Below, piece after piece: positions 1 to 64,000 of a stretch of 64,000 nucleotides of DNA. Under the pieces are notes generated by a model. It saw only the letters and a program-made list of their open reading frames with translations. It had not been told where the DNA came from and made no database searches. Made by a program: the position numbers and the translations under genes. Source of the DNA: Zobellia galactanivorans (GTDB lineage: Bacteria; Bacteroidota; Bacteroidia; Flavobacteriales; Flavobacteriaceae); contig NC_015844.1 in NCBI RefSeq assembly GCF_000973105.1, positions 3,282,501 to 3,346,500 on the forward strand, in the 5' to 3' direction. The first letter of the stretch is position 1. Every line of letters starts with the position of its first letter.

Positions 1-42
1 TAAATAATTTATCAGATGAACAGTACCCGTTCGAGTTATTGG

Positions 43-222
43 TTAAACCGCTTTCTTGAATTTGGAAGACAGACTGTTTAAAGGGTATACTTTAGAAGAC
101 ACATCTTTTGATGTGTTTTCCTCAGTTTTTTTACCTCCGCTGGATACGCTGTTTAAACTGAATACCATAAACAATGCGTTAGCTCCTACTAATATTAAAA
201 GTATTGTAAAAAAAGTCATCAT
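43..222 (-). CDS. Small single-pass membrane protein (59 aa)
   Basis: The frame opens with two consecutive ATG codons preceded by a G-rich stretch (AAAGGGGGTAAATT) and encodes 59 residues. The first 22 or so form one hydrophobic helix (start MMTFFTILLILVGANALF); the rest is Ser/Lys rich and polar. A complete promoter lies upstream (TTTG, 21 nt, TAATTTTG at 249-281 on this strand), which argues for a real gene despite its size. I do not recognise a function. The first 24 residues match the 30-residue protein at 16294-16386 at 12 positions without a gap, so the two are probably paralogs. An open frame on the opposite strand here is less convincing because it has no promoter. The gene lies at the window edge, so its downstream neighbour is unknown. 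Confidence 0.65.
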   Translation of the reverse strand: MMTFFTILLILVGANALFMVFSLNSVSSGGKKTEENTSKDVSSKVYPLNSLSSKFKKAV

Positions 223-248
223 AATTTACCCCCTTTGAATACATAACG

Positions 249-281
249 CAAAATTACGCCATTTGTTATATTATACGCAAA
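249..281 (-). promoter_or_regulatory. Bacteroidota-type promoter for the 59-aa protein
   Basis: Read on the minus strand, TTTG (278-281) is followed after 21 nt by TAATTTTG (249-256), matching the Bacteroidota -33/-7 consensus TTTG-N19-21-TAnnTTTG. The start codon lies about 27 nt downstream. Confidence 0.6.
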
Positions 282-336
282 CAAACGGTTTTTGGTCGTT
301 AAAAATCGCACTTTTAACGGAGTGGTAGTATTTGTC

Positions 337-525
337 TTAATTTTTAAGGAAATGCTTAAGAAAGAGTAGGATAATTATGAAGGTTATAAATAAAACACCT
401 ACCCATATTACGCCTTTGTAGTTCTTTGCGTGTAATTTTTTGTCTTTTTTGTAAGCTAAAAAGATGATTATGATAAAACTAATCGCAAATAGCGCGGCAA
501 AAACGATTTGTCCGGTAGAGAACAT
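337..525 (-). CDS. Small two-helix membrane protein (62 aa)
   Basis: Sixty-two residues with two hydrophobic segments (about residues 6-26 and 39-58) separated by a basic loop (YKKDKKLHAKNYKG), so both ends probably face the same side of the membrane. A -7 box (TAATTTTG on the minus strand, 542-549) lies just upstream of the ATG, but I see no matching -33 box. It is divergent from the pyrophosphohydrolase gene at 595. I do not recognise a named family; small membrane proteins of this kind occur in flavobacteria. Function unknown. Confidence 0.6.
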   Translation of the reverse strand: MFSTGQIVFAALFAISFIIIIFLAYKKDKKLHAKNYKGVIWVGVLFITFIIILLFLKHFLKN

Positions 526-594
526 ATTCTTTATTTTTGGGCAAAATTACGCTATTATTGGCAGAAACTATTTTTTAAATCAACACAACTATAG

Positions 595-981
595 ATGAAA
601 AACAAAATAAGTGCCGTCGAACTTTTTCACACTTCTTTCGGACTGGGGGTATCGAAAACCATGCGGGCCGATTTGGGAGAGAAAAAAAACCTGCTCAGGT
701 TCAATTTAATGGACGAGGAGAACAAAGAATATTTGGAGGCTGCCAATGATAACGATCTGGTAGAAGTTGCCGATGCATTGGGCGATATGCTCTACATCCT
801 CTGTGGTACCATTATAGAACATGGTATGCAGCATAAGATCGAAGAGGTGTTCAATGAAATACAGCGCAGCAATATGAGTAAGCTGGGGGCCGATGGAAAG
901 CCTATTTACCGTGAAGATGGTAAAGTGCTCAAAGGGCCGAACTATTTTAAGCCCAATATCTCCAAAATACTTGAAAACTAA
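595..981 (+). CDS. MazG-like nucleoside triphosphate pyrophosphohydrolase
   Basis: A 128-residue all-alpha protein carrying the metal-binding pattern of the MazG/PRA-PH superfamily: an acidic helix (EENKEYLEA, about residues 41-49) and a second helix (EVADALGDMLY, about 57-67) that provide Mg-binding Glu and Asp residues. Such enzymes cleave the alpha-beta bond of (d)NTPs or related nucleotides and release pyrophosphate; the substrate cannot be told from sequence. The C-terminal half (GADGKPIYREDGKVLKGPNY) is typical of the phosphoribosyl-ATP pyrophosphohydrolase-like subfamily that is not part of histidine biosynthesis. Probably monocistronic, with a terminator right after it, and convergent with ilvE. 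Confidence 0.8.
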   Translation: MKNKISAVELFHTSFGLGVSKTMRADLGEKKNLLRFNLMDEENKEYLEAANDNDLVEVADALGDMLYILCGTIIEHGMQHKIEEVFNEIQRSNMSKLGADGKPIYREDGKVLKGPNYFKPNISKILEN

Positions 982-1002
982 ACTTAAAGGATTTTAAAGT
1001 AT

Positions 1003-1040
1003 AAAAAAACGGTCGCCATTTTTATGGTCGACCGTTTTTT
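1003..1040. terminator. Bidirectional intrinsic terminator
   Basis: The arms ACGGTCG and CGACCGT flank a short AT-rich loop, with an A-run before and a T-run after the hairpin. It can therefore end transcription from both the pyrophosphohydrolase gene and the convergent ilvE gene. Confidence 0.7.
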
Positions 1041-1084
1041 ATGTATCCTCATAGTGATAGGTGTCCGTAAAAAAGTCCTGCTTT

Positions 1085-2149
1085 TTACAGGCCTACCCTC
1101 CATCCGAAGGGGTCTTCGGCACGGTTATACTGAATATCGGTAATGTCTTTCTTTATTTGCGAAGCGAAGCTTGATTCAAGCTCGGGCAAGTCATAATCGA
1201 CTCCTTTGTATCCGAATCCTGAAATTGGGGAAACGACCGCTGCGGTACCTGCACCGAACATTTCCTTGAGTCTTCCGTTTTTGGCGGCTTCGATAACCTC
1301 GGTAACGGTAATTTTCCGAACTTCTGTCTTTATGCCTTTCTTCTCGGCAAGTTGAAGGATGCTTTTTCGTGTAATACCATCTAATATACGGTCACTGGTA
1401 GGGCCGGTGATTAGGGTATCGTCAATGCGGATAAAAATATTCATCGCACCGGCTTCTTCAATGTATTCGTGGTTGTGGTCGTCTGTCCAAACAACTTGAC
1501 TGTACCCTTTGGCTACGGCCAATTGGGTAGGATAGAACTGACCCGCATAGTTGCCGCCAGTCTTGGCATAACCGACTCCGCCATTGGCTGAACGGGAGTA
1601 CTTTTCCTCAATAAGTACCTTGACCTTTCCTGAGAAATATGAACCGGATGGCGCAAGGCAGATGATAAATTTATAGGCATCGGCAGGAGAGGCGTGAAAG
1701 CCATTTCCCGAAGCGAAAATAAAAGGTCTGATGTACATAGAACTTCCTTCGGTCTGTGGAATCCATTGGTTGTCCACTTCCAATAAAGTCTTTAGTCCTT
1801 CCATAAAAAACTCTTCTGGCAACTCGGGTATGGCCATACGTTTTGCCGAGATGTTCAATCTTTTAAAGTTTTCCAAGGGTCTAAAGAGCCATGTTTTGTT
1901 GTTGTCGTCCTTGTAGGCTTTCATGCCTTCAAAGATAGACTGCCCGTAATGAAATATCTTTGCCGACGGGTCAAGGCTGATGGGCTGATATGGGATTACC
2001 TTAGGGGTTTCCCAGGCGCCATCTTTATAATCGCAGACCAGCATATGATCGGTAAATACGCTACCAAAAGCAAGATTGTTAAAATCTACTTCTTCGATCT
2101 TTGATTTTTTTACCTTTTCAACGCTGATGTTTTGCATGGTCGAGTTCAT
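1085..2149 (-). CDS. ilvE: Branched-chain amino acid aminotransferase
   Basis: A 354-residue fold-type IV PLP enzyme that transaminates Leu, Ile and Val with 2-oxoglutarate, in both the last biosynthetic step and the first catabolic step. The catalytic lysine is K196 in VGYAKTGGNYAG. Other hallmarks are FHYGQSIFEGMKAYK near residue 66, the SMYIRPFIFASG strand, YIEEAGAMNIF and the GAGTAAVVSPI phosphate-binding loop. Length and motifs fit the long (class II, about 350 aa) branch common in Bacteroidota. It stands alone, without other ilv genes, and converges with the pyrophosphohydrolase gene across a shared terminator. Confidence 0.93.
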   Translation of the reverse strand: MNSTMQNISVEKVKKSKIEEVDFNNLAFGSVFTDHMLVCDYKDGAWETPKVIPYQPISLDPSAKIFHYGQSIFEGMKAYKDDNNKTWLFRPLENFKRLNISAKRMAIPELPEEFFMEGLKTLLEVDNQWIPQTEGSSMYIRPFIFASGNGFHASPADAYKFIICLAPSGSYFSGKVKVLIEEKYSRSANGGVGYAKTGGNYAGQFYPTQLAVAKGYSQVVWTDDHNHEYIEEAGAMNIFIRIDDTLITGPTSDRILDGITRKSILQLAEKKGIKTEVRKITVTEVIEAAKNGRLKEMFGAGTAAVVSPISGFGYKGVDYDLPELESSFASQIKKDITDIQYNRAEDPFGWRVGL

Positions 2150-2254
2150 AACTTTTGAATTAAAGGATTAAAATTAACGATTTATCCGTATTCGTTCTTC
2201 TTTTTTCGTTTAAAAATGTCCAGTTTTGCACTACTCATCTAATTTTTGTCAGAA

Positions 2255-2749
2255 ATGCGTGTATTTAACATTTTACTTGCGGTTTTTGCGCTTGTTTTTG
2301 CTTGCAAAGGCCAAGAACATGAAAAGGCTGTGTCAGGGAATGGCGGCTATGAGGTGATAGGTAAGCGGTTGGAACCCAATGACCTATTGTCAAGCGATGA
2401 AATGGCGCAAAAATTTCAGGAATTGAAGGTCAACGATACGCTGCGAACAAAGTTCAAGGCTACGGTTACCGATGTTTGTAAGGTGAAAGGCTGCTGGATG
2501 AAATTGGCCTTGGAAGATGGAAAAGAGACCATGGTACGTTTTAAGGACTATGCTTTTTTTATGCCCAAGGATATTCAAGGAAAGGAAGTAGCCGTCAATG
2601 GTTATGCTTTTGTCGAGGCCATGAGCGTAGAGGACCAAAGACACTATGCCAAAGATGCCGGTATGCCAAAGGAGGAAATAGAAAAGATTACCGAGCCCAA
2701 GAAAATCTATAGTTTTGAGGCGGACGGGGTCTTGATAGAAAAACACTGA
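2255..2749 (+). CDS. DUF4920-domain lipoprotein
   Basis: 164 residues from the ATG; a TTG three codons upstream is also in frame, but the ATG gives a better signal peptide. The N-terminus is a lipoprotein signal with the cysteine in VFACKGQ. The body has a conserved strand set with DVCKVKGCWMKL and YAFFMPKDI, the pattern of DUF4920. The two Cys in CKVKGC may bind a metal or form a disulfide, which is inference. The stop is 1 nt from the start of mnmD, so the two genes are probably co-transcribed. Molecular function unknown. Confidence 0.75.
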   Translation: MRVFNILLAVFALVFACKGQEHEKAVSGNGGYEVIGKRLEPNDLLSSDEMAQKFQELKVNDTLRTKFKATVTDVCKVKGCWMKLALEDGKETMVRFKDYAFFMPKDIQGKEVAVNGYAFVEAMSVEDQRHYAKDAGMPKEEIEKITEPKKIYSFEADGVLIEKH

Positions 2750-2750
2750 T

Positions 2751-3410
2751 TTGGAAAGAAAGATCATAACTACCGGTGATGGCTCCAAAACCATTCAGAT
2801 TACCGATTGGGACGAGCAATACCACTCAAAGCACGGTGCTGTACAAGAAGCTTATCACGTTTTTATAAAACACGGACTGGCCCTCTTTACCGGAAAGGAT
2901 ATTTCCATTTTGGAAATTGGCTTTGGTACGGGACTTAACGCCCTAATAACGTATATCGAATCTGAAAAGAACGGTGGTCGGCTAAGGTATACAGGGGTAG
3001 AGGCCTATCCGGTTTCCGAAGTGGAAATGGCACAACTCAATTATATAGGGGAACTCGATGCCGAGGCCTATGAAAATGACTTCAAACGGATGCATAACTC
3101 GGATTGGGGATGCGACATTCATATTTCTAATGACTTCATGCTTCGGAAGGAGCAGAAGTTTTTTGCAGATATCACAGATGAAAACGCATTTGATCTGGTC
3201 TATTTTGACGCCTTCGGGGCCCGTGTTCAACCTGAACTGTGGACGGAGGATATATTCGCCATTATGTACAGGGCCATGCGAAAAGACGGGGTGCTTGTCA
3301 CCTATGCCGCCAAGGGCAGTGTAAGGCGAGCCATGCAAGCTGTTGGTTTTGAGGTGGAACGACTACCTGGTCCACCCGGAAAAAGGGAGATGTTAAGGGC
3401 GCGAAAGTAG
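2751..3410 (+). CDS. mnmD: tRNA U34 methyltransferase MnmD
   Basis: 219 residues starting at a TTG; no ATG fits, and the protein start MERKIITTGDGSKTI agrees with the usual family start. This SAM-dependent enzyme carries out the final methylation that gives (methylaminomethyl)-2-thiouridine at the tRNA wobble base, the step done by the MnmD half of bifunctional MnmC in enterobacteria. Visible motifs are the SAM-binding ILEIGFGTGLN (about residue 50), the DAFGARVQPELWT motif containing the conserved Asp, and the C-terminal PPGKREMLRA. The separate FAD-dependent MnmC half is absent, as usual outside proteobacteria. Coupled to the DUF4920 gene upstream. Confidence 0.88.
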   Translation: MERKIITTGDGSKTIQITDWDEQYHSKHGAVQEAYHVFIKHGLALFTGKDISILEIGFGTGLNALITYIESEKNGGRLRYTGVEAYPVSEVEMAQLNYIGELDAEAYENDFKRMHNSDWGCDIHISNDFMLRKEQKFFADITDENAFDLVYFDAFGARVQPELWTEDIFAIMYRAMRKDGVLVTYAAKGSVRRAMQAVGFEVERLPGPPGKREMLRARK

Positions 3411-3525
3411 CTAGGGAACTTAATTAAAAGTTAAGGAAATGTGCTATATCGGATTTTCTTAACATATAGGCGTGGTTTAGTGTTAAATCGGAATTAAATG
3501 GGGTGTAGGTGGTGCTGGGATCGTA

Positions 3526-3533
3526 TATCTTTG
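3526..3533 (+). promoter_or_regulatory. -7 promoter element of the TIGR01777 gene
   Basis: TATCTTTG fits TAnnTTTG and ends 4 nt before the ATG at 3538, implying a near-leaderless transcript. No clear TTTG is found 19-21 nt upstream. Confidence 0.4.
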
Positions 3534-3537
3534 ACTT

Positions 3538-4503
3538 ATGAGAATACTGATTACAGGAGCGACAGGTCTGGTGGGCAGTGCAATTGTGGAGCAATGTCAT
3601 AAAAATGATATTGCCGTAAATTATTTGACGACAAGTAAGAAGAAAATTGCCTCTGAGCCAGATTATAAAGGTTTTTATTGGAACCCTAACAAGGGCGAGA
3701 TAGACCTTGAGTGCTTTGAGGGGGTTACGGCCATTATTAATTTGGCCGGCGCCAGTATATCGAAGAGGTGGACTTTAGCCTATAGAAAAAAAATTATCTC
3801 GAGCAGGGTCAATTCTTTGAGAACCTTGCATTCTGCACTCGAAAAAGTAGACCATCAAAATATTCTGTCTTTTGTTTCGGCTTCGGCTATCGGGGTTTAT
3901 CCAGATTCCTTAAGCCGATACTATACCGAAGAAGAAAAAGCGGTAGATGATAGTTTTTTGGGGGAGGTTGTAAAAGTTTGGGAAGAGGAAATCGATAAAT
4001 TCAAAAGTTTTTCGTTCAGTGTAGCCAAGGTAAGGATAGGCTTGGTCATGTCATGTAAGGGCGGTGCTCTGCCCGAAATGGCCAAACCGGTCAAGCTTTA
4101 CTTGGGCGCGGCATTCGGCAGTGGGGAGCAATGGCAGTCATGGATCCATATTTCCGATTTGGCCCGTATCTTCATTTTTGTATTGGAGCATGGCCTGAGC
4201 GGAGTTTATAACGGGGTGGGTCCCAATCCCGTTACCAATGCCAAGTTGGTAAAAGAAATAGCCAAGGTGTTTGATAGGCCGCTTTGGTTGCCCAACATCC
4301 CAAAGTTTGTCATGCGATTGTTGCTGGGTAAAATGTCCTACATCCTCTTTGCGAGTCAACGGGTCAGTTGCAAAAAAATAGAAGAAGAAGGTTTTAGTTT
4401 TGAATATCCCAACGTGTGCGTTGCCCTTGAAGGTATTTATAAAAGTGCCGAATGTGCCGATGCGTCAGGTATGCAAACCTTTAATAAAGAATATGTTTCC
4501 TAA
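3538..4503 (+). CDS. TIGR01777-family NAD(P)-dependent epimerase/dehydratase-like protein
   Basis: 321 residues with an extended short-chain dehydrogenase fold. The dinucleotide-binding motif is at the N-terminus (ILITGATGLVGSAI), followed by INLAGASISKRW, the family signature, then an SASAIGVYPDS strand and a C-terminal DUF1731-type helical region containing NIPKFVMRLLLG. Relatives include E. coli YfcH; the substrate is not established for this family. The C-terminal tail of about 20 residues after the usual end looks lineage specific. Probably monocistronic between its own -7 box and a strong terminator. Confidence 0.82.
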   Translation: MRILITGATGLVGSAIVEQCHKNDIAVNYLTTSKKKIASEPDYKGFYWNPNKGEIDLECFEGVTAIINLAGASISKRWTLAYRKKIISSRVNSLRTLHSALEKVDHQNILSFVSASAIGVYPDSLSRYYTEEEKAVDDSFLGEVVKVWEEEIDKFKSFSFSVAKVRIGLVMSCKGGALPEMAKPVKLYLGAAFGSGEQWQSWIHISDLARIFIFVLEHGLSGVYNGVGPNPVTNAKLVKEIAKVFDRPLWLPNIPKFVMRLLLGKMSYILFASQRVSCKKIEEEGFSFEYPNVCVALEGIYKSAECADASGMQTFNKEYVS

Positions 4504-4529
4504 ACGGTTCTAAGATACTAACGTTCAAA

Positions 4530-4560
4530 ACATCTGCAATTTGCAGGTGTTTTTTGTTTT
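4530..4560 (+). terminator. Intrinsic terminator after the TIGR01777 gene
   Basis: The stem ACATCTGC / GCAGGTGT with an AATTT loop is followed by a T-rich run. Confidence 0.7.
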
Positions 4561-4631
4561 AGGGCGTATGGGTGTGGTTTGTGGTAAGTAAGCTAGTCGG
4601 TCATGAAGGCCATAGGACCGTCTTTTTTTGG

Positions 4632-4643
4632 TGACATTTTGAC
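4632..4643 (+). promoter_or_regulatory. TGACATTTTGAC element at the grpE promoter
   Basis: This 12-mer encloses the -33 TTTG of the grpE promoter. An 11/12 match (TGACAATTTGAC, 61588-61599) lies upstream of the hsp20 gene, so it may be a shared heat-shock operator. That role is inferred only from co-occurrence. Confidence 0.4.
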
Positions 4644-4670
4644 ATTTTTAAAGAAATGGCAGTACTTTTG
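4638..4670 (+). promoter_or_regulatory. Promoter of grpE-dnaJ
   Basis: TTTG (4638-4641), a 21-nt spacer and TACTTTTG (4663-4670) match the Bacteroidota housekeeping promoter. The ATG of grpE is 36 nt downstream. Confidence 0.6.
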
Positions 4671-4705
4671 CCAACCAAAACACGAGAATTCAAATTCAAG
4701 TAGAA

Positions 4706-5269
4706 ATGAGCGATAAAGAAAAAGCTGAAGACTTTGAAGAAGTTGTTGATCAAGAGGAACAAACGGAAGTAGAGTCTGCGAACGATATAGAACAAGAAGA
4801 AGATATGCAAGAAGAGCTTAGTGTAGAAGAACAGTTAAGGGAAGATCTTGCAAAAGAGAAAGACAAATTCTTGCGTTTGTTCGCGGAGTTTGAAAACTTC
4901 AAAAGACGAACTTCAAAAGAAAGAATGGACCTGTTCAAAACAGCGGGGCAAGAAATTATTATTTCATTGTTGCCGGTCTTGGACGATTTTGAGCGTGCCT
5001 TGAAAGAGATGGCCAAATCTGAGGACAAGGAAATGTTCAAAGGAGTGGAATTGATTCGGGTGAAATTCCGTGAAACCCTAAAATCAAAGGGCTTAGAGGA
5101 AGTTCATGCTGAGGTGGGAGATGCGTTTGATGCAGAAATACACGAGGCCATTACACAGATTCCCGCGCCGAACAAAAAGCTCAAAGGTAAGATTGTTGAT
5201 GTAGTCGAAAAAGGATTTAAGCTGGGCGATAGAATTATCCGTCACCCCAAAGTGGTGGTCGGAAACTAA
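4706..5269 (+). CDS. grpE: Nucleotide exchange factor GrpE
   Basis: 187 residues. The N-terminal 45 or so are strongly acidic and probably disordered, then comes a long coiled-coil helix containing RLFAEFENFKRRTSKERMDL, then the C-terminal beta-domain with GVELIRVKFRETLKSKGLEEV and GDRIIRHPKVVVG, the typical GrpE end. It releases ADP from DnaK and works with DnaJ in protein folding and disaggregation in the cytoplasm. It is separated by 9 nt from dnaJ and forms an operon with it; dnaK is not in this window. The promoter carries an element shared with the hsp20 gene near 61.6 kb. Confidence 0.95.
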   Translation: MSDKEKAEDFEEVVDQEEQTEVESANDIEQEEDMQEELSVEEQLREDLAKEKDKFLRLFAEFENFKRRTSKERMDLFKTAGQEIIISLLPVLDDFERALKEMAKSEDKEMFKGVELIRVKFRETLKSKGLEEVHAEVGDAFDAEIHEAITQIPAPNKKLKGKIVDVVEKGFKLGDRIIRHPKVVVGN

Positions 5270-5278
5270 AAGAAAAGG

Positions 5279-6397
5279 ATGAAGGAAGATTATTACGAAA
5301 TACTTGGCATCAGTAAAAATGCCAGTGCAGCGGAGATAAAAAAAGCATATAGAAAAAAGGCTTTGGAATTTCACCCTGATAAAAACCCAGGTGATTCTAG
5401 GGCGGAGGAAATGTTCAAGAAGTCTGCGGAGGCCTACGAGGTGCTGAGCAATCCTGACAAAAAAGCACGTTACGACCAGTTTGGCCATGCGGCCTTTGAT
5501 GGTTCTGGAGGCTTCGGTGGCGGAAGCATGAACATGGATGATATCTTTAGCCAATTCGGCGATATTTTCGGTAGTGCTTTCGGTGGAGGTGGTTTCGGTG
5601 GCTTTGGCGGCGGAGGCGGTGGCCAGCGCAGGGTCAAGGGGAGCAATCTGCGCATTCGTGTTAAGCTGACCCTTGATGAAGTGGCCAATGGCGTTGAAAA
5701 GAAAGTAAAGGTCAGACGAAAAGTTCAGGCCAGTGGCGTTACCTATAAAACATGTGGTACGTGTAACGGTAGGGGGCAGGTTACCAAAATAACCAATACC
5801 ATCTTAGGACGTATGCAGACCGCAGCTACCTGTAGCACTTGTGGGGGTAGTGGTCAGATATTGGACAAAAAACCGAGCGACGCCGATGCTCAAGGCCTGA
5901 AAGTTTCCGAAGAGACCGTAGCAATCAATATTCCTGCAGGGGTAGAAGAGGGGATGCAGTTAAAAGTACCGGGCAAGGGTAATGACGCTCCCGGTAATGG
6001 TATTCCCGGTGATTTGTTGGTAGCCATAGAGACCATTGATCACGCTACGCTAAAACGTGAAGGGGATAATTTGCATTATGACCTGTACATCAGTTTTTCC
6101 GAGGCTGTTTTAGGTACATCAAAAGAAATTGATGCCGTTGGTGGCAAGGTGCGTATTAAACTTGAACCAGGGATCCAATCGGGTAAAATATTACGATTAA
6201 GGGGTAAGGGTATATCCAGTATTAACGGCTATGGTAGCGGTGACCTACTGGTGCATGTAAATGTCTGGACGCCAAAAGAACTCAATAAAGAACAGCGAGA
6301 CTTCTTCGAGCGAATGCAGAACAATGAAAATTTTGTGCCAAAACCTGAGAAATCTGATAAGTCTTTCTTTGAAAAAGTAAAAGATATGTTCTCTTAA
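5279..6397 (+). CDS. dnaJ: Chaperone DnaJ with a reduced zinc domain
   Basis: 372 residues. An N-terminal J-domain (HPD at residues 32-34) is followed by a Gly/Phe-rich linker (about 74-116), a zinc region, and the two C-terminal client-binding domains ([17 protein letters not shown] onward). The zinc region has only two CxxCxGxG motifs (C159/C162 and C185/C188) instead of the usual four. From spacing and flanks they correspond to modules 2 and 3, so only one zinc site remains (zinc site II, which is implicated in DnaK coupling); site I is missing. I believe this reduction is shared by flavobacteria rather than being a local defect. Operon with grpE; two terminator hairpins follow. Confidence 0.94.
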
Positions 6398-6438
6398 TTC
6401 AATTTTATTGAGTTTTAAATAAAAAACGTATATTTGGT

Positions 6439-6470
6439 TTAATATTGGATTACCAATATTAATTTTCTTT
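6439..6470 (+). terminator. Hairpin with T-run after dnaJ
   Basis: A perfect 10-bp inverted repeat (TTAATATTGG / CCAATATTAA, loop ATTA) is followed by TTTTCTTTTT. It is AT-rich and therefore probably weaker than the second hairpin just downstream. Confidence 0.55.
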
Positions 6471-6487
6471 TTCATAGCAATTTTTTT

Positions 6488-6522
6488 CCCATCCTTATTT
6501 CTATAAGGGTGGGTTTTGTTTT
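6488..6522 (+). terminator. Second intrinsic terminator after dnaJ
   Basis: The stem CCCATCCTTAT / ATAAGGGTGGG (one G-T pair) is followed by TTTTGTTTTT. In tandem with the hairpin at 6439 it insulates the heat-shock operon from the ABC transporter genes. Confidence 0.65.
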
Positions 6523-6558
6523 TAAGACCAATGCTAATGTCGTGTAAAGACAAAAAAC

Positions 6559-6566
6559 TATCTTTG
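6559..6566 (+). promoter_or_regulatory. -7 element upstream of the ABC transporter operon
   Basis: TATCTTTG matches TAnnTTTG and lies 14 nt before the ATG at 6581. I see no good -33 box. Confidence 0.4.
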
Positions 6567-6580
6567 ACAAAATTGCGTGC

Positions 6581-7519
6581 ATGAACAATATTTTGGTCAC
6601 TAAAGAGGTCACCAAACAATTTGGGGAACATACGGCTCTAGACAAAGTTTCTCTAGAGATTCCTAAAAATAGTATTTATGGACTTTTAGGGCCTAACGGT
6701 GCTGGAAAGACTACCCTTATACGTATTATCAATCAAATTACATACCCTGATCAAGGCGAGGTTTTCTTTGACGGACAACCTTTGAAGGCGGAGCATATTG
6801 CCCAAATTGGCTATTTGCCGGAAGAAAGGGGACTGTATAAGAGTATGAAGGTGGGCGAACAGGCCTTATATCTGGCACAATTAAAAGGTTTATCAAAGGC
6901 CGAAGCAAAAAAACGGTTGAAATTTTGGTTCGAGCGTTTGGAAATAGGGGATTGGTGGAACAAGAAAATTCAAGAGCTTTCTAAGGGCATGGCCCAAAAG
7001 ATACAGTTTATCGTTACGGTATTGCACGAACCGAAACTCTTGATCTTTGATGAGCCCTTTAGCGGTTTTGATCCCATCAACGCCAATATTATCAAAGATG
7101 AAATACTAAAGCTCAAAGAGAATGGTACCTCCATTATATTTTCTACACATAGGATGGAATCGGTAGAGGAACTTTGCGAGTACATTGCACTGATTCACCG
7201 CTCTGAAAAAATACTGGACGGTAAGTTGTCCGATATAAAAAAGGCATATAAGAACAATATCTTTAAGGTAGGATTGCAAACCGAGCAAGCCGAAGTGCTT
7301 TTGCAAGAACTGGGCGACAAGTTTACCATCAACGCATCGCAAATCGACCTAGAGGAAAATCAATTGGACCTCACGCTTCAATTGCCGACCAATGATTCAC
7401 GTGAATTATTGACCTATTTGTCGACCAAGGCCAACATCAACCATTTTGTAGAGACCATTCCGTCTACAAGTGAAATTTTTATACAAACGGTACAAAGCAA
7501 GGGAGGGGAGCATGAATAA
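6581..7519 (+). CDS. ABC transporter ATP-binding protein (NatA-like)
   Basis: 312 residues: an ABC ATPase domain followed by an 80-90-residue C-terminal domain typical of NatA/DRA-type exporters. Walker A is GLLGPNGAGKTTLIRI, the signature is LSKGM (rather than LSGGQ), Walker B is LLIFDEPFSGFDP and the switch His is in STHRMES. It powers the permease encoded next to it, with which it overlaps by 8 nt. Substrates of such pairs include Na+ ions and peptides or toxins; the substrate here is unknown. Confidence 0.87.
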   Translation: MNNILVTKEVTKQFGEHTALDKVSLEIPKNSIYGLLGPNGAGKTTLIRIINQITYPDQGEVFFDGQPLKAEHIAQIGYLPEERGLYKSMKVGEQALYLAQLKGLSKAEAKKRLKFWFERLEIGDWWNKKIQELSKGMAQKIQFIVTVLHEPKLLIFDEPFSGFDPINANIIKDEILKLKENGTSIIFSTHRMESVEELCEYIALIHRSEKILDGKLSDIKKAYKNNIFKVGLQTEQAEVLLQELGDKFTINASQIDLEENQLDLTLQLPTNDSRELLTYLSTKANINHFVETIPSTSEIFIQTVQSKGGEHE

Positions 7520-8840
7520 ACTATCGCTTATTATAAAAAGGGAATATTTGGCCAAGGTGCGGAATAAGTCCTTTGTAATAATGACATTTTTGAGTCCGAT
7601 ACTTATGGTCGCCATGGTGATTCTCATCGCGTATTTGACCAAAGTGAACGATAACGAATCACGTATTATAGCCATCCTTAACGAAAGCGATTTTTTTTCA
7701 AACGATTTTGTGGGATCGGAAACCGTTTCATTTGTTGATTTTAGGGATATTTCCCTAGAGGCGGCAAAAGACTCCGTAGCGGGGCTCGGTTTTGATGGGT
7801 TGTTATACATTCCTAGGGATACAAGTTTAAAGGCGGTGACCGAGGGCGCGTTTTTTTTCACCCCCGATGCCCCGCCTACCCAAGTGGTACAGCGCTTGGA
7901 GAATACCTTTCAAGAACGCTTGCGCCAAGGGTATTTGCAGGAGTTGGGCATTACAGCGGCAGATTATGCGGCCATGGATGCCAACTTTGACCTCAATACG
8001 GCTACGTTCAGCGGAGAAACCAATCTTAAGGGCATTACCGAACTCAAGGCCTTTATCGGAGGCGGCTTTGGTTATCTGATCATGATGTTCATTATTATAT
8101 ACGGCGGCTTTGTGATGCGTAGCGTCATAGAAGAGAAGACGAGCCGTATTATAGAAGTGATCATTTCTTCGGTGAAGCCGTTTCAGTTGATGTTGGGCAA
8201 GATCATAGGTACCTCCTTGGCCGGTATTACACAGTTCGCTATTTGGATTGTTTCTGCCGGAATACTGTTATTGATATCGTTTGCCGTATTCGATATTGAC
8301 CCGTCGGCCTTGAATACCGGGGTGTCGGTAGCACCCAATATGGGGCCGGCTATGCCATCGGTAGACCATACCATGCAATTGTATGTCCAAGAACTTTTTA
8401 AGATACCTTGGGTCATGTTGATTACCTTCTTTTTGATCTATTTTATTTTGGGCTATCTGATTTACAGTTCTATTTATGCCGCCATTGGTGCGGCGGTCGA
8501 CAACGAGACCGATACCCAACAATTTATCTTTCCAATAATCATGCCTCTGATGTTGGCTATTTACGTAGGTTTCTTTTCGGTATTCAGTAATCCACATGGC
8601 CCCATCGCCGTGGGGTTTTCGCTTTTTCCCTTAACCTCACCTATAGTTATGCTGATGCGCTTACCTGGGGGAATAGGGGAAGGAGGGGTTCCTATTTGGG
8701 AACTGGTGACGAGTATTATCCTATTAATTGCTACTTTTATAGGTATCGTTTGGCTAGCGGCCAAAATTTATCGGGTAGGTATCCTTATGTACGGTAAAAA
8801 ACCGACCTATAAGGAACTGTTCAAGTGGTTAAGGTATTGA
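7512..8840 (+). CDS. ABC transporter permease (NatB-like)
   Basis: 442 residues from the ATG at 7512, chosen because the protein then begins MNKLSLIIKREYLAKVRNK, the usual start for this family, and overlaps the ATPase gene by 8 nt. One N-terminal transmembrane helix is followed by a large extracytoplasmic loop of about 150 residues and then five or six helices (starting near GGGFGYLIMMFIIIYGGFVM). The motif VIEEKTSRIIEVIISSVKP is characteristic of ABC-2 type exporters. It forms the membrane half of an exporter with the upstream ATPase. Confidence 0.87.
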   Translation: MNKLSLIIKREYLAKVRNKSFVIMTFLSPILMVAMVILIAYLTKVNDNESRIIAILNESDFFSNDFVGSETVSFVDFRDISLEAAKDSVAGLGFDGLLYIPRDTSLKAVTEGAFFFTPDAPPTQVVQRLENTFQERLRQGYLQELGITAADYAAMDANFDLNTATFSGETNLKGITELKAFIGGGFGYLIMMFIIIYGGFVMRSVIEEKTSRIIEVIISSVKPFQLMLGKIIGTSLAGITQFAIWIVSAGILLLISFAVFDIDPSALNTGVSVAPNMGPAMPSVDHTMQLYVQELFKIPWVMLITFFLIYFILGYLIYSSIYAAIGAAVDNETDTQQFIFPIIMPLMLAIYVGFFSVFSNPHGPIAVGFSLFPLTSPIVMLMRLPGGIGEGGVPIWELVTSIILLIATFIGIVWLAAKIYRVGILMYGKKPTYKELFKWLRY

Positions 8841-8842
8841 AC

Positions 8843-9736
8843 ATGATACAAGACACACAAAGTAAGGTAGAAGAGATTATAGAAGAAGATATCTGGGGGG
8901 CCATCAAAGAATTTCTCAACCTGGGTATTAGATTTGGCGAGGGTGAAAACACCATCAATATTACCATTGGTCTTTTGCTTTTGCTCTCCCTTGCATTTTT
9001 TGCTACAGGTTATATCCTGAAATGGATGCGTAAGCTTATAACCAGGCGAATGGAGGAAGAAGATCAGTTGAAGTTCGTTAGCGTCTTCAAATTTATCAGG
9101 TATGTCGTTTACTTGGTGGTCATACTGCTGACAATGAGCTCTGCGGGTATTGATATTACCCTCTTGCTAACGGCGTCTGCTGCATTGTTCGTCGGACTTG
9201 GTCTGGCACTTCAAGAACTTTTTCAAGATATCATTGGGGGCATTTTTATCATTATCGACAAGTCGTTGCACGTGGGCGATATTATTGAGGTCGATGGTAA
9301 GGTGGGAAAGGTTTTTGAGATAAAGCTACGTACCACAAGGGCCATAACCCGAGATGATAAGGTAATCATTATACCCAATCACAAGTTTATAAGCGATATC
9401 ATTTACAATTATACCCAGAACCACAAAACGACACGTGAACAAGTTCGTATAGGGGTGGCCTATGGAAGTGATATACAATTGGTGACAAAAATATTGAAAA
9501 ATATAGCGGAAGATCAAAGTGGGGTTTTGAACAGTCCGAAACCCTTCGTTATTTTTGAGGATTTTGGCGATTCGGCCTTGATGTTTTCTTTGAACTTCTA
9601 TATTACCGATAGTTTTAGTGATCCTCGGATAAAAAGTGAAATACGGTACAAGATAGACGCTGAGTTTAGAAAGAAGGCTGTTTCCATACCTTTTCCACAG
9701 AGAGATATACATATAATCCAACAAAAGCCGTTTTAG
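8843..9736 (+). CDS. Small-conductance mechanosensitive channel, MscS family
   Basis: 297 residues from the ATG, which lies 2 nt after the permease stop. There are three predicted membrane helices (about residues 38-60, 80-100 and 105-130); the third, pore-lining one has the Ala/Gly-rich pattern LLLTASAALFVGLGLALQEL, followed by the beta domain (GDIIEVDGKVGKVFEIKLRTT, then VIIPNHKFISD). Such channels open under membrane tension and release osmolytes after hypo-osmotic shock. Probably co-transcribed with the ABC exporter and the outer-membrane gene downstream (4-nt gap). Confidence 0.9.
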   Translation: MIQDTQSKVEEIIEEDIWGAIKEFLNLGIRFGEGENTINITIGLLLLLSLAFFATGYILKWMRKLITRRMEEEDQLKFVSVFKFIRYVVYLVVILLTMSSAGIDITLLLTASAALFVGLGLALQELFQDIIGGIFIIIDKSLHVGDIIEVDGKVGKVFEIKLRTTRAITRDDKVIIIPNHKFISDIIYNYTQNHKTTREQVRIGVAYGSDIQLVTKILKNIAEDQSGVLNSPKPFVIFEDFGDSALMFSLNFYITDSFSDPRIKSEIRYKIDAEFRKKAVSIPFPQRDIHIIQQKPF

Positions 9737-9740
9737 AATA

Positions 9741-10634
9741 GTGATATCAGTTCAACCGGAGGAAAGTATTAGATACCTTACCCGTACCATTTTTTTCTTT
9801 TTGTGGTCTTTTGTAGGCTTGGCACAAACACCTGATGTGATCAGGGCCGAATATATGTTGATGCCAAGAAATGATTCCGATGCCGAGTTGTCGCGAATGA
9901 AGCTATTGGTTAACGTTCCCATTAAGGTGCGCGATTCGAACAACGTGATTTTAGGGGCCGAATATAACCGCTTGGCCTATAATTTGGAAAGGGAGCTTCC
10001 CTTCAGTAGTGCGGGGTTGAAGCAGTTCCATGTCTTGGATTTTAACATGGCGTACGTTTGGAAATTCAATCCTAATTGGCGCTTTATCGGTGTGGTTACC
10101 CCACGTTTGGCATCCACATTGACCAATCCTTTGGAAAATGGTGATTTTTCGGTGAATGCCACGGTCGGCTTTTTTAAGGAAAAGAAAAACATAGACAAGC
10201 CTATGATTTTGGTGTTGGGCGTGGCCTATAATTCTACGGTGGCCCTTCGTATCCCCCTACCTATTTTTTATTATGAAAGACGCTTTAGCAAAAGTTGGAG
10301 CTTTGTAGTAGGAATACCTAAGACCGGAATGAAATTCCACCTCAAGGAAAGGCATCAGTTTCAAACCGAATTTATTTTTGACGGATACTATGTAAATCTT
10401 CAGAATAATATAGTGCTTCCGAATACCGTTAGTGCCTCGTCGGTATCGTCGTCTGCCGCATTGGTAACCGTGGGGTATCAGTTTAGGCTCGCCGCAAATA
10501 CCTTTATTTATGCCTATGCCGGTCATACGGTGTTTCAAGACGGGGTGTTGAGAGATGCCGATAGAAATGATATATTTACATTAAACGATAATCCCAGTCT
10601 ATACTTTAGAACGGGGTTTAGAATAGGACTCTAA
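9741..10634 (+). CDS. DUF6268-like outer-membrane beta-barrel protein
   Basis: 297 residues starting at a GTG 4 nt after the MscS gene. The N-terminal hydrophobic stretch ends at GLAQTPD, a Sec signal peptide. The mature part consists of alternating amphipathic strands with aromatic girdles (for example HVLDFNMAYVWKFNPNWRFI) and ends in ...FRTGFRIGL, as expected for a beta-barrel. It resembles DUF6268 proteins of Bacteroidota. Function unknown. The following response regulator gene starts 12 nt later and may be in the same transcript. Confidence 0.65.
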   Translation: MISVQPEESIRYLTRTIFFFLWSFVGLAQTPDVIRAEYMLMPRNDSDAELSRMKLLVNVPIKVRDSNNVILGAEYNRLAYNLERELPFSSAGLKQFHVLDFNMAYVWKFNPNWRFIGVVTPRLASTLTNPLENGDFSVNATVGFFKEKKNIDKPMILVLGVAYNSTVALRIPLPIFYYERRFSKSWSFVVGIPKTGMKFHLKERHQFQTEFIFDGYYVNLQNNIVLPNTVSASSVSSSAALVTVGYQFRLAANTFIYAYAGHTVFQDGVLRDADRNDIFTLNDNPSLYFRTGFRIGL

Positions 10635-10646
10635 ATTCAAGATATT

Positions 10647-11810
10647 ATGCCTAGAATATTAGTAATCGAAGATGAATCCGCGATCAGACGGGTGTTGGTA
10701 AAGATCCTTTCCGAAGAAAGCGACACCTATCAATTGGAAGAGGCCGAAGATGGCCTTAAAGGTTTGGAAGCGGTAAAGAACAATGATTATGACCTAGTGC
10801 TCTGTGATATTAAGATGCCCAAGATGGATGGTGTTGAGGTACTCGAAGCGGCCCGAAAAATTAAGCCGGAGACCCCTTTTATCATGATTTCGGGGCATGG
10901 AGACCTCGATACGGCCGTCAATACGATGCGAATAGGGGCTTTTGACTATATTTCAAAACCACCCGATTTAAATCGCCTTTTGACCACGGTGCGCAATGCG
11001 CTGGACCGTAAGGAATTGGTGGTCGAGAATAAGATCTTGAAAAAGAAGGTCAGTAAGAATTATGAAATGATCGGTGAGAGCGAAGAAATCACCATCATTA
11101 AGGATATGATAGAAAAAGTGGCACCTACCGATGCCCGTGTGCTTATAACGGGGGCAAACGGTACCGGAAAAGAACTGGTAGCCCATTGGCTCCATGAAAA
11201 GAGCCAACGTAGCGCTGCTCCGTTTATAGAGGTCAATTGTGCGGCCATTCCTTCCGAGCTTATAGAGAGCGAACTTTTCGGACATGTAAAGGGGGCATTT
11301 ACTTCGGCGGTGAAAGATCGTGCGGGTAAATTTGAGGCGGCCAACAAGGGAACGATATTTCTAGATGAAATCGGCGATATGAGCCTGTCGGCGCAAGCCA
11401 AGGTCCTCAGGGCATTGCAGGAGAGTAAAATATCTCGCGTAGGTAGCGATAAGGATATTAAGGTCGATGTACGTGTCTTGGCGGCGACCAACAAAGACCT
11501 AAAAAAGGAAATCGAAGAGGGGAACTTTCGTGAAGACCTCTATCATCGACTGGCCGTTATTCTTATAAAGGTTCCTTCCTTGAACGATAGGCGAGACGAT
11601 ATTCCCTTGCTTATAGAGCATTTCGCGAAAAAAATAGTCAATGAACAAGGTATAGCCCCTAAGGCTTTTTCTGCAAAAGCGATCAAGCTTTTAAAGAGTT
11701 ATGACTGGACAGGTAATATCAGGGAGCTCAGAAACGTTGTGGAACGATTGATAATCTTGGGCGGAAGTGAGGTTACTGAAGAAGATGTCAAACTTTTTGC
11801 CAGTAAGTAA
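10647..11810 (+). CDS. Sigma-54-type response regulator lacking a DNA-binding domain
   Basis: 387 residues: a receiver domain (acidic pocket EDE at 8-10, phospho-acceptor D54 in LVLCDIKMPKMDG, conserved Lys in ISKPPDL) and a central AAA+ domain. The Walker A loop is GANGTGKE, the sigma-54 contact loop reads GAFTSA instead of GAFTGA, Walker B is GTIFLDEIGDMS and the arginine-finger region is NFREDLYHRLAV. The protein stops just after the AAA+ lid (NIRELRNVVERL...VKLFASK), so the C-terminal Fis-type helix-turn-helix of NtrC is missing. It may activate sigma-54 polymerase from solution or without a specific enhancer, which is inference. No histidine kinase gene is adjacent. Confidence 0.88.
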   Translation: MPRILVIEDESAIRRVLVKILSEESDTYQLEEAEDGLKGLEAVKNNDYDLVLCDIKMPKMDGVEVLEAARKIKPETPFIMISGHGDLDTAVNTMRIGAFDYISKPPDLNRLLTTVRNALDRKELVVENKILKKKVSKNYEMIGESEEITIIKDMIEKVAPTDARVLITGANGTGKELVAHWLHEKSQRSAAPFIEVNCAAIPSELIESELFGHVKGAFTSAVKDRAGKFEAANKGTIFLDEIGDMSLSAQAKVLRALQESKISRVGSDKDIKVDVRVLAATNKDLKKEIEEGNFREDLYHRLAVILIKVPSLNDRRDDIPLLIEHFAKKIVNEQGIAPKAFSAKAIKLLKSYDWTGNIRELRNVVERLIILGGSEVTEEDVKLFASK

Positions 11811-11819
11811 TAGACCTCG

Positions 11820-12521
11820 CTACTTGGATAACTGATTGCACTCTCCAAGGCTTTGTAAGGCCTTGGCCGTAATCTCCTTGGTTTTTAGATTGTAGTATTT
11901 TTTGCCTTCCGACAGCTTGGGCTTTAAAAGTTCTTGTTCACAATTTTCGTAAATCCGTTGTGCAAAGAGTCGGGCCTCGGCACAATCTACCGTATTGATG
12001 ACCTTTTCTAAGGAGTGTTTGTACTTTAGTAAGGCCTTGTCGATTTTCGCCCGTATTTCTGACTGGTCTACGACCCCTTCGTTGTAGGGTGTTTTCTTTG
12101 TGGTCTTGGTGACGTTCATGGCAAGGCTGTTCGACCCGTAAATACTCCCGTGCTCATCATGGTTGGCAATGGCATCCAAGCTTTCTTGGGTATAATCGAG
12201 GGCTTTATTGAGCAGTATGCGCGCACCGTTGATCGATGTTGCTCGGGTCGCATTTTTCAAATACTCTATATTTTCGATCATACTGTCGGTAGCGTACTCG
12301 CAACCACAGTCCTTAATTTGTTTTTTTGATTTTTCAAGGGCGGTCAAGGCTTTATAGGTATAAAACTTTGTCATTTTCAAATCGTGCATCGAAAGTGCTT
12401 TGTTCGTCTGGTTTTTGACGTAGCCGATATTTGAATTGGCGTATTCGCAGGCTTGACCCATTGCGAACGAGGAGAAAAACAAAAATGTGAAGATAAAATG
12501 TATTCGGTAAAATAACCTCAT
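11820..12521 (-). CDS. Secreted helical protein of unknown function
   Basis: 233 residues with a clear Sec signal peptide (FLFFSSFAMGQACEY). The mature part is predicted mostly helical and contains several Cys (ACEY, DCGCEY, DCAEARL, NCEQ, ECNQ), probably paired in disulfides in the periplasm. Two segments look like degenerate copies of one helical unit (around residues 38-80 and 160-200), each with a conserved Cys plus Lys-rich helix. I do not recognise a named domain. It is convergent with the response regulator gene, 9 nt apart. Confidence 0.65.
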   Translation of the reverse strand: MRLFYRIHFIFTFLFFSSFAMGQACEYANSNIGYVKNQTNKALSMHDLKMTKFYTYKALTALEKSKKQIKDCGCEYATDSMIENIEYLKNATRATSINGARILLNKALDYTQESLDAIANHDEHGSIYGSNSLAMNVTKTTKKTPYNEGVVDQSEIRAKIDKALLKYKHSLEKVINTVDCAEARLFAQRIYENCEQELLKPKLSEGKKYYNLKTKEITAKALQSLGECNQLSK

Positions 12522-12722
12522 ATAGTAGGAATTTTCGGCTGTAAAAATTTGGGGTTAATACAATGTAAAGTTAAGCCCGCCAGTAGCTTACAGACGAAAT
12601 TTTTCGATGCATGGTAGGGCTCCTTGGATATTTTGGATAAAGCGGACACTTCTTTTGTTGAACGGTCATTTTTTTTAACAATTCACTACCGTTCAACGAC
12701 AAAATATATTTATATTCAACCT

Positions 12723-13607
12723 ATGTACGGACCAAAAATGACCCAGTTTAGGGTAGATAAAGAGATAGAGCTTTCAAAATGCCCCACCCATGTTGATTTT
12801 GGAAGGAGCGAAAAGGAGCTTAAAAAGGACTTAAAAAAGATTCGGGTTGAGCTTGGGGAGTTTCAAGATACCCTTTACGCCCATGGAAAATACAGTGTCT
12901 TGATCTGTTTGCAGGGTATGGATACGGCAGGGAAGGACAGTCTTATTCGTGAGGTATTCAAAGACTTCAATGCCCGGGGCGTGGTTGTTCATAGTTTTAA
13001 AGTGCCTACGGCCTTAGAACGGGGGCATGATTATTTGTGGCGCCACTATATAGCATTGCCGGCCAAGGGCAAGTTTGGGGTGTTCAATAGAACCCACTAT
13101 GAAAACGTTTTGGTAACGAGGGTGCATCCCGAGTATATTTTAGGTGAACATATTCCCGGTATTCATTCCGTGGCTGATATTGACCAAGAATTTTGGGACA
13201 AACGCTTCGAGCAGATCAATAACTTTGAACGCCATATTGCCGAAAACGGTACCATCATCTTTAAGTTCTTTCTTCACCTGTCGAAAGAGGAACAGCGATT
13301 AAGGCTTTTAAGAAGATTGGCCCTGCAACGTAAGAACTGGAAATTTTCGCCTAGCGATCTTGAGGAGCGTAAGCTTTGGAAGAAATATCAACATTGTTAC
13401 GAAGACGCCATTAACGAGACCTCGAAACCCCATGCCCCATGGTATATAGTTCCTGCGGATAATAAAAAGGCTGCCCGGGTGGTCGTAGCCTCCGTGCTTT
13501 TAGAGGAGCTCAAGAAATATAAAGACATTAAAGAACCCGACCTTGACGATAAAATAAAGGCTAACTTGGCCCTTTATAAAAACGAATTGGAAAACGAAAA
13601 GGAATGA
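12723..13607 (+). CDS. Polyphosphate kinase 2 family protein
   Basis: 294 residues from the ATG giving MYGPKMTQFRVDKEI; a second ATG at 12738 is equally possible, and the frame is open further upstream from 12624 without family similarity. The P-loop is in CLQGMDTAGKDSLIREV (GxDxAGKD, typical of PPK2), followed by SFKVPTALERGHDYLWRHY and the lid region NRTHYENVLVTRVHP. PPK2 enzymes use polyphosphate to phosphorylate nucleoside mono- or diphosphates. Which nucleotide class it uses cannot be decided here. Its stop overlaps the ATG of the peptidase gene by 4 nt. Confidence 0.88.
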   Translation: MYGPKMTQFRVDKEIELSKCPTHVDFGRSEKELKKDLKKIRVELGEFQDTLYAHGKYSVLICLQGMDTAGKDSLIREVFKDFNARGVVVHSFKVPTALERGHDYLWRHYIALPAKGKFGVFNRTHYENVLVTRVHPEYILGEHIPGIHSVADIDQEFWDKRFEQINNFERHIAENGTIIFKFFLHLSKEEQRLRLLRRLALQRKNWKFSPSDLEERKLWKKYQHCYEDAINETSKPHAPWYIVPADNKKAARVVVASVLLEELKKYKDIKEPDLDDKIKANLALYKNELENEKE

Positions 13608-14998
13608 AACGAATAAGTCTACTTCTATTATTGTACATCACTTTTGGAAATTCTGTTCTAGCCCAAGACAAAGATGCCGCGCAGATAAAAAAGATATATG
13701 ATCAGGCCCTTACCCAAGGTAAAGCTTATGATTGGCTCAATTATCTTTCCAATCAGATAGGGGGCAGGCTGTCGGGCAGTGTTCAGGCCCAGCAGGCGGT
13801 CGAGTATACCAAGTCGCAATTAGATTCTTTGGGGCTTGATCGGGTTTGGCTCCAACCGGTAAAGGTCCCCAAATGGGTGAGGGGCACGCCTGAATTCGCC
13901 TATTTTGAAACGAGTCCGGGACTTTCTACCAATGTCAATATATGTGCCTTAGGGGGCTCTGTGGCAACTCCCTTGGGAGGTTTAAAGGCAGGAGTGGTAG
14001 AGGTTCAGGGTATTGAAGAGCTTGAGGCTCTAGGAAAGGAAAAAATAGAAGGCAAGATCGTATTTTTTAATAGACCCATGGACCCGACCTTGATCAGCAC
14101 CTTTGCCGCTTATTCAGGCTGCGTTGACCAAAGGTATTCTGGGGCCGAAGAGGCAGCCAAATACGGTGCCGTGGGGGTAATCGTAAGGTCTATGAACTTG
14201 AGGATAGATAATTTTCCACATACGGGTTCAATGGGATATGGGGATACCCCCGTTTCAAAACGCATACCGGCCGCCGCAATAAGTACCAAAGGGGCGGAAT
14301 TGTTGAGTACTACCTTAAAGCTGAATTCCGAGACCAAGTTTTATTTTAAGCAAAATTGTAAGCAGTTCAATGACGTAGAGTCCTTTAACGTTATCGGTGA
14401 GATCAGGGGGTCCGAGTTTCCTAATGAAATCATGGTCATTGGGGGGCATCTCGATTCGTGGGACTTAGGGGATGGATCACACGATGATGGTGCGGGTTGC
14501 GTGCAGAGTATGGATGTGCTTCGCTTGTTAAAAACAACGGGTTACAAGCCTAAAAGAACAATCCGCGTCGTTCTGTTTATGAACGAGGAGAACGGATTAA
14601 GGGGAGGTAATAAATATGCTGAAATCGCCAAAGGCAAAAATGAAAAACATGTTTTTGCCCTGGAAAGCGATGCAGGAGGGTTTACGCCTCGCGGATTCTC
14701 TTTTGACTGTTCCGACGAAAACCTGAAGCAGGTTCATAGCTGGAAGAGCCTTTTTGAGCCGTATTATATCCATCTTTTTGAAAAAGGCTTTAGCGGGGCC
14801 GACATTCGCCCGTTGAAAGATGACGGAATCGTATTGGCCGGGCTTAGACCTGATTCCCAAAGGTATTTTGAGCACCATCATTCCGAAAATGACACCTTTG
14901 AACACGTCAATAAAAGGGAGCTTGAGCTAGGCGCGGCATCTATGGCCAGTTTGGTCTATCTGTTCGATACCTACGGTGTGGTGACTTCCCCCAAATAA
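13604..14998 (+). CDS. Exported M28-family zinc peptidase with PA domain
   Basis: 464 residues with a Sec signal peptide (VLAQDKD). The order is: N-terminal catalytic part, an inserted PA (protease-associated) region around residues 120-260, and the M28 di-zinc core. Metal ligands are visible in GGHLDSWDLGDGSHDDGAG (His, Asp), MNEENGLRGG (catalytic and binding Glu), ESDAGG (Asp) and YFEHHHSENDTF (His). M28 enzymes of this architecture are periplasmic or secreted aminopeptidases or carboxypeptidases. It is translationally coupled (ATGA overlap) to the PPK2 gene, a pairing with no obvious functional reason. Confidence 0.88.
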   Translation: MKRISLLLLLYITFGNSVLAQDKDAAQIKKIYDQALTQGKAYDWLNYLSNQIGGRLSGSVQAQQAVEYTKSQLDSLGLDRVWLQPVKVPKWVRGTPEFAYFETSPGLSTNVNICALGGSVATPLGGLKAGVVEVQGIEELEALGKEKIEGKIVFFNRPMDPTLISTFAAYSGCVDQRYSGAEEAAKYGAVGVIVRSMNLRIDNFPHTGSMGYGDTPVSKRIPAAAISTKGAELLSTTLKLNSETKFYFKQNCKQFNDVESFNVIGEIRGSEFPNEIMVIGGHLDSWDLGDGSHDDGAGCVQSMDVLRLLKTTGYKPKRTIRVVLFMNEENGLRGGNKYAEIAKGKNEKHVFALESDAGGFTPRGFSFDCSDENLKQVHSWKSLFEPYYIHLFEKGFSGADIRPLKDDGIVLAGLRPDSQRYFEHHHSENDTFEHVNKRELELGAASMASLVYLFDTYGVVTSPK

Positions 14999-15117
14999 AT
15001 AACGGGAAAATAGTTCGTCTGAAGGGGCAGTCCACATCCTTTAAGGGAGGAGTTGCACCATAATCTTGACTAGGCGGGGATAAAGGACTTGTTCGGATAT
15101 TTCCGGACAAAATTATG

Positions 15118-15125
15118 TACCTTTG
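15118..15125 (+). promoter_or_regulatory. -7 element of the cyclophilin-FKBP gene
   Basis: TACCTTTG fits TAnnTTTG and lies 22 nt before the ATG at 15148. No convincing -33 TTTG is at the right distance. Confidence 0.4.
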
Positions 15126-15147
15126 CCGCTCATTAAAAAAATGAGAA

Positions 15148-16080
15148 ATGCAAGACGGAATCTACGCAAAATTCAATACTGACAAAGGTGAGATTTTAGT
15201 AAAACTTACCCATGATAAAACGCCCGGTACGGTCGGTAATTTTGTTGCCTTGGCAGAAGGTAAGCAAGAAAATACGGCCAAGGCCAAAGGGGAGCCTTAT
15301 TACGATGGGCTAAACTTTCACAGGGTCATACCTGATTTTATGATCCAGGGCGGATGTCCACAAGGAACCGGTACAGGTGACGCAGGATATAAGTTCGACG
15401 ATGAATTTCATCCCGACCTAAACCATTCGGAACCCGGTGTCCTTTCTATGGCCAATGCAGGACCTGGCACTAATGGAAGCCAGTTTTTTATTACCCATGT
15501 ACCTACTCCATGGTTGGATAACAAGCATACCGTTTTCGGACACGTTCAAAGCGGTCAGGATGTGGTCGATAGCATTGCCCAAGGCGATAAGATAAATAGT
15601 GTTGAAATCGTTCGCGTAGGTGACGATGCCGAAAAATGGGATGCACTTGCGGCATTCGAAAATTTTAAAACTTCCAAAGAACAGCGTCTTGCCGAAGAAA
15701 AGGCTAAGCAAGCTGCGGAATTGGACAAGGTTGCCGCCGGATTCGATGAAACCGAAAGTGGACTACGATATAAACTGATCCAAAAAGGTGATGGGCCCCA
15801 AGCCCAAAAGGGACAAACGGTTTCCGTTCATTACGAAGGATCTTTGTTGAATGGTCAAGTTTTTGATTCTTCTTACAAACGCAATCAGCCCATCGATTTT
15901 CAGTTGGGGGTAGGCCAGGTCATTCCCGGGTGGGATGAAGGCATAGCGCTATTGAAAGTAGGTGATAAGGCAAGGTTGGTGATACCATCGGATCTAGCGT
16001 ACGGTAGTGCCGGCGCCGGTGGGGTAATTCCGCCGAACGCAACCCTATTGTTCGATGTTGAATTGATGGGGGTCAAATAA
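15148..16080 (+). CDS. Dual peptidyl-prolyl isomerase: cyclophilin-FKBP fusion
   Basis: 310 residues with two different prolyl isomerase families in one chain. Residues about 5-150 are a cyclophilin ([16 protein letters not shown] with the catalytic Arg, [18 protein letters not shown]). A charged helical linker of about 45 residues ([18 protein letters not shown]) leads to an FKBP domain at about 200-310 ([55 protein letters not shown]). There is no signal peptide, so it is probably a cytoplasmic folding catalyst. Cyclophilin-FKBP fusions of this order are known from Flavobacterium. Monocistronic, with a strong terminator. Confidence 0.93.
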
Positions 16081-16105
16081 AAGACCCAAGTATATTATAA
16101 AAGAA

Positions 16106-16136
16106 AGCCCTGACCTTACGGTCGGGGCTTTTTTAT
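16106..16136 (+). terminator. Intrinsic terminator after the isomerase gene
   Basis: GC-rich stem AGCCCTGACC / GGTCGGGGCT (one G-T pair) with a TTAC loop, followed by TTTTTT. Confidence 0.75.
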
Positions 16137-16293
16137 TGTGCTACATAGAGCATACCCAATGGGGAAATTCTAAAGGAAATAAGTCTACTAAAGTTTTGTA
16201 AGGGTATTTTGATCAGCTATAATACCGCTCGCGTCTTGCAGGGTATATAGATGAAGTTAGCTTTAAAAAAAAATGATGGTAGTAGGATACTAC

Positions 16294-16386
16294 TTATCGT
16301 GAGTTCTTCGCCCTATTGGTACTTAAGAACAATAAAATGATATTTACTACCAACAGTATAAAGAGTATACCGAAAAAAGTTAACAT
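16294..16386 (-). CDS. Tiny single-pass membrane protein (30 aa)
   Basis: A 30-residue frame beginning MLTFFGILFILLVVN: one hydrophobic helix of about 22 residues and a short basic tail (NRAKNSR). It aligns without gaps to the first 24 residues of the 59-residue protein at 43-222, with 12 identities including the TFF motif and an Asn inside the helix. A -7 box (TACATTTG on the minus strand, 16476-16483) lies upstream. Downstream a small hairpin (GTAGTA-TCC-TACTAC) followed after CATCA by a T-run may end the transcript near 16267. Function unknown; membrane microproteins often regulate larger membrane complexes. Confidence 0.5.
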   Translation of the reverse strand: MLTFFGILFILLVVNIILLFLSTNRAKNSR

Positions 16387-16475
16387 AGTCGCTTCAATTA
16401 TTATGGTTATTGGGGGATAAGTGTTTTTTATGAAGATGCATATATTCTAAAAGGGTTGCTTCAAAAAAACCTAAA

Positions 16476-16483
16476 CAAATGTA
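16476..16483 (-). promoter_or_regulatory. -7 element upstream of the 30-aa membrane protein
   Basis: On the minus strand TACATTTG fits TAnnTTTG, about 90 nt before the start codon. No -33 box is evident. Confidence 0.35.
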
Positions 16484-16522
16484 TGAAAATTATTACGAAG
16501 TTATTGTAGGTTGGCTAAAGGG

Positions 16523-16556
16523 CAAAAAAAAGCCCTGATACCATTGGTATCAGGGC
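16523..16556 (-). terminator. Terminator of the cold-shock gene
   Basis: A perfect 11-bp stem (GCCCTGATACC / GGTATCAGGGC, loop ATT) is followed on the minus strand by a run of eight T. Confidence 0.8.
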
Positions 16557-16584
16557 CTGTATAAAAAAAGTTTATGCGTCTTTC

Positions 16585-16779
16585 TTAGTCTACAACTTTC
16601 ACATTTACCGCGTTCAGTCCTTTTTTACCTTGTTGTAGCTCAAATTCTACAACGTCACCTTCACGAATTTCATCGATTAAACCAGAAATGTGTACAAAGT
16701 GATCTTCGCTTGAACCATCTTCAGTGATAAATCCGTAACCTTTGGAATCATTGAAGAATTTTACTGTTCCTTTACTCAT
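16585..16779 (-). CDS. Cold-shock domain protein, CspA family
   Basis: 64 residues, a single OB-fold. RNA-binding motifs RNP1 (KGYGFIT) and RNP2 (DHFVHIS) are intact, as is the N-terminal GTVKFFN strand. These proteins bind single-stranded RNA and DNA, melt RNA secondary structure and can act as antiterminators. It has its own strong terminator and a long AT-rich upstream region of about 300 bp, compatible with the long cold-responsive leaders of csp mRNAs, although cold induction cannot be shown from sequence. Confidence 0.95.
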   Translation of the reverse strand: MSKGTVKFFNDSKGYGFITEDGSSEDHFVHISGLIDEIREGDVVEFELQQGKKGLNAVNVKVVD

Positions 16780-17090
16780 AATACAAAAAAATTAAATTAA
16801 ATTATGTCGCGAAGATAAGGTTAATAAATTTAATTAAATGATTTTTACCAAGTTATCTTTGGTTTATGCTAAGGTTAGTTGTAAGAATGTTACCTAATTT
16901 TGGTTCTAATTTTACTATCTTTTTTCTTTCCAAAAGGGGTAAAATAAAATGTTTTATTCCTTGGTTTACAAGAGCTGAACCTCTTGATACCTCCTGTGTT
17001 TTATAGGGTTTTAATTTATTTTCCTACAAATTTAATGTAGGAAATTTTAACGAATGCCCTGGGTGTCCTATTTGGGATTAAAGCATAAAA
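16780..17090 (-). other. Upstream region of the cold-shock gene
   Basis: No convincing coding frame in this roughly 310-bp AT-rich stretch. On the minus strand TATCTTCG (one mismatch to TAnnTTTG) lies about 40 nt upstream of the cspA start. The rest separates cspA from the peroxiredoxin terminator and could hold a second promoter or a leader. Confidence 0.4.
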
Positions 17091-17118
17091 AAGCCATAGA
17101 TGTTAAAATTCTATGGCT
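17091..17118 (-). terminator. Terminator of the peroxiredoxin gene
   Basis: The stem AGCCATAGA / TCTATGGCT (9 bp, 9-nt loop) is followed on the minus strand by TTTTTATG. Confidence 0.7.
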
Positions 17119-17139
17119 CTTGTCAATATTTCGATTTTT

Positions 17140-17778
17140 TTATGCCGTCGGATCCGGAGTCATTCGCAAATAAGGTTTAATTTCTTTTACACCTTTACTG
17201 AACATGGTTTTTGCGTCTTCGGTAGTAATGGCCGGGCTAACAACCACGTCTTCACCGTTCTTCCAGTTGGCAGGGGTAGCTACCTTATGGTTCGCGGTAA
17301 GTTGTAATGAATCGATAACACGCAATAGCTCATGGAAGTTTCTACCTGTTGAAGCCGGATAGGTAATCATTAGCTTGACCGTTTTGTCGGGAGCGATGAT
17401 AAAAACCGAACGAACGGTTAGGGTGTTGTCGGCATTTGGGTGGATCATGTCGTAAAGATCTGACACCTTTCGATCTTCATCGGCTATAATAGGGAAATCT
17501 ACCGTAGTATTTTCAACCTCGTTGATGTCTTTGATCCATTCAACATGGGATGCGGCCCCATCTACGCTCAAGGCCAACATTTTAACGTTGCGTTTCGCGA
17601 ACTCATCTTTAAACTGGGCCGCAGTACCTAGTTCGGTGGTGCAGACCGGGGTGAAATCAGCAGGGTGTGAAAAAAGAATACCCCAACTATCGCCTAAATA
17701 ATCGTAAAGGTTTATTTGGCCTAATGAACTATCGGCCGTAAAATTTGGGGCTTTGTCGCCCAATCGTATTGTTGCCAT
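17140..17778 (-). CDS. 1-Cys peroxiredoxin (Prx6 type)
   Basis: 212 residues. The peroxidatic cysteine is in HPADFTPVCTTELG near residue 46; it is the only Cys in the protein, so this is a 1-Cys enzyme that needs an external thiol for recycling. The C-terminal arm (ATPANWKNGEDVVVSPAI ... MFSKGVKEIKPYLRMT) is typical of Prx6/AhpC2-like proteins. It reduces hydrogen peroxide and organic hydroperoxides in the cytoplasm. Monocistronic, divergent from the YfiT-like gene, which is also thiol-related. Confidence 0.92.
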   Translation of the reverse strand: MATIRLGDKAPNFTADSSLGQINLYDYLGDSWGILFSHPADFTPVCTTELGTAAQFKDEFAKRNVKMLALSVDGAASHVEWIKDINEVENTTVDFPIIADEDRKVSDLYDMIHPNADNTLTVRSVFIIAPDKTVKLMITYPASTGRNFHELLRVIDSLQLTANHKVATPANWKNGEDVVVSPAITTEDAKTMFSKGVKEIKPYLRMTPDPTA

Positions 17779-17887
17779 TTGAAATGTTTTTAGGTTTGAA
17801 ATAGAATCCTATAAATTTAGTAGATTATAAAAACAGAACCTTAGGTTAATGGTTAAAAATCTATTAAAGTTTTCTATTTTTAGAAGT

Positions 17888-18436
17888 ATGGAAAATAATG
17901 AACTAGAAGCCCTTCAATATCCGATAGGAAAATTTCAACGTCCGAAGGAAATTGACCACGAACAGATCCAGGAATGGATTGAGGTTCTTGAGAAATTGCC
18001 CAATGAATTAACTCTATTGGTCGAGGGCTTGACCGAAGAACAATTGGAAACCCCTTATCGACCGGGAGGGTGGACGGTAAGACAGACCATACATCATATA
18101 GCCGATAGCCATCACAACAGTTATATACGCTTTAAATGGGCCTTGACGGAAGACACCCCCATAATTAAGGCCTACGACGAGAAGGCTTGGGCTAAACTAT
18201 TTGACAGTAAAACCGCACCCGTACAATTGGCATTAGACCATTTGAGTGCCGTTCATGGTAGATGGGTCTACTTGTTAAAAGGCCTTGGCGAAGAACAGTT
18301 AAAACGAAGGTTTGTTCATCCAGATAGCCGTGTAGCGATTGCTTTGGATGAGAATATCGGTCAGTATGCATGGCACGGGCGGCATCACTTCGCGCATATA
18401 TACAATTTAATGGAAAGAAAGGGCTGGACCCGCTAA
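17888..18436 (+). CDS. YfiT-family DinB-fold thiol transferase or metal-dependent hydrolase
   Basis: 182 residues from the ATG giving MENNELEALQYPIGKFQ, the usual family start; the frame is open 13 codons upstream. The DinB four-helix fold carries a probable metal site made of His residues in RQTIHHIADSHHNSYIR and WHGRHHFAHIYNL. Bacillus YfiT-type proteins are proposed bacillithiol S-transferases, and flavobacteria can make bacillithiol, so a thiol-detoxification role is likely. It lies between two redox genes and converges with the thioredoxin-like gene 10 nt away. Confidence 0.82.
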   Translation: MENNELEALQYPIGKFQRPKEIDHEQIQEWIEVLEKLPNELTLLVEGLTEEQLETPYRPGGWTVRQTIHHIADSHHNSYIRFKWALTEDTPIIKAYDEKAWAKLFDSKTAPVQLALDHLSAVHGRWVYLLKGLGEEQLKRRFVHPDSRVAIALDENIGQYAWHGRHHFAHIYNLMERKGWTR

Positions 18437-18446
18437 AGAACCTGCG

Positions 18447-19004
18447 CTATTTTTTCCATTTAATATTACAGCCGATACTCGGTTTCTGTACTTCGCTTAT
18501 CTTTTGGTTGCCTAATAGCGCATCTATGGCATTGCGAAGGTCTTTTCCGGTTACGGGAATGCCATTTTCAGGTCTTGAGTCATCCAATTGCCCCCGATAT
18601 ACCAATTTTAGGTCGGCATCGAACAAATAAAAATCGGGAGTGCATGCGGCATCATAATCTTTGGCCACTTTTTGGGTTTCGTCATAGAGGTAGGGAAAGG
18701 TGTAACCTTCTTCTTCGGCTACCGCTTTCATAAGATGAGGGGCGTCTTGTGGGTAGTTCTCCACATCATTGCTCGAGATGGCGATAAAGCCGATACCCTT
18801 ATCTTGGTAAGTCTTGGCGAGACGGACCAATTCGGGGTTGATGTGTTTTACAAAAGGACAGTGATTGCATATAAAGGCGATAAGCGTTCCCCTTCTTCCT
18901 TTGAGGTCATTTAGGGCCGACATTTCTTCCGTAATCGTATTTTGAAGCTTGAAATCTGGTGCTGTCGTGCCGAGCGGAAGCATATTGCTTGGTGTTCTTG
19001 CCAT
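18447..19004 (-). CDS. Thioredoxin-fold peroxiredoxin-like protein
   Basis: 185 residues with an AhpC/TSA-type thioredoxin fold. The active site is FICNHCPFVKH (CxxC followed by P) near residue 47, and the cis-Pro region is AACTPDFYLFD. There is no signal peptide, so it is cytoplasmic. Members of this group are annotated as redoxins; substrates are not defined. An additional Cys near the C-terminus (SIGCNIKWKK) is typical of the subgroup. Confidence 0.85.
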   Translation of the reverse strand: MARTPSNMLPLGTTAPDFKLQNTITEEMSALNDLKGRRGTLIAFICNHCPFVKHINPELVRLAKTYQDKGIGFIAISSNDVENYPQDAPHLMKAVAEEEGYTFPYLYDETQKVAKDYDAACTPDFYLFDADLKLVYRGQLDDSRPENGIPVTGKDLRNAIDALLGNQKISEVQKPSIGCNIKWKK

Positions 19005-19116
19005 GGTGTTCTGTTGTTATTGATTTAAATTAGTAAAAAGTGTTTTGTGTCCCTTTGCCAAACCACAATCTATTTTTACCTTCATATTTTTATTGGTACG
19101 AACAAAAATAGAAATA

Positions 19117-19455
19117 ATGGCCGAAACGATAAACTGGCAAGACTTTGCAAAGATAGATATGCGGGTGGGAACGATTGTAGAAGTTAATGATTTTCCTGAA
19201 GCGCGTAATCCGGCCTATCAGGTGCATATTGATTTTGGTGAGGAAATAGGTATTAAAAAAACCTCGGCGCAGATTACTACCCTATATACAAAAGAAAAGC
19301 TTTTGGGTACCCAAGTGGTTGCCGTAGTTAACTTTCCGAAGAAACAAATTGCCAATTTTATGAGTGAATGTCTTATCTTGGGTGCCGTCAACGGTAAAGA
19401 CGTTGTTCTCTTACAGCCGGAAGCAACTGTAGCCAACGGACTCAAAATATCATAA
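19117..19455 (+). CDS. csaA: tRNA-binding domain protein CsaA
   Basis: 112 residues from the ATG giving MAETINWQDFAKIDMRVGTIVEV; the open frame extends upstream without similarity. It is a single OB-fold of the EMAP/tRNA-binding type with the family signature around PKKQIANFMSECLILGA. CsaA dimers bind tRNA-like structures and have been linked to protein export in Bacillus; the role in Bacteroidota is not established. The transporter gene begins 4 nt downstream. Confidence 0.9.
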   Translation: MAETINWQDFAKIDMRVGTIVEVNDFPEARNPAYQVHIDFGEEIGIKKTSAQITTLYTKEKLLGTQVVAVVNFPKKQIANFMSECLILGAVNGKDVVLLQPEATVANGLKIS

Positions 19456-19459
19456 TTGA

Positions 19460-20380
19460 TTGACCGAAACCCTTTTAGATAACGTATCGCTTAATTTTGA
19501 CGCCCAGGCACAATGGGTATTGAATGTTTCGCTCTCCCTGGTTATGTTCGGCATTGCCCTAGAAATATCCGTACAAGATTTTAAGGTGCTTTTTCAAACT
19601 CCCAAAGCTATTTTTACGGGCCTCCTTAGCCAATTTGTGCTATTGCCCTTGGTTACTTTTCTTTTGATCCTATGTATTGAACCTGTGGCAAGTATAGCCT
19701 TGGGTATGATTATGGTCGCCGCCTGTCCCGGGGGTAATGTTTCTAATTTTATATCACATATAGCGGGCGGTAATACGGCTCTTTCGGTTAGTCTTACGGC
19801 CGCTGCTACCTTGTTGGCCGTGGTAATGACCCCTTTAAACCTGCAATTTTGGGGCGGACTCTATGGGCCTACCCAAAATATTCTTAAAGAAGTGGCCCTG
19901 TCGCCATGGCAAATGGTTGGGTTGGTCTCGCTTTTATTGGGCCTGCCCTTGGTCTTGGGTATTTGGTTGAACCATATAAAACCTGTTTTAGCAAAAAAAA
20001 TGGGGAAAGTTCTTAAAACGGTATCGCTGATATTTTTTATACTATTGGTATTTTTGGCCTTGTATAATAACCGAGCGGTATTTTACGACTATATAATGTA
20101 CGTTTTTTGGATCGTGGCATTGCATAATGTATTGGCATTTTTAACGGGTTTTTCGTTTGCCAAGCTTATGGGCCTATCGGAAAAAAATGTGCGTTCTATT
20201 ACTATTGAAACGGGTATTCAGAATTCGGGATTGGGACTTCTTTTGATTTTCTCCTTTTTTGATGGTCTTGGCGGAATGGCGCTCTTGGCTGCCTTTTGGG
20301 GAATTTGGCATTTGGTGTCCGGTCTTTTGCTGGCCGCTTTTTGGGGTTATAAACCAATTAAAACAGAAAAACTGACTTGA
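19460..20380 (+). CDS. Bile acid:sodium symporter family (BASS) transporter
   Basis: 306 residues from a TTG that follows csaA by 4 nt; the next in-frame ATG lies inside the first membrane helix, so the TTG is preferred. Nine or ten hydrophobic helices are seen. The conserved substrate/Na-binding motifs are MVAACPGGNVSNFISHIAGG (helix 4) and the crossover near ITIETGIQNSGLGLLL (helix 9). Bacterial members transport organic anions such as pantoate, pyruvate or sulfated steroids with Na+; the substrate here is unknown. The next gene overlaps by 4 nt. Confidence 0.88.
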   Translation: MTETLLDNVSLNFDAQAQWVLNVSLSLVMFGIALEISVQDFKVLFQTPKAIFTGLLSQFVLLPLVTFLLILCIEPVASIALGMIMVAACPGGNVSNFISHIAGGNTALSVSLTAAATLLAVVMTPLNLQFWGGLYGPTQNILKEVALSPWQMVGLVSLLLGLPLVLGIWLNHIKPVLAKKMGKVLKTVSLIFFILLVFLALYNNRAVFYDYIMYVFWIVALHNVLAFLTGFSFAKLMGLSEKNVRSITIETGIQNSGLGLLLIFSFFDGLGGMALLAAFWGIWHLVSGLLLAAFWGYKPIKTEKLT

Positions 20381-21420
20381 AAAATATTGGCTATCGATTA
20401 CTAAAGGTCTGGATCAAGTCCGGATTGTATTTGTACTATGGAAAAATAAGGGTTTCTGGACTCGAGAACGTGCCCAAGGACAAAGCGGTGTTGTTTTTGC
20501 CCAATCACCAAGGTGCCTTGCTGGATGTATTGCTGATTGCTGTTGACTGTAATCGTAAGCCTTTCTTCTTGACACGATCCGATGTCTTTACCAAGCCGAC
20601 CTTGAAAAAATTCTTTGCGTATTTAAGAATGATTCCTATCTACCGTATACGGGATGGGAGGGAAGCCCTTAAAAATAACCAGGCCGTCTTTGACCAATGT
20701 GCGGAAATATTTAAAGACAATCATGCCATTGTTATGTTTCCCGAGGCCAACCATAACATTAAACGCCGCGTAAGGCCCTTGAGCAAGGGCTTTACGCGAA
20801 TTTTGTTCAATGCCGTCGAAAGATTGCCCGAAACGGAACTCTATATTGTGCCCGTGGGGCTAAACTATAGGGGCAATTCTAGTTTTCCCGATAAGGTAGC
20901 CCTTTACTACGATAAGAATATCTTGGTCAATACCTTGTATGACCCTAAGGATGTGCAAGCTTCAGTGAATAGGGTGAAGGGAAAAGTTTCCGATAGGTTG
21001 AAACAACTGACGACACATATAGAGGACTTCGATAATTATGAAAACATAGCGGGGCAGTTGAACCGCATGGACGTCGATTTTTTAGATCCTTTTGAAACGA
21101 ACAAGGTGATAGAAGGATTGGATCCATCTGTAAAGGTATCGGATCAAGTAAGGAAAAAAGGACCGTTACGGGTCGTGGCCGATGCTATTTTTGAAGTACT
21201 GAACTTTCCGGTTATCTTACTCTGGCGTAAATGGGCCAAGCCAAAGGTTTGGGAACCTGAGTTTATGGGAACGCTCCGATTTGGATTTTCCTTATTGGCC
21301 TATCCTGTATACTATGCACTCTTGTTTACGTGTATCGCCCTGTTTTGTAATAGTCTGGTGGCCTTGGCCGTAATTTTGGCCTTGTTCGTATATAACTGGG
21401 CCTATGTTAGAAGGAATTGA
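20377..21420 (+). CDS. PlsC-type lysophospholipid acyltransferase
   Basis: 347 residues from a TTG that overlaps the stop of the transporter (TTGA). The acyltransferase core has PNHQGALLD (a His-x5-Asp form of the HX4D motif), the Arg-containing PIYRIRDG, the FPEANHNIKRRVRPLSKG block equivalent to FPEGxR and VPVGLNY. The C-terminal third has one or two membrane helices (VYYALLFTCIALFCNSLVAL). It probably acylates glycerophospholipid or a related lipid at the inner membrane. It is distinct in length from the main PlsC (about 240 aa). Confidence 0.85.
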   Translation: MKNIGYRLLKVWIKSGLYLYYGKIRVSGLENVPKDKAVLFLPNHQGALLDVLLIAVDCNRKPFFLTRSDVFTKPTLKKFFAYLRMIPIYRIRDGREALKNNQAVFDQCAEIFKDNHAIVMFPEANHNIKRRVRPLSKGFTRILFNAVERLPETELYIVPVGLNYRGNSSFPDKVALYYDKNILVNTLYDPKDVQASVNRVKGKVSDRLKQLTTHIEDFDNYENIAGQLNRMDVDFLDPFETNKVIEGLDPSVKVSDQVRKKGPLRVVADAIFEVLNFPVILLWRKWAKPKVWEPEFMGTLRFGFSLLAYPVYYALLFTCIALFCNSLVALAVILALFVYNWAYVRRN

Positions 21421-21442
21421 ATTAGGCCCCTAGGTATAGGTA

Positions 21443-21478
21443 TAAAAAAACGACCACATGTTGTGGTCGTTTTTTTAT
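21443..21478. terminator. Bidirectional intrinsic terminator
   Basis: The stem ACGACCACA / TGTGGTCGT has an A-run before and a T-run after it. It serves the acyltransferase gene and the convergent DUF3276 gene. Confidence 0.8.
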
Positions 21479-21495
21479 TTAGGTTGCAAGTCTTT

Positions 21496-21876
21496 TTAAA
21501 TATCGTCAAAGCTTACATCCGTAAAACTTTCGGTGCTCGAAGGCTTCATTTCTCCGTTGGTGACAATTTCTTCTTCTTTTTTGAAATCTTTTTGGTGACG
21601 TTCGGAGATTACTTCTGAGCCCTTTTCCTCGATAATGAAATTCATCATTTCCTCTACATTGTCCTTAAAGGCTTGAAAATCTTCCTTGTATAAGTATATT
21701 TTGTGTTTCTTGTAGTGGAAAGAGCCATCGTCGTGAGTAAATTTTTTACTCTCTGTAATCGTTAAGTAATAATCTCCTGCCTTGGTACTTCTTACATCAA
21801 AAAAATATGTGCGTCTACCTGCCCGTAATACTTTGGAATGAATTTCCTCCTGGTCCATTGAATCTTTTTCGTTCAT
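21496..21876 (-). CDS. DUF3276 (PUR-domain) nucleic-acid-binding protein
   Basis: 126 residues. The core (KVLRAGRRTYFFDVRSTKAG through a helix KEDFQAFKDNVEEMMNFI) is one PUR-alpha-like repeat, the fold of DUF3276 proteins of Bacteroidota and spirochaetes; related proteins bind single-stranded DNA or RNA as dimers. The C-terminal 35 residues are acidic, Ser/Thr-rich and probably disordered. It sits downstream of the MsbA-like exporter gene on the same strand, about 70 nt away. Confidence 0.85.
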   Translation of the reverse strand: MNEKDSMDQEEIHSKVLRAGRRTYFFDVRSTKAGDYYLTITESKKFTHDDGSFHYKKHKIYLYKEDFQAFKDNVEEMMNFIIEEKGSEVISERHQKDFKKEEEIVTNGEMKPSSTESFTDVSFDDI

Positions 21877-21948
21877 CGCGTTTAGTGTCTAGTTAATAGT
21901 GTTAATCTTTCAAAAATGTAAAAAAAAAGCCAATACGACAACAATTTT

Positions 21949-23703
21949 TTAGTTTTCTTTCTCTGAAAGTTGAGTGAAGTACAGATCTTTATAATATCCG
22001 TCAACACTGTTTAAATCACTATGGTTGCCTTCTTGAAGAAGTTCTCCATTGGAAAGAACCAAGACCTTATCGGCGTTTTTCGCCGAAGAAACACGATGGC
22101 TGACAATAAGGGTGGTACGATTTTTTGACGCTTTTTTCAGATTGTTCAGAATTTCTTCTTCAGTTTCTGTGTCAACTGCTGAAAGACAATCGTCAAAAAG
22201 ATATATTTCGGGTTTTTTTAAGAGGGCACGCGCAATAGAGACCCTCTGTTTCTGTCCGCCGCTCAGGGTGATGCCCCTTTCGCCCAATACGGTGTCGTAG
22301 CCCTTGGTGAAACCTACGATGTTTTCATGTACTACCGCAGCTTTGGCCGCATTGATAACCTCTTCGTCGGTAGCGTCTTCCTTGCCGAATTTAATATTGT
22401 TCTTTATGGAGTCTGAAAATAAGAAGGCGTCTTGGGGTACCGCACCGATGGCTTGGCGTAAACTGTTTATGTTCAATTGCTCTATGGGGGTGTCGTCTAT
22501 TAAGATTTCACCAGAGGTCACATCGTAAAGTCGGGCCACAAGGTCTAGAATAGTCGACTTTCCTGACCCCGTCTTTCCTAATATGGCTACCGTTTCCCCT
22601 TCGTTTATGGTGAAAGAAATATTCTTGAGGGCCGTAATTTCAGTGTCTTCATAAGTAAAGCTTACATTTCTGAATTCGATTTTTCCCTTTACGGGCGTTT
22701 CTTCGAGTACGGTATTCTTGATATCAGGTGATTCTTTTAAAAATTCGTTGATCCTTTTTTGTGAGGCTTCCGCCCTTTGTACGATAGAGGTCAACCAACC
22801 GATAATGGCTACCGGCCAAGTAAGCATGTTTACGTAGAGAATGAACTCTGCAATAACCCCGGAAGAGGCTATTTCCCCGTTTATATATTGCTTTCCTCCT
22901 ATATAAATAACGAAAATGTTACTAATACCGATGAGTAAGACCATTAGGGGGAAGAACCAAGCATTGACCTTTGCCAAATCCATACTCTTGTTTTTTCCTT
23001 CAAGGGCAAGGGAGCTGAGGTCGTTATTGATGTTCGGTTCCAAGGCATATGCCTTGATGACCGAAACCCCCGAAAATACTTCTTGGGTAAAGGTTGAAAG
23101 GGTAGAGAGGTATTGCTGAACAACCGTACTGCGTTCATGGATTACCTTGCTGATGTAATAGATAAGTACCGACAATATCGGCAAGGGTATTAAGGTATAG
23201 GCGGCGAGTTTCGGGGCCGTCATGAACATGATCGGGATGATACAGGCAAAGAGCGTCAGGGTGTTTATGCCGTACATCAGTGCCGGTCCGGTATACATTC
23301 GCACTTGGTTTACATCTTCGCTGATACGGTTCATCAGGTCGCCGGTGCGGTTCTTCTTGTAGAAATTTAGACTTAGAAATTGATAGTGGTCGAAAATTTC
23401 GTTTTTAAGGTCGTACTCGATATAGCGCGAAACGTTAATTATCGTCTGCCGCATTAAAAAGGTAAAGAAGCCCGATAAGAGGGCGGCACCCACAATGATC
23501 AGTATATATTCAAGAAGGAAATCCTTGGCGGTCGGTTCCGAGATCTTATCGTTCATGAAATCCTCGATGACCGTAATCGATTCTTTGACGTATCGGGGCA
23601 TGACCAGTTGAAGCACCCGGGCAATGATGGTAATGAACAATCCGACCAATAATTTCGACCAGTATTTTTTAAAGTATTTATTTAGGTGTGCAAGTTCCTT
23701 CAT
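21949..23703 (-). CDS. MsbA-like ABC transporter (fused permease and ATPase)
   Basis: 584 residues: six N-terminal membrane helices (ABC type IV exporter) and a C-terminal ATPase with Walker A (ILGKTGSGKSTILDL), Q-loop (IGAVPQDAFLFSDSI), signature (ITLSGGQKQRVSIARAL), Walker B (IYLFDDCLSAVDTETE; the usual catalytic Glu position reads D-C) and H-loop (IVSHRVS). The replacement of the catalytic Glu by Cys in the DDCLS block is notable but occurs in some exporter subfamilies. It works as a homo- or heterodimeric lipid or drug exporter. A -7 box TATCTTTG lies at 23736-23743 on the minus strand. Confidence 0.9.
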   Translation of the reverse strand: MKELAHLNKYFKKYWSKLLVGLFITIIARVLQLVMPRYVKESITVIEDFMNDKISEPTAKDFLLEYILIIVGAALLSGFFTFLMRQTIINVSRYIEYDLKNEIFDHYQFLSLNFYKKNRTGDLMNRISEDVNQVRMYTGPALMYGINTLTLFACIIPIMFMTAPKLAAYTLIPLPILSVLIYYISKVIHERSTVVQQYLSTLSTFTQEVFSGVSVIKAYALEPNINNDLSSLALEGKNKSMDLAKVNAWFFPLMVLLIGISNIFVIYIGGKQYINGEIASSGVIAEFILYVNMLTWPVAIIGWLTSIVQRAEASQKRINEFLKESPDIKNTVLEETPVKGKIEFRNVSFTYEDTEITALKNISFTINEGETVAILGKTGSGKSTILDLVARLYDVTSGEILIDDTPIEQLNINSLRQAIGAVPQDAFLFSDSIKNNIKFGKEDATDEEVINAAKAAVVHENIVGFTKGYDTVLGERGITLSGGQKQRVSIARALLKKPEIYLFDDCLSAVDTETEEEILNNLKKASKNRTTLIVSHRVSSAKNADKVLVLSNGELLQEGNHSDLNSVDGYYKDLYFTQLSEKEN

Positions 23704-24024
23704 GAAAGGTTTCGGCTAAGAAATATGTAATTGGCCAAAGATAGTGGTTTGGGTATAAACGAAATGTTATAAATACCATAAGATATTGCCTCGATATCGA
23801 TTTACGCCCGTCGGCCCCGATATTTTATATACGTTAAATTTACGGTAAGTTTTAAAAATAATCAGGCTTCAAGGGGCTTAATAGCAAGGTTTTGCGGAGG
23901 TCTGAAAACATTAAAGTGAAATGAAGCTGTCGTTTCATCGGTTTGTATAGTAGTCTTTTGGGCTTTATTCTTATTTTTGCGGCGTGAGAGTCAAACCAAT
24001 ACTATTCCAAAAAAGTTCTTTAAA
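23704..24024. other. Divergent promoter region between the ABC exporter and nusB
   Basis: No coding frame seen. On the minus strand TATCTTTG (23736-23743) should drive the exporter; on the plus strand TATTTTTG (23972-23979) lies 45 nt before the nusB ATG. Neither has a well-spaced TTTG. A short inverted repeat (ATGAA-GCTGTCG-TTTCAT) is present near 23921-23938. Confidence 0.4.
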
Positions 24025-24972
24025 ATGCTAACACGAAGACATATACGGGTAAAAGTGATGCAATGTATTTATGCCATTACCCAATCTAAAGATGAGTCTT
24101 TAGAGAAACAAGAAAAATTTCTGCGGTTTAGCATAGATAATATGTACACGCTCTATCTACTTATGATGAGCCTTATTATAGAAATTCACCAAAGAGGGGC
24201 CGAGCAATTGAAGATTTCGTCAAAGAAATATTTGGCCACGGCTTCCGATACCTTTCCCGATCAAAAGAAATTTGTAAATAACCGATTGCTTTCCCAAATC
24301 GTCAATAACGAACCGTTGAAGGCAGAGCTGAAAAAACGCAAGCTCGAAAATTGGTATTTGAACGAAGAGTACGTAAAAATCATTTACAACAATATTGTAG
24401 CGAGTTCAACCTATGAAGACTATATGTCGGCTGAAGGCAGTAATTGGGCCGAAGATAAAGAGTTCGTCGTTACCTTGTTCAAAGATGTCATAGCCCCTGA
24501 TGAAAAGATTTACGACTATTTTGAGGATAACAATCTTACTTGGGTAGATGATATTCCTATTGTAAACACTTTTATCCTTAAAATGCTAAGAAAGGTCAGG
24601 CCCGACCATCCCACCTCGTATTTCTTGCCTCGCTTGCTGAAGGATCAAGAAGATTTGGATTTTGCCAAAAAACTCTTGCGGAAGACCTTGCTCAAAGATG
24701 CCGAGTTGACCAAAGAGATAGAGGGCAAGACGCCCAATTGGGACAAGGACCGTATTGCCGATATGGATGCCATACTTTTAAAAATGGCCATATGCGAACT
24801 TCTAAACTTTCCGTCCATACCTGAAAAAGTAACGATTAACGAATTTTTGGAAATCGCCAAGGAGTATTCTACCCCTAAGAGCAGTATTTTTATCAATGGA
24901 ATTTTAGACAACCTTGTAAAAGAATACAAAAAGGATGGAAAGCTTAACAAAATGGGTAGGGGTCTCATTTAA
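24025..24972 (+). CDS. nusB: Transcription antitermination factor NusB, long form
   Basis: 315 residues from the ATG giving MLTRRHIRVKVMQCIYA, the usual Bacteroidota start. The N-terminal half is an extra helical region, and the canonical NusB fold occupies roughly the last 150 residues (DKDRIADMDAILLKMAICELL and TINEFLEIAKEYSTPKSSIFINGILDNL). NusB with NusE/S10 binds boxA RNA and prevents premature termination in rRNA operons. At 315 aa it is about twice the size of E. coli NusB, as in other flavobacteria. Followed by DUF1573 and yajC, a conserved order. Confidence 0.93.
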   Translation: MLTRRHIRVKVMQCIYAITQSKDESLEKQEKFLRFSIDNMYTLYLLMMSLIIEIHQRGAEQLKISSKKYLATASDTFPDQKKFVNNRLLSQIVNNEPLKAELKKRKLENWYLNEEYVKIIYNNIVASSTYEDYMSAEGSNWAEDKEFVVTLFKDVIAPDEKIYDYFEDNNLTWVDDIPIVNTFILKMLRKVRPDHPTSYFLPRLLKDQEDLDFAKKLLRKTLLKDAELTKEIEGKTPNWDKDRIADMDAILLKMAICELLNFPSIPEKVTINEFLEIAKEYSTPKSSIFINGILDNLVKEYKKDGKLNKMGRGLI

Positions 24973-24982
24973 AATAAATGAT

Positions 24983-24990
24983 TAATTTTG
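24983..24990 (+). promoter_or_regulatory. -7 element upstream of the DUF1573 gene
   Basis: TAATTTTG fits TAnnTTTG, 22 nt before the ATG at 25013. It suggests DUF1573-yajC can be transcribed separately from nusB. Confidence 0.4.
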
Positions 24991-25012
24991 CCTTTAAACT
25001 AAAGTTAGAGAT

Positions 25013-25483
25013 ATGAAAAAAACAATTTTTGCCTTAAGTATATTTTCACTTTTGGCGTTCGTTTCTTGTAAAGAAAATGCGTCGAGTAAAGTAAAATCAG
25101 ATAATGTTACCGAGGCTGCACAGCGCGATGAAGCCAGTAAGCAGGTTCCGGTAATGGAGTTTGAGAAAGCTGAGCATGACTTTGGTACCATTGAACAAGG
25201 TACACCACAAGAAACCATTTTTACTTTTAAAAATACGGGTAATGCCCCGTTGATCATAACCAGTGCCACCAGTTCTTGTGGTTGTACGGTTCCAAATCCA
25301 CCAAAAGATCCTATCGCACCGGGAGAACAAGGGGAATTGGTAGTGAAGTTCAACGGATCGGGCCAGAACCAGGTTACCAAAACGATTACTGTAAATGCCA
25401 ATACCGAAAAAGGAACCGAGCAATTGCGAATCAAAGCTTTTGTTAACCCTAAAGGGGCGGCTCCGGTAGGACCAACCAAATAA
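25013..25483 (+). CDS. DUF1573-domain lipoprotein
   Basis: 156 residues. The lipoprotein signal ends at LAFVSCKEN. The mature part is an Ig-like beta-sandwich of the DUF1573 family, with the diagnostic HDFGTIEQGTP start, TFKNTGNAPLIIT and the SSCGCTVPNPPKDPIAPGE loop containing CxC. It is anchored in a membrane and faces the periplasm or the outer surface. Its biochemical role is unknown; the close link to yajC is conserved in Bacteroidota and suggests an envelope-biogenesis role, which is inference. Confidence 0.9.
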   Translation: MKKTIFALSIFSLLAFVSCKENASSKVKSDNVTEAAQRDEASKQVPVMEFEKAEHDFGTIEQGTPQETIFTFKNTGNAPLIITSATSSCGCTVPNPPKDPIAPGEQGELVVKFNGSGQNQVTKTITVNANTEKGTEQLRIKAFVNPKGAAPVGPTK

Positions 25484-25507
25484 TAATAGATTAGATACTA
25501 AATAAAT

Positions 25508-25795
25508 ATGGGTGATATAGGACAGTTTCTTCCGATGATATTGATTTTTGTGGTAGCGTATTTCTTTATGATACGCCCGCAAATGAAGCGTCAGAAAGAT
25601 GAAAAGAAATTCGCGGCTGAATTAAAAAGAGGCGATAGGGTAATTACTAAAAGTGGTTTGCACGGTAAGATTATGGATTTGAACGATAGCGATTCTTCGT
25701 GTATTCTTGAAACCATGGCCGGTAAATTAAAATTTGATCGTTCTGCGATTTCAATGGAACTGAGCAAAAAACTGAACGCTCCCGAAAAGAAGTAA
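25508..25795 (+). CDS. yajC: Preprotein translocase subunit YajC
   Basis: 95 residues with one N-terminal membrane helix (FLPMILIFVVAYFFMIRPQMKRQK, including the RPQxKRxK motif) and a small cytoplasmic domain (LKRGDRVITKSGLHGKIMDL). YajC associates with SecDF and the SecYEG translocon. It follows DUF1573 by 24 nt and ends the nusB-DUF1573-yajC block, before a strong terminator. Confidence 0.94.
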   Translation: MGDIGQFLPMILIFVVAYFFMIRPQMKRQKDEKKFAAELKRGDRVITKSGLHGKIMDLNDSDSSCILETMAGKLKFDRSAISMELSKKLNAPEKK

Positions 25796-25819
25796 ACGTA
25801 CATTGTAGTACATATTAAA

Positions 25820-25849
25820 CACCGCTAAGCAATTAGCGGTGTTTTTTTT
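25820..25849 (+). terminator. Intrinsic terminator after yajC
   Basis: The perfect stem CACCGCTAA / TTAGCGGTG (loop GCAA, a stable tetraloop) is followed by eight T. Confidence 0.8.
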
Positions 25850-25907
25850 GGTCGTTATGCTAGGGTAAATTAGTATATTCATCTCTTGAACAAAACAACC
25901 AAAATCG

Positions 25908-27257
25908 ATGTACCATAATAGACGAAATTTTATAAAGAAAAGTTCCTTGGCCTTGGCAGGTTCGGGCGCGGCATTTTTATTTCCCATGGAGCTGTTGGCC
26001 ACGCTCCGTAAAAAGGTGGGGCCGAACGATCAAATCAATGTAGGGCTTATTGGCTGCAAGGGTATGGGGTTTAGCGATTTGACGTCTATGTTGAAAATAA
26101 GCGAGACCAATGTGATGGCACTCTGCGACGTAGATGAAGCTGTTCTTAAGGCTAGGACGGAAGACCTCGGAAAGGCAGGGATTAAAAAGCCGTTGTGGTA
26201 TCGCGATTATCGTAAGCTACTTGAGAATAAAGACATTGACGTGGTCATTATAGGTACGCCGGACCATTGGCATTGCCTGCAGTTGACCGATGCCTTGATG
26301 GCGGGAAAAGATGTCTATTGTGAAAAGCCTATAGCCAATTCCATTCAAGAGTCGAATATAATGCTAAACTACGTTAGCGCTAGTGACCGAATGGTGCAGA
26401 TCGGACAATGGCAGCGTAGTCAGCCCCATTTTGTCGATGCCATTAATTTTGTGCATTCGGGCAAATTGGGCAATATACGTTTGGCAAAAGCTTGGGCCTA
26501 CCAGGGTTGGATGAAACCTGTGCCCGTCGTAGCCGATTCTGCCGCGCCGGAAGGCGTAAACTATAAAATGTGGTTGGGACCGGCACCGGAGCGCGCCTTC
26601 AACGCAAACCGCTTTCATTTCAATTTTCGATGGTTTTGGGATTATGCGGGCGGCCTAATGACCGATTGGGGCGTGCACCTGTTGGATTATGCTTTATATG
26701 GAATGAAGGCGGGTACGCCTAAGTCGGTAATGGCCCTAGGAGGAAAATTCGCCTATCCGAACGATGCTTCCGAAACCCCGGATACCTTACAGACCGTTTT
26801 TGAATACGATGGCTTTTCAATTCTTTGGGAACATGCTACGGGTATTGATGGGGGGAATTATGGACGTAACCACGGTATAGCCTTTATTGGTAATAACGGC
26901 ACTTTGGTCGTTGATCGGAACGGTTGGGAAGTGATACCTGAGGAAGAATTTGCCGGATGGGGCAAGAAAGGTACCCCTAAAATGGAAGCTGTCTCCTATG
27001 ACAAGGGCAATTCCAGTGGATTGGATTTGCATACGGCAAATTTTATAGATGCAGTAAAGAGTCGCGATGGTTCTAAATTGAATGCCCCTATTAAAGTTGG
27101 CTATGATGCCGCTTTGGTATCGCATATGGGCAACGTAGCCTTTAAGACGGGCAACCGGATCTATTGGGACGAGGCTTCCGGAAAGTTTAAGGAAGAGGAG
27201 GCCAATAAGTTGATTACGGCCAACTATCAAAATGGCTGGAAACTACCTATGCTCTAA
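25908..27257 (+). CDS. Tat-exported Gfo/Idh/MocA family oxidoreductase
   Basis: 449 residues with a twin-arginine signal (NRRNFIKKSSLALAGSGAAF). The mature part begins with a Rossmann fold (INVGLIGCKGMGFSDL), contains DVVIIGTPDHWHCLQ and the CEKP motif with the conserved catalytic Lys, and ends with a long alpha/beta substrate domain. Tat export implies the NAD(P) cofactor is loaded in the cytoplasm. Members of this exported group act on sugars, inositols or glycosides; the substrate is unknown. It stands alone with no sugar cluster next to it. Confidence 0.88.
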   Translation: MYHNRRNFIKKSSLALAGSGAAFLFPMELLATLRKKVGPNDQINVGLIGCKGMGFSDLTSMLKISETNVMALCDVDEAVLKARTEDLGKAGIKKPLWYRDYRKLLENKDIDVVIIGTPDHWHCLQLTDALMAGKDVYCEKPIANSIQESNIMLNYVSASDRMVQIGQWQRSQPHFVDAINFVHSGKLGNIRLAKAWAYQGWMKPVPVVADSAAPEGVNYKMWLGPAPERAFNANRFHFNFRWFWDYAGGLMTDWGVHLLDYALYGMKAGTPKSVMALGGKFAYPNDASETPDTLQTVFEYDGFSILWEHATGIDGGNYGRNHGIAFIGNNGTLVVDRNGWEVIPEEEFAGWGKKGTPKMEAVSYDKGNSSGLDLHTANFIDAVKSRDGSKLNAPIKVGYDAALVSHMGNVAFKTGNRIYWDEASGKFKEEEANKLITANYQNGWKLPML

Positions 27258-27302
27258 ACCATAGGGCTTCCACATATAAAATAGGGAAGGGCTAGGATGT
27301 TT

Positions 27303-27736
27303 TTACCGGAACAGGTCATTCAAGCCTTTGTCTTTGCTAATCATCGGCAAAATCTTGTCAAGTCGATTTAGTTTTGTTTTTTCACGTAGGGTTTCTGTAA
27401 TGTATGTGGCGTCTTCACGCTGCTTGTAGTGGGGTTTATTTCCTTTTCCGAAAAAAAACCTTTAATGGAACATGGCTAGGGGCTTTCCTTTTTGTGCAGT
27501 TTCAAGAAGGTTTTCGGGGTCGTTTAAAAAGACCCCGTTAAAGAACCAGATGCCGAAGTGGTGTTTGAACTTGCAAATGGCCAACACATTTTTTTGTCCA
27601 AGGTATAAGTCGGAAAATTCCATTTATGGGTTTCCTCTAAATCGGTTTTCAAAACGAGTTGGCACAAGAGGGCGACACCGTTTTTAAATGATGTGCTTCG
27701 GTGTAGTAGGCTTCTACTTTTTTCGGCTATATCCAT
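27303..27736 (-). pseudogene. Decayed DUF1801 (YdhG-like) gene
   Basis: Pieces of one DUF1801 protein are readable in three frames on the minus strand. They run from MDIAEKVEAYYTEAHH, through LVLKTDLEETHKWNFPTYTL and ICKFKHHFGIWFFNGVFLND, to a C-terminal piece TKLNRLDKILPMISKDKGL ending at a stop. The breaks are a missing T near 27687, a missing A in the A7 run near 27590, a TAA stop at 27462-27464 where Trp is expected, an extra T in the T8 run at 27451-27458, and apparent loss of about 60 residues before KQRED. Homopolymer shifts alone could be sequencing errors, but the stop and internal deletion point to real decay. It lies between the Gfo/Idh/MocA gene and pepT. Confidence 0.75.
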
Positions 27737-27780
27737 TAGGGAAGTGCAGTAAGTTGACTTCCCTAAGATAAGCTTTGTGG

Positions 27781-29010
27781 TTATACGGCTTTTTTGGCTA
27801 CCAGTTCACAGATTTTGATGATGACCTCGGTGGCCTTTATCATGCTCTCTACGGGAATATATTCGTATTTTCCGTGAAAGTTGTGCCCGCCGGCAAAAAT
27901 ATTGGGGCATGGGAGCCCCATATAGCTGAGCTGTGAGCCATCGGTGCCACCACGTATGGGTTTGATGATGGGCGTTACGCGCATGGCTTCCATGGCCTCC
28001 TTGGCTATTTCTACGATGTGGTATACCGGTTCTACTTTTTCCCTCATATTAAAATACTGATCTTTTAATTCGAGGGTAATGCAATTGCCGTGAATTGAAT
28101 TTAATTTATCGGTGATATTGCGAAGTAGTTGTTTTCTCTTTTCAAAATGGTCTTTGTCATGGTCACGTACGATAAGCTCAAATTCGGCATGTTCTATTGA
28201 GCCTTGAATGTGGTGTACGTGAAAGAAGCCTTCGCGTCCCTCGGTGTTTTGAGGGGTTTCTTCCGGGGGTAAGATCTCGAGAAATTCGCTGGCGATGCTT
28301 ATGGCGTTTACCATTTTGTTTTTGGCGTATCCCGGATGTACGCTCTTTCCTTTTATTATCACCTTGGCACTGGCCGCATTGAAATTTTCAAATTCTAGTT
28401 CGCCAATCTGGCTTCCGTCCATGGTATAGGCCCAATCGGCATCAAATTTTTCAACGTCAAAATGATGTGCCCCACGACCGATTTCTTCATCGGGGGTAAA
28501 ACCGACCCTGATTTTTCCATGTTTTATTTCCGGATGGTTGATAAGGTATTCCATGGCCGTGACAATTTCGGTGATTCCGGCCTTGTCATCGGCGCCCAAA
28601 AGGGTGGTTCCGTCCGTAGTGATGAGGGTTTGGCCCTTGTACTGCAGTAAATCCTCGAAATAATCGGGAGAGAGTACAATGTTTTCGTGGGCGTTCAGTA
28701 CAATGTCCTTGCCGTCGTAATCCTCGATAATTTGCGGATTGACATTTGTAGCCGTAAAATCGGGAGAAGTGTCAAAATGCGATATAAAGCCTATGGTAGG
28801 TACTTCAATGTTGAGATTACTCGGTAAGGTGGCCGTAATGTAGGCGTTGTTGTCGATGGAAACTTCCTCCATGCCAATTTCCAGTAATTCTTCGACGAGT
28901 AAGTCTGCTAAATGCCATTGTTTTTCGGTGCTGGGCGTGGTCTTTGATTTGGGGTCGCTTTGAGTATCGATTTTTACATACTTCAAAAAGCGATCGATGA
29001 TATGCTGCAT
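27781..29010 (-). CDS. pepT: Peptidase T (tripeptide aminopeptidase)
   Basis: 409 residues of the M20B family. Metal ligands and catalytic residues are in [11 protein letters not shown] (His, Asp), [11 protein letters not shown] (bridging Asp), [14 protein letters not shown] (catalytic Glu and ligand Glu), [17 protein letters not shown] (Asp) and [12 protein letters not shown] (His). PepT removes N-terminal residues from tripeptides in the cytoplasm. Its promoter on the minus strand is complete (TTTG-N21-TACTTTTG, 29028-29060), 17 nt before the start codon. Probably monocistronic. Confidence 0.95.
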
Positions 29011-29027
29011 CTAAAATGTTTTTGAAT

Positions 29028-29060
29028 CAAAAGTACAAAATTGGGTTTACTAGATACAAA
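29028..29060 (-). promoter_or_regulatory. Promoter of pepT
   Basis: On the minus strand TTTG (29057-29060), a 21-nt spacer and TACTTTTG (29028-29035) give a full Bacteroidota promoter. Confidence 0.6.
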
Positions 29061-29154
29061 CGAAGCCTGTTTTAAGACTATATTTTTAGTGAATTTCTTA
29101 CGTGAATGTTGGAAAATGCCTAACTTATGGTAGAATTAACTCAAATAATCAATT

Positions 29155-32136
29155 ATGAAAAGAATGTATTTTTTATGCTATGTGCTGTTTTTTGGATGCA
29201 TAGCTATTGGAAGTGCTCAAATCACAGGTACGGTTTCAGATGAAGATGGCCCACTGCCCGGTGCATCCGTAGTGGTCAAAGGAACGACGACAGGTTCCAC
29301 CACCGATTTTGACGGATTGTTTACGATCAATGCGGAGGTTGGCGATAAGCTGGTTATTTCTTACATCGGTTATGAGACCAAAGAGGTAACGGCCCAGTCG
29401 GGTACAATGAAGATCCAATTATCTTCGGGAGTAGCCTTGTCGGAGGTTATTATCGTGGGGTCGCGTAACCCGAACAGAACGGCTACCGAGAGTATGGTTC
29501 CGGTAGATGTAATTAGTATGAAGGAACTGAACAGTGTTGCCCCACAGGTGAACTTAAATCAGATCTTGAATTATGTAGCACCTTCTTTTACTTCAAACAC
29601 CCAGACTATTTCAGATGGTACGGATCACGTTGATCCGGCTTCATTAAGAGGTTTGGGTCCTGATCAGGTTTTGGTACTGATCAATGGTAAAAGAAGACAT
29701 ACCTCTTCTTTGATCAATGTAAACGGAACTTTCGGACGTGGTAGTGTGGGTACCGATTTAAATGCTATACCGGCAGCCGCCATTCAGCGTATTGAAGTTT
29801 TAAGGGATGGGGCAGCTGCCCAATATGGTTCTGATGCCATAGCGGGGGTAATCAATATCGTTTTGAACAAGAGTGTGAACGAATTGAACATGTCGGTTAC
29901 CTCTGGTGCTAATTTTTCCAAGAACGCCAATGATCAAACAGGCGGTGTAGATGGGGCTACGACCAACATAGCTGCTAGTTATGGTGTTCCCTTAGGTGAG
30001 AACGGAGGTTTCTTGAACTTTTCTGGTGATTTTGACGTACGTCAAGATTATAGTAGGATGAAGGAGTGGGAAGGTGGAATTTTTAATGCGTATAACTCTA
30101 TAGAAAGGCTAGCATTAGGGGAGAATTTAGATATTGCTGATCTGCAGGATGCCGATGTAGTTAGATTGTCTCAAAATTTACCTTATTTTGACCAAAATGA
30201 TAGGGATATTATAAATGGATTCTCTTCATCTGAATTGCATACCCCAACAAAGAAAGATGATGATGGCAATATTATATTTTATAATCCGCTTTCTAACGAT
30301 GTTACTGATTCGGAACTTACCGAAAGAAACCAGAAACGTAGTGATTATAACATGAGAGTTGGTCAGTCGGCTTTACGTGGGGGACGAATTTTTGCCAACT
30401 TTTCCTTGCCTTTAGATGATAGCGGAACTGAGGTATATTCTTTTGCCGGTATCAGTTCAAGAACGGGTAATTCAGCAGGTTTTTATCGTTTGCCCAATCA
30501 AAGCAGGACATATACACTTGCATATATGAACGGATTTTTACCAGAAATCAATTCAACTATTAAAGACAGGTCGCTATCGGTGGGTATTAAAGGAAAGATC
30601 AATGAATGGGATGTGGACTTGAGCAATACCTACGGAAAGAACTCTTTTCTGTATTCCATCGGAAATACCTTTAATGCATCCATGCAAAATGCATCACCTA
30701 CCCTTTTTGATGCAGGGGGATTTTCTTTTGCGCAGAATACGGCCAATTTAGACGTAACCCGCTTTTTTGAAGATGCGTTGTCTGGATTGAATGTGGCTTT
30801 TGGAGCGGAATACCGTGTCGAAAATTACGATATAGTGGCTGGGGAACCAGCTTCTTATGGGCAATATGATGGTACGGGGAATATAAACAATCCTTATGAT
30901 GATATTGTTAGGGATGCTGCTGGTGTTCCCGTGTTGGATGGAGAGGAAAAAACAATACCAAATCCAAATTCGGATGTACGTGTACCAACGGATTTCTTCG
31001 GGGAATCTAGACCTGGTGGATCACAGGTTTTTCCTGGTTTTGGACCGTCGAATGAATTGTCTAGAGGAAGAAGTAGTGTTGCCGGTTACATTGATTTAGA
31101 AGCGGATTTTTCAGAAAAATTCGTTGCTAGTTTTGCTACACGTTTTGAGAATTATAGCGATTTTGGTTCTACTATCAATTTTAAATTGGCAACACGTTAT
31201 AAGGTCAATGATAATATAAACCTTAGGGCTGCAGGGAATACGGGTTTTAGGGCTCCTTCCTTACATCAGATAAACTTCAACTCTACATCTACTATTTTTG
31301 ATCAGAATGGCGACCCACAAGAAGTAGGTACCTTTGCCAATGATAGTAGGGCCGCTAAACTTTTGGGTATTCCTGAATTGAAGGAAGAAACTTCAAGTAG
31401 TATAAGTGTTGGTTTTACGGCCAAGATTCCAGATGCAAACCTAACCTTGACTGTAGATGGATATTATGTGGAAATTAATGATAGGGTAGTGTATACAGGT
31501 CAATTTGAAGGCCCGGGTACAGGAACTGAATTGGATAATTTGCTAAGTCAGGCAAATGCTACAGCTGCTTCCTTCTTTGCAAATGCGATAAATACCGAAT
31601 CTCGTGGATTGGATGTAGTGCTTACGCATACGGCCAACTTAAGTGATAACTGGAGATTGAAATCGGATTTGGCGGGTACCTTATCTAAAACGAATCAAAT
31701 AGGTGATATTAATTCATCAAAAGTGTTAGAAGATGCGGGTCTTGTTAATACTTATTTTCCAGAAGATAGTAGAGTGTATCTGGAAGAGGCCGTACCACGT
31801 ACGAAAATCAACCTTTCCAACAGCCTTACCTCCGATAAATGGATCATGTTCTTAAGAAACGTATACTTTGGGGAGGTTACCGAAGCGACTACGGTCATAG
31901 CCAACCAACAGGTTTTTGGAACCAAGGTGGTGACCGACCTTTCCATTGGGTATAAGGCTACCGATGCCTTGACCTTGACCATAGGGGCCAATAACTTATT
32001 GGATATCTACCCCGATAGGGCCGAAGATCAATACAATAACCGTAGTGATGGCCGATTCGATTGGTCGCGTAGGGCGCAACAGTTCGGTATTGGAGGACGG
32101 TTCTTGTTTGCCCGTGTAAGCTTCGCTTTGAAGTAG
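29155..32136 (+). CDS. TonB-dependent receptor with CarboxypepD_reg-like domain
   Basis: 993 residues: signal peptide (FGCIAIGSAQ), one CarboxypepD_reg-like domain (ITGTVSDEDGPLPGASVVVK to about residue 90), a plug domain (LRGLGPDQVLVLINGKRRHT, then RIEVLRDGAAAQYGSDAIAG) and a 22-strand barrel ending in RVSFALK. It imports a ligand across the outer membrane using TonB energy; the ligand is unknown. No SusD partner is adjacent, so it is not a SusCD pair. It is clearly related to the receptor at 56580-59528. The barrel-coding part between about 30.05 and 31.79 kb is more AT-rich (about 30-37 percent GC in sampled rows) than the last 350 nt (about 48-53 percent). Confidence 0.93.
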   Translation: MKRMYFLCYVLFFGCIAIGSAQITGTVSDEDGPLPGASVVVKGTTTGSTTDFDGLFTINAEVGDKLVISYIGYETKEVTAQSGTMKIQLSSGVALSEVIIVGSRNPNRTATESMVPVDVISMKELNSVAPQVNLNQILNYVAPSFTSNTQTISDGTDHVDPASLRGLGPDQVLVLINGKRRHTSSLINVNGTFGRGSVGTDLNAIPAAAIQRIEVLRDGAAAQYGSDAIAGVINIVLNKSVNELNMSVTSGANFSKNANDQTGGVDGATTNIAASYGVPLGENGGFLNFSGDFDVRQDYSRMKEWEGGIFNAYNSIERLALGENLDIADLQDADVVRLSQNLPYFDQNDRDIINGFSSSELHTPTKKDDDGNIIFYNPLSNDVTDSELTERNQKRSDYNMRVGQSALRGGRIFANFSLPLDDSGTEVYSFAGISSRTGNSAGFYRLPNQSRTYTLAYMNGFLPEINSTIKDRSLSVGIKGKINEWDVDLSNTYGKNSFLYSIGNTFNASMQNASPTLFDAGGFSFAQNTANLDVTRFFEDALSGLNVAFGAEYRVENYDIVAGEPASYGQYDGTGNINNPYDDIVRDAAGVPVLDGEEKTIPNPNSDVRVPTDFFGESRPGGSQVFPGFGPSNELSRGRSSVAGYIDLEADFSEKFVASFATRFENYSDFGSTINFKLATRYKVNDNINLRAAGNTGFRAPSLHQINFNSTSTIFDQNGDPQEVGTFANDSRAAKLLGIPELKEETSSSISVGFTAKIPDANLTLTVDGYYVEINDRVVYTGQFEGPGTGTELDNLLSQANATAASFFANAINTESRGLDVVLTHTANLSDNWRLKSDLAGTLSKTNQIGDINSSKVLEDAGLVNTYFPEDSRVYLEEAVPRTKINLSNSLTSDKWIMFLRNVYFGEVTEATTVIANQQVFGTKVVTDLSIGYKATDALTLTIGANNLLDIYPDRAEDQYNNRSDGRFDWSRRAQQFGIGGRFLFARVSFALK

Positions 32137-32164
32137 AGTATTGAAAAGAAGGAATAATATAGGG

Positions 32165-32198
32165 AAAGGCCGTTCGAAAGAACGGTCTTTCTTTTTAT
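32165..32198 (+). terminator. Intrinsic terminator after the TonB-dependent receptor
   Basis: The stem AAAGGCCGTTC / GAACGGTCTTT (one G-T pair) with a GAAA tetraloop is followed by CTTTTTATTT. Confidence 0.75.
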
Positions 32199-32283
32199 TT
32201 AGGGGTGTCATACATAGAAGAAGTATAATTTTTCACTTAAAATGGTGTTTATATAAATGGATTCAAATTTTAAAAAGAGGTAT

Positions 32284-32721
32284 ATGTTGCGAAAATTATA
32301 CGGTTCAATGGTATTTTTGATGCTTTTTACATCGGTAAATGCCCAAAATTGCACATTGGATATAGGTGGAAAGAACAATGAGGCCATCAAAACTATTTTT
32401 CAATTGAACGAAGAGCAAATAAGCACTATGGAAGCCCTACAAGGCGAACTGGAGGTGCAGACCAAGGATATTGAAGGGCAAATAGAAAAGCTGTTGGCCG
32501 AACATCCGCAAAGCAGCGAAGAAGACCTCATTAAATTGGCGGAAAAATACAAGGTATTGCAGCAACAGCTGGTACAGGCGGCCTACGACAGTGATAAAAA
32601 ACTCTTGTCGCTCTTCAATTCAAAACAGTATGAGCGTTATCTTCGACTCTGTAATGAAGCTATAAGGATACCTATCAAGGTAATTCCTAAAAATTATGAA
32701 ATCCCTGAAGGGGAAGATTAA
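32284..32721 (+). CDS. Secreted helical protein of unknown function
   Basis: 145 residues from the ATG that gives a clean Sec signal peptide (MVFLMLFTSVNAQNCTL). The mature part is one or two long charged helices (ISTMEALQGELEVQTKDIEG, then KLAEKYKVLQQQLVQAAYDS) followed by LLSLFNSKQYERYLRLCNEA. The layout recalls Spy/CpxP-type periplasmic helical proteins, but I cannot assign the family. It has two Cys, one near each end of the mature part. Located between the receptor gene and pyrD. Confidence 0.6.
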   Translation: MLRKLYGSMVFLMLFTSVNAQNCTLDIGGKNNEAIKTIFQLNEEQISTMEALQGELEVQTKDIEGQIEKLLAEHPQSSEEDLIKLAEKYKVLQQQLVQAAYDSDKKLLSLFNSKQYERYLRLCNEAIRIPIKVIPKNYEIPEGED

Positions 32722-32819
32722 GAATCTAAGAGGCGGGGCACGTCTTTTTTTAAGACATGTTCCATGTCCCGACATATAAAAATAGTAGTAAGTTATGCCT
32801 GTACTAGGGGGTAAGTTTG

Positions 32820-32827
32820 TATTTTTG
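32820..32827 (+). promoter_or_regulatory. -7 element of pyrD
   Basis: TATTTTTG fits TAnnTTTG, 20 nt before the ATG at 32848. No -33 TTTG is well placed. Confidence 0.4.
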
Positions 32828-32847
32828 CGCAAATTCTATATACCCTC

Positions 32848-33891
32848 ATGTATAAGTCTATTCTTCAGCCCTTACTTTTTTTGCTAGATGCCGAAAAAGC
32901 CCATCACCTTACCTTTTCTCTAGTCCGTTTTCTTTGTAAAATTGGTTTTTCAAGCCTGTTCGAGGCCATCTATAAAATAGAGGACCCACGTCTGGAAAAG
33001 GAAGTCTTTGGAATTCGGTTCAAAAATCCGGTAGGTCTGGCGGCGGGTTTCGATAAAGATGCCAAGCTCTACAATGAGTTGTCCAATTTTGGATTTGGTT
33101 TTGTTGAGATAGGAACCTTAACGCCCAAACCCCAAGAGGGAAATCCTAAAAAGAGATTGTTCAGGCTGAAGCCCGATCAGGCGATTGTCAACCGTATGGG
33201 GTTTAACAATATGGGGGTTGCCGATGCCGTAGGGCGATTGAAAAAGAAACACAAAGTACTCATTGGAGGCAATATTGGAAAAAATAAGCTTACACCCAAT
33301 GAAAATGCGGTTTCAGATTACCTTATCTGTTTTGACGCGCTTTTTGATCACGTCGATTACTTTGTGGTCAATGTAAGTTCACCTAATACGCCTGGCCTAC
33401 GCGAGCTTCAAGATAAAGCACCTTTGACCGCCCTTTTGCTGGAACTGAAATCCGAAAACACAAAACTGGCACGGCAGAAACAAGCAAAGGAAAGGCCGAT
33501 TCTATTGAAGATTGCCCCAGACCTTACGGACGACCAGCTTTTGGATATTATCGCTATTGTTGGCGATACTAAAATAGATGGTGTTATTGCGACCAATACG
33601 ACCATTGGGCGAGAACATCTAAAATCGGATGCTTCGCTCGTTAGTGAAACGGGTGGCTTGAGTGGAAAACCATTGACCAAAAGAAGCACCGAAGTGATTC
33701 GGTTCTTAGCGGAAAGAAGCAACAAAGCTTTCCCTATAATAGGTGTGGGCGGAATACATTCCGAAGAGGATGCACTCGAAAAATTAGAAGCTGGGGCAGA
33801 CCTTGTTCAATTGTATACCGGTTTTATCTACGAAGGACCGGCCTTGATAAAACGAATCAATAAAGCCATTCTTAAAAAGCAGAGGCAATAA
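32848..33891 (+). CDS. pyrD: Dihydroorotate dehydrogenase (quinone), class 2
   Basis: 347 residues. Class 2 features are the N-terminal membrane-association extension (about residues 1-45), [28 protein letters not shown], the catalytic serine region [14 protein letters not shown] and the FMN phosphate-binding [27 protein letters not shown]. It oxidises dihydroorotate to orotate in pyrimidine synthesis and passes electrons to menaquinone at the inner membrane. No other pyr genes are adjacent. Confidence 0.95.
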
Positions 33892-33922
33892 AATTTATTT
33901 GGACTTTAAGGTAATACTGATC

Positions 33923-34342
33923 TTATTTGGCCCAATAATCTACAACGAGCACATCGTCTAAGTGCGGTCCCAAAATGTCGCCAAAGGCTTTATGGTCGGG
34001 GTGGGGCAAATAAACGGCACGGTCTTCCTCGCTGTTGAAGGTAAGGAAGAAACAATGGGTAAATCCTTGGTTTAATCCTTCAGGACTGTTGTTCAGGCCC
34101 CACTCATATCCCACGATTTGTGGAATTTTAGAGGGTAGGGCAGTAAATGCCTCCTCAACTTTTTTGATGTCTTCTTTCGTGGTTTCGGGTTTGAATTTGA
34201 ATAAAACTACATGACGTAGCAGACTGTCTTCTTGCATGCTGATAGATTGATCGGTTTGGTGGGCGGTCCTATTTTTGAAGGCCATAGAAAGTAAGGCGAA
34301 CAAAATGAGACATAAGGTGAGTGTAAGGTAACTTTGTTTCAT
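33923..34342 (-). CDS. Exported Dabb-domain (stress-responsive A/B barrel) protein
   Basis: 139 residues. An N-terminal hydrophobic segment (YLTLTLCLILFALLSMAFK) acts as a signal or anchor. It is followed by a Dabb ferredoxin-like domain from LLRHVVLFKFKPETTKEDI to YLPHPDHKAFGDILGPHLDD. The HPDHKAF motif is diagnostic. Dabb proteins are dimeric alpha-beta barrels with diverse roles, and several in flavobacteria are exported. Function unknown. Convergent with pyrD. Confidence 0.82.
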   Translation of the reverse strand: MKQSYLTLTLCLILFALLSMAFKNRTAHQTDQSISMQEDSLLRHVVLFKFKPETTKEDIKKVEEAFTALPSKIPQIVGYEWGLNNSPEGLNQGFTHCFFLTFNSEEDRAVYLPHPDHKAFGDILGPHLDDVLVVDYWAK

Positions 34343-34568
34343 GATATAGTCGTTTCTCTGTAATTCAATACATACTTTATACTAAAAAAGGCAATAATGC
34401 TACATACGTATAACCTAAGGAAAGACAGGAGGGAAGCCTCTCAAAAAAACTAAACGGTCGGTAAGATATAAAAAAGAGTCGTTACTTTAGCGGCGCGTTG
34501 CCGGAATCGCCCCAAAAATCGTGTATTTATTGGTTCGGGAACGAACAGTGATACTGAATAATTTAAAA

Positions 34569-35195
34569 ATGAATTACGAAACGCTCTATACTTTTATGTT
34601 GGCCACCATGGCCTTGTCCATTTCGCCGGGTCCTGATAATATTTATGTATTGATGCAAAGTCTGGTCAATGGTAAAAAACACGGATTGGCTACTACGGCG
34701 GGACTCATGTCGGGTTGTCTGGTGCATACGAGTTTGTTGGCCTTTGGGGTGTCAATGGTGATCAAGGAAAGTGATACCCTCTTTTTTGGAATTAAATTGT
34801 TGGGGGCCATTTACCTCTTTTATCTGGCGTACAAGGTGTTTAAAAGTAGTGGCTCGCTAAGTTTGACCGAAGGTTCGGTACCTAAAAAAGGGCTCTGGGA
34901 GCTATTTAGGCAGGGGTTTATCATGAATGTATTAAACCCCAAGGTTGCTATTTTCTTTTTGGCCTTCTTTCCCGGTTTTCTCTTTAGCGATGATATGAGT
35001 ACCGTAGTTCAGTTCTATGTGCTGGGGCTGGTCTTTATGTTCGTTTCCTTTATAGTTTTCAGCTTAATAGCGGTGCTTTCGGGGAGTATTTCGTCGTATT
35101 TTACATCAAAACCCAAAATGGGAATTTATCTGAAATGGCTACAAATCATTGTCTTTATTGGTATTGCGGTCTATATTCTGGTATCGGATAAATAA
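34569..35195 (+). CDS. LysE/RhtB-family amino acid exporter
   Basis: 208 residues from the ATG giving MNYETLYTFMLATMALSISP; the longer frame from 34521 lacks family similarity. Six hydrophobic helices are predicted. The family signature SISPGPDNIYVLMQSLVNGKK follows the first helix, and helix 4-5 contains NVLNPKVAIFFLAFFPGF. Such permeases export amino acids or their analogues. Located upstream of HMG-CoA lyase, an enzyme of leucine degradation, in the same direction with a 58-nt gap; a functional tie is possible but unproven. Confidence 0.87.
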   Translation: MNYETLYTFMLATMALSISPGPDNIYVLMQSLVNGKKHGLATTAGLMSGCLVHTSLLAFGVSMVIKESDTLFFGIKLLGAIYLFYLAYKVFKSSGSLSLTEGSVPKKGLWELFRQGFIMNVLNPKVAIFFLAFFPGFLFSDDMSTVVQFYVLGLVFMFVSFIVFSLIAVLSGSISSYFTSKPKMGIYLKWLQIIVFIGIAVYILVSDK

Positions 35196-35253
35196 TGCTA
35201 ATTTTGATTAGTTTTATGAGTGGTTTCTGCTGCCTCATAAGAAATGTAAGCAC

Positions 35254-36120
35254 ATGATGGAAAAGGTGAAGGTAATCGAATGTCCTAGGGATGCCATGCA
35301 AGGTATCAAGCCTTTTATTCCTACCGGCGAAAAGGTAAAGTACATTCAGGCTTTGCTGGGTTGTGGTTTCGATACCATAGATTTCGGGAGTTTTGTGTCC
35401 CCCAAGGCCATTCCACAAATGGTTGATACCGCCGAGGTATTATCGCAATTGGACTTGTCGAAGACCCAGAGTAAATTGTTGAGTATCGTGGCTAACGTTA
35501 GAGGGGCCCAAGAGGCGTCGCAGCACCCCGAGATTCAATATTTGGGGTATCCTTTTTCTATATCCGAGAATTTTCAGATGCGTAATACGCATAAAACCAT
35601 AGATCAGTCGGTAGAAATACTCCAAGAAATATTAAATATTGCCGACGCTTCGGGAAAAGAAGTGGTGACGTATATATCAATGGGTTTTGGTAATCCTTAT
35701 GGAGATCCGTGGGATGTGGATATAGTAGGGGAATGGACCGAAAAATTGAGTGCCATGGGGGCTAAGATACTCTCGCTTTCCGATACCGTAGGTTCGTCTA
35801 CCCCAGAGGTTATCAAGTACCTGTTTTCAAATTTGATTCCCAAGTATCCCGATATTGAATTTGGTGCCCATTTGCATACTACACCGAGTCGGTGGCATGA
35901 AAAGGTAGATGCCGCCTACAAATCGGGTTGCCGTAGGTTCGATGGGGCGATTCAGGGCTTCGGAGGTTGCCCGATGGCCAAAGATGAACTTACCGGAAAC
36001 ATGCCTACCGAGCAGATGCTTTCGTATTTTACCGCGGAAAAGGTAGATAGCGGAGTCAATTGGATGGTTTTTGAAGCTGCATACAATAAGGCTACCGAGT
36101 TGTTTTCGCAGTATCACTAG
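35254..36120 (+). CDS. mvaB: Hydroxymethylglutaryl-CoA lyase
   Basis: 288 residues; two ATG codons in a row, so the start may be one codon later. A TIM-barrel DRE-metallolyase with CPRDAMQGIKPFIPT (catalytic Arg-Asp), ISMGFGNPYGDPWD, HLHTTPSRWHEK (metal-binding His-x-His) and GFGGCPMAKDELTGNMPTE containing the catalytic Cys of this lyase. It splits HMG-CoA into acetyl-CoA and acetoacetate in leucine catabolism. Its stop codon overlaps the stop of the convergent gene at 36117. Confidence 0.93.
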   Translation: MMEKVKVIECPRDAMQGIKPFIPTGEKVKYIQALLGCGFDTIDFGSFVSPKAIPQMVDTAEVLSQLDLSKTQSKLLSIVANVRGAQEASQHPEIQYLGYPFSISENFQMRNTHKTIDQSVEILQEILNIADASGKEVVTYISMGFGNPYGDPWDVDIVGEWTEKLSAMGAKILSLSDTVGSSTPEVIKYLFSNLIPKYPDIEFGAHLHTTPSRWHEKVDAAYKSGCRRFDGAIQGFGGCPMAKDELTGNMPTEQMLSYFTAEKVDSGVNWMVFEAAYNKATELFSQYH

Positions 36121-36482
36121 TTCTCGTTCCCTCCACACATTCGGTTCAGGTAACTATCCAAATTAAGCTGAAATAGGGTGCCTTCGACCAAGTCGTGCAC
36201 GGCGTTCAATTCTTTTAGGTTCATGGCCAAGGTAATCTGTGGTGCGGGGGTGTCTAAAAGTAGCGACCTACAGGTTTCATGTTGTTGGCAATCCTTGCAA
36301 AGGGCATTGCTGTTCATCGTACACTCAATGTTCTTTTGAAACTGTACGAGTTCTTTTTCGGTCAATAAGAGACCTGTGTCCCTAAAGACGATCTGTATCT
36401 TACTGGTGTCTTTTATCGAGTTTCTTTTCCATTGAAATGCAACGCCAAAGGGGTTGTGGTATATGGGGGTAATGTCGTCCAT
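36117..36482 (-). CDS. Small Cys-containing protein of unknown function next to the iron locus
   Basis: 121 residues, no signal peptide. It has a Cys cluster (IECTMNSNALCKDCQQHETC) in the middle and a further Cys near the C-terminus (NRMCGGN), a pattern that could bind a metal or Fe-S group; this is inference. I do not recognise a named family. It is divergent from the DUF4856-imelysin locus. A -7 box (TATTTTTG, 36592-36599, minus strand) and a Fur-box-like palindrome (36607-36627) lie at its promoter, so it may be co-regulated with iron uptake. It overlaps mvaB by 4 nt, tail to tail. Confidence 0.65.
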   Translation of the reverse strand: MDDITPIYHNPFGVAFQWKRNSIKDTSKIQIVFRDTGLLLTEKELVQFQKNIECTMNSNALCKDCQQHETCRSLLLDTPAPQITLAMNLKELNAVHDLVEGTLFQLNLDSYLNRMCGGNEN

Positions 36483-36591
36483 AGTGTAATTTTTAGATAT
36501 TTTGGGGTGAACATTTTATGTTATACGCTACTTTGATCAAGCCTATCCTCTCCTTGGGGGTAGGGAGGGGTATGCGCCTTAAATTCTGAAT

Positions 36592-36599
36592 CAAAAATA
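36592..36599 (-). promoter_or_regulatory. -7 element of the divergent Cys-containing gene
   Basis: On the minus strand TATTTTTG fits TAnnTTTG. The palindrome at 36607-36627 lies just upstream, covering the spacer and -33 position. Confidence 0.4.
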
Positions 36600-36606
36600 G
36601 TATTTT

Positions 36607-36627
36607 TATTTAGATTAATTATAAATA
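36607..36627. promoter_or_regulatory. Fur-box-like element 1
   Basis: The site starts TATTTAGATTAATTATAAAT; preceded by one more T it fits TTAWTTAGAWTAAWTA, the core shared with two other sites in this locus. Outer arms TATTTA / TAAATA are inverted. Its position suggests repression of the divergent gene. Binding by Fur is inferred. Confidence 0.45.
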
Positions 36628-36698
36628 GAGTGAAAATACCCCAAATTTTTATCCCCTATTTTATTCCTCTAGGAGCGGCAAAGGCAATGAGGGTGTTA

Positions 36699-36715
36699 TT
36701 ATTTAGAATAAATAA
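36699..36715. promoter_or_regulatory. Fur-box-like element 2
   Basis: TTATTTA-GAA-TAAATAA: perfect 7-bp inverted arms separated by three bases, ending 7 nt before the -33 box of the DUF4856 promoter. Confidence 0.55.
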
Positions 36716-36722
36716 AAATTAT

Positions 36723-36754
36723 TTTGCACAGACAAGCTCCATGTGTTAGCTTTG
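36723..36754 (+). promoter_or_regulatory. Promoter of the DUF4856 gene
   Basis: TTTG (36723-36726), a 20-nt spacer and TAGCTTTG (36747-36754) match the Bacteroidota consensus. The ATG at 36799 lies 44 nt downstream. Confidence 0.6.
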
Positions 36755-36798
36755 CCACTCAATTTAAATCAAGTCTAAATAAACATATATCCTTCATA

Positions 36799-38022
36799 AT
36801 GAAAAAAGCCCTGTTTACATTGGCCCTTAGTTCGGCAATAGTCCTTACATCGTGTAGTTCAGATGATGATGCGTCAGGAATGGACGAAACTATAACAATC
36901 GATAATCCGGTTAGTTATTCTTTTGAGCGCGATGGCGAGTCTACCGTAAGTTTCAGTGGTCAGACCACGCGTATTAAAATGGCCCATGAGCTTTTGACCA
37001 ATTTTTTGGATGAAAGTAATACGGCCGAAAGTTTGAAGGCCATGTTCGCCCATGATGATGGTGCGGCCGATTTTGAGGATGCTGATTTAAATGCTTCGGA
37101 TAAAAATTTACGTAGTAAGACGGCGGCTTCTGTAGATTATTTTTATGCCAATACTACGGACCAAACCCTTATCCGCGCCGATTTTGAGTCATGGATAGAA
37201 GGCCAGGTAAATGAAGTTTTTGCCAATTGGAATGTTTCCGCGGCTGCGGGAATTGCAGGTCAATTGGCCGACGGTGAAAAAATACGTTATGTAAACGCAA
37301 AAGGTCTTGAGTACAACCAATTGTTCGCCAAAGGCTTGATAGGGGCCCTGATGACCGACCAGGCGCTTAACAACTACTTGAGTCCAACGGTATTGGATGA
37401 ATCTTCCAATCGTACCGATAACGATGCCGGAACGGTATTGGAGGGCAAGTCTTATACCAATATGGAACATAAATGGGATGAGGCCTATGGTTATGTATAT
37501 GGCTTGAATGCCGATGCTTCTGATCCCAATGCCGATCTGGGAGCCGATAGTTTTTTGAACGAATACATAGGGAAACTTGAAGAGGATGCCGATTTCGCCG
37601 GAATAGCCGATGATATATTTCAAGCTTTTAAATTAGGGCGTGCTGCCATTGTAGCGGGAGATTATGGGGTACGTGATGCCCAAGCTGAGATTATTCGAGA
37701 GAAAATATCATTGGTACCTGCTGTTAGGGGGGTGTTTTATATGCAGCGTGCAAAAGCGACTTTAGCAGATGAGGTGCCTAATTACGCAAGTGCTTTTCAC
37801 GCATTGTCCGAAGCCTATGGTTTTATCTATAGTTTGCGTTTTACGCGAAAGCCGGGTACGGACGCCCCTTATTTTTCAAAAGCCGAATCTGATGAGCTTT
37901 TGGAAGAATTGATGGATGATGGCGCCAATGGCTTGTGGGATTTAAAAGCGGAAACCATCGATGAGATTTCGGAAGATATCGCCGAACGCTTCGGATTTAC
38001 CGTGGCCCAGGCCGCTGACTAA
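36799..38022 (+). CDS. DUF4856-domain lipoprotein of the imelysin locus
   Basis: 407 residues from the ATG that begins a lipoprotein signal (MKKALFTLALSSAIVLTSCSS); a longer frame from 36724 would put extra residues before it and is rejected. The mature protein is alpha-helical and acidic and matches DUF4856, a family usually found beside imelysin genes in Bacteroidota. Helices such as LMTDQALNNYLSPTVLDE and HKWDEAYGYVYGLNADAS are imelysin-like in style, so it may be a distant relative. Probably an outer-membrane-anchored component of iron uptake. It has its own promoter, a Fur-like box and a terminator before the imelysin gene. Confidence 0.78.
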   Translation: MKKALFTLALSSAIVLTSCSSDDDASGMDETITIDNPVSYSFERDGESTVSFSGQTTRIKMAHELLTNFLDESNTAESLKAMFAHDDGAADFEDADLNASDKNLRSKTAASVDYFYANTTDQTLIRADFESWIEGQVNEVFANWNVSAAAGIAGQLADGEKIRYVNAKGLEYNQLFAKGLIGALMTDQALNNYLSPTVLDESSNRTDNDAGTVLEGKSYTNMEHKWDEAYGYVYGLNADASDPNADLGADSFLNEYIGKLEEDADFAGIADDIFQAFKLGRAAIVAGDYGVRDAQAEIIREKISLVPAVRGVFYMQRAKATLADEVPNYASAFHALSEAYGFIYSLRFTRKPGTDAPYFSKAESDELLEELMDDGANGLWDLKAETIDEISEDIAERFGFTVAQAAD

Positions 38023-38057
38023 TGGCGAGGGCCAATATTAAAATTTAAGTGTTTTAA

Positions 38058-38098
38058 AAAAAAGCAGTATCTGTTAGGTGATAACAGGCTGCTTTTTA
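38058..38098 (+). terminator. Terminator or attenuator between the DUF4856 and imelysin genes
   Basis: A two-part stem (AAAGCAG / CTGCTTT outside, CTGTTA / TAACAG inside) is followed by TTTTTATA. It separates DUF4856 from the next promoter and should reduce, but perhaps not abolish, read-through. Confidence 0.6.
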
Positions 38099-38106
38099 TA
38101 CTTTTG
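38099..38106 (+). promoter_or_regulatory. -7 element of the imelysin operon
   Basis: TACTTTTG fits TAnnTTTG, 27 nt before the ATG at 38134. The Fur-like box begins 2 nt downstream, where a repressor would block transcription start. Confidence 0.5.
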
Positions 38107-38107
38107 C

Positions 38108-38124
38108 TTAATTAGAATAAATAA
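38108..38124. promoter_or_regulatory. Fur-box-like element 3
   Basis: TTAATTA-GAA-TAAATAA: inverted arms with one mismatch. It shares the 17-mer TTAGAATAAATAAAAAT with the region of element 2. Confidence 0.5.
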
Positions 38125-38133
38125 AAATAAGCT

Positions 38134-39264
38134 ATGAGGAGGTTTTTTGCCCTATTTACCGTGGCCACAATGATATGGGCCTGCAGCTCGGATAATAGTG
38201 GGGGAGGTACATCGGATGACGTAGATCCGGAACCGGTCAGTTTTGAACGAGGACCCATGTTGGCGAACTGGGCCGACAATATTATTAAACCTTCCTATGA
38301 AGCTTTTTCTAATGAAATGTCGGGTTTGCAAACGGCATTTGATACTTTCAAAGCCGATGCTACCGAAACCAACCTTGTAGCCTTTAGGGAATCATGGTTA
38401 TCTGCCTATAAAATGTGGCAAAGGGTTTCTATGTTCGAGATAGGTCCTGCCGAAACGGTTGGGTTTCGCCTGAATATGAATATTTATCCTACCGATGCCG
38501 AAAAAATAGAGGGTTTTATAGCTTCGGAAAGTTACGATCTTGGCCTTGCTTCCAACAGAAATGCCAAAGGCTTCCCTGCTTTAGATTATTTAATTAACGG
38601 CTTGGGCGATACCGATACGGATATCGTGGCAAAATATAATGGAGAGGAAAAAGAGAAGCTGATTGCTTATACAGAAGCCATTATTGCCGATATGTCAAGT
38701 CTCACATCTGGGGTACTTGCGGAGTGGGATTCAGGATATAGGGATACTTTTGTGGCAAACGACGGTGCGTCTTCGACCGCATCGGTAGACCGGTTTATCA
38801 ACGATTATATTTTTTACTACGAGAAATATTTGAGAGCAGGTAAAATGGGAATTCCTATAGGTGCTTTTTCGGAAAGTGTACTTCCACAAAATGTTGAGGC
38901 CTATTACAAAGCCGATGTTTCTAACGAACTTTTTATAGAAGGGTTTGAGGCTGTACAGGATTTTTTCAATGGCGTACATTATGGAAAAACGACATCTGGC
39001 GAAAGCCTGGCGTCTTACTTGGATGCGTTGAACGAGGTTAAGGATGGTGAAGATTTAACAAAGCTAATCAACGAACAGTTCGACTTGGCTAAGACTAAAG
39101 TGGAAGCCTTGGCTCCTTTTCGTGAAGAACTTGAAGATAATGTGCCGCCCACAAATATGCTTTTGGCGTATGACGAGGTACAACGCATTGTTCCTTTGTT
39201 CAAAGTGGATATGGTTTCGGCCATGAGCGTAAGTATTGACTTTGTTGATGCGGATGGCGACTAG
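38134..39264 (+). CDS. Imelysin family lipoprotein
   Basis: 376 residues with a lipoprotein signal (ATMIWACSSDN). The helical imelysin (peptidase M75-like) fold is indicated by SAYKMWQRVSMFEIGPAETV, GFPALDYLINGLGD (the conserved ALDYL block) and FINDYIFYYEKYLRAGKMGIP. The GxHxxE motif of some family members is not seen, so peptidase activity is unlikely. Imelysin-like proteins are surface lipoproteins tied to iron acquisition. It starts an operon: the HTTM gene follows after 3 nt. A Fur-like box overlaps its promoter. Confidence 0.88.
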   Translation: MRRFFALFTVATMIWACSSDNSGGGTSDDVDPEPVSFERGPMLANWADNIIKPSYEAFSNEMSGLQTAFDTFKADATETNLVAFRESWLSAYKMWQRVSMFEIGPAETVGFRLNMNIYPTDAEKIEGFIASESYDLGLASNRNAKGFPALDYLINGLGDTDTDIVAKYNGEEKEKLIAYTEAIIADMSSLTSGVLAEWDSGYRDTFVANDGASSTASVDRFINDYIFYYEKYLRAGKMGIPIGAFSESVLPQNVEAYYKADVSNELFIEGFEAVQDFFNGVHYGKTTSGESLASYLDALNEVKDGEDLTKLINEQFDLAKTKVEALAPFREELEDNVPPTNMLLAYDEVQRIVPLFKVDMVSAMSVSIDFVDADGD

Positions 39265-39267
39265 AAA

Positions 39268-40635
39268 ATGAACCGTTTCATAAGCAAACATATTACAGCC
39301 CCTATAGAGGCCGCCCCTTTGGCGGTCTTTCGCATTTTATTTGGTGTGATGATGTTGCTTAGTATTGTAAGGTTTTGGAGCTACGGATGGATCGAAAAAT
39401 TATATATACAGCCCAAACTCTTCTTCTCATATTATGGCTTTGAGTGGGTAAAACCCTTGGGAGCTTATACCTATCTCATATTTATTATCTGTGGACTCTC
39501 GGCCATCTTTGTGGCACTGGGTTATAGGTATAGAATGGCGATTATTATGTTTTTTCTCAGCTTTACCTATATAGAGTTGATGGATAAGACCACCTATCTC
39601 AACCATTACTATTTTATTAGCCTCGTTGGTTTTTTGATGATTTTTCTTCCGGCCAACGCCTATTTTTCTTTGGATGCCAAGCTAAACCCTAAAAAAGCCT
39701 TTCAGAAGATTCCGGCTTGGACGGTCAATGGTATAAAGCTCATGCTGGGCATCGTTTATTTTTACGCGGGATTGGCCAAGCTAAACTCCGATTGGCTTTT
39801 TAAGGCCATGCCCTTGAAAATTTGGTTGCCCTCTAAATTCGATACCCCGCTTTTAGGACAGTTTTTGCACGAAGAATGGGTGCAATATGCTTTTAGTTGG
39901 TTCGGGGCCAGTTATGATTTGGCCATTCCATTCCTGTTATTGTACAAAAAGACACGCCCTTTTGCTTTTTTAATGGTGGTTGTCTTTCATGTAACGACAC
40001 GGGTGCTCTTCCCTATAGGCATGTTTCCATATGTCATGATAGTCTCTACATTAATATTCTTTGATTCATCTTTTCATCATAAGCTCTTGAGCTATGTTAG
40101 TGGTCTTTTCCGAATACACAAAAATCGCTTTGATAACGGTCAGGTCTTGGTTTTCGCCTCGAATGTTAAAACGAATTCCAAATTGGTTTTAATGGCCGTT
40201 TTTTTTGTGGTGCAATTGCTGATGCCCTGGCGCTACCTGGCGTATCCAGGGGAATTGTTTTGGACGGAAGAGGGGTATCGTTTCTCTTGGCGGGTGATGC
40301 TTATGGAAAAATCGGGCTATGCCCAGTTCAAAGTAGTGAGCAAAGATTCGGGGAGGTGGTTTTATGTCGATAATTCCGATTTTTTGACACCCTTTCAAGA
40401 AAAACAAATGTCTTTTCAACCTGATTTTATATTAGAATATGCACGCTATCTGAAAAGACATTTTGAAAAAGATGGACACAAAAATGTGCAAATATTCGTC
40501 GATTGCCGCGTGGCCTTGAACGGAAGGTTAAGTACTACCTACATCGACCCAAAAGTAGACCTTGCCCAAGAGCGGGAGTCGTTTGAACATAAAAGTTGGA
40601 TAATACCTTTTACTGATGAAATTAAGGGAATTTAG
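39268..40635 (+). CDS. HTTM protein resembling vitamin K-dependent gamma-carboxylase
   Basis: 455 residues with about eight or nine membrane helices in the first 310, then a roughly 140-residue soluble tail. The HTTM core contains MDKTTYLNHYYFISL (residues 105-119); in the animal gamma-carboxylase the equivalent Lys of the DKTTWNNHSY motif (Lys218) is the proposed catalytic base, so K107 here is a candidate active-site residue. Downstream GIVYFYAGLAKLNSDWLFKA and FPIGMFPYVMIV also match. Whether it carboxylates protein Glu, oxidises menaquinone or only transports is unknown. It is tightly packed between the imelysin gene (3 nt) and the receptor gene (20-nt overlap). Confidence 0.87.
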   Translation: MNRFISKHITAPIEAAPLAVFRILFGVMMLLSIVRFWSYGWIEKLYIQPKLFFSYYGFEWVKPLGAYTYLIFIICGLSAIFVALGYRYRMAIIMFFLSFTYIELMDKTTYLNHYYFISLVGFLMIFLPANAYFSLDAKLNPKKAFQKIPAWTVNGIKLMLGIVYFYAGLAKLNSDWLFKAMPLKIWLPSKFDTPLLGQFLHEEWVQYAFSWFGASYDLAIPFLLLYKKTRPFAFLMVVVFHVTTRVLFPIGMFPYVMIVSTLIFFDSSFHHKLLSYVSGLFRIHKNRFDNGQVLVFASNVKTNSKLVLMAVFFVVQLLMPWRYLAYPGELFWTEEGYRFSWRVMLMEKSGYAQFKVVSKDSGRWFYVDNSDFLTPFQEKQMSFQPDFILEYARYLKRHFEKDGHKNVQIFVDCRVALNGRLSTTYIDPKVDLAQERESFEHKSWIIPFTDEIKGI

Positions 40636-43090
40636 TATCGTATTCATAGTATTCTTAACCTCGTTTTCCGGCTTTTCGCAGATTACGATTTCGGGCAACG
40701 TAACCGATGAAAAGGGGAAGCCTGTTCAAGATGCAGAGGTGTATTTAAAAGAGGTGCAACTTCTAAAAACTACCGATGCCGATGGTAATTTTGAGTTTTC
40801 CAATATTACCGGAGGTAAGTACACCGTAGTAGTCTTCGCTTTTGAATATGATGTATATGAAAAGGAATTGACCTTTGATTCCGCTTTTAATCTCAGTGTT
40901 CAACTCCAGCGTATAAAATCACAAGAACTTTCAGAAGTGGTTCTGACCGAAAGAAGGGAAAAGGTATTCGCTTTAAAGCAATTAAAAAAGGTGGAAGGCA
41001 CCGCTATTTATGCCGGTAAAAAAACAGAGGTCGTCCTTATGGAGGGCCTTACCGGAAACCTTGCGGCCAACAATGCCAGACAAATCTATAGTCAGGTTGT
41101 GGGGCTAAATATTTATGATAATGGCGATGCCGGTTTGCAGCTAAATATTGGAGGTAGGGGGTTGGACCCTAATAGAACGGCTAATTTCAATACACGCCAG
41201 AACGGTTATGATATTAGTGCGGATGTGTTGGGTTACCCGGAAAGTTATTATACCCCACCTGCGGAAGCGCTTGAGGAAATTCAAGTAGTACGTGGTGCGG
41301 CTTCTTTGCAATACGGGTCTCAATTTGGGGGCTTGATCAATTTTAAGTTTAAAAAACCAAATCCGAATAAGGAGATAGAACTTATTTCCCGTCAGACCGT
41401 CGGTTCGTACAATCTGTTTACAAGCTTCAATAGTTTAAGTGGTACGGTGGGTAAATTCAGTTATTATACTTATCTCAGCTATAAAGATGGAAATGGCTTC
41501 CGCCCGAATTCAAATTTTAACAGCAAGAACTATTTCACACATTTAGCTTACGAGATTTCCAATAAAACCAAAGTAAGCTTAGAGACTACTTTCTTGCATT
41601 ATTTAGCGAAGCAACCGGGTGGTTTGACCGATGCCCAATTTTATGAAGACCCAAGGTTTAGTAATCGTGATAGAAACTGGTTCGAAGTAGATTGGAGACT
41701 ATATTCGTTTCGTTTGGATCACGCCTTTTCCCCAAAGACAGATTTTAGTCTCAATGTTTTCGGTTTGAATGCCTCGCGCAGGGCCTTGGGTTTTCGTACC
41801 AATAGGGTTTCCCAAGATGATATTACAACTGGACCACGGGAATTGTTAATCGATGATTTTAGCAACTGGGGTGCAGAAGCAAGGGTGTTGACAAGGTATA
41901 ATTTGGCGGGTACCGAATCGGCCCTTTTATTAGGTTCTAAAGTTTATAAAACAAATAATGACCAAAGGCAAGGACCGGGCTCTGCAGCTGCGGATGCCGA
42001 TTTTAATTTTGCCGATGCCAGTTTTCCAAACTACGAAAGACAGTCTCAGTTCAATTTCCCGAACTTCAATGTGGCTTTGTTTGGGGAGAACATATTCAAC
42101 CTTTCAGATAAATTAGCTTTAACTCCTGGGTTTCGTTTGGAGCATATTAAAACAGAAAGTATAGGTGGTTACCAAGAGATTACCTTAGACTTGGCGGATA
42201 ATCCATTGCTAAATAGGGAGATAGAGGATAACAGGGTTTTTGATAGAACCTTTGTTTTGTTGGGACTTGGAGCAACATATAAGCTGTCACCTAGTGTAGA
42301 ATTGTACGGGAATTTTTCGCAAAACTACCGTTCCGTAACCTTCAGTGATATACGGGTGGTGAATCCTTCTTTTCAAGTAGATTCAAATATTTCAGATGAA
42401 GATGGCTTTACCGCAGACTTTGGTGCCAGGGGAAGATTTAAAGATGCGCTATCGTATGACATAAGTATATATGGGCTCTATTATGATAATAGGCTAGGAG
42501 AAATATTAAAAGAGGAAACCCAGGTTAACGCGGCCGGAGAAGAAGTTTCAACGGGAAGATTATTAAGGGCAAGAGGCAATATAGGTACCGCGTTTATTTA
42601 TGGTTTGGAAAGTTTTGCGAACTGGAGCTTAAAGGAAACCTTCTTTCCGCAATCGGAAAAAGTGAAATTGAATTACTTTGCCAATGTGGCCATTACTAAA
42701 TCGGAATACCTTTCTTCCGAACGAAACAATGTAGAAGGCAAGGAAGTGGAGTTTATTCCAAAAGTCAATCTTAAGACGGGATTAAACTTTGGTTATGATA
42801 ACCTTTTGGGAAGCCTTCAGTATACTTATTTTGCCGATCAGTTTACCGATGCTACCAATGCGCCACAAGACGTAAATGATAACCAAAGAGGGATAGAAGG
42901 GGTGATTCCTGCCTATGATATTTTAGATTTCTCGCTCTCGTACACCTATAAAAAATGGAAGTTGGAAGCGGGCGTCAATAACCTTTTAGATAATTCATAT
43001 TTTACCCGAAGGGCTACAGGTTACCCGGGGCCAGGTATTATTCCATCCGAACCGAGAACATTTTATACAACGCTTCAGTTCAAATTGTAG
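40616..43090 (+). CDS. TonB-dependent receptor of the imelysin/HTTM operon
   Basis: 824 residues; the ATG lies inside the end of the HTTM gene (20-nt overlap), implying translational coupling. Signal peptide (TSFSGFSQ), one CarboxypepD_reg-like domain (ISGNVTDEKGKPVQDAEVYL), a plug (GLNIYDNGDAGLQLNIGGRG, then EEIQVVRGAASLQYGSQFGG) and a barrel ending in RTFYTTLQFKL. The barrel features (for example LYGNFSQNYRSVTFSDIRVV) and context recall FecA-type iron(III)-dicitrate or siderophore receptors. The ligand is not determined by sequence alone. No terminator is obvious after it. Confidence 0.92.
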   Translation: MKLREFSIVFIVFLTSFSGFSQITISGNVTDEKGKPVQDAEVYLKEVQLLKTTDADGNFEFSNITGGKYTVVVFAFEYDVYEKELTFDSAFNLSVQLQRIKSQELSEVVLTERREKVFALKQLKKVEGTAIYAGKKTEVVLMEGLTGNLAANNARQIYSQVVGLNIYDNGDAGLQLNIGGRGLDPNRTANFNTRQNGYDISADVLGYPESYYTPPAEALEEIQVVRGAASLQYGSQFGGLINFKFKKPNPNKEIELISRQTVGSYNLFTSFNSLSGTVGKFSYYTYLSYKDGNGFRPNSNFNSKNYFTHLAYEISNKTKVSLETTFLHYLAKQPGGLTDAQFYEDPRFSNRDRNWFEVDWRLYSFRLDHAFSPKTDFSLNVFGLNASRRALGFRTNRVSQDDITTGPRELLIDDFSNWGAEARVLTRYNLAGTESALLLGSKVYKTNNDQRQGPGSAAADADFNFADASFPNYERQSQFNFPNFNVALFGENIFNLSDKLALTPGFRLEHIKTESIGGYQEITLDLADNPLLNREIEDNRVFDRTFVLLGLGATYKLSPSVELYGNFSQNYRSVTFSDIRVVNPSFQVDSNISDEDGFTADFGARGRFKDALSYDISIYGLYYDNRLGEILKEETQVNAAGEEVSTGRLLRARGNIGTAFIYGLESFANWSLKETFFPQSEKVKLNYFANVAITKSEYLSSERNNVEGKEVEFIPKVNLKTGLNFGYDNLLGSLQYTYFADQFTDATNAPQDVNDNQRGIEGVIPAYDILDFSLSYTYKKWKLEAGVNNLLDNSYFTRRATGYPGPGIIPSEPRTFYTTLQFKL

Positions 43091-43269
43091 GGTGCTTGCA
43101 AAGGGTTTCAAGGGGGTATTTTGGGGTTTTTCAGGATGTGGGTACGAAAAAAGGTAAGATCATTTTCGTTTTATGGGGATATCACCTCAAAGCCTGTGGG
43201 CAATTTCCGAGTAAATAGTTTTAGTCATATTCCCCTAGGTCAATAGACTGAATAACAAATTAATTTCAC

Positions 43270-43277
43270 TACATTTG
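43270..43277 (+). promoter_or_regulatory. -7 element of guaB
   Basis: TACATTTG fits TAnnTTTG, 24 nt before the ATG at 43302. Confidence 0.4.
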
Positions 43278-43301
43278 CACGCAATTAAATCTTTAATTGC
43301 T

Positions 43302-44774
43302 ATGCAAGCCCACCTAAACAAAATCGTTGGAGAAGGTCTCACTTATGATGACGTACTCCTAGTCCCCGCCTTTTCAGAAGTCCTCCCTAGAGAGGTAAAT
43401 ATTCAAAGCAAGTTTACGCGTAACATTACGATCAATGTCCCGGTTGTTTCGGCTGCCATGGATACGGTTACCGAGTCGCGTATGGCCATTGCCATTGCCC
43501 AAGAAGGGGGTATTGGGGTGCTTCATAAGAATATGACTATCGAGCAACAAGCGGTAAAGGTACGCAAGGTAAAGCGTGCTGAAAGTGGAATGATTATCGA
43601 TCCGGTTACATTGCCCTTGAATTCTTTTGTGCGTGATGCCAAGGCGAATATGAAGGAGTATAGTATCGGTGGTATCCCCATAGTTGATGATGAAGGCAAA
43701 CTGATCGGTATCGTTACCAATAGGGACCTTCGTTTTGAGAAAAACAACGACCGTCCGATTTCCGAGGTAATGACCTCTAAAAATTTGGTTACGGTGAGTG
43801 AGGGTACTTCATTGGAGCAGGCCGAAGACATTCTTCAAGAGAATAAAATCGAAAAATTACCGGTAGTCGATAAGGATAATAAGTTAGTGGGACTTATCAC
43901 GTTTAGGGATATCACAAAACTTACCCAGAAACCTATAGCCAATAAAGATACGTATGGAAGGTTGCGCGTAGCGGCTGCCATAGGGGTAACTCCCGATGCG
44001 GTCGATCGGGCGGAGGCATTGGTAAATGCAGGTGTAGATGCCGTAGTTATTGATACGGCCCATGGCCATACCAAAGGTGTGGTGGCTGTTTTAAAGGAAG
44101 TAAAAAAGAAATTTCCGGACCTTGATGTTATCGTAGGTAATATTGCTACGGGCGAGGCCGCCAAATATTTGGTTGAAGCTGGGGCAGATGCCGTAAAAGT
44201 GGGTATCGGACCGGGTTCCATTTGTACCACCCGTGTAGTTGCAGGGGTAGGTTTTCCTCAATTTTCGGCTGTACTCGAAGTTTCCGCCGCCATCAAAGGC
44301 TCCGGTGTTCCGGTAATTGCCGATGGTGGAATCCGTTATACTGGTGATATCCCAAAAGCTATCGCCGCCGGTGCCGATACGGTTATGTTAGGGTCCCTAT
44401 TGGCAGGAACTAAAGAATCTCCTGGGGAAACCATTATCTATGAAGGACGAAAATTTAAATCGTACCGAGGTATGGGCTCTGTTGAAGCCATGAAAGAAGG
44501 TAGTAAAGACCGTTACTTTCAAGATGTGGAAGATGATATTAAAAAACTGGTACCAGAAGGTATCGTAGGTCGCGTACCTTACAAAGGGGAACTTTATGAA
44601 AGTATCCATCAATTTGTAGGGGGGCTTCGTGCCGGTATGGGGTATTGCGGGGCAAAGGATATCAATGCCTTAAAAGAAAACGGTCGTTTCGTTAAGATTA
44701 CCGCTAGTGGTATTAACGAAAGCCATCCTCATGATGTGACCATTACCAAAGAATCGCCTAATTATAGTAGGTAA
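43302..44774 (+). CDS. guaB: IMP dehydrogenase
   Basis: 490 residues from the ATG giving [20 protein letters not shown]; the nine codons upstream overlap the -7 region. A TIM barrel interrupted by two CBS domains (about residues 95-215). The catalytic Cys loop is [17 protein letters not shown], the flap has the Arg-Tyr-like [12 protein letters not shown], and the phosphate loop is [21 protein letters not shown]. It oxidises IMP to XMP with NAD, the committed step to GMP. Convergent with the aminopeptidase gene. Confidence 0.96.
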
Positions 44775-44780
44775 GTTTAT

Positions 44781-44802
44781 GCGGGGGGCGGTCGCTCCCC
44801 GC
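44781..44802. terminator. GC-rich hairpin between guaB and the aminopeptidase gene
   Basis: The arms GCGGGG / CCCCGC with further GCG / CGC pairing are compact and located between convergent genes. T-runs are weak on both sides. Confidence 0.5.
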
Positions 44803-44806
44803 AACT

Positions 44807-47374
44807 TTATTCTTTTTCTTCTTTATTTCGTGACTGTACCCGGTATAAATCGTCAGAGGCTTGCATCAGCTTGCCCAACAATGTAGGTTCTAAATTCGGG
44901 TTGTCACTTAGGAATTCCTTTAAAATAATATAGGCTTCGGCAGAAGTGTGTTTGCCGATGGTGTTGCTGAGCCATCCTTTCGGAAAGAAAATATCCCCTG
45001 TTTTTTGAATCTCTTCCAATAGATCAAGGCTCGCCCTTAGATTTACAAGTCTTTCCTTTGCGCGCAAGGGGTGGTTCAGGTAGGCCAAGGCCTGCAAGAC
45101 CCAAGATTCCTTCTGTCGGTTCCCCTCGTCTTTAAGGGAGTCGAAAAAACGATTCCTAACGGTTTTGTCTTTCGATAGGGAAGGGAGAAGGAAGTTGAAC
45201 TCCGCCAGTTTATCGGGATTGTCGATGGCTTTTTTAGCCTGCTCTATAATGCTTTTAGAATCGGAATGGCCGAATAGGGCCAATCGCATTGCCATCTTTG
45301 TATAATCGTCTTGGTTGAGCTTTAAGTTGGGTATAAGGAGGTCTTTGTGCCAAACTTGGTACAATTGTTCTTTCGATTCTTCGGAATAGGCCACTGAGCC
45401 AAAAGTTGAAAATAGACTTTTTTTAATATTGGCCGGAAGTTCAGACTGCAACTGCGACCAAAGTTGATCGGCAAGCCGTGGTTGGTACCTTGTTCTTTCG
45501 TCTGGGCTAAGGTACTTCCAGAAGATAGTGGTCGTATAGCCGGAAAGTAAATTGACCAATAGCTCATTTTTTTCGCTAACTAGTTTTTGACCGAAAAAAT
45601 CCAGTAAGGTTGTAGGGGAGAGGGCACCGTTTAAAGTGTTCTCATAAGTATTGATATACATATAGCCCCGGGCTACGTCATCTTCGATTGTGAGGTCGGT
45701 TTTTGTGTTGTGGATAGGAAAAACCCCATAGCCCATGCCATTGGAGTTGTAAATGATCGATATGGGTTTTGGCTTACCTATGGCTTCGGGAAGGTTGATA
45801 CTGCTTCCGTTCATATCGACTAAAACCTTTTGTAGACTGTCTTTATAGACCAAGGTCAGTTCAAAGGTTTGGGGCCATACATGGTAGCTGTTGTCTTCGG
45901 CGGTCTGACTTATTTCAAAGGAAGATATGTTCTGGTTGGCATCATAGACAATTTGTTCGTGAAATATAGGGCGACTAGGACTGTTCACCCATACTTCGCT
46001 CCATTCTTCAATGTCTATGTCCGATTTACCGTCAAGAATATGAACAAGGTCGCTCCATTCGGCATTGCTGTTCTTGTAAGTTGTAATATATTCCTGTATC
46101 CCCTCCTGAAAAGCCTTTTTTCCTATAAGGGCCTCTAACTGTCGCATCATTATCGGGGCTTTGCTATAGATGATGCTTCCGTATAATGAACCTGCATTGT
46201 TGAGGTTGTCGAGTTTTTGGCGAATTGGGTTTGAGCCCTGGGTTCTGTCTTCGCTGTAGGCCCTAGGGTAATGGGTGGTCATAAATGAAAGGTCGTGGTT
46301 GATGTCCGGAAAGGCCGGATTCGCTATTTTATCGGCAATAAAATTGGCAAAGACTTCCTTCATCCAGACATCGTTGAACCAGTTCATGGTGACTAAATCG
46401 CCGAACCACATATGACTGGTTTCGTGCGCTATAAGTTTTAGTCGTCGCAGTTTCTGGTTTTTTGTGGAAGTCGTGTCGAGAAATAGGGCTTCTTCTTTGT
46501 ATTGAATTGCTCCTACATGCTCCATTCCGCCGTATTGAAACCCGGGGATGGCGGCAAAGTCGAGTTTTTGGAAGGGAAATGGATGATGGGTATAGTCTTC
46601 TAAAAAGGATATGGATTGCTGGTGTAGACGAAAGATCGTATCGGTGCTGTAGGCGACCTTGTCATCGTCGGTTTCCCTGTATAATAGAGTCATGTCGAAT
46701 TTACCCGGATTTTTGCGGGTGGTTTTGAATTTGCCGGCTACAAAAGAAAATAGGTAGGTACTCATTTGGTCCGACGGGCCAAAATAGTGCTTGCTGAATC
46801 CGTTAATTTCCTCTTTTTTGATTTCGGGCGCCCCGCAGAGCACGGCCCAATCTTTGGGTGCGGTAATTTCCATGGAGTAGGTGGCCTTGATATTCGGTTG
46901 GTCAAAACACGGGAAGAGGGTTCGCGCACGGTCGGGTACTAAGAGTGTATATAGGTAGTCTTCATTGCGGTTCAGTGAAGATTCGCCGGCCGTAAATGCT
47001 ATTTCTATGGTATTTTTTCCAAGTTTGAGGTGCTTGGCAGCTATGGAGATGTGCTCTTTTTGATGGACGACTGGAGTGGTCTGCCCATTGGCTTGAATCG
47101 ATTTTAAATGGTCGCTTTCTTCTTTGAAATCTAAATATAAAGGCGCGTCTAGGTTTGAAATTTGCAAGCTCAGAAGGAGTTTGGAGGTAATAGGTGCCGT
47201 CTTTTCTGCTGGAATTTGAAACTTGAGTCGGTACTCGACCTCGGAAACTTGGTCTTTTCTGTAATTTGCCAATTCCAAGGAAACACCGTTTGTCAACTCG
47301 GGCAGATGGTTTTTGGGCTCTTTGCACGAAAAGAGGAATAAGCCGGTAAGGGCTGCGATAAAGAATATTTTCAT
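44807..47374 (-). CDS. M1-family zinc aminopeptidase (lipoprotein)
   Basis: 855 residues. An N-terminal lipoprotein signal (LTGLFLFSCKEP) is followed by the M1 saddle domain, the thermolysin-like catalytic domain with the exopeptidase motif YGGMEHVGAIQY (GGMEH in place of GAMEN) and the zinc site HETSHMWFGDLVTMNW...KEVFANF (HExxH-18-E), then a C-terminal HEAT-like helical domain. It trims N-terminal residues from peptides, probably on the periplasmic or outer-membrane surface. A -7 box (TACTTTTG, 47419-47426, minus strand) lies upstream. Confidence 0.92.
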   Translation of the reverse strand: MKIFFIAALTGLFLFSCKEPKNHLPELTNGVSLELANYRKDQVSEVEYRLKFQIPAEKTAPITSKLLLSLQISNLDAPLYLDFKEESDHLKSIQANGQTTPVVHQKEHISIAAKHLKLGKNTIEIAFTAGESSLNRNEDYLYTLLVPDRARTLFPCFDQPNIKATYSMEITAPKDWAVLCGAPEIKKEEINGFSKHYFGPSDQMSTYLFSFVAGKFKTTRKNPGKFDMTLLYRETDDDKVAYSTDTIFRLHQQSISFLEDYTHHPFPFQKLDFAAIPGFQYGGMEHVGAIQYKEEALFLDTTSTKNQKLRRLKLIAHETSHMWFGDLVTMNWFNDVWMKEVFANFIADKIANPAFPDINHDLSFMTTHYPRAYSEDRTQGSNPIRQKLDNLNNAGSLYGSIIYSKAPIMMRQLEALIGKKAFQEGIQEYITTYKNSNAEWSDLVHILDGKSDIDIEEWSEVWVNSPSRPIFHEQIVYDANQNISSFEISQTAEDNSYHVWPQTFELTLVYKDSLQKVLVDMNGSSINLPEAIGKPKPISIIYNSNGMGYGVFPIHNTKTDLTIEDDVARGYMYINTYENTLNGALSPTTLLDFFGQKLVSEKNELLVNLLSGYTTTIFWKYLSPDERTRYQPRLADQLWSQLQSELPANIKKSLFSTFGSVAYSEESKEQLYQVWHKDLLIPNLKLNQDDYTKMAMRLALFGHSDSKSIIEQAKKAIDNPDKLAEFNFLLPSLSKDKTVRNRFFDSLKDEGNRQKESWVLQALAYLNHPLRAKERLVNLRASLDLLEEIQKTGDIFFPKGWLSNTIGKHTSAEAYIILKEFLSDNPNLEPTLLGKLMQASDDLYRVQSRNKEEKE

Positions 47375-47469
47375 GAACTTTTGAAATTCGCGATTTGCTA
47401 TGGGAAAATGAAAGTACTCAAAAGTAAAAACGAATACAAGTAGATAGGGTATCTAAGTTTTAAGGCATA

Positions 47470-47507
47470 AAAAACCCGATACCGTTTGAAGTGGTATCGG
47501 GTTTTAT
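47470..47507. terminator. Terminator after the thioredoxin-like gene
   Basis: The stem AAAACCCGATACC / GGTATCGGGTTTT (9-nt loop) has A-runs and T-runs on both sides. It mainly serves the minus-strand gene ending at 47530. Confidence 0.7.
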
Positions 47508-47529
47508 ACAATCTTATCGTTATGGTTCT

Positions 47530-48054
47530 TTACTTTCCTTCTCCGGCGTAAGTCTTCCAGTCTTGTTCTTTATAAATGTTGTCGCCAAAGTATCTGGCAA
47601 TACTCAAGAAAGGCTCGGGTTTTTGATATCCGGGCACGGGCGAAAGCATGTTCATTTCCTCGTCAAGGAAAATCGTAGTCGGATAACTCAACCGTCCCTG
47701 CATTAGGGCTGCTGCAAATTCGTGATAGCCTTTTCTTCCAGAGGGAACGAACTTGTAGGTCTTTCCCTTGAACTCTATGGGCTCTTTGCCCTCACCATCA
47801 AGTTTGACCATGTAAAAGTTCTCCGCCATATAGGCAGCGACCTCTGAATTTTGAAAGGTATCTTTGTCCATCTTCTTGCACCAACCGCACCAGTCGGTAT
47901 AGACATCGATAAATATTTTCTTAGGATTTTTTTCGGTAGCCACCAATTCGGCAGCCTCGTTCCAACTTAACCATTGTACTTCTTGCGCACTCAGGGTTAG
48001 GGCCGATAGTCCCATAAAAACAAAAAGGATGGTTTTCAAGGCAGATACTCTCAT
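47530..48054 (-). CDS. Exported thioredoxin-fold protein
   Basis: 174 residues with a signal peptide (FMGLSALTLSAQEV). The thioredoxin fold has the active site VYTDWCGWCKKMDKDTF near residue 56 and cis-Pro in LSYPTTIFLDE. Such periplasmic proteins act as thiol-disulfide reductases (DsbD-gamma or DUF255-like). The MNMLSPVPGYQKPEPFL end is typical of this Bacteroidota subgroup. Follows lysA on the same strand with a 60-nt gap; the two may share a transcript. Confidence 0.87.
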   Translation of the reverse strand: MRVSALKTILFVFMGLSALTLSAQEVQWLSWNEAAELVATEKNPKKIFIDVYTDWCGWCKKMDKDTFQNSEVAAYMAENFYMVKLDGEGKEPIEFKGKTYKFVPSGRKGYHEFAAALMQGRLSYPTTIFLDEEMNMLSPVPGYQKPEPFLSIARYFGDNIYKEQDWKTYAGEGK

Positions 48055-48114
48055 GTTACTTTTTTCAATGGTTAGTCTAACAACTATACCAAAACTAACG
48101 AAAATACCTGATCT

Positions 48115-49356
48115 TTATTTTGCCAGGGCCTTTTCCTTTTTCTGAGCGAAAAGGTCTTTAACGTCGATTTGGTGCTTGACGAGGTCTTCAAAGGTTTCGC
48201 GTTCTCGGATCAAGATCGCTTTGCCTTCGTGCCACAGTACTTCTGCCGGACGGAATCTGGAGTTGTAGTTGCTCGCCATGGTAAAACAATATGCTCCTGC
48301 ATTCTTGAAACAAAGAATGTCGCCTTCGCTTATTTCGTTGATCCTTCTGTTGCTGGCAAAGGTATCGGTCTCACAGATATAGCCTACTACAGAGTAATAG
48401 CGCTCCCTGCCCGTAGGATTGGATATGTTGATGATACGGTGCGTAGCCCCGTATAGCATTGGACGGATCAAATGGTTGAACCCAGAATCTATACTGGCGA
48501 AAACCGTTGAGGTCGTTTGCTTCACTACATTGACCTTGGCCAGAAAGTGACCCGCTTCGCTTACCAAGAACTTACCGGGTTCAAAGGCAAGTGTTAATTC
48601 TTTGCCGTACTCTTTGCAGAATTCATTGAAGCGCGAACCTAGTTTTTTGCCCAATTCCTCTACGTTGGTCTCGATATCGCCTTCTTTGTAGGGTACTTTA
48701 AAACCGCTACCGAAGTCTATGAAATCTAAATTCTTGAAGTTTTTGGCGGTTTCAAACAAGATTTCCGAAGCGTATAAAAATACATCGATATCAAGAATAT
48801 CGCTTCCGGTGTGCATGTGAATTCCGTTGATGTTCATTTTGGTCACCTCTACAATGCGCAATAAGTGCGGAATCTGGTGAATGCTGATACCGAATTTGGA
48901 ATCAATATGGCCTACGGAAATATTCGAGTTACCACCCGCCATTACATGGGGGTTGATCCGAATACAAACGGGTACATTAGGATGTTTGCTGCCGAATTGC
49001 TCTAAGATGGAAAGGTTGTCTATATTGATACGGACACCAAGTTTGGAGGCCTCTTCGATCTCTTCCAGGGAAACCCCATTGGGCGTAAAAATTATCGATT
49101 CAGGTTTGAAACCGGCAAGTAGGCCCAATTGAACCTCTTGAATGGAAACAGTGTCAAGTCCGCTACCCAAACTATTCATCAATTTGAGTATGGCCACATT
49201 GGACAATGCCTTGGCCGCGTAGTTCAATTTTAGTTTCTTTACGCTTCCAAAAGCATTTGTTAGTCGTTGAAACTGAGAGATTATTTTTCCCGAATCGTAA
49301 ACGTAAACGGGGTCTCCAAAGGTTTTTGCTATATTGAGCAAATCAGTATGATTCAT
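48115..49356 (-). CDS. lysA: Diaminopimelate decarboxylase
   Basis: 413 residues, fold-type III PLP enzyme. The PLP lysine is in KLNYAAKALSNVAIL (near residue 48); other hallmarks are GSGLDTVSIQEVQL, CIRINPHVMAGGNSNISVGH, HMHTGSDILD, the glycine loop IDFGSGFKVPY, EPGKFLVSEAG and the intersubunit CETDTFASNR loop. It decarboxylates meso-diaminopimelate to lysine. No other lysine genes are adjacent. Confidence 0.95.
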   Translation of the reverse strand: MNHTDLLNIAKTFGDPVYVYDSGKIISQFQRLTNAFGSVKKLKLNYAAKALSNVAILKLMNSLGSGLDTVSIQEVQLGLLAGFKPESIIFTPNGVSLEEIEEASKLGVRINIDNLSILEQFGSKHPNVPVCIRINPHVMAGGNSNISVGHIDSKFGISIHQIPHLLRIVEVTKMNINGIHMHTGSDILDIDVFLYASEILFETAKNFKNLDFIDFGSGFKVPYKEGDIETNVEELGKKLGSRFNEFCKEYGKELTLAFEPGKFLVSEAGHFLAKVNVVKQTTSTVFASIDSGFNHLIRPMLYGATHRIINISNPTGRERYYSVVGYICETDTFASNRRINEISEGDILCFKNAGAYCFTMASNYNSRFRPAEVLWHEGKAILIRERETFEDLVKHQIDVKDLFAQKKEKALAK

Positions 49357-49522
49357 AATACTTCAGTATTTGGTGCGAATTTAACCCGATTAAGCGTTAT
49401 GAGCAAAAAAACAAGCACAAATATGAAAAATACAACAAATTGTTATTTTTGAAACACGTGTTGAATTTTATTATTTGTGATTCTTCATTTGAGTTGTACT
49501 TTTAGCCTAAATATTTTGCATC

Positions 49523-50161
49523 ATGAGACTGCCCTTATTTCCTTTACAATCCATTTTTTTTCCTGGGGAAACCGTACCCCTGCATATTTTTGAAGACCGG
49601 TATAAACAACTTATTTCCGATTGTAGGAAGGAGGCCTTGACCTTTGGGATCCCGGTTTATATCAATAACGGTATGACCTATGGAACCGAAGTACAATTGG
49701 TGGAGATAGTCAACTCTTATGACAACGGGGAGATGGATGTGACCTGTGTCGGTCGTCAAGTGTTCCGAATATTGAGTTTTGAGAACCAGATGCCCGGCAA
49801 GCTCTACGCTGGCGGTACCGTAGAATTTCTTGACAGTGTAAACGATGCCGATAAGGCCTTAAAAAAAACGGTACTGGACCAGATATATCGATTGTACGAC
49901 CTTATGGACGTGTCGTATGCGCCCCTGCCTCTCGAGAAGTTCAACAGTTATGTCTTGGTGCATAAAATGGGACTCTCGTTCGAGCAGGAATACGAGCTTT
50001 TACAAATGCCTAGGGAAAGTGACCGCATGCTTTTTATGCAATCGCATTTGGAGTCTACGATTGCTATGTTGAACGAGGTGAACCGTACGAAGAAAACTAT
50101 TGAAATGAACGGGAACTTCAAGAATTTCGACCCATTGGATTTTAAGGACTTCAATTTGTAA
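49523..50161 (+). CDS. LON N-terminal substrate-binding domain protein
   Basis: 212 residues. It begins MRLPLFPLQSIFFPGETVPL and continues HIFEDRYKQLISDCRKE, the LON substrate-binding (PUA-like) domain found at the N-terminus of Lon protease, but no AAA+ or protease domain follows. A helical C-terminal part contains YELLQMPRESDRMLFMQSHL. Stand-alone proteins of this type are common; their role is not established. Monocistronic between lysA and sucC. Confidence 0.88.
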   Translation: MRLPLFPLQSIFFPGETVPLHIFEDRYKQLISDCRKEALTFGIPVYINNGMTYGTEVQLVEIVNSYDNGEMDVTCVGRQVFRILSFENQMPGKLYAGGTVEFLDSVNDADKALKKTVLDQIYRLYDLMDVSYAPLPLEKFNSYVLVHKMGLSFEQEYELLQMPRESDRMLFMQSHLESTIAMLNEVNRTKKTIEMNGNFKNFDPLDFKDFNL

Positions 50162-50305
50162 TCGTAGTTTTAAATTGAAATTCATGAAGTTAAACGAAGT
50201 GTTTTGCTTCGTTATATACCTGAATTTTATCCGACTCCTTAGGAACTTCAAAAATTGTTAAGCAACTAACTCCATAATTCATTAGTCTAAATGCCGTGGG
50301 TTTGC

Positions 50306-50313
50306 TATTTTTG
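50306..50313 (+). promoter_or_regulatory. -7 element of sucC
   Basis: TATTTTTG fits TAnnTTTG, 27 nt before the ATG at 50341. Confidence 0.4.
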
Positions 50314-50340
50314 CTTTCGAATCTAAATATACCTTAATAT

Positions 50341-51534
50341 ATGAATCTTCACGAGTACCAAGGAAAAGAGATTTTGGCCAGTTTCGGTGTGCGCATTCAG
50401 CGCGGTATAGTGGCCCATAATTCAAAGGAAGCGGTTGAGGCTGCAAAACAATTGACTGCAGAGACCGGAACCGGATGGCACGTAATAAAGGCCCAGGTAC
50501 ATGCGGGCGGCCGTGGTAAAGGTGGAGGTGTAAAATTGGCCAAAAACCTAAAGGAAGTAGAAGAAATTGCAGGAAACATTATTGGAATGAACCTGGTTAC
50601 CCCGCAGACATCTGCAGCGGGTAAAAAGGTACATCAAGTTTTGGTCGCCGAAGATGTTTATTATCCAGGTGATAGCGAAACCAATGAGTTCTATATGTCC
50701 GTACTTTTGAACAGGGGGACCGGAAGAAACATGATCATGTACTCTACTGAGGGAGGAATGGATATCGAAGAGGTGGCCGAGAGCACTCCACATCTTATTT
50801 TTACCGAAGAGATTGATCCTGCTACAGGTCTTTTGCCTTTCCAGGCACGAAAAATAGCCTTTAACCTAGGTCTTTCGGGTACGGCGTTCAAAGAGATGAC
50901 AAAGTTCGTGTCCGCCTTGTACAAAGCATATGTAGAGAGTGACTCCAGTATGTTCGAAATCAACCCTGTGTTAAAAACATCGGATGATAAGATTATGGCC
51001 GTAGATGCCAAAGTGTCTATCGATGACAATGCGCTTTTCCGCAGAAAGCAATATGCCGAAATGCGTGATTTGCGAGAAGAGAACCCTATTGAAGTAGAAG
51101 CCCGTGCAGTAGGCCTTAACTATGTTGACCTTGACGGAAACGTAGGTTGTATGGTTAATGGAGCCGGATTGGCAATGGCAACTATGGATTTGATCAAAAT
51201 GGCAGGTGGTGAGCCCGCTAACTTCTTGGATGTTGGTGGTACGGCCGATGCTAAAAGGGTAGAGGAAGCTTTCCGTATTATCTTAAAGGACGAAGGTGTT
51301 AAAGCCATCCTTATCAACATATTCGGAGGTATCGTTCGTTGTGACCGTGTAGCACAAGGTGTTGTTGATGCATATAAGAACATGGGTGACGCTATCAAAG
51401 TGCCGATTATTGTTAGACTACAAGGTACTAATGCGGAACTTGCCAAGGAAATTATCGACAACTCTGGTTTGGCCGTACACTCGGCCGTTCAGTTTCAGGA
51501 AGCTGCCGATAAGGTTAAGGAAGTTTTGAGTTAG
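50341..51534 (+). CDS. sucC: Succinyl-CoA synthetase beta subunit
   Basis: 397 residues. The ATP-grasp fold starts MNLHEYQGKEILASFGV; nucleotide binding and grasp motifs include KAQVHAGGRGKGGGVKLAKN and FEINPVLKTSDDKIMAVDAK, and the C-terminal CoA-ligase domain has NGAGLAMATMDLIK and INIFGGIVRCDRVAQG. With SucD it interconverts succinyl-CoA and succinate with substrate-level phosphorylation in the TCA cycle. SucD is not adjacent; a terminator follows sucC directly. Confidence 0.96.
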   Translation: MNLHEYQGKEILASFGVRIQRGIVAHNSKEAVEAAKQLTAETGTGWHVIKAQVHAGGRGKGGGVKLAKNLKEVEEIAGNIIGMNLVTPQTSAAGKKVHQVLVAEDVYYPGDSETNEFYMSVLLNRGTGRNMIMYSTEGGMDIEEVAESTPHLIFTEEIDPATGLLPFQARKIAFNLGLSGTAFKEMTKFVSALYKAYVESDSSMFEINPVLKTSDDKIMAVDAKVSIDDNALFRRKQYAEMRDLREENPIEVEARAVGLNYVDLDGNVGCMVNGAGLAMATMDLIKMAGGEPANFLDVGGTADAKRVEEAFRIILKDEGVKAILINIFGGIVRCDRVAQGVVDAYKNMGDAIKVPIIVRLQGTNAELAKEIIDNSGLAVHSAVQFQEAADKVKEVLS

Positions 51535-51558
51535 TATTCAATACGATATAATTTAAGG

Positions 51559-51590
51559 AAAGGGGCGAATATTCATATCGCCCCTTTTTT
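51559..51590 (+). terminator. Intrinsic terminator after sucC
   Basis: The stem AAGGGGCGA / TCGCCCCTT with an 8-nt loop is followed by TTTTTT. Confidence 0.75.
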
Positions 51591-51814
51591 ATGTCTTGCA
51601 TTTCGTTCCTTGGCGCTTACATACGACCGTTTTTAAGAATCAGCTAGCTTTAGGTCGTGCCAAAACCTAACATATCGTTAGATTTTACACCTGTTTTATG
51701 ACATTAATGTTTTGTAGTGTTAAAATTTGGTAAATTGTGAATATGCGTGCTCTATTTTATGATATCTTTAATTTGAATTAGCGAACGGATTTTTACATTT
51801 CAAACCAAAATATC

Positions 51815-52159
51815 ATGAAAAAAGCAGTTTATACCTTAATCTTGGTAATGGCGTTGGGTATCAATTACGGTATGGCCAACACCCCTGTAGAACACAAACC
51901 TAAAATCTCAAAGGTACTTACTTCCCAAATTTACCAGATGCTTGGTGAATACGAGGTGCCAAATGACATTAGAGGTGCCAAGGCCGAAGTACGTGTGGCC
52001 GTTGACAAGGGCAATTACTTGAGAATTTTATCCATTGAGACCGATAATGCCCAATTGGATAAATATATTAGAAGTGCAATTGATTTTGAGCGGCTTGCAA
52101 AGGGTTCGTTTGAACAAGGTGTAGTCTATCGTATTCCGATAGAAGTAGCGAAAAAATAG
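51815..52159 (+). CDS. Small secreted protein of unknown function
   Basis: 114 residues with a Sec signal peptide (LVMALGINYGMANTPVE). The mature part of about 90 residues has the layout helix, then a strand pair (AEVRVAVDKGNYLRILSIET), a helix (AQLDKYIRSAIDFERL) and a final strand VYRIPIEVAKK. The same layout recurs in the 111-residue protein at 60709-61044, suggesting a small paralogous family. I cannot name the domain; the fold resembles a miniature TonB C-terminal-like alpha/beta unit, which is only an impression. It lies between sucC and ald with its own terminator. Confidence 0.65.
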   Translation: MKKAVYTLILVMALGINYGMANTPVEHKPKISKVLTSQIYQMLGEYEVPNDIRGAKAEVRVAVDKGNYLRILSIETDNAQLDKYIRSAIDFERLAKGSFEQGVVYRIPIEVAKK

Positions 52160-52180
52160 TTTTCCATTCTTTGGAAACGT

Positions 52181-52212
52181 AAACGGCCACTCTTAGAGTG
52201 GCCGTTTTTTTA
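52181..52212 (+). terminator. Intrinsic terminator between the small secreted gene and ald
   Basis: The perfect 11-bp stem AACGGCCACTC / GAGTGGCCGTT (loop TTA) is followed by a T-run. It may also stop transcription of the convergent ald gene. Confidence 0.75.
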
Positions 52213-52228
52213 TTGGGTATTCCTAAGT

Positions 52229-53314
52229 TTAGATTTGAAAGGCTTCCTTGATTTCGTCATAAACGATTTCCCCTTCTACGATGTTCAGGCCTTTTTGTAG
52301 GCAGGCATCCTTTTCGGTGGCCTTTTGCCATCCGAGGTTGGCCAGTTTAATGACATAGGGTAGGGTTACATTGGTCAGGGCCATGGTTGAGGTATGTGGC
52401 ACTGCTCCTGGCATATTGGCCACACAGTAATGTACAACATCATCTATAATATATATGGGGTCTTCGTGCGTGGTAGGTTTCGTGGTCTCGACACAACCTC
52501 CTTGGTCTACGGCCACATCGACAATAACCGTTCCTGGGCGCATTTCCTTTAGCATGTCCTTGGTAATCAAGTTGGGGGCTTTCGCTCCTTTTAGCAATAC
52601 ACCGCCAATAATCAGGTCGTGGGTCTTGATATGCTTTCTGATATTGAATTCGTTCGAGAATTCGGTGACCACATGAGGGGGCATTACATCGTTGACGTAA
52701 CGCAAACGCTTCATGTTGATATCCAAGATAGTGACGTGGGCGCCAAGTCCCGCCGCCATTTTTGCGGCCTGAATACCGACTATTCCTGCACCGAGGACCA
52801 GTACCCTGCCTGGGGCTACACCGGGTACACCACCTAAAAGAACGCCTCTTCCCTTTACGGGCTTCTCCAAGTATTTGGCCCCTTGTTGAATGGCCATTCT
52901 ACCGGCTACTTCAGACATGGGGGTCAATAGGGGTAGGGTGCCTTCATCGTCTTCCACTGTTTCGTAGGCGATACATATCGATTTGCTTTTGATCATGGCC
53001 TCGGTCAAGGCTTCGCTAGAGGCAAAATGAAAATAGGTGAATACAATCTGTTGTGGTTGTACCAAGGCGTACTCTACCTCCGTAGGTTCCTTTACTTTTA
53101 CGATCATCTCACTGATGCCGTAGACTTGGCCTATGGTGTCTAAGATAAGGGCCCCGGCTTTCTTGTAGTCGTTATCAAAAAATCCACTGCCTTCGCCTGC
53201 AGTGGATTGGATGTATACGGTGTGGCCGTATTTGGTAAGTTCGTAAACACCTGCGGGGGTCATACCCACCCGGCTTTCATTGTTTTTTATTTCTTTAGGG
53301 ATGCCTATTTTCAT
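52229..53314 (-). CDS. ald: Alanine dehydrogenase
   Basis: 361 residues. The start is MKIGIPKEIKNNESRVGMTP; catalytic residues are in IVKVKEPTEVEY (Lys) and FTYFHFASSEALTEA (His); the NAD-binding Rossmann motif is GRVLVLGAGIVGIQAAKMAAG. It reversibly deaminates alanine to pyruvate and ammonia. Encoded upstream on the same strand are an AEC permease, an exported aminotransferase, a lipoprotein and a TonB-dependent receptor, with an Lrp/AsnC regulator beyond. This could be an amino-acid use cluster, although the genes have gaps of about 100 nt and may be transcribed separately. Confidence 0.94.
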   Translation of the reverse strand: MKIGIPKEIKNNESRVGMTPAGVYELTKYGHTVYIQSTAGEGSGFFDNDYKKAGALILDTIGQVYGISEMIVKVKEPTEVEYALVQPQQIVFTYFHFASSEALTEAMIKSKSICIAYETVEDDEGTLPLLTPMSEVAGRMAIQQGAKYLEKPVKGRGVLLGGVPGVAPGRVLVLGAGIVGIQAAKMAAGLGAHVTILDINMKRLRYVNDVMPPHVVTEFSNEFNIRKHIKTHDLIIGGVLLKGAKAPNLITKDMLKEMRPGTVIVDVAVDQGGCVETTKPTTHEDPIYIIDDVVHYCVANMPGAVPHTSTMALTNVTLPYVIKLANLGWQKATEKDACLQKGLNIVEGEIVYDEIKEAFQI

Positions 53315-53436
53315 AGTGAACGGGGGCTTAAGATTAAAATGTGACTCTAAATAATGCAGGGGCGACTTTTAAAAGGCCCCAGTGAAAATAACTTAAATTA
53401 AGGAAAACGAACCATTTGGGGCTAAAAGAGTTTTTT

Positions 53437-54588
53437 TTAACTTTCTTCCGATGACCTGTGATTGGTGTTAAGACCAACATATGTGCCGTATTGTCCTGAT
53501 ATTTCGGGACTTTTGATTCTTTTGACTTTTTTAATGGCGTATGGAAGAAACGAGACTATGGTCATACCAGCTCCTATCAATAATAAGGTAAGCGGGCTAA
53601 CAAATACTTCGCTAAACGAGAATATGCCGATTACCAAAATAGTGGAGAAGGGAAGGGAACAGGCCAAAATGTTTACGGCAAAGTTGATATCGAAGGTCGG
53701 TTCGGTCTGTTGGTCGTTCTCTTCCATGCTGCTAACGGCGCTCATATGGGCAAAGGGCCAAAAGCTGCAGGCACTTTGGGGGAATACTACCAACAAAAGA
53801 ACCAGAGGGGCCGCTAAGGTGGGAAGCAATAATACGAATATACCTGAGATAAGGAAGGTAATGCCCGATCGGCGTACCAAAAGCGATAGGATGAGTCCGA
53901 ATTCACCGGATTTTATACGTACGGCCATGCCGATGAACAATAACACCAAAGGCGTCATGAGTGTCTTCACGCTTAACACCGTATTTTTTAGAAAAAGTGG
54001 TAGGGAATCGAGGTTTAGCCCGAAAGCCAAAAGGAGGAGCCCAACGATCAAGACAAGGTTGATGGGTTCTTTGAGCAGTGAAAGGCCTAGACTTTTTAGT
54101 TTATTTGAAGTAGAAGGCTTGCCTTCTTGGGCCGAACGAAGATGGTACCAGTTCATGGCGAGCATATAGAGCATAATAAGTACGAAAATTTTATTGCCCA
54201 CATCGGCCAGTGCCGCCAATGCCAAAGAATCGTCACCTAGGTATATGGCCAAGAAAGGAAAGCAGGATAGTCCGGGTGCCAATGAGGGGAGCAACATCAT
54301 TATCGTGCGCTTTTTTGCACTTTGCTCTTTTGATAATGATATGCCGAGTATGTATTTTGATGCGGCCAGCATGATCAAGTTGAATGCCAGGGCCAGTACA
54401 GGGAATATTAAAAGTGAGCTGTCAAGTTTTATTTTTAATAAGGCAACGAATATCACAGCGGGCAGGGCTATACTGAGTATGAGTACTTTAACCCCTTTTA
54501 AATCCTGTTTCGCTACCTTTTTTTGTAGTAGGAAGCCCAAACCAATTATGAGTAATAGTTCTAAAGTGTTTTGAAGGGCGAAATTCAT
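53437..54588 (-). CDS. AEC family permease
   Basis: 383 residues with about ten hydrophobic helices, starting MNFALQNTLELLLIIGLGFL. The two-half architecture with a central loop (YHLRSAQEGKPSTSNKLKSL) and motifs such as LLPSLAPGLSCFPFLAIYLG are those of the auxin efflux carrier / malonate permease group. These secondary carriers move organic or amino acids; the substrate is unknown. The position next to alanine dehydrogenase and an aminotransferase suggests an amino or keto acid, which is inference. The C-terminal 30 residues are hydrophilic. Confidence 0.82.
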   Translation of the reverse strand: MNFALQNTLELLLIIGLGFLLQKKVAKQDLKGVKVLILSIALPAVIFVALLKIKLDSSLLIFPVLALAFNLIMLAASKYILGISLSKEQSAKKRTIMMLLPSLAPGLSCFPFLAIYLGDDSLALAALADVGNKIFVLIMLYMLAMNWYHLRSAQEGKPSTSNKLKSLGLSLLKEPINLVLIVGLLLLAFGLNLDSLPLFLKNTVLSVKTLMTPLVLLFIGMAVRIKSGEFGLILSLLVRRSGITFLISGIFVLLLPTLAAPLVLLLVVFPQSACSFWPFAHMSAVSSMEENDQQTEPTFDINFAVNILACSLPFSTILVIGIFSFSEVFVSPLTLLLIGAGMTIVSFLPYAIKKVKRIKSPEISGQYGTYVGLNTNHRSSEES

Positions 54589-54700
54589 GAGTAAGCAGTT
54601 TAAGGTTATTGTTTAGTCTGTAAGTGAGAAAGGCCTATTGGGAGCCGAGCATAAAAGCATCAAGTCTGTTGGTTTTACGTTCGGCTCTTGGCCATTGAAA

Positions 54701-55888
54701 TTATGCCAGTACCTTTTGTAGGGCCGTAGTGAAGAGTTTCATTTCTTCCATGGTACCCATGCTCACACGACACCAATTTTTGTCCATAATGCTGAAGGCG
54801 CGTACGCCAACACCTTCTGCGGTCATTTTCTCCAAGAATGCTTTTCCTTCCATTTCAATAGGAAAGATTATAAAACTTGTAGATGATGGTACATAGCTAT
54901 AACCCATTCCGTCTAATACAGAATAAACATACTCCCTACATTCAGAATTCAATTTTCTTGTTTTGTTTGAAAATTCAATATCATCCATACTTGCCATTGC
55001 AGCATAAACTGATGGTAATGAAATACCCATACCACCTCTTGTTATTTTTTGAATGATAGCCAATGTTTCTGGTTGAGCAACCATGTAACCTACACGTAAG
55101 CCGGCCATACCTTGAATTTTAGAGAAAGTACGTGCAATCATTACATTCTTGCCTTCGTTTATTAGAGATACCATACTTTTTTTAGCAGCATCATCTAAAA
55201 ATCCTAAATAGGCTTCATCTACAAAAATTGGAACTTTTTCAGAAACCCTAGAGCAAAAATCAATAAGTTCTTCGTGGTCTGTCATACTTCCCGTTGGATT
55301 GTTCGGGTTACAGATGTATACCAATTTTGTGTCAGCGTCGATGGCAGCTTCCATAGCTGGTAAATCATGAGACCAATCATCTTTTAGTTTGATGGGCTTC
55401 CATGTTGCTCCTGTAGCTTCAGCTACTTTTATCAATGACATGTATGAAGGGTCCGCAGAAACAATATTTCCTCCATTTTGGAAAAATACCATCGCAGTTT
55501 TTTCTAAAAGGTCAGAAGAACCAGGCCCCATCATAATAGTTTCGGCTTCAACTCCTTCTAATACTGCAATTTTATCTATGAGTGTATATAACTCCTTCCA
55601 GGCATATCTGTTACCTTTTGGTGCATATTTTTGCATAGCATCAACTGCCATAGGAGATGGTCCGTAAGGGTTTTCATTGGCGTTTAATTTTGCAAGAAGT
55701 TCAACAGGTTTGTCTACTTCATAAGGCAAATACTCTTTAAAAAAGGGAGTATATGGAAGATTGCCTTGAGCATCTATGGTCACTGGCTCGTTACCAAATG
55801 CCCCATAACTCAAATACGGTGCAGCTATTGCCCCGGCAGCTGTAAGTGCTCCTCGTTTCAACCAAGCTCTTCTGTCTAATGTTTTCAT
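54701..55888 (-). CDS. Tat-exported PLP-dependent aminotransferase (HisC-like fold)
   Basis: 395 residues. The N-terminus is a twin-arginine signal (DRRAWLKRGALTAAGAIAAP), unusual for a fold-type I aminotransferase. The core matches HisC-like enzymes: LNANENPYGPSPMAVDAM, CNPNNPTGSMTDH, VDEAYLGFLDD and the PLP-Lys loop RTFSKIQGMAGLRVGYM. It would carry PLP into the periplasm in folded form. Because of the signal and context, a role in histidine synthesis is unlikely. From about 54850 upstream the gene is AT-rich (30-43 percent GC in sampled rows), whereas its last 150 nt have about 47 percent. Confidence 0.88.
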   Translation of the reverse strand: MKTLDRRAWLKRGALTAAGAIAAPYLSYGAFGNEPVTIDAQGNLPYTPFFKEYLPYEVDKPVELLAKLNANENPYGPSPMAVDAMQKYAPKGNRYAWKELYTLIDKIAVLEGVEAETIMMGPGSSDLLEKTAMVFFQNGGNIVSADPSYMSLIKVAEATGATWKPIKLKDDWSHDLPAMEAAIDADTKLVYICNPNNPTGSMTDHEELIDFCSRVSEKVPIFVDEAYLGFLDDAAKKSMVSLINEGKNVMIARTFSKIQGMAGLRVGYMVAQPETLAIIQKITRGGMGISLPSVYAAMASMDDIEFSNKTRKLNSECREYVYSVLDGMGYSYVPSSTSFIIFPIEMEGKAFLEKMTAEGVGVRAFSIMDKNWCRVSMGTMEEMKLFTTALQKVLA

Positions 55889-55921
55889 AATAATATGTGT
55901 TTTAAGTTAAAAAGTTTAAGT

Positions 55922-56542
55922 TCAATTTGATTCCACAGGTTCTGCGTTTAAGCCTAAATCACCTGACGCAATAATGGTAGTCCCATCAACATCGTATATG
56001 TTGATATGAGAATCCATTTCCGAAATACCTTCATAAAAACCAGCTTCGTCAATTACATAAAACTTGTTTTCCTCAAATTCGGCATAAAAATTAAGGAGAG
56101 GAAGGTATTCCTCGGTATCTCCATCACGATCATAGTCATCTGTATCCAACTGTGTATCATCTTCGTCAAATTGTTCTGCAAAAATCTTGACGTCATACAG
56201 GGTCATCATTGTTGTAATTTCTGTGCCAACAGCTCCCCCCATAATTGCCGAAGGATAAACAATTTCAAAAGGATCAGTTGAGTCATAGAGTGCACTGAAC
56301 TCCGGGCTGTCTAGAGAAACCTGTACCAATGTCTGGTCTAGAGTAGTTTTATAAAAAACGACTCTACCAGTTACATTTGACCCTGACGGATCGGTAGATT
56401 CAATCGTGTATGCCATGTATTCGTTCAAGGTGCCACCTCCTTCTGCAGTAGTGAGAACAGGATCCAGTCTTTCTTGTTCACATGAAAACAAGCTTGCCGT
56501 AACCACTAGTGCTGCTAAAATGTTTTTTATATACTTTATCAT
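55922..56542 (-). CDS. Asp-rich lipoprotein of unknown function
   Basis: 206 residues from the ATG giving MIKYIKNILAALVVTASLFS, a lipoprotein signal ending at FSCEQE; a longer frame begins at 56569. The mature part is beta-rich and acidic, with an Asp cluster (QLDTDDYDRDGDTEEY, about residues 141-156) that resembles a calcium-binding loop but does not fit the EF-hand or dockerin consensus fully. No family recognised. It sits between the TonB-dependent receptor and the exported aminotransferase in an AT-rich stretch, and probably acts with them at the outer membrane. Confidence 0.7.
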   Translation of the reverse strand: MIKYIKNILAALVVTASLFSCEQERLDPVLTTAEGGGTLNEYMAYTIESTDPSGSNVTGRVVFYKTTLDQTLVQVSLDSPEFSALYDSTDPFEIVYPSAIMGGAVGTEITTMMTLYDVKIFAEQFDEDDTQLDTDDYDRDGDTEEYLPLLNFYAEFEENKFYVIDEAGFYEGISEMDSHINIYDVDGTTIIASGDLGLNAEPVESN

Positions 56543-56579
56543 AATTCTCTGTTTTAAGATTTTTACCAAATATTCGTCA

Positions 56580-59528
56580 CTATAGTGTAAAGCTCAGTCT
56601 CCCAAAGTAGTAGGCTCCTGATGATCCTTGCTGATAGTTGGAATACAGGTTGAAGGTTCTTAGCTCGTACCTTATGATTTCAGGATATTCGTTAAAGATG
56701 TTGTTCCCTCCAACGGTAAAGCTGATTTTGTCGGTAAAGTTGTAAGTGATACCAATATCCGTGGTAAATTCAGGTGTAAAAAATTGGTCGGCATAACCAG
56801 TGCTGCCATCAAGTAAGGTACGTTGGATGTTGTCTCTTGTTTGAACGGAGCCAAAGCGTGTACCTCTTAACATGGCCGAGAACTTGCCAATGGAATAATT
56901 GAGTGTGCCAATAATTTTACTACTTGGTGTTCCGGTTTCGAATTGACCGATAAGGCTGCGGTTGACATAATTGTCGGCCAATTCTTCGTCGGTTAGGTTG
57001 GTGTTCAGGTCAGGTAGGTTTACGCCTTCGAATGTGTTCTCCCTAAAGGTTCCCGATAGTATTACGCCTAATCGTCCCGCTCCAAGATTGGTGTTGTAGT
57101 TCATTACGGCTTCAACCCCTTTAGTGCTGATGTCACCGCCATTTATTCTAAAACTGGCCAGACCACTACCTATGATCGGGGAGAGTACGGGGGCTTGACC
57201 TGCGTCAAATTCCCCGGTTTCGAAAATTCTATCGAATATGTCAATTTTATAGGCATCGACCGTAAGGTTCAGTTTTCCGATTTTGGTAGTGAAGCCTAGG
57301 CTGTAGTTTCTTGATCGTTCTTCCTGTAACTGGTTTACTCCTAAGGCTCTTGCGGCAGAACTGCTGTTTTGGTAGAGTGTGCCATCAAATGGTTGTAGGC
57401 CGATGAAAAAGGTATAACTGTGCGAATAGTTTAATTCTTGAAGGGATGGTGCCCTAAAGCCACTACTGAAAGACCCTCTAAAGGCAAAATTATCGCCGAT
57501 GGAATAGCGGGCAGCTACTTTGCCGGTCATTACATTTCCGAAGTCGGAAAAGTTTTCCATACGAACGGCTCCTGAAATCAAGAAATCTTCCGTAACATCC
57601 AATTCCATATCTAAATACGCTGCCATTACGGAACGGTAGGTGTTACTTTCGTTTTCCGGAGCAAAACCTCTGAAGCACTGGCAGTTCAAAGCGTAGTTTT
57701 TCACCAATTCCTGGCTTACCCCTGCATATGGAAGTACGACCGCATTTCCAGAGCCGTCAACAATTGGGGTTCCGTTTAGGTCTTCCAAGGGGAAACCGTC
57801 GGGACCAACGAGGGCTTGGTTGTCTTGTGTAGCTGTTACAACGCCTGCGGTGCCTGCTGTCCAACTTTCTTCTTGACCGGCTACTATGGAGTAATTCTCT
57901 ACCCTTAACTCCCCACCAAAGGCCACGTTAAGCCCAGATAGAATATCATCGTAATAATTATTGAAATCTAGGTTGATGGTGTTTTGGGCGAAGCTGTGCG
58001 TACCTAGGTTCATTTCGGTCGGGGAACTTGTTCCTATACTGGCATTCCAGGTATTGAACATTCCGTATTTGGCGGAGTTCATACCAAAACTGTTACTCAG
58101 GTCAAAATCGAAATCACCTAGTTTACCTGTGATACCCATGGATAAGGAAAGATTGTATTGGTCGGTGTAAATCTGTGGCCTAAATCCGTTCGGGTATAGG
58201 TCGTAACTTGTTCGGTCTGCTTGTCCGGCCCTTCTGTAAAAGCAGCTGTAGGCATCTGAGTATTGGTAGCCGAAGTCTCCAAAAGCATAAAAATCCGTGG
58301 TTTCACTCAAGGGATTTTCAAGGTTGAAGCCAAAGCCGATGAGGGTTTTTGCAGGTTGTCCCGAATAGGTGGAGACGTCTACCTGTTCAATATCCCTTGC
58401 GGCCATGAGGCCTTCTACAGTTGTTAATGAGCCAATTGCTGCGGCGTCACCGTTTGCTTGGGCGGCAATAAGTTCTGGGTTGGTTATTACGGGTCTACCG
58501 CTAACATCGGTAGTTTCATTGTTCAAATAGTTGTCGCTGTAAAGGGGGGCTCTGTCTATCTCAAGAACTGTGGGGCGTATGGTACGTTCCGATTGGCTTA
58601 TTAAAGCTGATGCGTTAAAGAAGCCTCCGTTTTCGAAACCTACACCGTAATTGCCGTCGAATTGAAAGTTGAATCCGTCCCAATCGCCCGAGGATCTGTT
58701 CAAGGTTTTTTCCCCATCGGTTAGGTCAGAATCGCTAAAGTCGGGGGACTTGTTCGGGTAGCCTCCAACGGTAAGGGTTCCCGTAAATTCACCGGTTCCT
58801 TTTTTGGTAACTACGTTGATTACCCCGGCAATGGCATCGGAGCCGTACTGGGCCGAAGCGCCATCCCTAAGTATTTCAATATGGTCAATGCCAATGGAAG
58901 GTATAAATTTCATATCTACGGCATTAGAAGCTGTACCGGTCTGTGATGCCGATAAGATGGCCGAGGTGTGCCTTCTCTTTCCGTTAACCAATACTAACAT
59001 TTGGTTAGGCGCCAATCCCCTGAGGCTTGGTGGGCTAACGAAAGACGAAAGGTCTCCTCCACCGCTGGTATATGCCGTAAATGAAGGGGCCGAAGCCGCT
59101 AACATTTGGGAAAGATCTTGCTGTGGCATATTGATGGCGTCTTTTTTTATGTCGATGACATCTACTGGCACCGGGGTGTCTAGCTTGGTTCTGGGTTGTC
59201 CCCTTGAGCCGATTACGATCGTTTCAAGTAGTTGTTCCGCTGCCATAACCAAGGTGACGTTTAATGTGGTCTGTCCGTTTATGGGTATTTCCTTGGTGCC
59301 GTAACCCAATGATGAGAATATAAGAATGGCATCGGCCGGGGCATCTATGGTATACTCCCCGTCAAAATTTGTAGTGGCCCCTTTTGTCGTGCCTTTAATA
59401 ATGATGTCGGTGCCGGGTAGTACAACACCTTCTTCGTCGATTACCGTACCGGTAATAGTCTGCTCTTGGCCAAATGATACATATATGCAGTTTAACAAGA
59501 GGAATGATAGTATTAGAGCTTTCTTCAT
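56580..59528 (-). CDS. TonB-dependent receptor with CarboxypepD_reg-like domain
   Basis: 982 residues: signal peptide (NCIYVSFGQEQ), one CarboxypepD_reg-like domain (ITGTVIDEEGVVLPGTDIII to about residue 90), plug (LRGLAPNQMLVLVNGKRRHT, then HIEILRDGASAQYGSDAIAG) and a barrel ending in YYFGRLSFTL. Related to the receptor at 29155-32136, with which it shares the LRGL...VNGKRRHTS block. Followed on the same strand by the lipoprotein gene (38 nt from its ATG) and the exported aminotransferase, suggesting one transcript. The ligand is unknown; an amino-acid-like or peptide ligand would fit the neighbours. Confidence 0.93.
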   Translation of the reverse strand: MKKALILSFLLLNCIYVSFGQEQTITGTVIDEEGVVLPGTDIIIKGTTKGATTNFDGEYTIDAPADAILIFSSLGYGTKEIPINGQTTLNVTLVMAAEQLLETIVIGSRGQPRTKLDTPVPVDVIDIKKDAINMPQQDLSQMLAASAPSFTAYTSGGGDLSSFVSPPSLRGLAPNQMLVLVNGKRRHTSAILSASQTGTASNAVDMKFIPSIGIDHIEILRDGASAQYGSDAIAGVINVVTKKGTGEFTGTLTVGGYPNKSPDFSDSDLTDGEKTLNRSSGDWDGFNFQFDGNYGVGFENGGFFNASALISQSERTIRPTVLEIDRAPLYSDNYLNNETTDVSGRPVITNPELIAAQANGDAAAIGSLTTVEGLMAARDIEQVDVSTYSGQPAKTLIGFGFNLENPLSETTDFYAFGDFGYQYSDAYSCFYRRAGQADRTSYDLYPNGFRPQIYTDQYNLSLSMGITGKLGDFDFDLSNSFGMNSAKYGMFNTWNASIGTSSPTEMNLGTHSFAQNTINLDFNNYYDDILSGLNVAFGGELRVENYSIVAGQEESWTAGTAGVVTATQDNQALVGPDGFPLEDLNGTPIVDGSGNAVVLPYAGVSQELVKNYALNCQCFRGFAPENESNTYRSVMAAYLDMELDVTEDFLISGAVRMENFSDFGNVMTGKVAARYSIGDNFAFRGSFSSGFRAPSLQELNYSHSYTFFIGLQPFDGTLYQNSSSAARALGVNQLQEERSRNYSLGFTTKIGKLNLTVDAYKIDIFDRIFETGEFDAGQAPVLSPIIGSGLASFRINGGDISTKGVEAVMNYNTNLGAGRLGVILSGTFRENTFEGVNLPDLNTNLTDEELADNYVNRSLIGQFETGTPSSKIIGTLNYSIGKFSAMLRGTRFGSVQTRDNIQRTLLDGSTGYADQFFTPEFTTDIGITYNFTDKISFTVGGNNIFNEYPEIIRYELRTFNLYSNYQQGSSGAYYFGRLSFTL

Positions 59529-60088
59529 AAGTACGTGTTTTGGTTGATACTAAACAGTATTCATTTGTCCGACCTCACCTTGCCCTACTCATGGGGGAAC
59601 GGTGGTCAAATGCATATCAAAAGAAAAGTTCCGGATACTTAACGGTGTCGATTGTCAATTTCTGTGACCTAACGACAAGACAATATTAGGGTGAGTTTTT
59701 GATAAAAAAAAATGTGAAATGGTTTGAAAATACTGGTTTTTAGTAGGTTACAAACGTATTGTCTAACGAATCGATAATTTTTTGGCCAATTTTAACCGAT
59801 ATGGCAGATTTTGTTTTTCGGTGGTTTTAAAATCTATCAATTAGTAGAAATTGTCTTATGAAATCACTTTTATGGCATCCAAAATTTGACATGGTCAATT
59901 TTTAATTATATCTATAAAAAAACGCCTTTTATTAGTGAATTATAACTGTTTTTTTTAAATCATTAAACTATTTTTACTAAAATCATCTATTTGGTAAATT
60001 AAATTGAAAGATTTTTTAATCAATAAAGTTGATTGTCAGGCTTTGAGCCCTGAAATGAGGCAAATACTAACCGCGAAAAATACTACAA
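59529..60088. other. Divergent intergenic region between the TonB-dependent receptor and lrp-like genes
   Basis: 560 bp without a convincing coding frame, strongly AT-rich in its right half. On the minus strand TACGTTTG (59751-59758) fits TAnnTTTG and would give a leader of roughly 215 nt for the receptor; no paired TTTG is found. It is the natural place for Lrp/AsnC binding sites, but I could not define one. Confidence 0.4.
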
Positions 60089-60550
60089 ATGAGAGATAAA
60101 CTTGATGGAGTAGATCACAAAATATTGACCTTGTTGTCCGACGACGCACAGATGCCGTATACCGAGGTTGCCAAAAGGGCCGGGATCTCTCCGGGAACGG
60201 TTCATATGAGAACCCGAAAGATGAAGAATATGGGGGTAATCAAGGGGGCTACCCTGAGTTTGGACTATAGTAAAATGGGGTATAAAATGACGGTTTTTCT
60301 GGGGATTTACCTACGTGAGAGTTTTTTGTACAAAACGGTTATGGAAGAGCTTGCTAAAATTCGGGAGGTGGTAAAAATTCACCATAGTACGGGTAAGTAC
60401 GATATATTCATTAAAGTCCATGCAAAAGATAGTCTCCACTATCGTAACCTTTACCAAGAATCTATACTTACTATAGAAGGGATAAGGGGTATAGAGTCGT
60501 TTATATCGGTGGAGGAGAAAATGAGCCGACATATAGATTTTGAAGGATAA
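60089..60550 (+). CDS. Lrp/AsnC family transcriptional regulator
   Basis: 153 residues. The N-terminal helix-turn-helix (VDHKILTLLSDDAQMPYTEV, then RAGISPGTVHMRTRKMKNMG) is followed by the RAM ligand-binding domain (TVFLGIYLRESFLYKTVMEE and HHSTGKYDIFIKVHAKD). Such regulators sense amino acids and form octamers that wrap DNA. It is divergent from the TonB-dependent receptor cluster that leads to alanine dehydrogenase. A regulatory link is plausible but unproven, since similar Lrp genes also occur as general regulators in flavobacteria. Confidence 0.92.
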   Translation: MRDKLDGVDHKILTLLSDDAQMPYTEVAKRAGISPGTVHMRTRKMKNMGVIKGATLSLDYSKMGYKMTVFLGIYLRESFLYKTVMEELAKIREVVKIHHSTGKYDIFIKVHAKDSLHYRNLYQESILTIEGIRGIESFISVEEKMSRHIDFEG

Positions 60551-60708
60551 TCGACCATTGCTTGGTGGTACTGCCAATAGCGCTTAAATAAAAATGAGCC
60601 CATGATGATGTTTTTTGGTAATAAAACGTTAAAAACCGTTTTTTGGGTAACGATCGTATACTTCCGTCGTCTTTAAGGTATATCATCAATCATTTAAATC
60701 AACAAATC

Positions 60709-61044
60709 ATGAGAAATTTAAGTTTACTATGGGTGGCTGTAATGCTACTATCGGTCGGTAGTCTTTTTGCCAATGGGAAAGAGAGTGAAAAACCTTCAGG
60801 AAGTCTGGCTTATCAAATAGCTGAGCTATTAAGTGACAACGAATTGACCGCCCAAGAGGTCGATAAGCTTGCAAGTGTGAGTTTTACGTTGAATGAACGT
60901 CAAGAGATCGTAATATTGGCGATCGATTCCGATAACGAGGTTGTAAAGGCCTTTGTGGAAGAAAGACTTGAGGCTAAAAAGGTAGTTGTGCAAGGGTATA
61001 AGGCAGGCAGGACCTATACTTTGCCGGTGCGGATAGCCCGCTAA
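60709..61044 (+). CDS. Small secreted protein of unknown function
   Basis: 111 residues from the ATG giving MRNLSLLWVAVMLLSVGSLF; a Sec signal ending near LFANGKE. The mature part has a helix (SLAYQIAELLSDNELTAQEV), a strand pair (ASVSFTLNERQEIVILAIDS), a helix (NEVVKAFVEERLEAKKVVV) and a final strand GRTYTLPVRIAR. The same order and ending occur in the 114-residue protein at 51815-52159. Function unknown. A terminator follows. Confidence 0.65.
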   Translation: MRNLSLLWVAVMLLSVGSLFANGKESEKPSGSLAYQIAELLSDNELTAQEVDKLASVSFTLNERQEIVILAIDSDNEVVKAFVEERLEAKKVVVQGYKAGRTYTLPVRIAR

Positions 61045-61068
61045 GCTGTGTTGTTGGAAGAAATATGG

Positions 61069-61110
61069 ATCCTGAGACCCGATTAATTATCGGACTCAGG
61101 ATTTTTTTTT
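61069..61110 (+). terminator. Terminator overlapping the end of the DUF1456 gene
   Basis: The stem ATCCTGAG / CTCAGGAT with additional inner pairing (CCGAT / ATCGG) is followed by nine T. The stop codon of the convergent DUF1456 gene lies inside the right arm. Confidence 0.75.
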
Positions 61111-61458
61111 GTTCTTGTATTTTACGTTGGTAATATCTTTGTTTATCCGTTTTTGCTGTTGGGTCTTGAAGTCCGGGCGCTTCTGTTTCAAGGGCTTTAC
61201 GGGTTTCTTCATCAGTACCTCGCCAGGGTTTTTTGGGTTGTCCTTCGTTCCTCTTAAGTGGATAACTAGTCCGTTCAAGAAATTACGTAAAACTTGATCC
61301 CCACACTCCCGGTAATTGGGGTGGTCTTCTTTTCTGAAAAAAGCACCCAATTCACTCTTGCTAATGTTGAAATCAACAAGTTTTAAGATGTCTACGATCT
61401 CATCATCGCGCAACATGAGGGCTACTCTAAGCTTTTTGAAAACATCGTTATTGTCCAT
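61096..61458 (-). CDS. DUF1456 (YehS-like) protein, single-repeat form
   Basis: 120 residues from the ATG at 61458 (a TTG two codons upstream is less likely). One DUF1456 repeat (DVFKKLRVALMLRDDEIVDI through FRKEDHPNYRECGDQVLRNF) is followed by a Lys-rich tail (KQKRPDFKTQQQKRINKD). E. coli YehS has two such repeats; the single copy here aligns best with its second repeat. The basic tail suggests nucleic-acid binding, which is inference. A perfect 20-bp palindrome covers its start codon. Confidence 0.85.
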   Translation of the reverse strand: MDNNDVFKKLRVALMLRDDEIVDILKLVDFNISKSELGAFFRKEDHPNYRECGDQVLRNFLNGLVIHLRGTKDNPKNPGEVLMKKPVKPLKQKRPDFKTQQQKRINKDITNVKYKNKKKS

Positions 61459-61477
61459 TGTCAAAAATTTTTGACAA
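61458..61477. repeat. Perfect 20-bp palindrome at the DUF1456 start codon
   Basis: TTGTCAAAAATTTTTGACAA is self-complementary over all 20 bases. It begins at the first base of the DUF1456 ATG and extends into the region shared with the hsp20 promoter, where further TGTCA/TGACA half-sites occur. It is probably a binding site for a dimeric regulator. Confidence 0.5.
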
Positions 61478-61587
61478 GGTATTACAAATTAAACTTCCGA
61501 CCACAATCGCTAGGCAATTATCGGGTATATAATATGGGAGGTAACCCTTCTAACCTATCCATTTGACACGCGTTTTTAGTTTAAAAA

Positions 61588-61599
61588 TGACAATTTGAC
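61588..61599 (+). promoter_or_regulatory. TGACAATTTGAC element upstream of hsp20
   Basis: Matches the grpE promoter element (TGACATTTTGAC) at 11 of 12 positions and likewise contains a TTTG that could serve as -33 box. A good -7 box downstream is not seen. Confidence 0.4.
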
Positions 61600-61703
61600 C
61601 GTTATAAATGTTAAATAAATGTCAAAAAGTCAGTTAAAGAGGCTTGGTACGTGAATTGTTTATAACAGTTCAAATTAAAAGTCTAATACAAAACATTGAA
61701 GTC

Positions 61704-62129
61704 ATGAGTATAGTAAAAAGAAATAACCTGGTTTTTCCTTCTTTGATGAACGATATTTTTAAACCCGACTGGTTTGGGGGTATGGAAAATGTCGCGGCCA
61801 GTTCACCTGCAGTAAATATTAAGGATAATGAAAAGAATTTTGAGCTCGATTTGATGGTTCCTGGTCGAAAAAAAGAGGATTTTAATATTGAAGTAGATGC
61901 CGATTTATTGACTATTTCTTCCGAGATCAAGAAGGAGGAAGAAACAAATGAGGAGAATTACACCCGTCGTGAGTTTAGGTTTTCGTCTTTTAAGAGGGCA
62001 TTTACCCTTCCGGAAACTATCGATTCCGAAGCGATCAAGGCGGAGTATATTGATGGGGTATTAAAAATCACCTTGCCCAAAAAAGAAGAAGCTTTGCCAA
62101 AACCAAAGCGTGTTATTGAACTAAAATAA
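61704..62129 (+). CDS. Hsp20/alpha-crystallin family small heat-shock protein
   Basis: 141 residues from the ATG giving MSIVKRNNLVFPSLMNDIF; the frame extends upstream without similarity. A short N-terminal arm is followed by the alpha-crystallin domain (AVNIKDNEKNFELDLMVPGR to about residue 128, with the conserved YIDGVLKITLPKKE) and a basic tail. The usual C-terminal I-x-I motif reads VIEL, so it is imperfect. An ATP-independent holdase for unfolding proteins. Its upstream region shares an element with the grpE promoter. Confidence 0.93.
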   Translation: MSIVKRNNLVFPSLMNDIFKPDWFGGMENVAASSPAVNIKDNEKNFELDLMVPGRKKEDFNIEVDADLLTISSEIKKEEETNEENYTRREFRFSSFKRAFTLPETIDSEAIKAEYIDGVLKITLPKKEEALPKPKRVIELK

Positions 62130-62521
62130 ACGGTGGTTTGTTGGGTCCGACCTTCGTGGTTTGACCTTTCATAATTCCGATTTAGATTGGGTTTTATTTA
62201 GTTGGTTGGTTAGTTGAAGAAGCCCTTTAGATTTTTCTAAAGGGCTTTTTTTCTGTTGGAATTAGTTCTAAATTACCGTTTTTTCCTCGCTTGTTATCTT
62301 CGGATGGGAGGGGGGAATTCAAAAAATACAAACTGTTTTTCTTGGATAAAAATCGGAATCGGAAAGGGTGTGAAATTAATGGATTTTTATAGGGAAAATA
62401 CGATTTAGTCTTGTCTAAAAAATGTAGTTACCTATCTTTTAATCAGTTTTTTAGTGATTGTTATGTAAAGGTTATATGTAATTTGCTTAATTTTTGTGAC
62501 ATTTTGCTTTTTATAGGGAAA
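62130..62521. other. Intergenic region between hsp20 and uvrB
   Basis: Contains the hsp20 terminator (62221-62252). The rest, about 270 bp, is AT-rich with only a weak 34-codon frame that I do not consider real. A GTGACATTTTGC sequence near 62496 resembles the grpE/hsp20 element, but no gene start follows it on the plus strand within the window. Confidence 0.4.
62221..62252 (+). terminator. Intrinsic terminator after hsp20
   Basis: The perfect stem AGCCCTTTAGA / TCTAAAGGGCT (loop TTTT) is followed by seven T. Confidence 0.8.
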
Positions 62522-64000
62522 TCAGACTTGTTCTTGCAGTGATTTTATCTCGTCCCTCAGTTTTGCCGCTTGTATAAAATCGAGTTCTTTGGCGGCTTTT
62601 TCCATGGCCTTTCTTTTTTCACGGACCATTTTTTCGATTTGGTCTTTGGTCAGGTAATCGAGGTCGGGTTCCGCGGCCCGCATTTCTTCTTTTTCAAAAT
62701 GGTAGGTGGATACGGAATTTTTTGCCAGCACACTATCCAAACTTTTATTCAGGGCCTTTGGGGTAATTCCATGTTCTGTATTGTAGGCAATTTGTTTTGC
62801 CCTTCGGTAGTTGGTTTGGTCAATCGTCTGCTGCATGCTATCGGTAATTTTATCGGCATACATGATGGCCTTTCCGTTAAGGTTCCTTGCGGCCCTTCCC
62901 ACGGTTTGGGTCAGTGATCGGTTGCTACGTAGAAAACCTTCTTTGTCTGCATCTAGGATCGCTACCAATGAAACTTCCGGTAGGTCCAATCCTTCACGAA
63001 GCAGGTTCACCCCGATCAATACATCAAAAATACCTTTCCTAAGGTCTTGCATGATCTCTACGCGCTCTAAGGTATCTACATCACTGTGGATGTATCTACA
63101 GCGAACATTTATCCGTGTGAGGTATTTGGCGAGCTCTTCGGCCATTCTTTTGGTCAAGGTGGTAACCAGGGTACGTTCGTCTTTTTCGACACGTACTTGA
63201 ATCTCTTCTACAAGATCATCGATTTGATTTTGGCTGGGCCTCACCTCGATTATAGGGTCTAAGAGTCCCGTTGGCCGTATCACTTGTTCTACAAACACCC
63301 CTTGACAGAGTTGTAGTTCGTAATCCGCAGGGGTTGCGCTCACATATATGGCTTGGTTTTGTAAGGCCTCGAACTCTTCAAATTTTAAAGGGCGGTTGTC
63401 CATGGCCGCGGGAAGCCTAAAACCATAGTCCACTAAATTCACCTTTCTTGAACGGTCACCTCCGTACATGGCGTGTACTTGTGGTATGGTTACATGACTT
63501 TCGTCGATGACCATTAAGTAATCGTCGGGAAAGTAATCGAGTAAACAGAAAGGTCTGGTTCCGGGTTCTCGGCCGTCCAAATAACGGGAGTAATTCTCTA
63601 TTCCGGAACAATAGCCCAGTTCACGAATCATTTCTAAATCAAAACTTGTGCGTTCTTCAAGGCGTTTTGCTTCAAGTGGTTTCCCTATTTCCTTAAAATA
63701 GTCTACCTGCTTTACCATATCTTCCTGAATTTGATGAATAGCACCTTGGAGGATATCAGGAGAAGTAACGAACATATTGGCCGGGTAGATATTCAAAGTC
63801 TCATAAACCTCGATTACGTTGTTGTTAAACGGGTCAAAAGCCTCTATTTCCTCGATTTCGTCCCCGAAAAAATGAATGCGAAAGGCGTGGTCCGCATAGC
63901 TGGGGAAGACATCCACAACGTCGCCCTTTACTCGAAAGTTACCGTTTCGAAAATCGGCGGTAGTTCTTGAGTATAGGCTCTGCACCAATTGATGTAGGAA
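62522..64000 (-). CDS. uvrB: UvrABC system protein B (partial, C-terminal three quarters)
   Basis: 492 codons are inside the window and the frame stays open to the edge, so about 170 N-terminal residues (with Walker A) are missing. Visible parts are the end of domain 1b/2 (RVKGDVVDVFPSYADHAFRI), YSRYLDGREPGTRPFCLLDY, the DEAH-like box VIDESHVTIPQ, helicase motifs SATPADYEL, TLVTTLTKRMAEELAKYL, GINLLREGLDLPEV-like GVNLLREGLDLPEV and QTVGRAARN, and the C-terminal UVR motif (EKAAKELDFIQAAKLRDEIK) that contacts UvrA/UvrC. It is the damage-recognition helicase of nucleotide excision repair. It appears intact in the visible part. Confidence 0.95.
   Translation of the reverse strand, partial: FLHQLVQSLYSRTTADFRNGNFRVKGDVVDVFPSYADHAFRIHFFGDEIEEIEAFDPFNNNVIEVYETLNIYPANMFVTSPDILQGAIHQIQEDMVKQVDYFKEIGKPLEAKRLEERTSFDLEMIRELGYCSGIENYSRYLDGREPGTRPFCLLDYFPDDYLMVIDESHVTIPQVHAMYGGDRSRKVNLVDYGFRLPAAMDNRPLKFEEFEALQNQAIYVSATPADYELQLCQGVFVEQVIRPTGLLDPIIEVRPSQNQIDDLVEEIQVRVEKDERTLVTTLTKRMAEELAKYLTRINVRCRYIHSDVDTLERVEIMQDLRKGIFDVLIGVNLLREGLDLPEVSLVAILDADKEGFLRSNRSLTQTVGRAARNLNGKAIMYADKITDSMQQTIDQTNYRRAKQIAYNTEHGITPKALNKSLDSVLAKNSVSTYHFEKEEMRAAEPDLDYLTKDQIEKMVREKRKAMEKAAKELDFIQAAKLRDEIKSLQEQV

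Follow-up and report, generated by a model that had tools for sequence, protein, structure and literature searches.

The near-invariant partner of the Tat-type aminotransferase of Zobellia galactanivorans is the gene directly downstream of it, which encodes an AEC-type permease that was absent from the original prediction for this DNA. Both genes lie on the negative strand of the window, the 64,000-nucleotide stretch analysed here, in a genome of 5.52 Mb assembled as a single contig. The aminotransferase gene occupies 54701..55888, encoding 395 aa from an ATG start, and the permease gene occupies 53437..54588, encoding 383 aa. Together they may form a two-gene periplasmic transamination module, in which a Tat-exported aminotransferase works with an AEC/PIN-fold permease that moves its 2-oxo-acid partner, a reading to which roughly even chances are given.

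The product of 54701..55888 is a HisC-like, fold-type I aminotransferase with putative Tat export. It matches the class I/II aminotransferase family (PF00155) at 179 bits, well over the cut-off of 19.7, and contains both PLP motifs, NPNNPTGS and SKIQGMAGLR. The PLP-binding lysine K257 (TFSK) sits in TFSKIQGMAGLR and is encoded at 55118..55120 on the negative strand. Residues N194 to P198 of NPNNPTGS, D224, Y227, K257, R265 and R374 are invariant in an alignment of 41 aminotransferases, and N197, D224, Y227, K257, R265 and R374 are also invariant in 108/108 rows of a wider alignment that includes other Tat-type relatives and two signal-less rows. The closest named relatives are found in Zobellia species, at 95–97% protein identity, and the nearest solved structure, also the best PDB match, is 3ly1.

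Placement of the enzyme within a named subfamily is less direct. The top NCBIfam match is PRK09105 (NF006580) at 267.5 bits, yet this is under the subfamily cut-off of 444. The HisC model (TIGR01141) follows at approximately 252.5 bits, such that the enzyme shares the fold family and catalytic residues of HisC but scores under the equivalog cut-off of 276.55; the third-best match is to the PtaA model (NF051461) at 223 bits, where the equivalog cut-off is 500. The same nine NCBIfam models match all 41 aligned aminotransferases, with E-values up to 1e-30. A housekeeping HisC role was rejected, as a better-matching HisC (362 bits, over the cut-off) is encoded elsewhere in the genome by a 350-aa open frame. 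Matches to CobD (145 bits) and GntC (115 bits) raise the alternative that the protein is a related PLP enzyme of the HisC/CobD/GntC superfamily, a decarboxylase or cyclase, and no transaminase; however, both scores are far under their cut-offs (290.55 and 415, respectively) and below those of HisC, PRK09105 and PtaA, and this alternative is considered highly improbable. Searches of plasmids with the aminotransferase returned 335 records, all at less than 60% identity, with a maximum of 34.5% among the best 40 of the 335; many of these plasmid matches are annotated as histidinol-phosphate transaminase.

As a separate observation, the aminotransferase gene appears to have been swapped between Zobellia lineages, based on comparison of window positions 54750–56450 with four Zobellia loci (L068, L024, L025 and L026). 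The flanks at 50000–54799 and 60000–61999 have 77–98% DNA identity to Z. uliginosa DSM 2061 in 200-bp bins, with all bins except one at 87% or more, and the aminotransferase gene itself has only 62–74% DNA identity to this strain. The gene is 84–96% identical to those of L024, L025 and L026, and the flanks of those loci are 49–94% identical. The two Zobellia alleles group with different genera in the aminotransferase tree, and the difference is also seen at the protein level.

The N-terminus of the aminotransferase, MKTLDRRAWLKRGALTAAGAIAAPYLSYG, fits a Tat signal (LDRRAWLK), with the twin-arginine codons R6-R7 at 55868..55873 on the negative strand. Both arginines are invariant in 41/41 aligned aminotransferases spanning 37–97% identity, while the residue that follows them varies freely. 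Two members (L069 and L072) are seemingly truncated when read from ATG, yet include the RR if translation is taken from a start further upstream. A custom Tat filter of simple design, requiring RR, hydrophobic residues after the RR and an h-region, was passed by all 65 members of the aminotransferase family longer than 300 aa; these loci contain 898 other ORFs of 150 aa or more, of which 34 passed. The stray rate of the filter is low, since 33 of these 34 ORFs belong to two other families that repeatedly bear RR, and a chance occurrence of RR in the aminotransferase was rejected on these counts. A TatC protein scoring over its cut-off is also encoded in the genome, so that a signal conserved in orthologs and the export machinery are both present. 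Export of the aminotransferase by the Tat pathway is thus well supported at the level of sequence. The original prediction of a Tat-exported, HisC-like aminotransferase with full PLP motifs is borne out by the RR signal, TatC and the two motifs, and the conservation of RR in orthologs, whose loss had been named as grounds for refutation, was examined and found to be complete in the 41 aligned sequences.

Scanning one genome per species with the aminotransferase, a procedure that finds close relatives only, identified 68 loci, all of which bear Bacteroidota titles, although other phyla are not thereby excluded. The permease gene is located directly 3′ of the aminotransferase gene in 65 of the 68 loci. 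The three loci without it comprise two (L088 and L091) that end inside the aminotransferase gene at a contig edge and one (L090) that holds a 35% relative. Because these loci had been selected by the aminotransferase, searches led by the permease were also run, with matches accepted at E-values up to 1e-20. The permease was found in 9 of 395 genomes phylum-wide and in 32 of 299 genomes of the family, with G000, G008, G175 and G360 present in both sets, and in 9/9 and 32/32 of these genomes the aminotransferase gene immediately precedes it on the same strand; as four (395 set) or six (299 set) candidates were scored per genome, extra copies may escape these counts. From the side of the enzyme, an aminotransferase scoring at least 440 bits occurs in 33 of the 299 genomes of the family, 32 of which encode the permease. 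The exception is a close relative (G605, locus L162) in which the permease is absent from a 15.5-kb stretch. In one of the 32 genomes (G565, L163:5879-7071), a draft, the aminotransferase gene is disrupted by a frameshift that leaves two overlapping frames, and one stop interrupts the permease match, representing either a decaying copy or a draft-assembly error.

With start codons assigned mechanically, 14 of 19 permease loci compared for spacing have the two genes −1 to 34 bp apart (−1 bp in L060, L080 and L082), four have gaps of 114–127 bp and L077 has one of 341 bp; the gap in the window is 112 bp. No promoter- or terminator-like site was identified between the aminotransferase and permease genes on the coding strand. 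Promoter-like matches numbered 19 against 20.9 in shuffled sequences, showing no excess, and terminator-like matches numbered 12 against 9.2, a slight excess.

The permease is highly divergent in sequence and forms its own compact family. The protein encoded in the window had no match in Pfam or NCBIfam at E 0.001, among PDB sequences up to E 1 or in plasmid records at E 1e-4. Across 40 aligned permeases, Mem_trans (PF03547) is matched by 21 (E limit 10, best 2.2e-6), the TIGR00946 auxin efflux carrier model by nine (E limit 0.01, best 7.8e-12) and UbiA by three, with a best E-value of 2.4e-6 that is as strong as that of Mem_trans. An AF2 model of the permease (mean pLDDT 81.6) aligns to the PIN-like domain of LYCHOS with a Z-score of 25.8 over 311 residues (rmsd 3.4) and to plant PINs with Z-scores of 20.7–22.9, compared with 19.5–20.7 for the bicarbonate carrier SbtA and about 16–20 for Na/H and bile-acid carriers (NHA/ASBT). 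Foldseek searches with the same model also ranked LYCHOS and the PINs at the top. The protein was assigned to AEC rather than UbiA because its model matches the LYCHOS/PIN fold, and is best called a divergent AEC/PIN-fold carrier based on this predicted structure. The likeness to the AEC family (TC 2.A.69; TIGR00946/PF03547) and plant PINs thus lies in the fold and in sequence matches of some members; the difference, besides sequence divergence, is that every searched genome with this permease encodes it next to a Tat-type aminotransferase. Organic anions such as auxin, malonate and malate are the substrates of AEC/PIN carriers.

Phylogenetic analysis of the enzymes indicates that the permease is paired with two aminotransferase lineages. 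The tree contained 75 aminotransferases, including 40 permease-linked rows drawn from 31 scan loci, eight other genomes and the window; one row, from L135, was labelled as another Tat-type aminotransferase (other_Tat), though it adjoins a flavin amine oxidase. In a quick tree, 39 of the 40 permease-linked aminotransferases form one clade (SH-aLRT 100). The remaining one, from locus L122 of genome G310, which belongs to another class of the phylum, falls in a different clade of Tat aminotransferases, while the permease at this locus is a clear member of the same permease family with up to 49.6% identity. A single clade for all permease-linked aminotransferases was rejected, at a cost of 97 log-likelihood units (p-AU 1.4e-8), in an AU test that omitted the long-branched L156; membership of the permease-linked group had been fixed from gene context in advance of tree building, whereas the decision to test came after inspection of the tree. 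The pairing may have arisen twice, or one enzyme may have displaced another next to a retained permease; in either case, the association of two aminotransferase lineages with one permease argues for functional coupling over mere linkage.

The genes upstream of the aminotransferase are less constant. A TonB-dependent outer-membrane receptor with CarboxypepD_reg-like, plug and barrel regions identified by Pfam is encoded at 56580..59528 on the negative strand, with no SusD gene beside it, and a lipoprotein with a predicted SOD-like beta-sandwich is encoded at 55922..56542 on the same strand. The association of the enzyme with these two genes, emphasized in the original prediction, is real (receptor in 40/68 loci, lipoprotein in 41/68) but limited to some genera, namely Zobellia, Maribacter, Arenibacter, Cellulophaga and their relatives. 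In Arcicella (L077) and in L123 and L126, a large receptor-like gene, a SusD or SusD-looking gene and a small lipoprotein-like gene are found instead, the SusD gene being SusD-like_2 by Pfam in L077 and L123 and SusD by looks only in L126. The printed loci of the Flagellimonas type are without either outer-membrane set. With a presence in only 40 of 68 loci, the receptor was rejected as an essential partner of the aminotransferase.

The remaining neighbours vary in a similar manner. A divergent Lrp/AsnC-type regulator gene (PF01037, PF13404) is located at 60089..60550 on the positive strand and occurs in 40/68 loci, including the receptor-less loci L034 and L074, where it is still divergent to the aminotransferase gene. 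Lrp/AsnC proteins sense amino acids. Over 38 complete sets of genes (37 loci and the window), pairwise identities of receptor and lipoprotein co-vary with a Spearman coefficient of 0.65 and those of permease and regulator with 0.59; the aminotransferase co-varies weakly with the other genes (0.22 to 0.35), which argues against tight co-evolution of aminotransferase and receptor. The outer-membrane uptake and regulatory genes are interchangeable around the aminotransferase.

The lipoprotein model aligns to Cu,Zn superoxide dismutases with Z-scores of 10–11.4, with a best Foldseek E-value of only 0.0076, and no Pfam match below E 0.04 was found for any of its members. Cu,Zn superoxide dismutase has six metal-binding histidines, whereas a single His, along with C21, is invariant in 29 lipoprotein sequences; judged by its metal site, the lipoprotein is no Cu,Zn SOD. 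Downstream of the permease, an accessory alanine dehydrogenase gene at 52229..53314 on the negative strand matches TIGR00518 at 505 bits, over the cut-off. It lies beside the module at 86–98% identity only in the Zobellia loci L024, L025, L026 and L068, and was rejected as a core gene given this confinement to Zobellia. Genes that match it at 26–29% identity, and may encode transhydrogenase subunits, are located a few kb away from the module in Arenibacter and Belliella (L050, L051, L055, L057 and L058 near 1355–2382; L085 near 15758–16726).

Among solved structures, those closest to the plug of the receptor are siderophore receptors such as PirA and FepA, a result that, along with the PtaA match, invites comparison with the tailoring of secreted metabolites. 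Passages of PMC6206403 describe PtaA of Pseudomonas as a PLP transaminase that is exported in folded form by Tat and modifies pyoverdine. By analogy, the Zobellia enzyme could act in the periplasm on an outbound siderophore, pigment or signal, converting an amino-acid side group of this metabolite to an oxo acid, with the receptor reimporting the product and the permease moving a co-substrate or precursor. The likeness extends to Tat export, to PLP chemistry and to a PtaA profile match that covers nearly the whole domain; however, its score of less than half the cut-off separates the enzyme from PtaA, the receptor is missing from 28 of 68 loci, no large biosynthetic gene stood out among the few neighbouring genes viewed at 20 loci, and similarity of the plug is general to TonB receptors. 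Tailoring of this type is considered unlikely.

A transamination cycle requires two substrates, and the reading preferred here, a periplasmic transaminase with a permease for its 2-oxo-acid partner, would supply a route for one of them. The aminotransferase would fold with PLP in the cytoplasm and then be exported by Tat, as suggested by its signal and the presence of TatC. In the periplasm, it would exchange an amino group between a 2-oxo acid and an alpha-amino acid or a compound like it; the PLP residues needed for such a reaction are intact, as is the C-terminal Arg374, the presumed carboxylate-binding residue. The permease, judged by its genetic coupling to the enzyme, would pass the 2-oxo-acid partner through the inner membrane, whether to bring in the deaminated product or to provide the acceptor that converts PMP back to PLP. 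Uptake across the outer membrane may be served by interchangeable systems, with the TonB receptor and lipoprotein in Zobellia, Maribacter and Arenibacter relatives, SusC/SusD-type genes and a small lipoprotein in some others, and neither adjacent in the remaining loci inspected. The Lrp/AsnC-type gene positioned at the locus in many members could regulate the module, and in Zobellia the alanine dehydrogenase encoded nearby hints that the pair being recycled is alanine/pyruvate. Import of carbon skeletons left by deamination outside the cytoplasm, or supply of an acceptor, is favoured over export of a finished signal because of the amino-acid-sensing type of regulator and the recurring uptake receptors. 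The aminotransferase may process an imported amino compound, as originally proposed.

Two other assignments of the permease substrate were weighed against a 2-oxo acid. In the first, the permease moves an amino acid, as donor or product, and the enzyme only serves to make an importable amino acid from oxo acids that are poorly transported. The same genetic coupling fits this scheme and the solved PIN-like domain protein 8u58 is listed with tryptophan, but characterised AEC carriers take organic anions without an amino group, and the scheme appears quite unlikely. In the second, the enzyme makes aromatic 2-oxo acids such as indole-3-pyruvate, which, or a precursor of which, the PIN-like permease exports to an algal host as a signal or in auxin-like chemistry. 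In PDB searches, the top matches of the enzyme include the putative phenylalanine aminotransferase 4r2n, the permease has the PIN fold, and Zobellia, Maribacter, Cellulophaga and similar genera, which are marine, account for many carriers of the module. However, Arcicella, Belliella and Mongoliibacter also have the module, as does G310 of a different class, so an algal role cannot be general, and a substrate cannot be read from the PIN fold; export of such compounds is regarded as very unlikely. A broader version of the preferred reading, in which the transaminase removes or exchanges amino groups outside and the PIN-type permease carries only 2-oxo acids, as acceptor supplied or product taken in, would make the module a general amino-nitrogen shuttle. 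This extension is offered tentatively and is on the doubtful side; if true, it would explain how the second substrate of a periplasmic PLP transaminase is supplied.

Tat TRANSAMINASES also occur in other settings. Forty further loci, permease carriers included, were hand-picked and non-randomly chosen from the stronger aminotransferase matches, with neighbour contexts counted only for families that have their own models. The permease adjoins 8 of the 42 aminotransferase rows in these loci and is absent beside 34, of which 32 carry a Tat-like signal, indicating that a Tat transaminase can work without the permease. The two rows lacking RR are the lowest-scoring, at 239 and 237 bits with our own profile. 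Phylum-wide, a Tat-type HisC-like match of at least 248 bits is present in 43 of 395 genomes, and in the 33 of these 43 for which the stretch was examined, the aminotransferase carries RR, or RK in two genomes. By their sequences, Tat-type HisC-like enzymes are common in Bacteroidota.

Ten of the 34 permease-less aminotransferases, in nine loci (L127–L135), adjoin a flavin amine oxidase and a protein with a Hint-like match. The oxidase of L129 matches PF01593 at 182 bits, and in the eight of these loci whose oxidase N-terminus was inspected, it carries an RR signal (six loci) or RK (two). The pairing of aminotransferase and flavin amine oxidase in these loci is a candidate for a second periplasmic module for amino compounds in Bacteroidota. 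RK replaces RR in the tandem aminotransferase pair of L128 (5944-8386) and in the aminotransferase of L130 (6309-7496), and the neighbouring oxidases also carry RK, suggesting an RK-tolerant Tat system in the family to which L128 and L130 belong.

The original prediction described periplasmic aminotransferases as unusual, a fair statement that nonetheless passes over known examples, as PtaA and PvdN of Pseudomonas are already presented as periplasmic transaminases in passages of PMC6206403. The same passages report PtaA in species without pyoverdine and, for these enzymes, assume periplasmic PLP to be "somehow regenerated" (PMC6206403). No description of a permease-linked transaminase module was found in the open-access literature, surveyed mainly at abstract level; to that extent the permease-coupled module is new, while periplasmic transaminases as such are known. 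The permease, never encountered away from such enzymes in the genomes searched, is a candidate for supplying the missing co-substrate or taking up the product. The distribution of Tat-exported HisC-like enzymes suggests a recurrent theme of Bacteroidota and not a speciality of Pseudomonas, and the name histidinol-phosphate aminotransferase is probably wrong for them. For the seaweed-associated Zobellia, the module suggests a little-known handling of amino compounds outside the cytoplasm.
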